Source: an uncultured Bacteroidia bacterium (lineage in GTDB: Bacteria > Bacteroidota > Bacteroidia > Bacteroidales > UBA932). From it: a DNA stretch of 35,912 nucleotides. The notes under the pieces were generated by a model that saw nothing but the letters and a program-made list of their open reading frames with translations, searched no databases and was not told where the DNA came from. Shown in pieces: positions 1-35,912 of the stretch (its first letter is position 1; every line of letters begins with the position of its first letter). The position numbers and the translations under genes were made by a program. The stretch spans positions 1 through 35,912 of the forward strand of contig CACZDC010000013.1 of assembly GCA_902779785.1 (NCBI GenBank). Direction: 5' to 3'.

Positions 1-1
1 C

Positions 2-151
2 GCCTTCAACAACGCCGTCAGCGCCTGGAATATGAATTACAAGTATGTCTACACCCTCACCGTGAAGCCGAACAAGACGGTCACCTTCGACCCGGCCGTT
101 GCTGAGTGGGAGGAAGTTACCAATCCTGAGTACATTTATCCGAACAACTAA
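2..151 (+). CDS. Fimbrillin family protein, C-terminal fragment (5' end outside window)
   Basis: Only the last 49 codons are present; the reading frame is open from base 2 to a TAA at 149-151. The tail reads through an YTLTVKPN strand into TFDPAVAEWEEV, the same ending as the next genes (TFDPAVAPW, YFDPAVSGW, TFDPSLVQW). That shared C-terminal block makes this another fimbrillin of the same tandem family. In type V pili the C-terminal strand helps subunits polymerise, which is family knowledge and not tested here. The next gene starts 3 bases after the stop, so the two are almost certainly co-transcribed. Confidence 0.85.
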   Translation, partial: AFNNAVSAWNMNYKYVYTLTVKPNKTVTFDPAVAEWEEVTNPEYIYPNN

Positions 152-154
152 ATT

Positions 155-1297
155 ATGAAAAAGTATATCATCATCGCGGCTGCCGCCATCGCGGCTATCG
201 CCTGCACCAAGAGCGAGACTGCCCAGAACGGTCGGGAAATTACTTTCCAGATCGCCAAGAACACTGTCCAGACCAAGGCCAGCGGCGAGAAGTACGACAC
301 TTCCGTTCCTTTCGGTACCTACGCCTGGTTCAACAACACCGACGACTTTATGGTCAATGAGCAGGTAGGTTTCGCCTCCAGCGTATGGAAGACCGTGGAC
401 CACACCTTCTACTGGCCCAAGACCGGCAGCATCTCCTTCATTTCCTATTCACCTTTCGCCGGGACCAGCAACACCGCCGGTACCGTCCCTGTGGTGACAA
501 AGAACAGCATCAGCTACACCGGCCTTACCGCAGGAAACGATGACATTATGTACGCCGACCGCGCCACCTGTTCTGCCAATGTCAACGAGGTGACCGACAG
601 CGACACTGCCGATTCCGGCTTCAACGGCGTCCCGACCGTGTTCCACCACGCCCTTGCCAAGCTCAGCTTCAAGGTCAAGGCCAACTTCCTCGAGTGGGAC
701 GATGCCAACAACGGCAGCCACACCGAGTGGGAAGTCACCCTTAACAGCTTCAAGATCGGCGGCTTCAAGAACACCGGCGACTGCACCCTCAACCTCAACG
801 CCAACGGCATCAACTGGGACAAGCCCCAGACCACCGTGGGCAGCGAGAACTTCAATGTCTGGACCAACCTCTCCGGCGCCACCGCCGAGCAGGAACTCAT
901 CCCCAGCACCAGCGCCAGCGGAATCGTCCTCACCACCACTGCCCAGGATCTCAATCCCGCTGCAGGCTTCGTGATCCCTCAGGTTCTCGAGGCTTCCGAC
1001 CCGGCCGATCCCAGCAAGACTGTCCAGACCGTGCATATCGTAGCCCATATCAAGACCACCCTCTCCAACGGCAAGGTCATCAACGAGCCCTTCGACAAGG
1101 TCATCGACATCAGTTCGATTTCTTCCTGCAAGGCCTGGGAGATGAACCAGAACATCGTCTACACGATTAAGTTCAAGCCCACCTCCGCCGACCAGAACAA
1201 CCCTCATTACGACGATCCTAACGACGTCATCATCACCTTCGACCCGGCAGTTGCCCCTTGGGATAATGTTGACGCCAGCGCAACTATCCAGCTCTAA
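155..1297 (+). CDS. Fimbrillin family lipoprotein (type V pilus subunit-like)
   Basis: This 380-aa protein begins with a lipoprotein signal (MKKYIIIAAAAIAAIAC, Cys17 as likely lipidation site). It then shows the Mfa/FimA-like layout: EITFQIAK strand, a TKAS segment, an FGTYAWF strand, FYWPKTGSISFISYSP, a DDIMYAD block, an FHHALAKLSFKVKA block and the terminal ITFDPAVAPW strand. FimA/Mfa1-type subunits are exported as lipoproteins and assembled into surface fimbriae in Bacteroidales. It is the first complete copy of at least three adjacent paralogues and lies 3 bp after the previous stop and 1 bp before the next start. Which copy is structural shaft and which accessory cannot be told from sequence. 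Confidence 0.9.
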   Translation: MKKYIIIAAAAIAAIACTKSETAQNGREITFQIAKNTVQTKASGEKYDTSVPFGTYAWFNNTDDFMVNEQVGFASSVWKTVDHTFYWPKTGSISFISYSPFAGTSNTAGTVPVVTKNSISYTGLTAGNDDIMYADRATCSANVNEVTDSDTADSGFNGVPTVFHHALAKLSFKVKANFLEWDDANNGSHTEWEVTLNSFKIGGFKNTGDCTLNLNANGINWDKPQTTVGSENFNVWTNLSGATAEQELIPSTSASGIVLTTTAQDLNPAAGFVIPQVLEASDPADPSKTVQTVHIVAHIKTTLSNGKVINEPFDKVIDISSISSCKAWEMNQNIVYTIKFKPTSADQNNPHYDDPNDVIITFDPAVAPWDNVDASATIQL

Positions 1298-1298
1298 T

Positions 1299-2438
1299 AT
1301 GAAAAAGATCATCTTCTTCGCAGCCGCGGCGCTGCTCAGCCTTGCCGCCTGCTCAAAACAGGAAAGCGGAAACGGCCCTGAGATTTCCTTCCAGATCGCC
1401 CGTTACAGCGCCCAGACCAAGGCCGACCCCGCCGACTATAAGGACAATTATCTCTCTGTCCCCTTCGGTGCCTATGCCTGGTACAAAGGCGTCAGCGCTG
1501 CCGACAATACTACTTTTATGACCAACCAGAAGGTCTCCTACAACAGCGCGCAGAACGTCTGGAAGCCGGAAGGCTCGACCTACTACTGGCCCAAGACCGG
1601 TAGCATCGACTTCATCTGCTATGCTCCTTATACGGCCGACGGCTCCGCCGCACCCGCACCCGCGATCAGCGAGAACAGCATCGCCTACGCTGACTGGGAT
1701 GTGGCCGCGCACCCCGATGTGGACGTAATGTACGCCGACAAGGCTCCCGGAATGAGCAACAACGTCACCACCTATTACTACAATGGCGTCCCTACCTTAT
1801 TCCACCACGCGCTCGCGCGCGTAAGCTTCCGCATCCGCGCCGCTTACCTCGAGAAGACCGATCCTGACACGAACACCAAGACCCGCTGGGAGGTTACTGT
1901 CAACAGCATCGGCGTCGGTAACGTATTCACCAAGGGCAGCCTCGACCTCAGCCTCAACGCTGACGGCAAGAGCTGGGACAAACCCGCCGACAACATCTGG
2001 GTCCACAGCACCAATCCTGCCGACAAGACTGACATCAGCCTTGACGTCAGCGCCATCGGCGGCGTCCTGACCACCGGCATCACCGACCTGAACGCCGGTA
2101 TCCTTGTCCTTCCCCAGGATCTCACCGAGGGCCAGCTCCTCAATATGAACCTGACCATCAAGACCTACCGGGACATCAATGACGGCAACGGCGAGAATCT
2201 CGTCCTCACAGAGACCGCGGTTCCCGTCAGCACCAACATCTCCGGCGGCACCCTCACCAAATGGGGGATGAACAAGAATATCATCTACACCTTCATCCTT
2301 GCCCCCAGCAAGGCTACGGGTACCGGAGTTGACAATGACGGCGACGGCATCGAGGATCTCGATCCGACCATCGTCTACTTCGATCCGGCGGTTTCCGGTT
2401 GGGAAGATATCACTGTTGACGCAACCATCAACATTTAA
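1299..2438 (+). CDS. Fimbrillin family lipoprotein (tandem paralogue 2)
   Basis: The start was taken at the ATG at 1299, one base after the upstream stop, because it opens directly into a lipoprotein signal (MKKIIFFAAAALLSLAAC). An earlier in-frame start at 1251 would lie inside the previous gene. The 379-aa protein repeats the paralogue blocks: ISFQIARYSAQTKAD, FGAYAWYKG, YYWPKTGSIDFICYAP, VDVMYADKAPG, LFHHALARVSFRIRA and the terminal VYFDPAVSGWEDI. Similarity to the preceding gene is obvious by eye across the whole length, so it arose by tandem duplication. A short Asp-rich loop (DNDGDGIEDLD, near residue 350) resembles a calcium-binding loop and is absent from the neighbours. Confidence 0.9.
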   Translation: MKKIIFFAAAALLSLAACSKQESGNGPEISFQIARYSAQTKADPADYKDNYLSVPFGAYAWYKGVSAADNTTFMTNQKVSYNSAQNVWKPEGSTYYWPKTGSIDFICYAPYTADGSAAPAPAISENSIAYADWDVAAHPDVDVMYADKAPGMSNNVTTYYYNGVPTLFHHALARVSFRIRAAYLEKTDPDTNTKTRWEVTVNSIGVGNVFTKGSLDLSLNADGKSWDKPADNIWVHSTNPADKTDISLDVSAIGGVLTTGITDLNAGILVLPQDLTEGQLLNMNLTIKTYRDINDGNGENLVLTETAVPVSTNISGGTLTKWGMNKNIIYTFILAPSKATGTGVDNDGDGIEDLDPTIVYFDPAVSGWEDITVDATINI

Positions 2439-2450
2439 CCCACATAATTA

Positions 2451-3512
2451 ATGAAACGTTTTTTAATCATTCTCGCAGTCGCAGTTGCAGCAGCATCCTG
2501 TGTCAAGAGTGAGGTCGGCAACAATGGCAGCATCAGCTTCCAGACGGCATCCCTGCTGTCGAAGGCTGGTATTACCGGTACCGAGTTCCCTCAGAGCGAG
2601 TCTTTCGGAGTCTATGCCTGGTCCGCCGGCACGATCGGCGAATACTTTATGGACAACGAGACCGTCTCTTATGACACGGAGGACAAGCAGTGGAAGCCTT
2701 CCACGACCTACTACTGGCCGAAAAACGCCACCGTGGACTTCATCAGCTTCTATCCTGCAGGTCTCAGCGGGCTGAAAGTCGAGCCCGACAAGCTCACTTT
2801 CACGGACGTCAATGTCTGGAACAGCCAGCAGGACATCCTCTACGCCGACAAGGCGGCGGGCTTCTCTGACAACTCCGGTCTGGTGAGCCAGCAGCTCAAT
2901 GCCAGCGCCGGCGTGCCTACGATCTTCCGCCACGCTCTTTCAAAGATCAAGGTGAAGGTCGTTCTCGCCTACTCCCACAAAGAGGATCCTGACGGAACTG
3001 TCTATGACTGGGACGTGACCCTCAACAGCCTCACCCTCTCAGGCATCAAGACGAGCGGAAGCGCAGTGCTCAACCTCGCTGCCACCCCGACCGAAGGTAT
3101 CATCACCTGGGAAAAACCGGCCAACGAGGTCTGGACTCCCGGCAGCGCTGTCAACACCCCGGCCAACTACCTGGCAATTCCCCAGCAGATGACCGCCCTC
3201 AAGGCCATCGACATCGTCGGAGAGACCTTCGTAGTGCCTCAGCCTCTTGCCACCGGCGGACAGAAAGCCAACCTGATCTTCTCTGTCAAGACTACCCGCA
3301 ACGGGCAGCCCTTCCTCAATGAGCCCAACATCCCGGTCAGCGTAGACCTCATTTCCCCCGACATCCCTTCCTGGAAGATGAACCACAGCGTTTCCTACAC
3401 GCTCAACATCTGCCCTGCAGGCGAGCGCGAGCTGAAGCCCATCACCTTCGATCCTTCACTCGTACAGTGGGAGAACGACTACGTAACGACCGTCGTAGAC
3501 CTCGGTCTCTAG
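2451..3512 (+). CDS. Fimbrillin family lipoprotein (tandem paralogue 3)
   Basis: This 353-aa protein has a lipoprotein signal (MKRFLIILAVAVAAASC) and the same order of conserved blocks as its upstream neighbours: ISFQTASLLSKAG, SFGVYAWSAG, TYYWPKNATVDFISFYP, QDILYADKAAG, IFRHALSKIKVKV and the terminal ITFDPSLVQW. It is a little shorter and more divergent than copies 1 and 2. It begins 12 bp after the preceding stop and is followed by a strong hairpin at 3521-3548 before the next gene. That hairpin might reduce read-through from the subunit genes into the larger downstream genes. Confidence 0.9.
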   Translation: MKRFLIILAVAVAAASCVKSEVGNNGSISFQTASLLSKAGITGTEFPQSESFGVYAWSAGTIGEYFMDNETVSYDTEDKQWKPSTTYYWPKNATVDFISFYPAGLSGLKVEPDKLTFTDVNVWNSQQDILYADKAAGFSDNSGLVSQQLNASAGVPTIFRHALSKIKVKVVLAYSHKEDPDGTVYDWDVTLNSLTLSGIKTSGSAVLNLAATPTEGIITWEKPANEVWTPGSAVNTPANYLAIPQQMTALKAIDIVGETFVVPQPLATGGQKANLIFSVKTTRNGQPFLNEPNIPVSVDLISPDIPSWKMNHSVSYTLNICPAGERELKPITFDPSLVQWENDYVTTVVDLGL

Positions 3513-3520
3513 CATTTACA

Positions 3521-3548
3521 CTCCGGCGGGGGTGATACCCCACCGGAG
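3521..3548 (+). terminator. Intergenic hairpin between fimbrillin genes (possible attenuator)
   Basis: An 11-base arm (CTCCGGCGGGG) faces CCCCACCGGAG across a 6-base loop; ten of eleven positions pair, with one C/A mismatch. It sits in the only sizeable gap (53 bp) of the fimbrial operon. No T-run follows, so it is not a classical intrinsic terminator. A partial terminator or an mRNA-stabilising 3' end that sets subunit levels above tip-protein levels would fit, but this is inference. Confidence 0.45.
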
Positions 3549-3565
3549 CGCCAAGATAATAAACA

Positions 3566-5068
3566 ATGATGAGAAGATACGCAATATATCTGTCACTTGC
3601 CCTCGCCGCCCTATCCTCCTGCGGGAAAGAGCCTTCAGGCACCGTGTCCGCCTTTACGGACACGCCCATCCGCATAATGGCAGGAGCAAAGGAGGCAAGC
3701 AAGGCACTGCTCGACGGGACCGACGCAATGGACCACGTCGGCACCAAGACGACCATATACGACTATCTGTCGGACTTCGAAGGGACCATCAAGGTGGACG
3801 GAGCCCCCGAGGCCACTTATACCACCAGCGACGAATTCAAGTACTTCTCCGACGTCATATCCTATCCGGACCGCGAGGGAGCGTGGACCTATGACAGCGG
3901 CAACAGCTACCGCTGGACACGTACCGGCACGCACACCTTCTTCGGCTGGATGACCGCCGACGGCTCGTCCTCCCTTACGACCCAGGGCGTTTTCGGCACC
4001 ACGAGCTTCGATGAAAGCACCCGGGTGCTGACCCTTCCGGCAGCGACAATGGACCCCGGCAGCGCCCAGTACGACTTCCTCTATTCCGAGAGCAAGAGCG
4101 TCGAGGCCGCCCAGGCCGGGAACGCCCCTGTCCCGCTTCAGTACAAGCACCTCTTCTCGGCCCTTAAGATTCAAGTGCAGAACGCCTCCACCAGCACCTT
4201 CGTGGTGACTGGAGTATCCTCTGCCTTCATCTATAACACCAAGTCCGCATCGATTGATTTCACCGACGGAAGCGTCTCATACTCAGGCAGTACGGCGAGC
4301 AACATCATTCCCGCCATATCGACCACGACTATGGCCCCCAATGACAGTTTCTACCTCTGGGGCGACGATTTCAAGCTGATGTGGCCCCAGCTCCCCGGAG
4401 AAATCGCCGCGGCCAAACTGATAGTCTCGTACTATATGCCGGACGATCCCTCGAGTACCTATGACGTGGCCATACCTCTGAACAAGGTCAGGGTAGGCGG
4501 CCACCTTCTCACCGAGACCGGACTGGAAGCCGGAAAGAAATATACCTTCATCCTCCAGTTCAAGGACAGCTCCATAGACCTGGACATCCAGGTTCTGGAC
4601 TGGTACTATACGGAGTATGTATGGAGCTTCGAAAATACTTCGGTGGCGGCCAACCCCGACGCCCCTTACGACGGCGTATTCTGGCTCTTCCACGAAGACG
4701 GGACCACCGTTTCCAAGGACGTCGACCGTAAACTGACGATGAACAACTCCCAGGAGGTCCTCAAGGGCTCGTTCTACATTGCCTCCCCTTACCAGGGACG
4801 CTGGCAGATATCCATTTTCCCTATGGACGCCGCCCAGTATTTCGTAATCGAGCCGAACTCCGGAGACATCACGCGGGAGATGTTCGACGAACCGGACCCT
4901 CACAAGAGAGGATATATAGAGTTCAACATCAGGGCGAATCCGGAAGTAGCGGCGCCCATCTCTCCGCAGACCGCCCACTTCAATGTGTCGGTTTATTTCG
5001 GGAACGAATGGCACGACGCCAATTCCGAATTCAACCGGAAAGATTTCCGCCTGGTACGTAATCCATAA
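3566..5068 (+). CDS. Fimbrillin-like lipoprotein with extra C-terminal domain
   Basis: The 500-aa product has a lipoprotein signal (MMRRYAIYLSLALAALSSC). Its Mfa-like core includes YRWTRTGTHTFFGWMTADG, a QYDFLYSES block (equivalent to the DIMYAD block of the neighbours), LQYKHLFSALKIQVQNAS and GKKYTFILQFKDSSIDLDIQVLDW. After the fimbrillin core (to about residue 350) there is a further domain of about 150 residues, predicted beta-rich, that the shorter paralogues lack. It lies between the subunit genes and the two giant genes, so an accessory, anchor or adaptor subunit is plausible. It begins 53 bp after the previous stop and ends 6 bp before the next ATG. Confidence 0.82.
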   Translation: MMRRYAIYLSLALAALSSCGKEPSGTVSAFTDTPIRIMAGAKEASKALLDGTDAMDHVGTKTTIYDYLSDFEGTIKVDGAPEATYTTSDEFKYFSDVISYPDREGAWTYDSGNSYRWTRTGTHTFFGWMTADGSSSLTTQGVFGTTSFDESTRVLTLPAATMDPGSAQYDFLYSESKSVEAAQAGNAPVPLQYKHLFSALKIQVQNASTSTFVVTGVSSAFIYNTKSASIDFTDGSVSYSGSTASNIIPAISTTTMAPNDSFYLWGDDFKLMWPQLPGEIAAAKLIVSYYMPDDPSSTYDVAIPLNKVRVGGHLLTETGLEAGKKYTFILQFKDSSIDLDIQVLDWYYTEYVWSFENTSVAANPDAPYDGVFWLFHEDGTTVSKDVDRKLTMNNSQEVLKGSFYIASPYQGRWQISIFPMDAAQYFVIEPNSGDITREMFDEPDPHKRGYIEFNIRANPEVAAPISPQTAHFNVSVYFGNEWHDANSEFNRKDFRLVRNP

Positions 5069-5074
5069 GCGAAT

Positions 5075-7684
5075 ATGAAAGCTAAATTATATATTGTATT
5101 GTTGTGTTTCGCGGCGCTCCTCCCGCTCTCCTGCGTCAAGGAGAGCAGGGAGGATGCACTCCGCGATGAGAACATCCCCTCTGAAGAAGGCATCGTACTG
5201 AACCTCAGGACGAAAAAGCTTTCCCTGGAGACGAAGACTCCGAATCCTCCACACGGAGAGGACGAACGCAATGAAAACTACTATGGTTCTACCGTAGACG
5301 TATTCTTCTTCACCGACGATACGCCTTCCGCCCCCATACGCAAGCGCAAGATTGCCGCGCCCGTCTATAATGGCCGCGTAACCATATCCACCACCCCGCA
5401 GGAGGTCATCCGCATCTTCGGAAGCAACACTCCCCCGGCATCCTGCTATGTACTCGTCGTAGCCAACTTCCACGGCTCATACGAAGGCTGCTCGACAAGG
5501 GAAGACATTGACAATCTGCTTCTTCCATTGGCCCGCTGGTCACAGGGAAACCTCTCTGAATTCGTAATGACAGGCCTGCAGGAACTCCATCTGAATTCCG
5601 TCACCTCCGTCACTCCGGCAAGCGGAGACGTAGGGTTGGAGCGCATCGCCGTCAAGGTCAGTTTTGAACTTACCGTCGCCGACAGCGCCACCTCCGAAGG
5701 CAGCACCGACAATGTCTGGGAGCCTATCACCACAGGTATGACCGTCTATATGGTCTATGCAATGCGCCAGGCCAATCTCGGCGGCATCCCCACCCGTCTT
5801 CCCCTTCTCGCAATCGGGGAGAAGCCCGTCAACTACACCAATGACTTGAGTGACAACACTCACCTTCTCTATGAATACAAGGCCCTCAGCCTTATCGACA
5901 GCGGAAGGACGGTCAGCCGCACCCGCCAGGGCGTGACCACTACGGAGCCGCTCTATATCACTGCCGTAAAGGACGATCACGACGTGGTCCAGGACCAGGA
6001 CGTCCCCTTCTATGCCTATCCTTCCAGCTGGGATGCGGGAGCCTCCAACGAGCCCTACCTCAAGCTCATCATTCCCTGGAACAACGGCAAGCGCACCAAA
6101 TATTACTACTACAAGATTCCTTTCTCGGGGACATCCCTTGACAGGAACAACTGGTATAAGATTTCAATCGACGTTCAAGCCCTCGGCGGCGAGGAGCCCG
6201 TTCCGCCGCCCATCACGGTCACCTACGCCGTTGCCGACTGGTCCGGCGAAAGGGACGTCACCGAGCTGGAGACCGGAGACATCTCCGTCATCCCTGCCAG
6301 CGTCATCGCTTCCCGCTACCTGACTGTCCCGATCAAGGAGTACATAATGTACAACACCGACGAGGTCTCTATCCCCATCACCTCCTCCCACAATGTAGAG
6401 GTCATCGGTTTCAGCCTGAGAGGCAGCGGAATCTTCACCGCCGACGACACCGAAAACGAGGCCAATTACGTCGGTGAGAATCCTAAGATCTACAATCCGT
6501 TCACGAGTTCCCTGCTTTCGGGCACCAACTCAATGAGAGCGGCACATCCGGACTATTCCCAGTCCACCGTCCAGAGCGTTTCCACCAACTTTACCGCCGG
6601 GACCGCCCCTTCGAGTTCCGCGACCGACTATGGCTGGTATGTGGTTCCGGACGGACGTAACGCCGTTGTAGTGACCCACAGGCTCAACCGTGATATGTCG
6701 AGCACAAGCTACGATGTCGCCCCTTGGACACTGCGTTTCCGCATTCGCCACGTCACCGACTCCGAAGGCAATGAGAGCAAGTACTACGAGGATGTGATCA
6801 TAGAGCAGCGCCCCGCCATCGTCATCAAGCCGGAGCCCAACAGCGCCGGGACCGACTACCGCTATGTCTTTGTGAACGGTTCCCAGAATGCCGGGGCCAA
6901 CCAGACGACAACCGGCAGCTGGTGGAACCAGCAGACAGTCCCCAATGCCGACGGTTCCTGGACTTCGAGTACCCAGCGTACTGCGGGAAGCGGCGGATGG
7001 ACCTACTACCTCGGCACATCGCCCGCCGGCTTGGAGAACAGTAACAACAAAGCCACAAGTATGTATGTCATCGAGACATCCGTGCTCCCGACTACGGGTT
7101 CCATAGCCTCCTATATGCTCGGAGATCCGCGCGACACCACCCCGGACAATCTCGGACAAAGCTGGAGTCAGTCCAAAAACGCCTGGTATGGCACTTCACC
7201 CCGCCAGATCACTTACTATTATCCCGCCAGCACCGATGCCGCATACAACAATTTCATCGCTCCGAAGATACGTATCGCTTCGTCCCACGGCGCCACTCTG
7301 CCGATGAGATTTTCCGATGCCCAGCGCCGCTGCGCCTCCTACCAGGAGGACGGCTACCCGGCCGGAAGATGGCGTCTGCCGACCAAGGCGGAGATTGAAT
7401 ATATCGCAAAGCTGAACTCCGACAACAAGATCGAACTGCTGCTCGGAAGTTCCTCCGGCACGACTGATTATTTCTGCAACAGCGGCTATATGACGGTCCA
7501 GCAGGGCAGAACCCCGTCCTACACTGCCATCAATAATCCAGAAAACGACGCCACCCAGCGTTACGTCCGCTGCGTATATGACGACTGGTACTGGGGTTCC
7601 AGCACCAACGACCGCCTTGCAGACAGCAATAAAGCCACATTCACCTGGGGAGACCAGCCCCGTAGCTCAGTAACTGCCAAATGA
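5075..7684 (+). CDS. Large fimbrial tip/adhesin-like lipoprotein with C-terminal FISUMP-like domain
   Basis: This 869-aa protein has a lipoprotein signal (LLPLSC, Cys20). Its N-terminal region resembles Bacteroidales fimbrial accessory proteins: LNLRTKKLSLETKT, then VDVFFFTDD and WYKISIDVQALGG strands around residues 30-370. The last 130 residues carry FSDAQRRCASY, GRWRLPTKAEIEYI (about residue 764), YFCNSGYM and QRYVRCVYDDWYW (about 825-837). That is the signature of the Fib-succ-major/DUF1566-like fold, often found at the ends of Bacteroidetes surface proteins and related to C-type-lectin-like folds. I infer a tip or ligand-binding role. The gene overlaps the next by 4 bp (ATGA), showing translational coupling. 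Confidence 0.78.
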   Translation: MKAKLYIVLLCFAALLPLSCVKESREDALRDENIPSEEGIVLNLRTKKLSLETKTPNPPHGEDERNENYYGSTVDVFFFTDDTPSAPIRKRKIAAPVYNGRVTISTTPQEVIRIFGSNTPPASCYVLVVANFHGSYEGCSTREDIDNLLLPLARWSQGNLSEFVMTGLQELHLNSVTSVTPASGDVGLERIAVKVSFELTVADSATSEGSTDNVWEPITTGMTVYMVYAMRQANLGGIPTRLPLLAIGEKPVNYTNDLSDNTHLLYEYKALSLIDSGRTVSRTRQGVTTTEPLYITAVKDDHDVVQDQDVPFYAYPSSWDAGASNEPYLKLIIPWNNGKRTKYYYYKIPFSGTSLDRNNWYKISIDVQALGGEEPVPPPITVTYAVADWSGERDVTELETGDISVIPASVIASRYLTVPIKEYIMYNTDEVSIPITSSHNVEVIGFSLRGSGIFTADDTENEANYVGENPKIYNPFTSSLLSGTNSMRAAHPDYSQSTVQSVSTNFTAGTAPSSSATDYGWYVVPDGRNAVVVTHRLNRDMSSTSYDVAPWTLRFRIRHVTDSEGNESKYYEDVIIEQRPAIVIKPEPNSAGTDYRYVFVNGSQNAGANQTTTGSWWNQQTVPNADGSWTSSTQRTAGSGGWTYYLGTSPAGLENSNNKATSMYVIETSVLPTTGSIASYMLGDPRDTTPDNLGQSWSQSKNAWYGTSPRQITYYYPASTDAAYNNFIAPKIRIASSHGATLPMRFSDAQRRCASYQEDGYPAGRWRLPTKAEIEYIAKLNSDNKIELLLGSSSGTTDYFCNSGYMTVQQGRTPSYTAINNPENDATQRYVRCVYDDWYWGSSTNDRLADSNKATFTWGDQPRSSVTAK

Positions 7685-10600
7685 TGAAATATCTACGCTA
7701 TATCGCCCTTGCCGGAATACTTCTTCTTGCCGCAGCCTGCGCCGAGAAGGAGATCATTCCTGCGATTCCCACGGACAATACTGCAGAGTCCGCGGGGAAG
7801 GTAAAGCTGAAATTCAGCATTGTCGCCCCTACAAGCGTCAAGACCAAGGCCGACATCGATGCCAACCCGGATCTCGACAACATCTATGTCGCCGTATTCA
7901 GCGCCAGCGGCTTTTTCAACGAGTGGGTCCCCGCCACTATCGAAAACACTACCGAGGTCAATTACGACGGCACTGCGGCGACCAAATACGAGCTCACCGT
8001 TTCCCTCACTATGAGCGAGAGCCGCCTGAGGGTGCATTTCATAGGCAACTGCCCCGAGAAGTTCAAGAGCGCCCCGCCCATCACCGGTATCAGCGCCCAG
8101 GACCTGGAAGAGATCGTGATGTCCAAGATACGCTCGCAGATCACCGACACCCACAACGACGGCTACTGGCAGAAAGTGCTCCTCCCCAAGGGTATCAAAG
8201 CCCAGACTACAGTGGATGAGTTCGGCACCGAAGTCTATGCCACAGACCCCGTTACCGGCGATTTTATGCCCACCGCGGAAACCCTCGCACAGTTCCCCGA
8301 CCCTATCGTGCTGGTCAGGAACTTCGCCCGCATCTACCTTGAGAACCTCGCGACCAACGATCAGGGCGTGAAGGACGTGACCATCCAGAAGTTCGCCCTC
8401 GCCTATGCCCCCGCGGAAGGCCCCATCGCTCCGATCCTGATGAATCCCGTCATCACCGACTCCGTCGGCGTATATGTCCCGAACCCGGATGCAGTCCCGA
8501 ACGTGAAGACCTATATGGAAAGCTTCTTCATCAATTTCCAGGACTATCCTCTGGTCGCGACCACGGAAAAGCCCGTCGCCCTTGCCGATGAGCCTTATTT
8601 CTATGAGGCACACACCCCCGCGAACCTCGTTTTCGGCACCTATCCCGATCCGAACGACCCCAACAAGGACCCCAATGTCCCGACCTTCGCGGAGATGACC
8701 CCCTGGACTGCGGGAACGGCCCTGTATATGTACGAGAGGGAGCTTCCCAAGCGCGGACAGCCGGCCACCCGTATCATCATCTATGCCCATAAGGACGGCG
8801 AGGTTGACGGTCAGGGAAATGACCTTTACAAATACTACGCTCTCGATATCGTGAACGAAAGCGGAGAATATATCCCCATAATGAGGAACAACACCTATAC
8901 GATCAAGCTCCTCAACATCGAGGCAGGCTCCGGCGAAAGCTCGCTGGACGCCGCGGCGGGAGCCTCTTCGGCGACGGTTTACGGCGATATCAACAAGCAG
9001 CACGTCACGGAAATCTCCAACGGTGTCTCCTCCATCGGTACTTCCTACACGGAAATGATGTATGTCCGCCCGGGAACCTACGAAGTGATGTTCCGCTACA
9101 TAGCGACGAACGACACCAACTACGATTTCGCCAACAAGGAGCGGCTTGACCTGGTCAGCCTCCAGATAGGTTATAAGGACGAGAGCTCCGGCGCCTTCAC
9201 CTTGCAGCCGGAAAGCACCCCCAACCTGGAGAATGCCTTCCTGATTGACAACGGCAAGTACAAGGTCTATATCGATACTGTCGCGGCCGCCGCACAGAGG
9301 ACCGTAATCCAGTATGTCCGTTCCGGTCACGAATGGGTCCAGGCCACGGCCGCCCAGATAGCCGATCCGAATGTCCATAAATGGGGCAAGATCGTCTATC
9401 AGACCATAGGTACATCTTCGGACGGCCTTATGGACTCTGACGGCTATTTCACCCAGTCGCGAGTCCAGACGATCCGCGTCACCGGAACCTTCGACAACAA
9501 GCCGATCTTCCGCGACGTGATTATCAAGCTCTCCCCCCGACGTACTCTTCAGGTCGTCTGCCGGAACAAGTATGTAATGGCCGAATCCAACCAGAGGGAA
9601 GTCGTGCGCATCCGCGTACCTGACGACCTTTCACGTTCCATCTTCCCCCTGCAGTTCAAGATTGAACCGGCGGCACACAGCCTTACCCCTGACGGAGACG
9701 TCCTCCCAGTCACTTCCGGAGCGAGCATAGTCCCCAATGCCAGCGAACCGGCCTACTACTTCATCAAAGAACTGACCTGGGAGACCTATGAGGCCCTGCG
9801 TACATCCCACGTCGAAACGATCAACGGCGTGAAATGGGTCTATATCGACTGCACCTTCAAGACGACGAAGACAAACAATGCCTGTACCGTTTACGTCCGG
9901 AATGACTATTTCAAGGACGACGCCAACGCCCAGGACGACTTCCAGAACTACTACCAGAGATCGTTCTCCGACCTGAGCTTCGGCCAGAGCGGCACTGACA
10001 TCACCTTCAGCTGCACCCTGGACAAGCAGCCCGCTTCAGGTATGTACAACTCGACCTACTGGTGGGACCCCAGCCTCAGCGACAACTGCTTCTCCAACAG
10101 CTACCGAGTGCTCCCTTACGCCTTCAAGATAGTCCTGGACGGCATTGAGCCGAAACTTAACGCCCAGGGTCGTCCTGTCGATGAAGAGATCCAGGGTACC
10201 GCTGGCGAAAACACCTATCTTGTCATAGTCGGCAACCCGTCACTGATCGCTTCCGGCACCAATGCCGTCGACAATCCCGACAGGCGTTTCATCTCGCTGA
10301 CCTTCGCTGTCGCAGAGGACAATACCAGCGGTAATTACAGCATTGACCTGAATACGACCAACCTGACGGACAATCCCAATCTCTATATACCGAACAGCGC
10401 CAGCGGACGTGTCAAGACCAAGGTCCCCAGGACCGTGACGGTCAATACGACCTCCAGTACTGTATCCAATACCGGAGACAGGACTATCACCAGCGGGAAT
10501 GTTTCCATACGCTTTACGAATATTTACGCTCGTAATACCAATTACATTACGATAGGCGACAACTCCAGGATTATCATCACCGCCGGAGACCTGACAATTA

Positions 10601-10824
10601 CCGGAATTACCATCAATTACCGCCGTTCCGGCAACACAACCTATTATTCCGCAGGAATGATGACCGGCACAGGTTACGCGGACAATACGACTTATACTCC
10701 TCCTCGTTCCGGTTCCTGGTCAGGCTCCGCCACTTCAGTGGAGCTGCAAAACGGCACAAGGCCGAGCGGCGGCAACAGAGTCCAGATTACCAGCATCGCT
10801 GTCACCTACGAGGATTACGAGTAG
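7681..10824 (+). CDS. Very large fimbrial-type lipoprotein (DUF4906-like, putative tip protein)
   Basis: The 1047-aa product starts with a lipoprotein signal (LLLAAAC, Cys20). It is followed by KVKLKFSIVAPTSVKTKAD and LDNIYVAVFSASGFF, the pattern of the large DUF4906-type proteins that end Bacteroides fimbrial operons. The middle has repeated beta-strand-like segments, and the end (from about residue 900) is rich in Thr, Ser and Asn (for example NTTSSTVSNTGDRTITSGN), as in surface beta-helices or stalks. The family assignment is from memory of pattern and was not searched. A second Met codon at 7684 is an equally good start. It is translationally coupled to the gene before it. Confidence 0.75.
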   Translation: MMKYLRYIALAGILLLAAACAEKEIIPAIPTDNTAESAGKVKLKFSIVAPTSVKTKADIDANPDLDNIYVAVFSASGFFNEWVPATIENTTEVNYDGTAATKYELTVSLTMSESRLRVHFIGNCPEKFKSAPPITGISAQDLEEIVMSKIRSQITDTHNDGYWQKVLLPKGIKAQTTVDEFGTEVYATDPVTGDFMPTAETLAQFPDPIVLVRNFARIYLENLATNDQGVKDVTIQKFALAYAPAEGPIAPILMNPVITDSVGVYVPNPDAVPNVKTYMESFFINFQDYPLVATTEKPVALADEPYFYEAHTPANLVFGTYPDPNDPNKDPNVPTFAEMTPWTAGTALYMYERELPKRGQPATRIIIYAHKDGEVDGQGNDLYKYYALDIVNESGEYIPIMRNNTYTIKLLNIEAGSGESSLDAAAGASSATVYGDINKQHVTEISNGVSSIGTSYTEMMYVRPGTYEVMFRYIATNDTNYDFANKERLDLVSLQIGYKDESSGAFTLQPESTPNLENAFLIDNGKYKVYIDTVAAAAQRTVIQYVRSGHEWVQATAAQIADPNVHKWGKIVYQTIGTSSDGLMDSDGYFTQSRVQTIRVTGTFDNKPIFRDVIIKLSPRRTLQVVCRNKYVMAESNQREVVRIRVPDDLSRSIFPLQFKIEPAAHSLTPDGDVLPVTSGASIVPNASEPAYYFIKELTWETYEALRTSHVETINGVKWVYIDCTFKTTKTNNACTVYVRNDYFKDDANAQDDFQNYYQRSFSDLSFGQSGTDITFSCTLDKQPASGMYNSTYWWDPSLSDNCFSNSYRVLPYAFKIVLDGIEPKLNAQGRPVDEEIQGTAGENTYLVIVGNPSLIASGTNAVDNPDRRFISLTFAVAEDNTSGNYSIDLNTTNLTDNPNLYIPNSASGRVKTKVPRTVTVNTTSSTVSNTGDRTITSGNVSIRFTNIYARNTNYITIGDNSRIIITAGDLTITGITINYRRSGNTTYYSAGMMTGTGYADNTTYTPPRSGSWSGSATSVELQNGTRPSGGNRVQITSIAVTYEDYE

Positions 10825-10833
10825 CCCGGCTTA

Positions 10834-11493
10834 GTGCGCCTGAAAGTCTTATACCTTTTTATAGCTCTTCTCCTTCTCGGAGGAGAGCTTTATTCTCAGG
10901 AAGTGCTCAAGGCATCCAGGGTAGAGGCCCGCTCAGGCAGGCGCAGGCCCTCCCTGGGGCTGCCCCTGCACCCCGACGGGCAGATCGACCACGCCGTCTG
11001 GAATGCAGAAGGTATATGGATGGGCTCGGACATCTTCAAAGGCGCCCCCTTCTGGAATATGGCTCCGGCCGGCTTATGCAAAGAATTCGCCCTGAAGGAC
11101 GTGCTCAGCCTCTGCGGCAAATGGACGGAAGAAAGGCCCAAAGGAGCCCCCGCGATAGTATGGGGTCCCTACGGCAAATTCATTTTCGCCGCAATCTGCA
11201 AGAAGACCGGCAGCTCCCTCGGCTGGAAATCCATCGCCTTCATCATCCCCAAGGAAGGCATCGCCCCCGGCAAAAGCGTCTACGACTACTCCTGCAGCGT
11301 CAATTCCCTGGAGCACAGAATCGCCTACAACCTCTTCCCGAAACTCCCCCCACACCTCCAGGAAATCATTGAAGAAATGACCTCCTGCGAGCTATTATGT
11401 CCATTCCAGGAGTTCGATGCAGGAGAGCTTGACGAAGCGCCCGAGAAAGAGCTCGAGATGGATATGGAACTCGACTACCTCGACATCTACTGA
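10834..11493 (+). CDS. Secreted protein of unknown function at the end of the fimbrial operon
   Basis: I do not recognise this 219-aa protein. The start is a GTG 9 bases after the upstream TAG, chosen because it opens into a signal peptide (MRLKVLYLFIALLLLGGELYSQ, probable cleavage after the S or Q region). No ATG is available upstream in this frame. The mature part has several Cys residues, basic patches near the N-terminus and a strongly acidic tail (ELDEAPEKELEMDMELDY). Its position 9 bp after the putative tip gene suggests a role in, or co-expression with, fimbria assembly. The same reading frame continues through the upstream TAG, so stop-codon read-through would give a fusion; the signal peptide argues for separate translation. 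Confidence 0.65.
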   Translation: MRLKVLYLFIALLLLGGELYSQEVLKASRVEARSGRRRPSLGLPLHPDGQIDHAVWNAEGIWMGSDIFKGAPFWNMAPAGLCKEFALKDVLSLCGKWTEERPKGAPAIVWGPYGKFIFAAICKKTGSSLGWKSIAFIIPKEGIAPGKSVYDYSCSVNSLEHRIAYNLFPKLPPHLQEIIEEMTSCELLCPFQEFDAGELDEAPEKELEMDMELDYLDIY

Positions 11494-11503
11494 GGCCCCG
11501 CCG

Positions 11504-11646
11504 TTTCCCCGGTCGGCAAGGCCAGCGGCCCGAAGGCGCGAAGGCAGACCGCCGGGAAGGGCGGGCAGGATGGTGGAGCCGAGGGCTCCTGGGCGAAGCC
11601 GGCCATTTCCGGCCGGCGAGGCCAGCGGCCCGAAGGCGCGGGGGCA
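11504..11646 (+). repeat. GC-rich palindromic element, intergenic copy (right half plus full core)
   Basis: A 43-base right-half copy (11504-11546) is followed, after a 21-base linker, by a full 79-base core (11568-11646). The core matches the cores at 13652-13731 and 13802-13881 almost base for base. It contains two hairpins: GGAGCC-GAG-GGCTCC, and GCCGGCC-ATTTCC-GGCCGGC (11598-11617). In the other two copies the second stem is GCCGACC/GGTCGGC. The A-T pair there is a G-C pair here, so both sides changed together and pairing is preserved. The element therefore looks selected for, or spread as, a folded structure. Confidence 0.85.
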
Positions 11647-11712
11647 TAGTGTCGCATATGGTGACGAGATGGCAGGAAAATGGACATTCTGACAGCTGAA
11701 ATGTACCGCAAA

Positions 11713-11734
11713 GGCAAATGGCCCCGACTTTGCC
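11713..11734. promoter_or_regulatory. Inverted repeat upstream of hsp20 (possible operator)
   Basis: GGCAAA and TTTGCC form a perfect 6-bp inverted repeat with a 10-base spacer, about 90 bp before the hsp20 ATG. Flanking AAA and ATTT extend the symmetry if one bulged base is allowed. No clear TTTG/TAnnTTTG promoter was found nearby, so this could be an operator or part of a heat-shock promoter. The evidence is position and symmetry only. Confidence 0.3.
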
Positions 11735-11802
11735 ATTTGATAAGACGACTCCGCAAAGGAGCCCCGGAAACAAGGCCCGCAGGAAGGCCCGAAACCGGAA
11801 CC

Positions 11803-11815
11803 CTTAAAGTTTAAG
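11803..11815. promoter_or_regulatory. 13-bp palindrome immediately 5' of hsp20 start
   Basis: CTTAAA-G-TTTAAG is a perfect odd-length palindrome ending 4 bases before the ATG at 11820. It could be an operator or an mRNA element near the ribosome site. It is AT-rich in an otherwise GC-rich leader. Function is unknown. Confidence 0.3.
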
Positions 11816-11819
11816 TCTT

Positions 11820-12251
11820 ATGTTACCCGTCAGAAGAAACAATGATAGCTGGTTGCCGGACATCTTCAATGACTTCTTCGACAACAGTTGGATGGAGAGA
11901 CCGACTTACACCGCCCCGGCCATCAACGTAATCGAAAACGAAAAAGAATACGAAGTCGAACTTGCCGCCCCAGGCCTCGACAAAGATGATTTCAAGGTCC
12001 ACGTAGACGCAGAGGGCAACCTCCACATCGAAATGGAAAAGAAAAACGAGACCAAAGAAGGCAAAAAGCACGGACGCTTCCTTCGCCGTGAATTCTCCTA
12101 CGAGAAGTTCCAGCAGACACTCCTGCTGCCGGAAGATATCGATTCCGAAAAGATCGAAGCAAAGGTCGAGAAGGGCGTCCTGAACGTCATCCTCCCGAAG
12201 AAGGAGAAAATCCAGACCACAGCCCCTGTCAAACAGATTGCCATCCAATAA
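11820..12251 (+). CDS. hsp20: Small heat shock protein (Hsp20/alpha-crystallin family)
   Basis: The 143-aa protein is a typical bacterial class A small heat shock protein, an ATP-independent cytoplasmic holdase that binds unfolding proteins. The N-terminal arm (WLPDIFNDFFDNSW) precedes an alpha-crystallin domain at about residues 35-135. That domain has the YEVELAAPGLDKDDFKVHVD strand pair, the FLRREFSYEKFQQTLLLPEDID segment, and the conserved A-x-x-x-n-G-V-L-x-V/I motif as AKVEKGVLNVILPK. Length and domain order are standard. It stands alone between two repeat-rich non-coding stretches and probably has its own stress promoter, although no clear consensus was found. Confidence 0.95.
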   Translation: MLPVRRNNDSWLPDIFNDFFDNSWMERPTYTAPAINVIENEKEYEVELAAPGLDKDDFKVHVDAEGNLHIEMEKKNETKEGKKHGRFLRREFSYEKFQQTLLLPEDIDSEKIEAKVEKGVLNVILPKKEKIQTTAPVKQIAIQ

Positions 12252-12385
12252 ATTGCAGCAGACAAGCAGCTGTCACAAAGGCGTTGACAAGCTTTTAATC
12301 CTATGCTGTACTTGATGATCTCGAGTACAGCATTTCATTTTGTGTGTGCCGCCCCCACTGCTTGCCTACGGAACCATCTTCCCTT

Positions 12386-12522
12386 CCACGTTGACAGCTG
12401 GAACGCACCCAGCAAGCGATTTGGCGTCAACGCGGTCGGGAAAAGGACCATTCTGCAACGAATACGTGCCACGTCGACACGTGGGATGCACCCAGCAAGC
12501 GATTTGGCGTCAACGCGGTCGG
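12386..12522 (+). repeat. Two-copy direct repeat, 83-bp period
   Basis: An exact 35-base match (beginning GCACCCAGCAAGCGATTTGG) occurs at 12405-12439 and again at 12488-12522. The similarity extends about 19 bases upstream at lower identity (CCACGTTGACAGCTGGAAC against CCACGTCGACACGTGGGAT). The period of 83 is not a multiple of three. Function is unknown; a decayed mobile or site-specific recombination element would be one explanation. Confidence 0.8.
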
Positions 12523-12680
12523 CGAGAGACAGCAGCGACGTTTTAAGTACGGCAGAGGCATCAGGGAAGATACTTCAAAACACACATTCGGGTCAGAAGG
12601 CCACGGCCCTGCACGTCACGGGGCAACGGCCGCCGCGAGGAGGGCCATTGCACAGAGCCCACCGCAGCGGCGCGCCGTAG

Positions 12681-12707
12681 CCGCCGACCATGACAGCCGG
12701 TCGGCGG
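12681..12707. other. Perfect 9-bp hairpin preceding the 51-bp array
   Basis: CCGCCGACC (12681-12689) pairs perfectly with GGTCGGCGG (12699-12707) across a 9-base loop. It directly abuts the first unit of the tandem array, so it may mark the array boundary. Part of the stem (GCCGACC/GGTCGGC) is identical to the second hairpin stem of the palindromic element found at 13682-13702, which may indicate a shared origin. Confidence 0.6.
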
Positions 12708-12709
12708 CG

Positions 12710-12930
12710 GTGCCGGGAAACTCTCATTTGGCGGCACAGAGGGCCTCCAAACAGTAATCGGTGCCGGGAAACAGCCATTTGGCGGCACGGAGGGCCTCCA
12801 AACAGCAATCCGTGCCGGGAAATCGGCATTTGGCGGCACGGAGAATGCCAAAACAGCAATCGGTGCCGGGAAACAGCCACTTGGCGGCACGGAGATAAGC
12901 GAAACAGCTGGCAGTGCCGCGAAGTAGAGA
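12710..12930 (+). repeat. 51-bp-period tandem array (four good units, a fifth decayed)
   Basis: TGCCGGGAAA or a close variant recurs at 12711, 12762, 12813, 12864 and (decayed) 12915, exactly every 51 bases. Each good unit has arms GTGCCG and CGGCAC that can pair around a centre. Variation is concentrated in two short stretches per unit: a hexamer after GGGAAA (CTCTCA, CAGCCA, TCGGCA, CAGCCA) and an octamer after the second arm and GGAG (GGCCTCCA in units 1 and 2, AATGCCAA, ATAAGCGA). It is not CRISPR-like in size or spacer diversity. The units stay open on both strands because 51 is a multiple of three. Confidence 0.85.
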
Positions 12931-12973
12931 CGGAGATGGCAACGTGCACGACTGCCGTCCGTTAGAGCGCACC

Positions 12974-13050
12974 GGCGGCGGCCGGCTGCTATGGCCGCCG
13001 CCTGAGGGGCCTACCGCGAGCTCGCCACAAGGGCTCGCGTCCGGCCCCTC
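12974..13050. other. Two consecutive strong stem-loops (candidate structured RNA or cruciform)
   Basis: The first hairpin is a perfect 10-bp stem, GGCGGCGGCC/GGCCGCCGCC (12974-12983 and 12993-13002), with a 9-base loop. One base later a nested hairpin begins. Its outer stem GAGGGGCC/GGCCCCTC (13004-13011, 13043-13050) encloses a 3x3 internal loop, then an inner stem CGCGAGC/GCTCGCG (13015-13021, 13033-13039) with an 11-base loop. All four arms pair without a mismatch. No recognised RNA family was identified; it could be a non-coding RNA, an mRNA 3' structure or a DNA cruciform. Confidence 0.6.
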
Positions 13051-13165
13051 TGCTTGCTACCAGGCAAAACATCCTGCGCATGTCAGTTTACGACCGCCGA
13101 AGAACGCTTTGATACTCAGCGCCTTACCATTTAGTCTTTGTCCTGTGCGGAACAGAGACCGCCCG

Positions 13166-13249
13166 TTAAAGCACTGATTTTCAACAATTTAGCGACTCCC
13201 CCTTCCGCCATAACGGGAAGGAGAATCACGTAAGCGACTGATTATCAAC
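13166..13249. repeat. Imperfect direct repeat downstream of the TIGR02757 gene
   Basis: The segment TAAAGCACTGATTTTCAAC (13167-13185) recurs as TAAGCGACTGATTATCAAC (13231-13249). The second copy ends 3 bases before the TIGR02757 stop codon (that gene is on the - strand). CTGATTATCAA also forms one arm of the terminator hairpin at 27252-27286, so the motif may be part of transcription terminators here; TTGATACTCAG at 13109-13119 could be a distant partner. The function is not established. Confidence 0.4.
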
Positions 13250-13252
13250 GGC

Positions 13253-14329
13253 CTAATGATTAACGCCGTAGCCAAAAAGGGCGAAATCGCCTTTGAGGGG
13301 ATCGTCGGGGAAGATGGTCGCAAGGGTGGAGGTGAGACGGAGGGCGGAACTCATTGAGGCGTTGCGGGAATGGATTAGACCAAGGGCAGAGGCCTCAGTA
13401 AGTACGTGAGTATCAAGTGGAACGATAAGGCTGCGCTTGTCGATGAAGTCTGCCCATAGGCCGAGGTCCACAGGGGAGGAGTCGCGGACCATCCAGCGGA
13501 GGAACATACAGAGCCGTTTGCAGGCCGAGCTGGCATCTTTCGGGACTACGGCCGAAGTGCCGAAATGTCGGCACAGCGCCTCGACGGCCGCAAGAGCCGA
13601 TGCCTTCCGTCCCTGCGGCAAAGCACCGTCGGCAGCCGAGTCCGTCCGGCCGGATGGTGGAGCCGAGGGCTCCTGGGCGAAGCCGACCATTTCCCGGTCG
13701 GCAAGGCCAGCGGCCCGATGGCGCGAAGGCAGACACGCCGAGGGTTCAGCGGCCCGAAGGCGTGGGGGCAAAGCACCGTCGGCAACCAAGACTGTGCGGC
13801 CGGATGGTGGAGCCGAGGGCTCCTGGGCGAAGCCGACCATTTCCCGGTCGGCGAGGCCAGCGGCCCGAAGGCGCGAGGGCAGACACGCCGAGGGTTCAGC
13901 AGCCCGAAGGCGCGAGGGCAAAGCACCGTCGGCAGCCAAGACCTCGCGAAGATAGCCGCCAAGAGAGCCATAGCGCCCCAGCAAAGCCCGCAGAAGCTCC
14001 AAGAAGCGGAACATATCGCCCCGGGTGTAGAGACGGTAAAAACAAGCCGGATCCCCCTCGAAAAAGCAATCCCTGTACGCCCCGTCCCGCACCCAGGCAT
14101 CCGGTTGTCCCTCAGCCGAGTCCAGCAGAGACTGGATCTTCGGCAGGAACTGCGCCCGGCTCCCGTAACTCAGACCCGCCGCAAGGAAAGCCATCACCTC
14201 CCGGTCCGCATCCGACGAGACCTGGTGCATAAACCACGAAGGGTCCCCGACGATGAAATCGGCCGTTTCATAGCGCTCCGCGTACTCCCTCAAAAGAGCG
14301 GCCACATCACAAGAAACACTATTCTCCAT
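13253..14329 (-). CDS. TIGR02757 family protein (DUF2400) carrying an in-frame two-unit repeat insertion
   Basis: The N-terminal part (residues 1-132: DPSWFMHQVSSDADREVMAFLAAGLSYGSR) and the C-terminal part (residues 233-358: KRLCMFLRWMVR, LIVPLDTHV, DPLKGDFALFGYGV) match the TIGR02757 family. These are uncharacterised Bacteroidetes proteins of roughly 250-260 aa with a helix-hairpin-helix DNA-glycosylase-like look. Between them lie exactly two 50-residue units (133-182, 183-232), each starting ADGALP and containing RLRAAGLADREMVGFAQEP. They are encoded by a GC-rich palindromic element also present in intergenic DNA. Without them the protein would be 258 aa. The gene overlaps the upstream NUDIX gene by 11 bp, so the two form an operon. 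Whether the product still folds is unknown. Confidence 0.88.
   Translation of the reverse strand: MENSVSCDVAALLREYAERYETADFIVGDPSWFMHQVSSDADREVMAFLAAGLSYGSRAQFLPKIQSLLDSAEGQPDAWVRDGAYRDCFFEGDPACFYRLYTRGDMFRFLELLRALLGRYGSLGGYLREVLAADGALPSRLRAAEPSACLPSRLRAAGLADREMVGFAQEPSAPPSGRTVLVADGALPPRLRAAEPSACLPSRHRAAGLADREMVGFAQEPSAPPSGRTDSAADGALPQGRKASALAAVEALCRHFGTSAVVPKDASSACKRLCMFLRWMVRDSSPVDLGLWADFIDKRSLIVPLDTHVLTEASALGLIHSRNASMSSALRLTSTLATIFPDDPLKGDFALFGYGVNH
13623..13937 (+). repeat. Two 150-bp tandem units of the GC-rich palindromic element inside a gene
   Basis: Unit 1 is 13623-13772 and unit 2 is 13773-13922, followed by a 15-base partial third start (GCACCGTCGGCAGCC, 13923-13937). The units differ at about 11 of 150 positions, so they are not a simple assembly duplication. 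The shared core (13652-13731, 13802-13881) has hairpins GGAGCC-GAG-GGCTCC and GCCGACC-ATTTCCC-GGTCGGC, as in the intergenic copy at 11568-11646. The 150-bp length keeps the host reading frame, and no stop codon arises in it on the coding strand. Confidence 0.92.
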
Positions 14330-14876
14330 AGTCCATAAAATATTTCAGCAGCGGCGCCGCCATAAGCGCCTGCAGGATCTGATTATTGTCCAATAGCTCC
14401 TTGACAAAAGCCTTGGAATGCAGCGAGACCTCGATATCCTCCGTGGCATCCAGGCTCTGCCCCGCCACCTTTTCCACCCCGACGGCAAGGAAAGAGTGGG
14501 CAAGATTGGTCGAAGTGGCAGGATTCGGGGACAGGGTCATCCACTCCTTCCACTCCCCTCCCGCATAGCCGGTCTCCTCCAGAAGCTCGCGCCGGGCCGC
14601 TTCCAGCGGACTCTCCCCTTCCTCGATGACCCCGCAGGGAATCTCATAGCAAGTCTTTCCGAGCCCGTGGCGGTACTGCCGCTCAAGGACCATCTGACCG
14701 TCCCGGGTCAAGGCAATCACATTCACCCAGTCGGGGTATTCCAGCACATAATATTCATTGTTGATGCGTCCGTCCGGAAGCTGCGCCACATCCCGCCTCG
14801 CCGTCAGCCAGGGACGCCGTACAAGATACTCGCTCGAGAGTATCTTCCATTTCCTGTCTTCATTGATTGTGTCCAT
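14319..14876 (-). CDS. NUDIX hydrolase (ADP-ribose pyrophosphatase-like)
   Basis: The 185-aa protein contains a perfect Nudix box G-x5-E-x7-REUxEExGU at residues 82-104 (G82, E88, R96-E97, E100-E101, G103), which binds the catalytic metal ions. The region before it (EYYVLEYPDWVNVIALTRDGQMVLERQYRHG) and the LSPNPATSTNLAHSFLA segment after it are typical of the ADP-sugar/nucleoside-diphosphate clade. The substrate cannot be fixed from sequence. It is the first gene of a two-gene operon with the TIGR02757 gene, which it overlaps by 11 bp. It is transcribed from a -7 box (complement of 14884-14891) that leaves almost no leader. Confidence 0.92.
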   Translation of the reverse strand: MDTINEDRKWKILSSEYLVRRPWLTARRDVAQLPDGRINNEYYVLEYPDWVNVIALTRDGQMVLERQYRHGLGKTCYEIPCGVIEEGESPLEAARRELLEETGYAGGEWKEWMTLSPNPATSTNLAHSFLAVGVEKVAGQSLDATEDIEVSLHSKAFVKELLDNNQILQALMAAPLLKYFMDYGE

Positions 14877-14882
14877 ACTAGT

Positions 14883-14902
14883 GCAAAAATAAGTATTTTT
14901 GC
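14883..14902. promoter_or_regulatory. Palindromic divergent promoter: two -7 boxes back to back
   Basis: GCAAAAATA-AG-TATTTTTGC is a perfect 9-bp inverted repeat. Its right arm contains TATTTTTG (14894-14901), and its left arm is the same sequence on the other strand (14884-14891). Both fit the Bacteroidetes -7 consensus TAnnTTTG. The + promoter would serve the DsbD gene (ATG at 14931) and the - promoter the NUDIX gene (ATG at 14876, so nearly leaderless). The two RNA polymerases could not bind together, so the promoters should compete. No good -33 TTTG was found for either. Confidence 0.6.
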
Positions 14903-14930
14903 GTATATTCGCAGAATAAACACATCTTTT

Positions 14931-16796
14931 ATGTTAAGCCATCTCCTCACAGCCCTGCTGTCCATAGTACTTCTCCAGACCAATCCGACCGTCAGCTGGA
15001 ATGCCGTGCTGAAGCATCTGGAAGGAGAGAACTACGAACTCATCCTCTCGGGTAAAGTAGCCCCCGACTATTATGTCCATCCCGCCGGCGTAAAGTACTC
15101 CGGCACCGAACTCAAAGTGGAAGAAACTGAGGGCGTGGAACTTAAAGGCGAGCTCAGAGAAGAATTCACCCCCTCGGACTATAAGGGCGAGGTGGTCGTA
15201 GAGGGCGAATACGTCCTCCGCCAGGGACTGCGAATCAAATCCGCGGGCTCTGCCGGCAACCCCGCCAACAACTCCCCCGGCAGCTACGTCAGCGGTTCCG
15301 TCAGCTGGAGCGCCTGCAGCGGCGACGAGTGCGGCAGGAGAGAGGACTATGACTTCTCCCTCCCGCTCCCCTCGAAAGCCTCCGGAGGCCTCTGGGGCCT
15401 TATCCTGGAAGCCATCCTCTGGGGCCTGCTGATGCTTCTGACCCCCTGCGTCTTCCCTATGGTCCCGATGACCGTGTCCTTCTTCCTGAAACAGTCGTCC
15501 AGCCCGGCCAGGGGCCGCTTCAACGCCCTTGCCTACGGCCTTTTCATAGTCCTGCTCTACACCCTCCCGATCTGCATAATAATAGGCATAACCCGCCTCG
15601 CGGGAGGAGCGGCCGTCACCGCGGACATCTTCAACTGGCTCTCGACCCACTGGCTGCCGAACATCATATTCTTCGTAATCTTTATGCTCTTCGCGGCCTC
15701 TTTCTTCGGGGCTTTCGAACTTACCCTGCCGTCGAAATGGACCACCAAGGCCGACCAGGGCAGCAACAAGGGCGGCCTGGCCGGGGTCTTTTTCCTGGCC
15801 CTGACCCTCGTCCTGGTCAGTTTCAGCTGCACAGGCCCCATAGTCGGGACCGTCCTGATCAAGAGCACCCAGGGGGAATTCTGGGCCCCGATGGTCACAA
15901 TGCTGGCTTTCAGCACGGCCTTCGCCCTCCCCTTCGCCCTGCTGGCCTTCTTCCCTTCGATGCTCGACAGACTCCCCCGCAGCGGCGGATGGCTGAACAG
16001 CGTAAAGGTCGTCCTGGGCTTCGTGGAGCTCGCCCTCGGCCTGAAATTCCTCTCCGTTGCCGACCAGACCTACCACTGGCATCTTCTCGACAGGGAGGTC
16101 TATCTGGCTATATGGATAGTGATTTTCACCCTTCTGGGACTGTATCTGCTCGGAAAACTCCGTTTCAAATACGACTCCCCGCTTGAGTACATCTCCCTCG
16201 GTCGCCTTGCCCTGGCCATAGCCGACTTCGCCTTCGTGGTCTATCTTATCCCCGGAATGTGGGGTGCCCCGCTGAAGGCCCTCAGCGGCTATCTCCCGCC
16301 TATGGAGACCCAGGATTTCGTGCTCGGCCGCTATGCGGAGCCCTCCGTCCAGCCAAGCGGACTTCCCTCCGGAACCATATCCCTCCCACACTCCCTGAGC
16401 GGCTATACCAGCCTAGACGAGGCCCTTGAAGAGGCCGCACTTCAGGGCAAGAAGGTCTTTGTGGATATCAGCGGCCACGGCTGCGTCAACTGCCGCGAAA
16501 TGGAGGCCAGAGTCTGGAGCGATCCAGAGGTGCTTGAGCGCCTCCGGGAGGACTTCGTAATCCTCGCCCTCTATGTGGACGACAAGACCAGACTGCCTGA
16601 ATCTCAATGGATTACTACCAGCTCCGGCAAAGTGCTCAAGTATGTCGGCAGGGTCAATTCTCAGCTTGTCTATGAACGCTTCGGCGTAAATTCCCAGCCA
16701 AACTACCTTATACTCGACCCCGAGGGGAACATCCTCGCCGGGCCGTATTCCTATAACCTGAGTGTCAGCGACTTCCTCAACTTTCTCAAACTATGA
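14931..16796 (+). CDS. dsbD: DsbD-family thiol:disulfide interchange protein (cytochrome c biogenesis/thioredoxin fusion)
   Basis: The start at 14931 was chosen because it gives a signal peptide and lies 29 bp after the -7 box; an in-frame start at 14418 would run through the opposing NUDIX gene. The 621-aa protein has an N-terminal periplasmic domain with a Cys pair (C129, C134), then eight or so membrane segments. The paired redox cysteines are in TPCVFPMVPM (C173) and SFSCTGPIVGT (C300). A C-terminal thioredoxin-like domain carries CVNC (C518, C521). DsbD proteins carry electrons from cytoplasmic thioredoxin to periplasmic disulfide partners. Length and domain order are normal for Bacteroidetes. 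It overlaps the following SDR gene by 4 bp. Confidence 0.93.
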   Translation: MLSHLLTALLSIVLLQTNPTVSWNAVLKHLEGENYELILSGKVAPDYYVHPAGVKYSGTELKVEETEGVELKGELREEFTPSDYKGEVVVEGEYVLRQGLRIKSAGSAGNPANNSPGSYVSGSVSWSACSGDECGRREDYDFSLPLPSKASGGLWGLILEAILWGLLMLLTPCVFPMVPMTVSFFLKQSSSPARGRFNALAYGLFIVLLYTLPICIIIGITRLAGGAAVTADIFNWLSTHWLPNIIFFVIFMLFAASFFGAFELTLPSKWTTKADQGSNKGGLAGVFFLALTLVLVSFSCTGPIVGTVLIKSTQGEFWAPMVTMLAFSTAFALPFALLAFFPSMLDRLPRSGGWLNSVKVVLGFVELALGLKFLSVADQTYHWHLLDREVYLAIWIVIFTLLGLYLLGKLRFKYDSPLEYISLGRLALAIADFAFVVYLIPGMWGAPLKALSGYLPPMETQDFVLGRYAEPSVQPSGLPSGTISLPHSLSGYTSLDEALEEAALQGKKVFVDISGHGCVNCREMEARVWSDPEVLERLREDFVILALYVDDKTRLPESQWITTSSGKVLKYVGRVNSQLVYERFGVNSQPNYLILDPEGNILAGPYSYNLSVSDFLNFLKL

Positions 16797-17587
16797 TCAT
16801 TCTTATTACAGGCATCAGCTCCGGCTTCGGAAAGGCGATGGCCGGGCAGCTCAGCGCAGAAGGACACCGCGTGTACGGCACATACAGAAGAGAATGCGAA
16901 CAGCTCGAAGGGGTGCATTATATCAAATGCGAAGTGACTGACATACAGCAAGTTGAAGCCACAGTCAGGACGGTGTTGGACGCCGAAGGAAAAATCGACG
17001 TGTTCATCAACAACGCCGGAGGCGGCATAGGCGGCCCGCTGGAATTCACCTCCCCGGAAGACGCGCGGAAACTGATGGAGGTCAACTGGATGGGTATGGT
17101 CAATTTCCTTCATTTCGTCCTACCGCCGATGCGAAAGGCGGGGAAGGGGAAAATCCTGTGTTTCAGCTCCATAGGAGGTCTTATGGGTCTCCCCTACCAG
17201 GGAGTCTATTCCGCAAGCAAATTCGCGATTGAAGGCTATTGCGAGGCCCTGAGGCTGGAACTTTGCCGCAGCGGGATAAGCGTCACCGTCATCCAGCCCG
17301 GAGACTTTGCGACCAAGTTTACCGCTAGCCGGCAGAATCTGTCGGGAGACGAGGTCGCGAAGGCCTATCCCGGCTATGCAAGAAGCCTTGGAATTATCGA
17401 AGCCAATGAAAACGGTGGGCTGAAAGCTGATTTTCTCGCCCGCAGGATATCCCGTATCGTAAAGAGTAAGAACCCGCCCTACAGCGCCGTAATCGCTACC
17501 TGGGACCAGAAACTCTCCGTCCTGCTGAAGAGGATTCTGCCGGAGCGCTGCTTCGCCTGGATACTGAAGCTCTACTACAAGCTCTAG
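16793..17587 (+). CDS. SDR family NAD(P)-dependent oxidoreductase
   Basis: The 264-aa protein is a classical short-chain dehydrogenase/reductase. It has the cofactor loop TGISSGFG (residues 6-13), INNAG (72-76), the catalytic Ser in CFSSIGG (about 125-126) and YSASK (Y139, K143). The substrate is not predictable; related enzymes act on sugars, lipids or ketones. The start overlaps the DsbD stop as ATGA, so the two genes are translationally coupled. Its 3' end overlaps the convergent two-TM gene by 4 bp. A basic C-terminal tail (LLKRILPERCFAWILKLYYKL) could associate with the membrane. Confidence 0.92.
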   Translation: MIILITGISSGFGKAMAGQLSAEGHRVYGTYRRECEQLEGVHYIKCEVTDIQQVEATVRTVLDAEGKIDVFINNAGGGIGGPLEFTSPEDARKLMEVNWMGMVNFLHFVLPPMRKAGKGKILCFSSIGGLMGLPYQGVYSASKFAIEGYCEALRLELCRSGISVTVIQPGDFATKFTASRQNLSGDEVAKAYPGYARSLGIIEANENGGLKADFLARRISRIVKSKNPPYSAVIATWDQKLSVLLKRILPERCFAWILKLYYKL

Positions 17588-18006
17588 ATGTGCCCTCCGC
17601 CCTGGGCCTTAAGCTCCTCGTCCACTTTTTCCTTTTCCTGCATCAGCAGGTCCAGGAGCCAGTCTTTCTGCTCGTCCACCAGTCCGAGGTCGCGGCAGGC
17701 GCTCTCATAGCGCCCTATAACGGCCTCCTGATAGCGGTGATAGACCATTGACTTGCGGATCTCCTCCTCAATGGTCTCGTGCTCGATCTCGTAACTGTCC
17801 TTGTAATACTCCTTATAGACTTTTTCCGAACTGTAGCGTATGCAGAAATAGAACATTCCGGTGGCCAGGATGACTATTCCGAGTATACCTACGGCCAGAG
17901 GGACCACCTGGATAAGGCCCAGCATACCGAGGGTCGAACCGCCGAGGAATATCAGCAGGGCGACGAGTTCATTGACGTGGTATTTGAATAAGTCTTTGAG
18001 TATCAT
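17584..18006 (-). CDS. Small two-TM membrane protein, last gene of the TPR/histidine kinase operon
   Basis: I do not recognise this 140-aa protein. Residues 13-34 (LVALLIFLGGSTLGMLGLIQVV) and 35-57 (PLAVGILGIVILATGMFYFCIRY) form a tight membrane hairpin. The remaining 80 residues are a soluble, charged, helical domain with coiled-coil character (EIEHETIEEEIRK, MQEKEKVDEELKAQ). The start overlaps the upstream TPR gene stop by 4 bp, so it is translated as part of the operon. It may be an accessory or scaffold subunit of the signalling complex, which is inference from position only. Confidence 0.75.
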   Translation of the reverse strand: MILKDLFKYHVNELVALLIFLGGSTLGMLGLIQVVPLAVGILGIVILATGMFYFCIRYSSEKVYKEYYKDSYEIEHETIEEEIRKSMVYHRYQEAVIGRYESACRDLGLVDEQKDWLLDLLMQEKEKVDEELKAQGGGHI

Positions 18007-19316
18007 AGTCTGAGCATATTTGTCTTACGGTTCTGCAATATCTTGATTTTGAACTGGTTCTCCGATTCCTTCGCCTCCATCGCCTTCTGGAAGGCACGGC
18101 GGGAGGCAAGCATCTCGGAGTTCCGGCGGCGCATCTCGTCCAGGTTCCGGCGCAGTTTCCACTGGCTCAGCAGAAGAGCCATAAAGGCTATGGCGAACAT
18201 CACCAGGAAGCCTATCATTATGGTCAGCTGGTTGCGGGCCTTAAGTTCCTGCGCCTCTTCCCGGAGCTGGGCGTTATGCATCTCGGCGTCCAGGATCGCT
18301 AGGTCTTCGTTCTGGACCTTGATATAGACCGAGTCCTTCTTGTCCATAAGGGCGGCCAGCTGGGAGTAGGCCTGGTCATATTCCCTCATCTGGGCATAGA
18401 TTCCGTGCTTCTGTTCCAGACGGGAGCGGAGCGTCCCGAGAGAATCGGCTGCGGCCAAGGCTTCGTGGAGCAGGCCGAGCGAACGGAAATAGCTGATGTC
18501 CAGCTTGTAGCGGGAGTCGGCATCGGCCTGCATACGGTAGAGAGGATTCTCCGCGAGGGAGTCGTATATCTCCATAAAACTGTCCCAGTCACCCTTGGAG
18601 GAAGAGATGAAGGCCCTGGTCATCGCGGCCTTGATTCCTATGCTGGGGAAAAAGGGTTCATACTCCTCTGCCTTTGCGACATACTGCTCGGCACCGAGGA
18701 AGTCCCCGGCCTTTACATATTCCTGGGAGAGAAGCAGATAGAGGTTCGGAAGGTCCTGCTCCGCACGGGCAGCCTTGCACCAGGATGCGGCCTCTTCGAG
18801 GTTGCGGATGGCAAGGTGATGGTTTTCGCGGGAACTGTGGATGAGACCTATGATGCGGTAGGAATACATCCGGCCCACGGGAAGCTGCTCCACGGAAGAG
18901 AGCCTTCCAAGTTCGCGGGCCTCCAGCATAGCCTCGGAACTCCGGCCGAGGGTGACCAGATACTCGCAGTATTCGTGCAGGAAGGAAAAATAGAATACCC
19001 GCGCGTTCTTGCGTTCGCCGAGCAGCGCCTTCAGTTCCGTAGCCGTAGAATCCATCCTCTCGTATTCGTGCAGGGCATAACGCACCGGCATCTCCAGCGA
19101 GAGGGCGAGGCTTTTGTAGCGGTAATCGTCCTTCTGCACCCCTGCGGCATAGATGGAATCGGCAAGGGCGAGATTGGCGGGATTGAACTGCTGCATACGG
19201 CCATAGGCATAGCGCAGGAAGGTATCCTGGTCGACTCTCAGACGATTGACTATCTGAGCGCCGGCGCCGAGGCATACCAAGGCCGCAAGCAGGCCAAGAA
19301 GCAGTTTGCGCAGCAT
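18003..19316 (-). CDS. TPR membrane protein lacking a kinase domain (sensor half only)
   Basis: The 437-aa protein has a signal peptide (MLRKLLLGLLAALVCLGAGA) and a helical-repeat periplasmic region of TPR type to about residue 355 (for example NLYLLLSQEYVKAGDFLGAEQYVAKAEEYEP). A single TM helix (LTIMIGFLVMFAIAFMALLLS, about 363-383) is followed by a basic coiled coil. This is the architecture of the sensor half of Bacteroidetes TPR histidine kinases, but the protein stops after the coiled coil (ILQNRKTNMLRL), where a HisKA domain would normally begin. The clean stop and tight overlaps on both sides (1 bp with the response regulator gene, 4 bp with the next gene) suggest a kept design more than a fresh truncation. 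Confidence 0.82.
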   Translation of the reverse strand: MLRKLLLGLLAALVCLGAGAQIVNRLRVDQDTFLRYAYGRMQQFNPANLALADSIYAAGVQKDDYRYKSLALSLEMPVRYALHEYERMDSTATELKALLGERKNARVFYFSFLHEYCEYLVTLGRSSEAMLEARELGRLSSVEQLPVGRMYSYRIIGLIHSSRENHHLAIRNLEEAASWCKAARAEQDLPNLYLLLSQEYVKAGDFLGAEQYVAKAEEYEPFFPSIGIKAAMTRAFISSSKGDWDSFMEIYDSLAENPLYRMQADADSRYKLDISYFRSLGLLHEALAAADSLGTLRSRLEQKHGIYAQMREYDQAYSQLAALMDKKDSVYIKVQNEDLAILDAEMHNAQLREEAQELKARNQLTIMIGFLVMFAIAFMALLLSQWKLRRNLDEMRRRNSEMLASRRAFQKAMEAKESENQFKIKILQNRKTNMLRL

Positions 19317-19735
19317 TATTTCCTCTGGGACTGGACTATCTGGATCTGGGTTATGACCGTGGTTATGAGCCTTTCCATTATGATGGGCTTCATAATGAAG
19401 TCGTCGGCCCCCACATTGAAGCCCTTGACCACATCCTCGTTGGAATTCAGGGCGCTGAGAATCACGATACGGATATCGGCGGTCTCGGGGTTCTCCTTCA
19501 GACGCCTGATGACCTCAAAGCCGTCTATCCCCGGCATCATCAGGTCCAGCAGGATCAGGTCCGGCTTTTTCTCCGCCACGGCATCCAGGGCGGCCTGGCC
19601 GGAAGAGGCAGTGCGCAAGTTGAAATTGAAGCGCATCAGCATCTTCTGGACGAGAATCAGATTGATGGGAATATCGTCTACTGCGAGCACGTTGAAGTCG
19701 GAGTAGTTATGATTCTGGGCGTAAAGCGGTGTCAT
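19316..19735 (-). CDS. Single-domain response regulator (CheY-like receiver)
   Basis: The ATG at 19735 was chosen. A start further upstream (19810) would only add residues encoded inside the preceding gene's tail. The 139-aa product is one receiver domain: acidic pair D20-D21, phosphoacceptor D64 (LILLDLMMPG), Ser94 in ILSA, Lys116 in FIMKP. No DNA-binding or output domain follows, so it must pass the signal by protein contact or as a phosphorelay intermediate. It overlaps the upstream TPR gene by 29 bp and shares one base (TAATG) with the next. The cognate kinase is presumably the histidine kinase two genes upstream. Confidence 0.9.
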   Translation of the reverse strand: MTPLYAQNHNYSDFNVLAVDDIPINLILVQKMLMRFNFNLRTASSGQAALDAVAEKKPDLILLDLMMPGIDGFEVIRRLKENPETADIRIVILSALNSNEDVVKGFNVGADDFIMKPIIMERLITTVITQIQIVQSQRK

Positions 19736-20939
19736 TATCTTTGGATTTTTGTTTTCGTAAATAAAGGCTTGAAAGGGCGGCGAGAAGGGCGGCCACAAGA
19801 ACTCCGACAATAAGCCAGAGCATACGTGTGATGCGCTTCTGACGTTGCAGGGCCAGGCTCAGCTGGCGCTGATGGACGGAGGAGGACAATTCCTCCATCT
19901 TCATATTGTTGAGCGCATAAATGTCCGAGTAGAAGGTCGAGACAATCCTGGAGCCCATCCAGGCGGCGACATCCTCACGCTTGGAAGCGATGGAGAGGTC
20001 ACGCAGATAGAGCATCTGCTGGCGCACATTCACCTTTGAGGCACGGACGATGACACTGTCCCTGGGCGCTCCCTGAAGAATGGCGTCCGTGCTGGAAAAG
20101 AGCCACTCGCCGCCGGTAATCATCGGGGCGAACTCGCTGTCGGAGAGACAGATGTCCCTGTAATGGCGGTAAGTCGTCATATCCTTGTCCATAGCGGAGA
20201 GCCGCGCCTTGTAATACATCGAGCGGAGAGTGTCCTGATGAGTCTTCGCAGCCTCCTCAGCATAACGGCAATAGAATCTTGACGAGTCGGACCCCGCAGT
20301 ATAGGTGTCGGCAAGGTCGCAGCAGTGCCTGGTGATGCTCTGCCGGCGGAGAGTTTCGTCCGTGCTGTTCTCGAAGAGCTTGACTGCCCGCTGAAGATGC
20401 TTGCGGGCATTGAGGATATCGTTCTGATGATAGTAGAGCGCCGCTATATAAGTATGGCTCTGCCAGATTCCGTATTCATCTTCATTCTTCAAGGCGATAT
20501 CCATCATCTCATTGAGCAGAGCCATTGCGTGGACTTCCTGCTTGGTGTTTATGTAATAGTTCTGGCAAAGTACATAGGAATAGTAGAAATACTGGAGATA
20601 GCCTGTTTCGAGGGCTATGCCCACGGTCTCTTTTTTCTGGTTTTCGACCATCTCATTCCCTTCTGCCCTGTCCGTCATAGCCCTGGCGAAGCGGATTACC
20701 CTCTTGAGCTTGCAGATATAGTGGATGGTGCGGGCCTTTTCGTCCCCTACCTCCTGGGCACGCTTCAGCAAAGCGTCGTTGGCATAGTCAAAAGCATCGT
20801 TGGAGGTATCCGGGACAAGGGATTCGGCCATACGGAAATACTCGTAGCACTTGTCGTCGATGCCATAGGGATTGGTCTGCGCCGCGACATTCAGGGCGAA
20901 GAGAGAAAGGAGTGCCGATATGAGAAGCCTGTGCTTCAT
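19707..20939 (-). CDS. TPR membrane protein paralogous to the sensor of the adjacent histidine kinase, no kinase domain
   Basis: The 410-aa protein has a signal peptide (MKHRLLISALLSLFALNVAA) and a periplasmic region clearly paralogous to that of the next gene upstream. Compare NPYGIDDKCYEYFRMAESL with NPLGIDKTCYSLYKETEKQL, and DEYGIWQSHTYIAALYYHQND with DAYGIWTSSKYLADIYIRHND; HCCDLADTY against YCDLADTY also aligns. One TM helix (MLWLIVGVLVAALLAALSSLYL, about 375-396) is followed by a cytoplasmic tail of only about 14 residues, so no catalytic domain is present. It probably arose by duplication of the sensor. A plausible role is to form mixed dimers with the kinase or compete for its ligand. 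It overlaps the kinase stop by 4 bp. Confidence 0.85.
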   Translation of the reverse strand: MKHRLLISALLSLFALNVAAQTNPYGIDDKCYEYFRMAESLVPDTSNDAFDYANDALLKRAQEVGDEKARTIHYICKLKRVIRFARAMTDRAEGNEMVENQKKETVGIALETGYLQYFYYSYVLCQNYYINTKQEVHAMALLNEMMDIALKNEDEYGIWQSHTYIAALYYHQNDILNARKHLQRAVKLFENSTDETLRRQSITRHCCDLADTYTAGSDSSRFYCRYAEEAAKTHQDTLRSMYYKARLSAMDKDMTTYRHYRDICLSDSEFAPMITGGEWLFSSTDAILQGAPRDSVIVRASKVNVRQQMLYLRDLSIASKREDVAAWMGSRIVSTFYSDIYALNNMKMEELSSSVHQRQLSLALQRQKRITRMLWLIVGVLVAALLAALSSLYLRKQKSKDNDTALRPES

Positions 20940-22864
20940 TTTTCTGGAGGTGTAAGAGGCAGAATGAATACGAACCTTGCGCCGGGGCCTTCGTGCTTCA
21001 CGTCCAGCTCCACCCTGGCGCCCATCCTGGAGGCGATGTCGCGGCAGATGCTCAGGCCGAGGCCCGTCCCCTGCACGAATTCATCCAGTTTGGTGAAGCG
21101 CTCGAAGATCTTCTCGGCCTGCTCCGGGGGAACGCCGCTTCCGGTATCCGTAACTGAGAAAGTGACGAAACCGGGATTCTCGCTGAGGGAGCTAGAGAGT
21201 ACGATCTCGCCCTTGGGAGTATGCTTGCAGGAGTTTGTAAGCAGGTTTATGAGTATCTGCTGGACGCGCCTCGGATCCGTCCTGAAGCTGAAGGGTGCGG
21301 GATCCTCAGGGGCATAGTACATCCTGACTCCGGGCTGGAGACGGTGCTCTGCGCTGGTAATGGCCGCTTCGCACATAAAATTCTTCTCGCCTTCTTCGTA
21401 AGTGATCCTGTACTCGCCCTTGTCCATAGCCGAGGCGTTCAGGATGTCGTCCAGCAGCATCGTCAGCATCTTGGTATTGTTGACGATATAGCCGGAGAAC
21501 TCCTCCTTTTCCTCGGATGAAAGGCTGCCGTCCGGAAGGGTCAGAAGCTGGGAGAATCCGACAATCGCATTCAGCGGAGTCCTCACTTCGTGGCTCATAT
21601 TCTGCACGAAGCGGGTCTTGGCGGCGTCGGCCAGCAGCACCCTCTTGTTGGCCTTCTTGAGCTGGCGGATATGATAGAAAGAGAAGAAGGCGGTAACCAG
21701 GAGGACTATTCCCAGGAACACGGCCAGGAAACGGGAAATCTTGGATATGAGCTGCTCCTTGGAGGCGAGTTCCGCATTCAGTGCGGCCTTGCCCATAGAC
21801 ACGTCAAGTTCCGATATCCTGGAATTGTTGCTGTCGGAAATCAGCGACTCCATTATATTGACAAGCTTCTTTTCGACGGTGAAGGCGAACTCCTTGTAGC
21901 CCCTGTTCTCGCAGAGGTTGGCGATGACCTTCATCTCACGCACCATGGAAAGTTTGTATATGTCCTCTTCCCTTTGGAGTATGGAGCCGTCGCGGGTCGC
22001 ATCGATAAGCGAGAAGAAGAGTTCCGCGTCGGAAGTGATGGTCGGGAAATCGGGATCCGAGGTGCAGAGCTGCCTGAGCCTGAGGTACTCCGACTGGTTG
22101 TCGTCAAGGGCGGCTAGCCTGAGGCGGTAATAGCGGCAGCGGAGCGAATCCATATGCGATTTCGCATTCTCCCAGCCGAGCATCACATTGATCCTCACCG
22201 AGTCGGAAGCGATCGGGTAGGTGTCGGCCAGGTCGCAGTACAGACGGGTGGGCGATTCCCTTTTGATTGCAGGGTCCGTGGAGGTATTGTACAGCTGGAG
22301 GGCCTGTTTGATATGGGGCTTGGCGCTCACATAGTCATTATGGCGTATGTAGATGTCGGCCAGATACTTGGAACTGGTCCATATCCCATAGGCATCCTTT
22401 TCCGCTATGGCGTGCTCCTGCATCTCCAGGATGAGGAGCATAGCCCGGTAGGACTCGCCGCGGCGGGTGTAGTACTCCTGCGAGAGCTGGTAGGCCCAGT
22501 AGAAATACACCGGGGTATCGTTCTCCAGGGCCGCCTGCTTGAGATTCTCGCGGGCCTCGTCCACCCGGGCGTCGTTATCCTCGGAGGCAGGCCTTGCAAG
22601 ATAGTTTTTCAGGACTTCCAGATGGTAGATCACCAGAGCCTTGCCGTCCTTCTTCTCGAGGGCTGAAAGACGAAGCAGTTCGGAAGCGGTGTCGAAACCG
22701 TCCTTTCCGAGCTGCTTTTCAGTCTCCTTGTATAGGGAGTAACAGGTTTTGTCTATTCCGAGCGGATTGTCCTCAGCCTTGAGAAGGGCCGGGCAGAGCA
22801 GGACCATAGCCAAGATGGCAAAGATCCGCAGACAGCCTCCCCGGAACGAATCAGAACTCGTCAT
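20936..22864 (-). CDS. TPR-sensor histidine kinase
   Basis: The 642-aa protein has an N-terminal signal/anchor (residues 11-30), a TPR-like periplasmic region (about 35-340) and a TM helix (FLAVFLGIVLLVTAFFSFYHI, about 379-399). A HisKA domain follows with phosphoacceptor H425 in QNMSHEVRTPLNAIVGF. The HATPase domain has an N-box (ILINLLTNSCKHTP, about 537-550), G1 (DTGSGVP, 573-579) and G2 (GTGLGL, 599-604). It ends after the ATPase domain, with no fused receiver. The receiver is supplied by the separate response regulator gene downstream. The start overlaps the fimbrillin-like gene by 14 bp. It is the only catalytic kinase of the operon. Confidence 0.93.
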   Translation of the reverse strand: MTSSDSFRGGCLRIFAILAMVLLCPALLKAEDNPLGIDKTCYSLYKETEKQLGKDGFDTASELLRLSALEKKDGKALVIYHLEVLKNYLARPASEDNDARVDEARENLKQAALENDTPVYFYWAYQLSQEYYTRRGESYRAMLLILEMQEHAIAEKDAYGIWTSSKYLADIYIRHNDYVSAKPHIKQALQLYNTSTDPAIKRESPTRLYCDLADTYPIASDSVRINVMLGWENAKSHMDSLRCRYYRLRLAALDDNQSEYLRLRQLCTSDPDFPTITSDAELFFSLIDATRDGSILQREEDIYKLSMVREMKVIANLCENRGYKEFAFTVEKKLVNIMESLISDSNNSRISELDVSMGKAALNAELASKEQLISKISRFLAVFLGIVLLVTAFFSFYHIRQLKKANKRVLLADAAKTRFVQNMSHEVRTPLNAIVGFSQLLTLPDGSLSSEEKEEFSGYIVNNTKMLTMLLDDILNASAMDKGEYRITYEEGEKNFMCEAAITSAEHRLQPGVRMYYAPEDPAPFSFRTDPRRVQQILINLLTNSCKHTPKGEIVLSSSLSENPGFVTFSVTDTGSGVPPEQAEKIFERFTKLDEFVQGTGLGLSICRDIASRMGARVELDVKHEGPGARFVFILPLTPPEK

Positions 22865-23930
22865 TGTTTTCGTAGATCTTCGTCTCCCAGTCGCTCACGG
22901 AAGGCGCGAAAGTAATCTGATTGTATATCTTGCCCACATCCAGGCCGAGATGGAAGGTGTACTGCTTGCCATAGGCCATCTTGTTGTCCGGCAGGACGCC
23001 GTAGAGCATATACTTGACTTTCTGATCTTTAAGGGCATCGTAATGGAAGTTGTTGTGGATGAAGTCGTCAATGTCGAAGACGACCTCCACATACTGCTTG
23101 CCCATCTCGAGCTCGTCCGGGATGGCATAGAAGCGGTAGCTGTCCGCCATCCTTGCCACGAGGGCGTCGCGGCCCACGAATTTTTCATTGTCCATACCCA
23201 CTCCGACACGGGCGTCGCCTTCGAAGACGACCTCGTCGCGGTAGTAGCCGCGGCGGTGCCAGAAGCCATAGCCGAACTCCATATCGTTGACGAAAACGCC
23301 GGCCGAGGCGACACAGTTCGCGGTCAGCTTCTTCAGATGGACAAGTCCCTGAAGGGCGGGATCGCTGGTGACGTCGCAAATCTTGAAACCGATATCGTTG
23401 GTTATGTGCTGGAATTCGAGCGGTACAAGGTTGAGCTGGTCCACGGCGCACTGGACCGTCTTCGAGACAAGCGGACCTGCGTCAGTCTCGGTTTCCCCGA
23501 AAGGAATGCTGTAGGTCTTGTTGTCCTCGCCATAGCTCAAGTGATTGACCCTGGGGTAATAAGCGCTCAGGGATACGGTAGTGGGGATGTCCCAGAGGCC
23601 GCTGTCGAAATGACCACGGTACATACCGTCGTGGTACGATACCATCTGGTTGTCCAGCAGGATGGCTCCCGTCTTGAAATCCACCCCGACAAGACCGACT
23701 GGAAGGGACTTGTCCATAGTGGCGATCTTGTCGCCCTCGTCGACCATCCCGCCCTTGGTGATGGCGGCCTGGGGAATCTGCTGCCCGTCACGGGTGACGG
23801 TCACGGGGAAGGCGACTTCCTTTTTCTGACTCAGCGAAGGAGCGTCCTGGGGGTCGTAGTACTCTGCACAGGAAAGAGCTGACGCCGCGGCGGCAATCAG
23901 GAGAACCGGATGTAGAAAAATGTTTCTCAT
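22851..23930 (-). CDS. Fimbrillin-like lipoprotein heading the histidine kinase operon
   Basis: The 359-aa protein has a lipoprotein signal (LLIAAAASALSC, Cys21) and a divergent Mfa/fimbrillin-like body. It contains a VAFPVTVTRDGQQ strand, AITKGG near residue 60 (compare the TKA segment of other fimbrillins), VGLVGVDFKTGAILLDNQMV, VSLSAYYPRVNHLSY, LVPLEFQHITNDIGFKI, YTFHLGLDVGKIYNQITF and a terminal FAPSVSDWETKI. The ending is the same kind as the fimbrillins at 1-3512. Its stop lies inside the kinase gene (14-bp overlap), so it is coupled to signalling genes, not to pilus genes. I infer a surface-exposed or outer-membrane partner of the TPR sensors. Transcription probably starts from the -7 box at 23956-23963. 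Confidence 0.8.
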   Translation of the reverse strand: MRNIFLHPVLLIAAAASALSCAEYYDPQDAPSLSQKKEVAFPVTVTRDGQQIPQAAITKGGMVDEGDKIATMDKSLPVGLVGVDFKTGAILLDNQMVSYHDGMYRGHFDSGLWDIPTTVSLSAYYPRVNHLSYGEDNKTYSIPFGETETDAGPLVSKTVQCAVDQLNLVPLEFQHITNDIGFKICDVTSDPALQGLVHLKKLTANCVASAGVFVNDMEFGYGFWHRRGYYRDEVVFEGDARVGVGMDNEKFVGRDALVARMADSYRFYAIPDELEMGKQYVEVVFDIDDFIHNNFHYDALKDQKVKYMLYGVLPDNKMAYGKQYTFHLGLDVGKIYNQITFAPSVSDWETKIYENNDEF

Positions 23931-23955
23931 TTGCGTCGTTTAAAATGTAACTCGG

Positions 23956-23963
23956 CAAATATA
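23956..23963 (-). promoter_or_regulatory. -7 box for the fimbrillin/kinase operon
   Basis: On the - strand this reads TATATTTG, matching TAnnTTTG, with the start codon 25 bases downstream. The best -33 candidate at 19 bases' spacing is TTTC (complement of 23983-23986), one base off TTTG. The divergent hydE promoter lies within the same 79-bp gap, so the two regions overlap. Confidence 0.6.
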
Positions 23964-23993
23964 ATGTTTTTTTCTTTAATTTGAAAATTGTAG

Positions 23994-24001
23994 TACTTTT
24001 G
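23994..24001 (+). promoter_or_regulatory. -7 box for hydE
   Basis: TACTTTTG matches TAnnTTTG and lies 8 bases before the hydE ATG at 24010, giving a very short leader. A TTTC at 23971-23974, 19 bases upstream, is a near match to the -33 element. Confidence 0.6.
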
Positions 24002-24009
24002 CAGAACGT

Positions 24010-25113
24010 ATGGAAGCTCTGGACAAAGACGGGATCGTAGCCCTTCTCAATTCGGAGGGGTCGGAAATGGAGAGCCTCCTTCAGCGCGCGCTGGAGGTGA
24101 AACTCTCTCACGTTGGCAATTCCGTACACTTGAGAGGCCTGATAGAATACAGCAATATCTGCCGTAAGAACTGTCTCTACTGCGGACTCAGGAGCGGCAA
24201 CAGGAAGCTGGAGCGTTACTGCATCTCGGAAGAGGAAGTCCTTTCCTCGGCCCTTCTCGCCCACGAGCTGGGCTACGGCTCAGTGGCCATACAGAGTGGC
24301 GAGAGGGATGATCCCGAATTCGTCAGGAGCATAGAGCACCTCGTAAGGAAAATCAAGGAAATAGACGGGGGCAGCCTCGGAATCACGCTTTCCCTCGGAG
24401 AACAGAGTCCGGAGACATACCGCCGCTGGTTCGAGGCCGGAGCCCATCGCTATCTTTTGAGGATAGAGTCTTCGGACGAAGAACTATACTACAAGATTCA
24501 CCACAAAGACAGCCTGCACTCATTCCGACGGAGGCTGGACTGCCTCGAAAGCCTGGAAAAGACCGGCTACCAGGTCGGGACCGGAGTAATGGTCGGCCTT
24601 CCCTTCCAGAGAGCGGACCATCTCGCCTCGGACCTGCTGTTTTTCAAGCGCATGGACGTCGCGATGATCGGCCTGGGGCCATATATTCCCCATCCCGACA
24701 CTCCCCTCTACCGCTTCAGGAACCTCATACCCTCTCCGGAGAAACGGATGGAAATGACATTGAAGATGATAGCCGTCGCCCGTCTGATGATGCCCGGGAT
24801 CAATATGGTCGCGGCGACCGCCAACCAGACCATAGACCCGAGGGGAAGGGAAAAGGCCATAGCGGCGGGAGCCAATGTAATAATGCCGAACCTCACCCCG
24901 GGAGAGTATCGCGAGAACTATTTCCTCTATCCCGACAAGGCCTGCGTGAAGGATACGCCCGACCAGTGCCAAAGATGCCTGGACATACGCCTCGCGGCAA
25001 TAGGTCACAGGATAATGTACAACGAATGGGGAGACTCCCCCGCCTTCCTGAAAAAACAGGCTACTCGACAGAATGGATGTCCAGAAGATTGTTCAGCAGA
25101 GCATAGACCGTGA
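24010..25113 (+). CDS. hydE: [FeFe]-hydrogenase H-cluster maturation radical SAM enzyme HydE
   Basis: The 367-aa protein has the radical SAM cluster motif CxxxCxxC at C51, C55 and C58 in the HydE-typical context IEYSNICRKNCLYCGLRSGN. Further HydE-like blocks are YGSVAIQSGE, LGITLSLGEQ, HRYLLRIESSDEELY, GTGVMVGLPFQ, GLGPYIPHPDTPL and ANVIMPNLTPGEYRENYFLYPDKAC. HydE helps build the diiron subcluster of [FeFe]-hydrogenases. No hydF, hydG or hydrogenase gene is in the window, so partners must be elsewhere or the enzyme serves another role. The last 53 bp overlap the tail of the convergent regulator gene, and the C-terminal end (CPEDCSAEHRP) may be specific to this overlap. Confidence 0.9.
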   Translation: MEALDKDGIVALLNSEGSEMESLLQRALEVKLSHVGNSVHLRGLIEYSNICRKNCLYCGLRSGNRKLERYCISEEEVLSSALLAHELGYGSVAIQSGERDDPEFVRSIEHLVRKIKEIDGGSLGITLSLGEQSPETYRRWFEAGAHRYLLRIESSDEELYYKIHHKDSLHSFRRRLDCLESLEKTGYQVGTGVMVGLPFQRADHLASDLLFFKRMDVAMIGLGPYIPHPDTPLYRFRNLIPSPEKRMEMTLKMIAVARLMMPGINMVAATANQTIDPRGREKAIAAGANVIMPNLTPGEYRENYFLYPDKACVKDTPDQCQRCLDIRLAAIGHRIMYNEWGDSPAFLKKQATRQNGCPEDCSAEHRP

Positions 25114-25924
25114 GGCCCGCCACCGTCTTGATTCCGGTCTTGCGGCTGATATTCTTGCGGTGAGTGATCACGGTATGGATTGAAATGTTCAGCTGGTCCG
25201 CTATCTCTTTGTTGATCAGTCCTTTGGCCACACAGACCAAAACCTCTTTTTCCCTCGCCGAAAGAGAATTGTCTTCCACGGATTCACGCACATTTCCTTC
25301 GAGGGCGCACTCCTCCAGAAGGATATGCTTACGTATGTCATCCTGAAGCGAAGATATGCCCGACAGCACCCTGTACGCCTCTCTCTGGTCCGCCTCCGCC
25401 GGAAGATGGTTCATAACAAGACTCTTTAGGTCCTCGAGGCTTTCCTCCACCCCTGAATGGTCTTCATCCGGAATGTCGGCGTCAAGGCTGCCGAAATTCG
25501 GGAAGACAGATTCTTCTTCATAAAGGAAATGCTTCTGCAGTTCCTCCTTGAAACCGGTAAAGAATTTCCAGATAACCTTCTGAGTATCTTCCCCGCAGGG
25601 AACGATCATACGCCCGAGACCTGCGGCAAGATCCTTCATTGCCACATCCATATAATAGGTATGGGAAAGGCTGAGATACTTGACTATTACCGAAAGGTCA
25701 GCCTTCTCCAGTTCCTCGCCGGACGGCCGGTAGTCGTCCTGGGAATAGACCCGGCATATCACCAGGAAGGTCTCGGGATCTATGCCGGCCCCCTGGCATA
25801 CATCTGATACAGAGGCGTCTCCATAGCCGAAAGTAAAGCCCATCCGGGTAAAGACACCTATCAGGGACGGATTGCTTTCCAGAAGCTCCGCCATTTTCAT
25901 TCCAGCATCGAACTCAGTTGACAT
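25061..25924 (-). CDS. YtfE/RIC-like di-iron (hemerythrin) sensor fused to LuxR-type HTH
   Basis: The ATG at 25924 was chosen; a TTG six codons upstream would overlap the -7 box. The 287-aa protein has an N-terminal ScdA/YtfE-like segment (residues 15-60). A helical domain follows with a full set of six di-iron ligand candidates in the YtfE order: H88, H132, E136, H173, H200, E204. A LuxR-type HTH lies at about 218-285 (LSAREKEVLVCVAKGLINKEIADQLNISIHTVITHRKNISRKTGI). The combination suggests a cytoplasmic regulator responding to oxygen, NO or iron state through the di-iron site. It is convergent with hydE and overlaps it by 53 bp; both would fit redox- or anaerobiosis-linked control. Confidence 0.87.
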   Translation of the reverse strand: MSTEFDAGMKMAELLESNPSLIGVFTRMGFTFGYGDASVSDVCQGAGIDPETFLVICRVYSQDDYRPSGEELEKADLSVIVKYLSLSHTYYMDVAMKDLAAGLGRMIVPCGEDTQKVIWKFFTGFKEELQKHFLYEEESVFPNFGSLDADIPDEDHSGVEESLEDLKSLVMNHLPAEADQREAYRVLSGISSLQDDIRKHILLEECALEGNVRESVEDNSLSAREKEVLVCVAKGLINKEIADQLNISIHTVITHRKNISRKTGIKTVAGLTVYALLNNLLDIHSVE

Positions 25925-25928
25925 AGCG

Positions 25929-25959
25929 CAAAGATAAGCCAAACGAAAAAAAATTCAAA
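25929..25959 (-). promoter_or_regulatory. Consensus promoter of the di-iron/LuxR regulator, nearly leaderless
   Basis: On the - strand TTTG (complement of 25956-25959) is followed by a 19-base spacer and TATCTTTG (complement of 25929-25936), an excellent Bacteroidetes -33/-7 pair. Only four bases separate the -7 box from the ATG at 25924, so transcription should begin at or next to the start codon. Confidence 0.72.
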
Positions 25960-25988
25960 TCCCAATTTATGGGGATGCCAGCGGAAAG

Positions 25989-26020
25989 TTTGGCTATTCG
26001 GACGATTATTCTTACATTTG
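25989..26020 (+). promoter_or_regulatory. Consensus promoter of the Fic gene
   Basis: TTTG at 25989-25992, a 20-base spacer, then TACATTTG at 26013-26020 form a full-consensus Bacteroidetes promoter. The ATG follows at 26033, so the leader is only a few bases long. This also rules out the TTG at 26018, which lies within the -7 box. Confidence 0.75.
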
Positions 26021-26032
26021 TCTCAGAAGTTT

Positions 26033-27235
26033 ATGAATGATTCTTTAGACAATATCACTAAGGCCGATGCCTGGCAGACCGCAATAGGCCTGCAGGCTGC
26101 AGACAGGCTGAGCACATCGGACTATCTGAGGCAGACAGCGCAAAAACACGTTGAAGGAAAGATTGACATCGGACAAGTCAACGAGCTGATCAACCGCTAT
26201 TACCTTGAAATGAACACTCAGGAGGCGGGAGACTCTGAAAGCGAAAACGCAGACAAGACAGCGGTAAACATCGCAAGAATACTTGTAAATCAGGAAAAAC
26301 TGGATTTCAGCACTGAAGGACTGTCCCTGCTGCATCGTAACATATTTGACGGAGTCTACGAAAACGCAGGTATGCCGAGGCAAGTTGAAGAAACGAAGCG
26401 AGAATGGGTCCTTGGCGGTGACAGCATCAGCTTCCTGAATCCGGAGGTACTGCCAGGCTCATTGGAGTACAGCATTTCGAAGGAAAATAGTTTTCAATAC
26501 GAAAGCGCTTCGACAGAATCACTGATCTCGCATCTATCATCTTTTATTTCAGAAATCTGGCATCTATCCGCCTTCGGTGAAGGAAACACACGCTTTACGG
26601 CAGTATTTACTATACTGTATCTCAATTACTTAGGCGTTGATTTTAAATTTGATACTTTCAAAAATGATTCCTGGTATTTCCACAACGCGCTGGTAAGGGC
26701 GAATTACAGGGATTTAGTGAAGAATATCGATTTTGAACCCATCTATCTCGAGCGTTTCTTCAGGAATTTGCTGCTCGGAGAACAGTGGGATCTAAGGAAC
26801 AGGTACCTGCACGTGCGTCCTGCAGCCGAATGGAGCGTACAACCAAAGGTCAACTCGAGTGAAAGAACAGGACAAGTACAAGTAAAGCACAATACAAGGA
26901 AAGTAAAAGAAGAAGACAAGAAACCGACAAGAAAAATAGAGGAAAACTACCTTGAGAATCCGAATATTCTCTTCCTTGCGGTGGCAATAGGAGAAAAATT
27001 CCTTTCAGTAAGGGAAATTATGGAGGCATTGGGACTGAAAGGCCGTGACAACTTCCTTAAATTATACCTTACTCCGGCACTGAATAACAAACTTGTTACG
27101 CCGCTATATCCCAAGTCTCCGAAACACCCTCGGCAGAAGTATCTGCTCACACAGAAAGGGCTGGAATTCCTCAAAGCGACTGGAGATGAGATGGTCAGTC
27201 GGGTACAGCGCCACCTGTCCCCTAAAAGCATCTAA
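26033..27235 (+). CDS. Fic family protein with altered active-site motif
   Basis: The 400-aa protein has the Fic core at about residues 95-260, including LLHRNIFDGVYENAG (flap region) and ISEIWHLSAFGEGNTRFTAVFTILYLNYLG. A C-terminal winged-helix-like region is present at about 300-395. Fic enzymes usually AMPylate target proteins through the motif HPFx[D/E]GN[G/T]R. Here the residues aligned with His-Pro-Phe are Ser179-Ala180-Phe181, followed by E183-G184-N185-T186-R187. The general-base His therefore appears lost, although His177 lies two residues earlier. It is transcribed alone and could be a regulator, a changed enzyme or an inactive relic. The ORF is intact, and its base composition (more AT than the neighbours) hints at transfer. 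Confidence 0.88.
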   Translation: MNDSLDNITKADAWQTAIGLQAADRLSTSDYLRQTAQKHVEGKIDIGQVNELINRYYLEMNTQEAGDSESENADKTAVNIARILVNQEKLDFSTEGLSLLHRNIFDGVYENAGMPRQVEETKREWVLGGDSISFLNPEVLPGSLEYSISKENSFQYESASTESLISHLSSFISEIWHLSAFGEGNTRFTAVFTILYLNYLGVDFKFDTFKNDSWYFHNALVRANYRDLVKNIDFEPIYLERFFRNLLLGEQWDLRNRYLHVRPAAEWSVQPKVNSSERTGQVQVKHNTRKVKEEDKKPTRKIEENYLENPNILFLAVAIGEKFLSVREIMEALGLKGRDNFLKLYLTPALNNKLVTPLYPKSPKHPRQKYLLTQKGLEFLKATGDEMVSRVQRHLSPKSI

Positions 27236-27251
27236 ATTTGAAACATTAATT

Positions 27252-27286
27252 TTGATACATCAGCTAGATAAGAGCCTGATTATCAA
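27252..27286. terminator. Bidirectional terminator-like hairpin between Fic and UpxY genes
   Basis: TTGATA-c-ATCAG (27252-27263) pairs with CTGAT-TATCAA (27276-27286). This is an 11-bp stem with one bulged C and a 12-base loop, sitting exactly between two convergent genes. The T-rich ATTTTC that follows on the + side, and TTAATGTTT on the - side, fit termination in both directions. Confidence 0.6.
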
Positions 27287-27793
27287 TTAGATTTTCTCAA
27301 GCCACGCCCTAGGCACTCTTGCTCTTGCGAAGAGGCAGTCCAGCAAGCCGACAACGACGTAAAACCTTCCCTGGAACTCAAGTACGTAACCTTCCACGCC
27401 CTTGAGGACCCCCTGAGTTACACGTACTTTTTCTCCCAGGTAAAGAGGCTTGTCAACCAGTCCGCCTTCCTCGACGGACGCTTCAAGGACGCGGCGGAAA
27501 TCCTCCATAGATTTATCCGGCACGAACATCAGCCGGTGAGTCGCGCAGTCGTTCACGAGATTCGCTTTTACACCGCAAAAATGGACCAAATTCAGAGCAT
27601 CGGCCTTATTTGCGCGCAAAAACACAAAGCTCGTGAGGATCGGCTCTTCCACCATCCCCTTCCCTCGGTCGGAACGTCGTGTCCTGGTCGGGACAAAACT
27701 CTCCACGCCAAGCTGCGTGAGCCGGTTCCTTACTCCCAGCTCCGCTCCGTGACGCGTTTTTGCCACAAACCAATATGATTGCTGTTCCGCCAT
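27287..27793 (-). CDS. UpxY-family transcription antiterminator (NusG-like)
   Basis: The ATG at 27793 was chosen over a GTG three codons upstream, giving 168 aa. The N-terminal NGN domain (SYWFVAKTRHGAELGVRNRLTQLGVESFVPTR) and the KOW-like C-terminus (GEKVRVTQGVLKGVEGYVLEFQGRFYVVVGL, about 125-155) are those of UpxY proteins. In Bacteroides these proteins let RNA polymerase read through long capsule operons and decide which capsule is made. Here the gene follows the sugar-phosphate transferase gene (12-bp gap) and ends the - strand unit. UpxY is more often the first gene of its operon. It may act on the + strand polysaccharide genes in trans or on its own unit. Confidence 0.9.
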   Translation of the reverse strand: MAEQQSYWFVAKTRHGAELGVRNRLTQLGVESFVPTRTRRSDRGKGMVEEPILTSFVFLRANKADALNLVHFCGVKANLVNDCATHRLMFVPDKSMEDFRRVLEASVEEGGLVDKPLYLGEKVRVTQGVLKGVEGYVLEFQGRFYVVVGLLDCLFARARVPRAWLEKI

Positions 27794-27805
27794 CGGCCGC
27801 ACTTG

Positions 27806-29131
27806 CTAAAACTTCTTTCCGCTTACTATGCTGAGGAAAGTGAGCCCGAGCACCTTCATATCGAACCAGATCGTATGGTTCCTCAGATAATACAGGTCCA
27901 GATCCAGCCTCGTGAGCATTTTGTCAATCGTGTCGGTATAGCCGTTGTACAAGGTAGCGTAAGAAGTAACGCCGGGACGAATCTGGAAAAGATAATCGTA
28001 ACGGGCATTATATTGCTTGATCTGGTCTATGAAATACTGTCTTTCCGGCCTGTAACCGATAAAAGACATATCTCCCCTGAAGACGTTCCAAAGCTGCGGA
28101 AGTTCGTCAAGATGATGCGCCCTCAGGAAACGGCCTACTTTCGTGAGGCGCGGATCCTCTTCCCCGGAATACAGGGCGGGAGTCCCCGAAGCTTCGGCAT
28201 CGGTGCGCATCGAGCGGAATTTGTAGATATTGAAAGGCTTTCCTCCACGGCCTATACGCTCCTGGACGAAAAGGACGGGGCCGCCGTCTTCCCTTTTGAT
28301 GAGAATCGCACAAACGGCAATCACGGGAGAAAAGACAAGCAGCAGCCCGCCGGAGAGCAGGATATCGAATCCCCGCTTGACCATATGCCCGAATAGTGAC
28401 ATCCTGTCGCGCTGCCGGGCACTCTCAGGCTCTCCATCGTCTTCTCCGCTATCCTCCGTGTTTTTGAAGTCCATCACAGTCCGGGGAAAGAAAACTCCGT
28501 CCACGCCGCCGAAACGCCACTGCAGATTCTCCAGATCCGCGTCGGAGCGGCAGGAATAGACCACATAGTCACGGATGACGCGGCCGTTCATCTCAGGCTT
28601 TCTGGTAAGCAGGCCAATGACGTCGTATCCTTCCTTTTCCAGCTCAGAGGCAAGATTCAGCGAGGGCTCATCCGTCCCGGCCACGAGTGCGGTTTTGCGC
28701 GAAGCCATCTCAGAGGGATTCGGCCCGTGAGCGGACAGAAGCCTCGATGCCACCCTCAGGTATGACAGGGCGCCCCCGGTGAGGATGAAGTCCATCAGCA
28801 TTATCAGCAGATAGTAAGGCGTCTGGGGAAGTTTGACAAGGCCAAATGCCAAGCTTACAACGAGAACGGCTTCCTTGATGAGAATGGCAGCCATAACCCT
28901 GGCGATGGAGCGTACCGTAGCATATTTCTTCACATCCCTGCTGCATCCTGAGACCAAGATTCCGGGAATTGTGCCCGCTGCCGATGCCACGAGCCATTTT
29001 AGCACAAGCACGGTAAAGCCGGGAATAGGCTCTGAAATCCATCGGATAACCAGAATGGAGACAAGTGACGCGGTCAGCGACAAAAGAATATCCTGAAAAA
29101 GTGAAAAATTTATGAAGCTCTGCCTTCTCAT
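27806..29131 (-). CDS. Undecaprenyl-phosphate sugar phosphotransferase (polyprenyl glycosylphosphotransferase)
   Basis: The ATG at 29131 (441 aa) was chosen because a -7 box TATATTTG lies at 29145-29152; a start at 29209 would lie upstream of that promoter. The N-terminal half has several TM helices and a nucleotide-binding-like segment (TALVAGTDEPSLNLASELEKEGYDVIGLL). The C-terminal half (about 250-441) is a bacterial sugar transferase domain: VKRGFDILLSGGLLLVFSP, a YKFRSMRTDAE loop, HHLDELPQLWNVFRGDMSFIGYRPER. The family transfers a sugar phosphate to undecaprenyl phosphate and starts a repeat unit for capsule or exopolysaccharide. The sugar cannot be told from sequence. Confidence 0.92.
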   Translation of the reverse strand: MRRQSFINFSLFQDILLSLTASLVSILVIRWISEPIPGFTVLVLKWLVASAAGTIPGILVSGCSRDVKKYATVRSIARVMAAILIKEAVLVVSLAFGLVKLPQTPYYLLIMLMDFILTGGALSYLRVASRLLSAHGPNPSEMASRKTALVAGTDEPSLNLASELEKEGYDVIGLLTRKPEMNGRVIRDYVVYSCRSDADLENLQWRFGGVDGVFFPRTVMDFKNTEDSGEDDGEPESARQRDRMSLFGHMVKRGFDILLSGGLLLVFSPVIAVCAILIKREDGGPVLFVQERIGRGGKPFNIYKFRSMRTDAEASGTPALYSGEEDPRLTKVGRFLRAHHLDELPQLWNVFRGDMSFIGYRPERQYFIDQIKQYNARYDYLFQIRPGVTSYATLYNGYTDTIDKMLTRLDLDLYYLRNHTIWFDMKVLGLTFLSIVSGKKF

Positions 29132-29144
29132 AGTATACAAGTTA

Positions 29145-29152
29145 CAAATATA
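29145..29152 (-). promoter_or_regulatory. -7 box of the sugar transferase/UpxY unit
   Basis: On the - strand this reads TATATTTG and lies 13 bases before the ATG at 29131. No good TTTG at -33 was seen. Instead a short palindrome CGCGT-TAT-ACGCG (29162-29174) overlaps the expected -33 position, which might be a regulator site. Confidence 0.55.
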
Positions 29153-29203
29153 CCATTTTTTCGCGTTATACGCGCTCCATTTCGCTTTTTTTATGGAAAA
29201 TTC

Positions 29204-29234
29204 TTGCATTTTTGGCTAAGAAGAAGTAATTTCG
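29204..29234 (+). promoter_or_regulatory. Possible promoter of the outer-membrane barrel/polysaccharide operon
   Basis: TTG at 29204-29206, a 20-base spacer and TAATTTCG at 29227-29234 resemble the Bacteroidetes consensus with one mismatch in the -7 box. The inferred 5' leader is about 95 nt and carries the two symmetric elements at 29244-29294. The call is weaker than for the Fic and regulator promoters. Confidence 0.4.
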
Positions 29235-29243
29235 CACTCCGAA

Positions 29244-29294
29244 TGGAAATGATTTCCAAATTCGCTTGTTTTGGGACGATATAGACAGTCCCAA
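29244..29294. promoter_or_regulatory. Palindrome and hairpin in the leader of the barrel gene
   Basis: TGGAAAT-G-ATTTCCA (29244-29258) is a perfect 15-bp odd palindrome placed just after the inferred transcription start, a typical operator position. It is followed by a hairpin with a 7-bp stem, TTGGGAC/GTCCCAA (29271-29277, 29288-29294), and a 10-base loop in the untranslated leader. Together they suggest repressor control and an RNA element. The hairpin could also be where UpxY-dependent read-through is decided. Confidence 0.45.
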
Positions 29295-29335
29295 GGGCGG
29301 AGCCGTGTTTGAATAACGAACGAAAACAGATTATA

Positions 29336-30025
29336 ATGAAAAGAATTGTCGGATTAGCGCTTGCAATCTTCGCCTCCTGCGCAATTGTTTCAGCTCAGAG
29401 CGTAAAGCACAGCCACGAAGGCCGCTTTTATCTGGGAGCGCAGCTTGGACCGATGCTCAACATCAATGAGAACCATTTCTCCTATAAGGAGAACGGAAAA
29501 CCACTGGGACTTATCACCTACCAGGCCGGCATCGTGGGAGGTTATGATTTCAACGACATCTTCGGCCTGCGGCTGAGCGTCTCTTATGCCAAGAACGCCA
29601 GTGCCTGCAACACCAGGAACACTTCCGCCCACGGCTTTTATCCCTACACATTCAGCAGCGTGAATGCTTTCGTGGACGCCATCCTGGATATGCACGGTCT
29701 TTCCGACCTCGCATCTTTCTTCAGAATCAAGCTCTACGGCGGTATGGGCCTCGGCCATTCCTTCAATATGACGGATTCCGGCCACCCCTGGCAGGATGTG
29801 AGCGATCCCAATACGGTTTTCGGTTTCCGCTTCGGTGGAATCGTCGAATACAATTTCAGCGACCACTTCGGTATTTACGGAGACCTCTGCGGCGAGGCAT
29901 ATACAGATAAATACAACGGTCTTATGCCGAGTGCGGAAGAACAGGCGAACGATTATGAAGGTTACGGCGGTTTCCCCTTGGATCTCCGCGGTTTAGTTTC
30001 AGTAGGTGTATTATACAGGTTTTAA
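29336..30025 (+). CDS. Outer-membrane beta-barrel protein
   Basis: The ATG at 29336 gives a 229-aa protein with a clean signal peptide (MKRIVGLALAIFASCAIVSA) and a mature part of alternating amphipathic strands. Examples are RFYLGAQLGPMLNIN, AGIVGGYDFNDIFGLRLSVSYAKN, SFFRIKLYGGMGLGHSF and FGFRFGGIVEYNFSDHFGIYGDL. It ends LRGLVSVGVLYRF with the terminal Phe typical of outer-membrane barrels recognised by the Bam machinery. An earlier TTG at 29309 is not needed. It leads the + strand polysaccharide operon and is followed by an OmpA protein after 3 bp. A porin-like or envelope-organising role is likely, but the exact function is unknown. Confidence 0.85.
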   Translation: MKRIVGLALAIFASCAIVSAQSVKHSHEGRFYLGAQLGPMLNINENHFSYKENGKPLGLITYQAGIVGGYDFNDIFGLRLSVSYAKNASACNTRNTSAHGFYPYTFSSVNAFVDAILDMHGLSDLASFFRIKLYGGMGLGHSFNMTDSGHPWQDVSDPNTVFGFRFGGIVEYNFSDHFGIYGDLCGEAYTDKYNGLMPSAEEQANDYEGYGGFPLDLRGLVSVGVLYRF

Positions 30026-30028
30026 GCA

Positions 30029-31081
30029 ATGAAAAAGCTCGCATTAATCGCTGCCGCTCTCTTTTCGCTTTGCATAGCGGCACGTGCCCAGGAAGAAACT
30101 GAAGACAAGAGCAGCTGGTTCGTGGGTGCCGGACTCGGAATGAATTTCGGCTTCGACGGCCAGCGCAATACGGACCGTGAGACTTCGCACAATGGCGCCG
30201 GCATCGCGGACGACCTATATTTCGGCTACTGGTTCAGTAACTGGGGAGGCTTCCGCGCCGGTCTCCAGGGCCTTTCAATTTCCGACAAATTCACGGATTT
30301 CGGCTACAAGAGATACGAGTATGTCCACGCAGATATGCTTATCCGTGCCCATCGCAACATAATCCCCTACATCCATCTCGGCTGGGCCAGGATAGACAAC
30401 AGCGCCCTGGGCGGAGGTGCCGGTATAGCATTCCCCATCTATATAAGCAAGAGGGTCGCAATCGTCCCGGACATCAAGGCTACCACCTACAGCAGCCGTA
30501 TCTATCAGAATTCCAAGAGTTTCCCCGCACTTACCCTGAGCGCGACCCTGGGCATCAGCGTCAATCTCGGCAGGCCGGTGAGAAAGACCCCTATCGTCAA
30601 CGTGCAGCCCGTGCCCGTGACGGTGGTGGTTCCTGAAGTGCGTCCCACGCTTGTGCGCGACACCGTAGTCGTTGACAAGATTGCGCACAACACCTCCGGC
30701 AGTTCCTCCAAGGGCAGCGGCAATCACGACGTTGACCACCCGGTAATCACCACGATCAGCGCGGAAGCGCTCTTCGACACTAACAGCGACATAGTGCGTG
30801 CCGATGCCAAGGACAAACTCCTGGAAGTTGTCAACTGGATGAAGGAACATCCCGGCAAAGGCATCATCGTGGAAGGCCATACGGACAGCGTCGGCGGCAG
30901 GGAATTCAACCTGAATCTGTCGCTGCGCCGTGCCCAGAGCGTGAAAAATTTCCTCGTGCACAACGGCGCACGCGCTTCGCTCATAAGCATAGACGGCTAT
31001 GGATATTCCCGTCCCGTCGCTTCCAACGACACCCCGGAAGGCCGCCAGAGCAACCGCCGCGTCGAAGTGAGACAGTGGTAA
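30029..31081 (+). CDS. OmpA family outer-membrane protein
   Basis: The 350-aa protein has a signal peptide (MKKLALIAAALFSLCIAARA) and an N-terminal barrel domain to about residue 185 (WFVGAGLGMNFGFDG, LTLSATLGISVNLG). A Pro/Val-rich linker (VNVQPVPVTVVVPEVRPTLV) and a Ser/Gly linker (SGSSSKGSG) follow. The C-terminal OmpA peptidoglycan-binding domain (about 240-350) reads ALFDTNSDIVRADAKDKL, VEGHTDSVGGREFNLNLSLRRAQSV and DGYGYSRPVASNDTPEGRQSNRRVEV. It anchors the outer membrane to peptidoglycan. It starts 3 bp after the barrel gene and probably shares its message. Its linkage to a polysaccharide cluster may reflect a shared surface-remodelling regulon. Confidence 0.93.
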   Translation: MKKLALIAAALFSLCIAARAQEETEDKSSWFVGAGLGMNFGFDGQRNTDRETSHNGAGIADDLYFGYWFSNWGGFRAGLQGLSISDKFTDFGYKRYEYVHADMLIRAHRNIIPYIHLGWARIDNSALGGGAGIAFPIYISKRVAIVPDIKATTYSSRIYQNSKSFPALTLSATLGISVNLGRPVRKTPIVNVQPVPVTVVVPEVRPTLVRDTVVVDKIAHNTSGSSSKGSGNHDVDHPVITTISAEALFDTNSDIVRADAKDKLLEVVNWMKEHPGKGIIVEGHTDSVGGREFNLNLSLRRAQSVKNFLVHNGARASLISIDGYGYSRPVASNDTPEGRQSNRRVEVRQW

Positions 31082-31100
31082 ACAGTTTCAGAAAACAATA

Positions 31101-32600
31101 GTGTCTTCCCCCGAGCTTAAAAGCGAGGAAGTCCGCTCCTACAAAAGCATCTTCAAGGCAACTACGCTTTTCGGAGGCGTACAGTTGTATCAGATCCTGG
31201 TCAATGTGGTCAGGAGCAAGTTTGTCGCCGTACTCCTCGGAACGGCCGGAATGGGCATACAGGGGCTGTACCAGTCCACGCTCCTCTTTATCCAGAGCAT
31301 ATCCTCCCTGGGTCTTTCGGGAAGCGCGGTTAGGGACGTCTCGGAGGCCAACGGCTCAGGCGACAGCGAAAGGATAAGCAGGACCGTCACTACGCTCAGG
31401 CGTCTGGTGTGGTTCACCGGCCTTGCAGGGATGATTGCCGTAATCGCGTTGTCTCCGCTTCTCAGCAAACTCACCTTCGGTTCTTACGACTATACCATTC
31501 CCTTCATAATCCTTTCCTGCATCCTGCTTCTGGACCAGCTTGCGGCTGGACAGAAAGTGGTTCTGCAGGGGCTCCGCCGCCTCAAGGATCTCGCCAGGGC
31601 GTCAGCGACGGGAGCCACCGTGGGCCTGATAGTTACAGTCCCGCTTTATTATCTCTTCGGAATCAAGGGTATCGTTCCCACCCTCATCCTCAATTCCGCG
31701 ATAAGCCTGCTTTTCACCTGGCTATTCTCCAGGAAAGTTTCGGTTCCAAAGGCGGAAATGAGCGCAGGCGAAACCTGGCAGAACGGGAAAGTGATGATAA
31801 AGATGGGCCTTGCAATGAGCGTGAGCGGTATTCTGGCCACCGGGGCGGCCTATCTGCTGAGGAGTTTCATAATGCACAGCGGAGGGAGCGCCGCAGTGGG
31901 ACTTTTCCAGGCGGGATTCGTGATTATCAACACCTACGTGGGTATGGTCTTCAGCGCTATGGGGACGGATTATTATCCCAGGCTCGCAGCAGTGAACCGG
32001 GACGATGAGCAGTGCCGCCGGATTGTGAGCCGTCAGGGTGAGATAGCCATCCATATCCTGGCCCCGCTTCTCTCCGGCTGCGTACTGCTTATGCCGTTGA
32101 TTATCAAGATATTGTATTCCAACCAGTTCCTTGAAGCCAGCCCCTTCGTCCTCTGGTGCTGCCCCGGTATGATGTTCAAACTGGCATCCTGGCTCATAGC
32201 CTTCCAGTTTGTGGCCAAGGCGGAATCCAGGCTTTTCATCTTCACGGAACTCGCTGCCAATATACTCTATCTTCTCCTGAGCATAATCGGATACAAGGTC
32301 GCAGGACTCAGCGGCCTTGGCATCGCCTTCACAGTGGACTATCTGATCTACGCCATTCTGGTCTATATTATAGCCGCAAAGCGCTATGGCTTCGTTTTTT
32401 CACGGGAATTCAGCTTCTCTTTCACGCTGCAACTGCTGCTGGTCGGAGGGGCGCTGGCGATGATCCTTCTGATCCCGTCCCCCGCAAAATACTGGCTCTG
32501 CGCCCTTGCAAGCCTGATTTCCTGCGTTTATGCCCTCTTCATCCTTGAGCGCAAAACCAGGATCTTCGAAATGATTAAAGAAAGGATTCACAATGGATAA
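31101..32600 (+). CDS. wzx: Oligosaccharide flippase (Wzx-like, MATE/MOP superfamily)
   Basis: The start is a GTG at 31101, 19 bases after the previous stop. No upstream ATG exists in frame, and the next Met (MGIQG) lies inside the transporter. The 499-aa protein has about 12-14 predicted TM segments spread along its length, starting ATTLFGGVQLYQILVNVVRSKFVAVLLGTAGMGIQGLYQ. That is characteristic of polysaccharide flippases that move lipid-linked repeat units across the inner membrane. It overlaps the next glycosyltransferase gene by 8 bp. No Wzy polymerase is visible in the window and one is expected further downstream. Confidence 0.9.
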   Translation: MSSPELKSEEVRSYKSIFKATTLFGGVQLYQILVNVVRSKFVAVLLGTAGMGIQGLYQSTLLFIQSISSLGLSGSAVRDVSEANGSGDSERISRTVTTLRRLVWFTGLAGMIAVIALSPLLSKLTFGSYDYTIPFIILSCILLLDQLAAGQKVVLQGLRRLKDLARASATGATVGLIVTVPLYYLFGIKGIVPTLILNSAISLLFTWLFSRKVSVPKAEMSAGETWQNGKVMIKMGLAMSVSGILATGAAYLLRSFIMHSGGSAAVGLFQAGFVIINTYVGMVFSAMGTDYYPRLAAVNRDDEQCRRIVSRQGEIAIHILAPLLSGCVLLMPLIIKILYSNQFLEASPFVLWCCPGMMFKLASWLIAFQFVAKAESRLFIFTELAANILYLLLSIIGYKVAGLSGLGIAFTVDYLIYAILVYIIAAKRYGFVFSREFSFSFTLQLLLVGGALAMILLIPSPAKYWLCALASLISCVYALFILERKTRIFEMIKERIHNG

Positions 32601-33507
32601 ACTGGTATCGGTCTGTGTAGTCACCTACAATTCCGCACGCACGGTGACCGAAACGCTGGACAGCATCTATGAGCAGAGCTATCCCCGTCTGGAACTGATA
32701 ATCTCCGACGACTGCTCCACCGACGATACGGTCGAGATATGCAGCAAGTGGCTGGAAAGCCACAGGGAGCGCTTCGAGGACGCGAAAATTGTCCGGACTG
32801 AACAGAACGGCGGAGTCGCAGCAAACCTGAACTGCGCCATCCGGGCGACCACGGGAGAATGGCTGAAATACATTGCCGGGGACGACCTGCTTCTGCCCGG
32901 CTGCATTTCTGACAATATGGACTTCGTGAGGGAGAACGAAAACGACGGAATTGTCTTTTCCAATGTCCGGGAGTTCTATACCGACGCGCAGGGAAACAGG
33001 GTCCTCAGCGACCAGTACCAGCCCGCGGAAAGCGCCAAACAGTATTATTACAAGACAGCCGAGGAGCAGTACGATCGTATCCTCTCCGTCTGCTTCACTC
33101 CCAGCAACTCCGTCTTCCTCAGAAGAAGCCTGGCCGTGGAGCATCCATTCCCGGAGCAATATCCTTATAATGAGGACGATCCGCAGTGGCTCCATCTCAC
33201 CAAAGAGGGCATTAAACTCAGCTTTTTCGACAAGACCACAGTCCTGTACAGGATAGGAGATTCCATATCAAAGGGGCGGGGCAGCAGCTTTGTCGGAGAG
33301 AGATATCACTATTCCCGCCTGGCGTATCTCTATGCCGACAGGTATTTCGAGCTGCTTAAAAGAGATCCCGAAAGGGCTAGGCAGCTGCAGAGGGAGTATT
33401 TCCTCGGCGACGTCGCCATCATCCTCCTGGGTAACAGGAAGAATTTCTTCACAAGGGCGATCCTTTATATTTTCAAACTCCTGGTCGGAACGAAAAAAGT
33501 CTCCTGA
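32593..33507 (+). CDS. Glycosyltransferase family 2 (first copy)
   Basis: The 304-aa protein has a GT-A fold. VSVCVVTYNSARTVTETLDSIYEQSYPRLELIISDD (residues 5-40) provides the nucleotide-sugar site with D39-D40. GDD at 96-98 is the metal-binding DxD-like motif, and the acceptor region contains NEDDPQWLHLTKEGIKLSF. It presumably adds a sugar to the lipid-linked repeat unit on the cytoplasmic face. Donor and linkage are unknown. It overlaps the flippase by 8 bp and the next gene by one base (TGATG). Confidence 0.92.
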   Translation: MDKLVSVCVVTYNSARTVTETLDSIYEQSYPRLELIISDDCSTDDTVEICSKWLESHRERFEDAKIVRTEQNGGVAANLNCAIRATTGEWLKYIAGDDLLLPGCISDNMDFVRENENDGIVFSNVREFYTDAQGNRVLSDQYQPAESAKQYYYKTAEEQYDRILSVCFTPSNSVFLRRSLAVEHPFPEQYPYNEDDPQWLHLTKEGIKLSFFDKTTVLYRIGDSISKGRGSSFVGERYHYSRLAYLYADRYFELLKRDPERARQLQREYFLGDVAIILLGNRKNFFTRAILYIFKLLVGTKKVS

Positions 33508-34439
33508 TGGGCGCCATCCCCGAAATATCGGTAATCGTCATCGCATTCAACGCAGAGGGCAGCATAGAGCGCTGCCTGGACAGCATACTCGCCCAGACGC
33601 TGCAGGACTTCGAACTGCTGGTCATTGACGACGGCAGCACTGACGGTACCCGGGCGGTCATAGACCGCTACGACGATCCCCGCATCAGGAGCTTCACCCA
33701 GCAGAACCAAGGCGTGGCCCTTACGCGGCAAAGAGGCCTGGACCTTGCCCGGGGCAAGTATTCCATCTTTGTCGATGCCGACGACTGGATAGAGCCCGCT
33801 ATGCTGGAAGGACTCCACGACAGGGCTATGGAGACTGATGCCGATATGGTTATCTGCGATTTTCTGGAAGAGTTCGGCAGCCGCACGGAGTACCGGAAGC
33901 AGGATACTGGCTCGGAAAATCACCTGAGCATCCAGTGGAAGATGCTTGGTGAGCTGCAGGCCTCCCTGTGGAACAAACTTATCAAGCATTCCCTGTACAA
34001 GGAATACGGCCTCCGCTTCACGGAAGGGATAAACTGCTGCGAAGACCAGCTCCTGCTGGTCCGCCTGCTGTCCCATCCGCTGAAGATTGCCTATCTGGAA
34101 AAGGCTTATTATCACTACGATAAGTCCATAAATACTGAGTCCATAACCAACCGCTGGCACAGCCGCCCGGTCAGGGAATGGCTCCGCCTGCTCGAAGCGA
34201 TGGAGCCATATATGCAGGGTCCGGAGGGTCAGAAAGCCTTCGACCTTTACGCCGCCCGAAGGATCTATGATTCAAGCTATTCCTCCGGGAAAGAGCAGGC
34301 GGACTACCGGCTTATCTATTCCCGCTACCGGGACCGCCTGAAACGCTCCGCACTGCCGCTGAAACAGAAAATGATCTGCCATCTGCGATATGCAGGACTG
34401 GCCCGGATGATACGCCTTATCAGAAAGTCACGCGCCTAA
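33507..34439 (+). CDS. Glycosyltransferase family 2 (second copy)
   Basis: The 310-aa protein has the GT2 core ISVIVIAFNAEGSIERCLDSIL, DDGSTDGT (residues 41-48, nucleotide binding) and VDADDWI (DADD at 90-93, metal binding). CEDQLLLVRLL lies further on, near residue 175, where the catalytic ED motif usually falls. It is not a close duplicate of the preceding GT2; only the core motifs are shared. It should add another sugar of the repeat unit. Its TGATG junction with the upstream gene and a 2-base gap to the GT8 gene show tight coupling. Confidence 0.92.
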   Translation: MGAIPEISVIVIAFNAEGSIERCLDSILAQTLQDFELLVIDDGSTDGTRAVIDRYDDPRIRSFTQQNQGVALTRQRGLDLARGKYSIFVDADDWIEPAMLEGLHDRAMETDADMVICDFLEEFGSRTEYRKQDTGSENHLSIQWKMLGELQASLWNKLIKHSLYKEYGLRFTEGINCCEDQLLLVRLLSHPLKIAYLEKAYYHYDKSINTESITNRWHSRPVREWLRLLEAMEPYMQGPEGQKAFDLYAARRIYDSSYSSGKEQADYRLIYSRYRDRLKRSALPLKQKMICHLRYAGLARMIRLIRKSRA

Positions 34440-34441
34440 GT

Positions 34442-35377
34442 ATGAAAACCATCCCCATACTCTTCACCTTCGATGCGTCGCTGGAACTGGCGGCCGGGGT
34501 GTGCTTTACCTCACTTTTGGAAAGCGCGGACCCTTCCACCTTCTACGACATCTTCGTCCTGCACTCCCCTGCCTGCGATTTCTCGGAGAGCCGCCTCAAC
34601 GAGCTGCCGGAGCGTTATGGAAACTGCCGCCTCACTTTCCGCAAGGTCGAAGGCGAGTTTGTCGGAGGCTATGAGGTCCGGGGCATCCCCGAGACCGCAT
34701 ACTACCGCCTTCTCTCCCCGGAACTGATCCCGGAATACGACAAGCTGCTCTACTCAGATGTGGACGTGATTATCCGGGAGGACCTGGGCAAGTTCTACGA
34801 ACTGGACCTCGGCGAGAACTTTTTCGCCGGAGTGGACAATTGCTCCCGCCTTCGCCCCGGCTTCAGGGATTATATAGGCAAAACGCTGGGCCTGGACTGG
34901 CAGAAAGGCTATTTCTACTCCGGGAACCTGATCATAAATTCCGCCCTACTTCGCGAAGGCGGCCTCCTCAATGAGTTCCGCGCCCTCGCAAAGAACGACT
35001 ACCTGTACCAGGATATGGACATAATCAATATCGCCTGCAACGGCCGCATCCTTCCTCTCGGGCCCTCTTACTGTATGAGCGTCCAGCTCTACGACCTGAT
35101 AGTGGACCGGCGGGCGGAAATGGAGGAAATCTACGGAAAAGAAGAGATCGACCGCGCCCTCAGCTGCGGAATTGTCCATTACAACGGAGCCAAGCCCTGG
35201 AAAGAGGCCTGCCCGAATATGGATATATGGTGGGACTGCTACAGACGCTCCATCTTCTTCGACGAACGCTTCTGCAGGGACTTCTGGGTCGGACAGCGAG
35301 ACTCCCTTGAAAAGCTCTCCCTTCTAAAACGCATCAAACTGCTGCTTAGATATCCCCTCGACCGGTGGGCAAAATGA
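34442..35377 (+). CDS. Glycosyltransferase family 8 (LgtC/galactosyl- or glucosyltransferase-like)
   Basis: The 311-aa protein shows GT8 features. These are an N-terminal strand and loop (IPILFTFDASLELAAGVCFTSLLES), the YYRLLSPELIPEYDKLLYSDVDVII block with metal-binding DVD at 106-108, YFYSGNLIINSALLR, and a late HYNGAKPW motif (His about 246). The last matches the conserved HxxGxxKPW of retaining LgtC-type transferases. The donor is probably UDP-glucose or UDP-galactose by family analogy. It overlaps the next gene by 4 bp (ATGA). Confidence 0.92.
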   Translation: MKTIPILFTFDASLELAAGVCFTSLLESADPSTFYDIFVLHSPACDFSESRLNELPERYGNCRLTFRKVEGEFVGGYEVRGIPETAYYRLLSPELIPEYDKLLYSDVDVIIREDLGKFYELDLGENFFAGVDNCSRLRPGFRDYIGKTLGLDWQKGYFYSGNLIINSALLREGGLLNEFRALAKNDYLYQDMDIINIACNGRILPLGPSYCMSVQLYDLIVDRRAEMEEIYGKEEIDRALSCGIVHYNGAKPWKEACPNMDIWWDCYRRSIFFDERFCRDFWVGQRDSLEKLSLLKRIKLLLRYPLDRWAK

Positions 35378-35912
35378 GAATAGGCATCATAACTATGCAC
35401 AAGGTGCTGAACTGCGGTTCGGCGCTGCAGGCCTATGCCCTGCAGCGGAAGTTGCAGCAGATGGGTTATGAGAGTGAAATAATAGATTATAAGTACGAGG
35501 ACAAGGGAGGGCGGAAGTCGCTGAAAGCCAGCATAACAGCCTTCATAAGAAATGCTCTTTTCGGTTTCCCAGAAAGCAGGATGAAGCGGAAATTCAAAGC
35601 ATTCTACAGGCAAAATCTGGCACTCACGAAAGAAAGCTACGACAGGGAGAGCATAGTGAAGGATCCTCCGCTCTGCGACCTCTACATCGCCGGGAGCGAC
35701 CAGGTATGGAACCCCCGCTTCATAGGCGACGACGTGAACTTCCTGCTCGCTTTCGCCCCTCCGGAAGCAAGGAGGATTTCCTACGCCTCGAGCATTGCGG
35801 CCGGCAGCCTGGACGAAGGCCTGAAAGAAAGCTACGCCCGCCAGCTCTCCCGCTTCAGCGCCATTTCCGTCCGGGAACGCTCCGGAGTGAAAATAATAAA
35901 GGAACTTACGGG
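35374..35912 (+). CDS. Polysaccharide pyruvyl transferase family protein (3' end outside window)
   Basis: About 179 codons are visible, starting at an ATG that overlaps the GT8 stop by 4 bp. The protein begins MRIGIITMHKVLNCGSALQAYALQRKLQQMGY. It continues with a basic stretch, then LYIAGSDQVWNPRFIG, LLAFAPPEARRISYASSIA and FSAISVRERSG, which are typical blocks of the polysaccharide pyruvyl transferase family. Such enzymes add ketal-linked pyruvate to sugars and give the polysaccharide negative charge. The frame is open to the window edge. It continues the same operon as the three transferases. Confidence 0.9.
   Translation, partial: MRIGIITMHKVLNCGSALQAYALQRKLQQMGYESEIIDYKYEDKGGRKSLKASITAFIRNALFGFPESRMKRKFKAFYRQNLALTKESYDRESIVKDPPLCDLYIAGSDQVWNPRFIGDDVNFLLAFAPPEARRISYASSIAAGSLDEGLKESYARQLSRFSAISVRERSGVKIIKELT

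Follow-up and report, generated by a model that had tools for sequence, protein, structure and literature searches.

A dispersed palindromic repeat lies in frame within conserved protein genes of an uncultured Bacteroidales bacterium

How does a conserved protein gene come to carry two long, nearly identical repeats and still keep its reading frame? The question is raised by a gene of the TIGR02757 family (13253..14329, minus strand; 358 aa), recognized by its ORF and a profile match, in the window analyzed here, the whole 35,912-nucleotide stretch on contig 13 of an uncultured Bacteroidia genome (2.78 Mb in 126 contigs, 95% complete, 4.79% contamination). The TIGR02757 profile matches the protein with 156 bits (cut-off 139.2), and the match is split into two separate stretches. 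The insert consists of two 150-bp units of one repeat family (D2), both on the minus strand: the first in gene order at 13767..13916 (residues 138-188) and the second at 13617..13766 (residues 188-238). They are 93% identical, with 11 substitutions and no indel, and each amounts to 50 codons. The two in-frame units had been seen in the original prediction, whose interval of 13623-13937 describes the same tandem in another register. BLAST also revealed an extra, third copy of a 27-nt piece of the unit end flanking the tandem (13917..13943, minus strand). The G+C content is 72% in the units vs 59-60% elsewhere in the gene. Five of the 11 substitutions between the units are synonymous, and purifying selection on the insert peptide was thus not seen. 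A single unit folds moderately more stably than its shuffles, with z at -1.79 for the gene strand and -2.78 for the opposite one. A single-sequence AlphaFold2 model of the protein was too poor for use (mean pLDDT 42.5).

We searched for TIGR02757 in 61 genomes and found it in 38, the source genome included; the loci of 30 of the other 37 (15 from the genus and 15 from the order) were aligned. The 100-residue segment, suspected from the outset to be an insertion, is missing from all 30 aligned proteins. The homologues measure 232-300 aa vs 358 aa here, and the seven left outside the alignment have open frames of 233-254 aa. One homologue (L042) has a different, unrelated extra stretch of about 40 residues close to the place of the insert. 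Homologues of the same genus resemble the protein less (42-53% in the C-terminal part) than does L041, which belongs to another family of the order (62% over 119 residues, 237-355), and TIGR02757 was found in 22 of the 36 congeners searched, a pattern for which transfer or loss is possible.

The same DNA is found elsewhere in the genome. A BLAST search with one unit returned 26 pieces, the best of them outside this contig with an E value of 2.8e-43, which excludes a chance match. A covariance model (R1), built from 21 copies, found 34 matches in the source genome with E<=0.1, 31 of them with E<=0.001; these 31 copies fall at 24 sites, eight of them in frames that stay open, in agreement with the earlier description of the core as a dispersed palindromic repeat. 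Each unit of the tandem contains one core, at 13795..13878 (103 bits) and 13645..13728 (107 bits), both on the minus strand. The presence of the core in nearby intergenic DNA was also borne out: R1 places a copy at 11561..11643 (minus strand), 3' of the gene at 10834-11493 (plus strand), and BLAST a partial copy at 11505..11554 (minus strand), 12 bp past the stop codon of the same gene.

The element is about 84 bp long and is constant in sequence at both its 5' end (TCGCGCC) and its 3' tail (TCGGCTCCACCAT). Between them lies a long imperfect palindrome, the stem of which varies in sequence among copies yet remains paired; the alignment of 32 matches contains at least three stem types, e.g. those of dnaX, of tsaB and of the main group. 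Two parts of the original prediction have to be revised accordingly. The mobile unit is not the 150-bp repeat but rather the core of about 84 bp, locally part of a composite of about 115 bp; and, at 75-85 nt among the R1 copies, its length is in some cases not divisible by three, the frame being kept by the insert as a whole. In the TIGR02757 gene, a single insertion would have been followed by a 150-bp tandem duplication, at this site only. A search of the genome for the 13-nt tail gave 28 matches, vs one for a reversed-pattern control; 27 of the 28 are at R1 copies (E<=0.02) and the other one, at C7:36441, has an E value of 0.083. An origin of the tail from a tRNA (GGCTCCACCA resembles a tRNA 3' end) was considered and rejected on the positions of the tail matches. 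No known RNA family was recognized either, with no Rfam match at the gathering score in the window. The consensus is open in all six frames; as 29% of its dinucleotide shuffles are too, we consider this largely an effect of base composition and not a special feature.

The palindrome itself is maintained, since both partners have changed together in 12 of the 18 stem pairs (45 cells in the 32-match alignment). The covariation score is 0.250, vs 0.102 in shuffles (none of 500 reach the observed value) and at most 0.034 in slid controls; pairing is seen in 94.8% of the cells, a share that is 85.2% for shuffles and 24-59% for slid controls. These figures come from an alignment fitted to the R1 structure, which biases them in favour of pairing.

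Eight of the 24 sites, with 10 of the 31 copies, lie inside reading frames that continue on both sides of the element. They are found in the TIGR02757 gene and dnaX (two copies each), in gnd, comF, tsaB and an M20 peptidase gene, and in the frames of an 895-aa protein and a 313-aa product. Coding sites were placed by open frames, family searches and a simple dicodon gene caller. The caller marked seven of the eight; comF, not called through the element, was added from the alignment and rests on its open frame and the family matches on either side. All inserts found keep the frame and have no stop codon in it, a result that is partly due to case selection, because the reading frames were found by being open. 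The element lies on the coding strand at six sites and on the other strand at two (tsaB and the 313-aa frame), and uses phases 1 and 2 on the same strand and phase 0 on the opposite one, i.e. three of the six frames in both orientations.

In four conserved genes (TIGR02757, gnd, tsaB and comF), the in-frame copies are absent from orthologues. The gnd product matches TIGR00873 with 698 bits, and its insert (query 307-349) sits in a gap of the sequence alignment where human PGD (4gwg) has nine residues (310-318). In tsaB, TIGR03725 covers 257 residues for 212 positions, and the loop has 59 aa vs a standard of about 15 aa. The comF product has 292 aa; 21 of 29 relatives have 238-251 aa (most about 242), and the other eight 261-327 aa, the extra segments in relatives being mostly low-complexity. 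The M20 peptidase has its insert between the conserved THMDTVPPY and GRGACDAKG, where NF006402 spans 226 residues for 188 positions; here absence from the family is judged by the profile only. The 895-aa protein, which belongs to no Pfam or NCBIfam family, has a loop of 61 aa, vs 23 aa in its shortest relatives. The 313-aa frame had no Pfam or NCBIfam match and no credible solved structure. Among the named genes dnaX is the weakest case, because the Ala/Pro linker that holds its copies varies in any case (NF011531 spans 626 residues for 612 positions).

Outside genes, 14 of the 16 non-coding sites lie 12-251 bp 3' of a gene predicted by the simple gene caller, the exceptions being those on C58 and C11. 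A ninth site with an open frame, L147, has two copies just ahead of a predicted gene and was counted as non-coding. Pfam searches on ten flanking genes, one of which had no Pfam family, matched several of them near the end of the profile on the side of the element (e.g. FtsX, ExbD, AsnA and H_PPase); none of the ten was seen to be split by the element, with short truncations still possible. The placement of these copies, mostly just 3' of genes, is REP-like, and at the transcript end they would probably fold into an RNA hairpin.

The element is thus dispersed, has inserted within this lineage, keeps its palindrome, and lies in frame where homologues lack the insert. We consider it very probable that the insert of the TIGR02757 gene represents two tandem copies of a non-autonomous mobile palindrome resembling REPs and Rickettsia palindromic elements (RPEs), tolerated in gene loops when in frame. 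Such an element would move through an enzyme acting in trans. Insertions that break the frame or hit the core of a protein would be lost by selection, and this loss may be the reason why genes show only in-frame additions to tolerant loops; high G+C, which leaves few stop codons, would make several frames usable in either orientation. Judged from sequence, the insert would be translated as an extra loop, probably unstructured.

We could not tie a transposase to the element. The 95%-complete genome has five Y1-like frames (PF01797), none of them flanked by it, and R1 found nothing significant around the five; hairpins of other sequence were seen in the flanks of four and none at the remaining one. 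Direct repeats of at least 8 nt flank nine of 32 copies, vs 9% in a swapped-flank control, and most are at tandem or composite sites. The core copies in L067 and L068 abut, on their 3' side, an A+T-rich hairpin that resembles the hairpins flanking a Y1-transposase-like frame in L152.

Beyond the source genome, few matches to the element were found. In searches of the genus with BLAST and R1, scored on the best few candidates per genome, BLAST matched one other genome among 200, weakly (G165, E 1.6e-4), and R1 gave one weak match in 199 congeners (G223, E 1.5e-4). The exact degenerate pattern of the 27-nt core had no match in the GTDB-220 genome collection, from which near relatives are possibly absent. 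A 20-nt tail pattern had no match in viral contigs, and we reject a viral origin; in genome contigs it had 29 single matches in other phyla, many in Brevundimonas, which we take as chance since there is one match per contig stretch. The palindrome of G223 (L144, about 1495-1590) is built like the element, with GCGCC, then a long stem and then GGCTCCACAA, and folds at -53.5 kcal/mol. It lies in frame within a 448-aa UDP-glucose 6-dehydrogenase, residues 179-210 of which align with nothing in the solved enzyme 3phl and fall between its chain residues 201 and 202. It could be a remote relative belonging to the same family, for which a single copy is no proof.

Congeners carry other repeats in the same loops. 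The CGTC-type REP pattern GTCATCYYGAGCGAAG was found in 77 of 200 genomes of the genus (its control gave 0 in every row), and it occurs within gnd of G176 and G208 and within tsaB of G080 and G210, in the loop homologous to the site of our element. In these four congeners it is multi-copy, with 6, 7, 10 and 15 matches. The TsaB loop has 9-21 aa in 26 of the 29 best relatives and 39-63 aa in three, one of which (G080) has GTCATCYYGAGCGAAG; frequencies were taken from these 29 because G210 had been chosen for its long frame. For the 895-aa protein, the best-scoring 19 of 187 matching genomes were read at the loop by eye: nine have clear GTCAY-type palindromes, one a degenerate palindrome (L297), one another repeat (L286), and eight none. 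In a hairpin test of 20 loops, where a pass means that at most 10 of 200 shuffles are as good, six loops read as repeats passed (L145, L284, L285, L286, L290 and L294), and so did L299, read as repeat-free. The test separates the two groups poorly, and the reading of this loop therefore rests on the motifs seen by eye. The Gnd and TsaB loops give the same picture for fewer species. In G165 the gnd frame (L160, C41:23907-25267) is in two parts near the loop that has inserts in other species.

These data suggest a broader proposal, which we regard as evenly balanced: that in this genus a few protein loops are recurrent landing sites for unrelated palindrome families, different in each species, which insert in frame and become loop sequence. 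If this is true, palindromes would be a standing source of new protein segments.

The reuse of the same loops in other species, together with stems that have kept pairing through many double changes, could also suggest that the copies within genes were recruited to serve a function, such as hairpin-tuned expression or a new contact surface. However, the element is confined to its own genome except for one weak match in 199 congeners, the sequences that fill the same loop differ between species, and covariation is also expected if selection acts only on the mobile copies; we consider recruitment improbable. It is very unlikely that the tandem, or coding copies in general, are artefacts of assembly or binning, mis-joined at repeats. 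The fragmentation and contamination of the assembly would fit such errors, as would the location of some copies near contig ends (e.g. C18:79, C10:317, C1:953 and C51:284), but 11 of 150 positions distinguish the two units, each gene keeps its frame and its family match across the copy, and copies at separate sites have unlike flanks and divergent sequences. Congeners, moreover, have in-frame inserts of the same type from other repeats.

An insert that is never translated has a precedent in phage T4 gene 60, where the ribosome skips part of the message. Skipping of the hairpin, or its removal from the RNA, might be suspected from the presence of a strong hairpin within conserved and probably needed genes (gnd, tsaB, dnaX). 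It is not required by inserts that are all in frame and free of stop codons, and a skipped insert would be free to have any length, so that we find this reading less likely still. Finally, we reject the hardly credible reading of the 100 residues as an ancestral domain of a TIGR02757 subfamily: although the closeness of the protein to L041 might mark a separate subfamily, L041 itself (256 aa) and the other 29 aligned homologues are without the segment, and the same DNA is found between and within unrelated genes.

A mobile palindrome tolerated within genes is of a kind already known from RPEs, intragenic REPs and MITEs; the family and the lineage are new. The passages of PMC2229807 and PMC10969869 concerning RPEs describe several families of short palindromic repeats of about 105-150 bp, located between genes and also in frame in conserved protein genes, with an RPE-bearing guanylate kinase that is made and active. 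The parallel with RPEs drawn in the original prediction holds in that our element is a palindromic repeat forming a long stem-loop (by covariation and folding) with in-frame copies in conserved protein genes that are absent from orthologues. It differs from RPEs in its lineage and its shorter core (about 84 bp), a separation based on descriptions of RPEs, and in its use of at least three frames and both orientations, where the RPE review, in the part on this subject, gives a conserved peptide per RPE.

GTAG/CGTC REPs, as covered in the relevant sections of PMC3733652, are palindromes of 20-40 bp that carry a fixed tag at one end and are located mainly 3' of genes. Our element is likewise mostly 3' of coding regions with some intragenic copies, but it is longer, and neither GTAG nor CGTC is found at its constant ends (TCGCGCC and TCGGCTCCACCAT); CGTC-type REPs are what congeners carry in the same loops. 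The same sections report REPs within ORFs in several species, including one recB site shared by two Xanthomonas, and CGTC-tagged REPs in Bacteroidetes. The expectation that no such element had been described in this lineage therefore stands for the genus as far as open-licence papers go, but not for repeats of this kind in Bacteroidetes at large or within genes of other species. Our search of open-licence papers found no earlier report of such repeats in this lineage, nor any paper on the peptide HPERSEGS. That different families should fill the same loops time and again exceeds the single same-site case we found in the literature, that of recB. Bacterial MITEs with ORFs (Correia/NEMIS, ERIC, RU) are presented in the part of PMC2229807 devoted to them as small, non-autonomous elements fused in frame. 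Ours resembles them as a small non-autonomous repeat with open frames; unlike MITEs, it lacks clear terminal inverted repeats beyond its own palindrome and shows no clear target duplication, and the transposase search by PF01797 found no parent IS.

Palindromes that code for protein are best known in intracellular Rickettsiales; our results add an uncultured genus of which hundreds of species have been sequenced. The genus lets the process be watched, as loops without any repeat in some species contain differing repeats in others, and whether such repeats are merely tolerated or a source of useful protein sequence thereby becomes testable. For annotators the results carry a warning: species-specific insertions in housekeeping proteins may be repeats.

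Other repeats were observed in the course of the analysis. A second GC-rich repeat (CCCTTCGGGGCTATCCCTCCCAC ... GAAGTCCC) lies beside the element at three sites of the source genome (L068, around 4089-4250; L071 and L076, around 4100-4250). In the window, positions 12386-12522 contain a direct repeat of 54 nt, 91% identical and 83 bp apart, and positions 12690-12965 a tandem array with a 51-bp unit (copies at 12710, 12761 and 12812), the copies of which are 77-84% alike over 102 nt, with long frames open on both strands.
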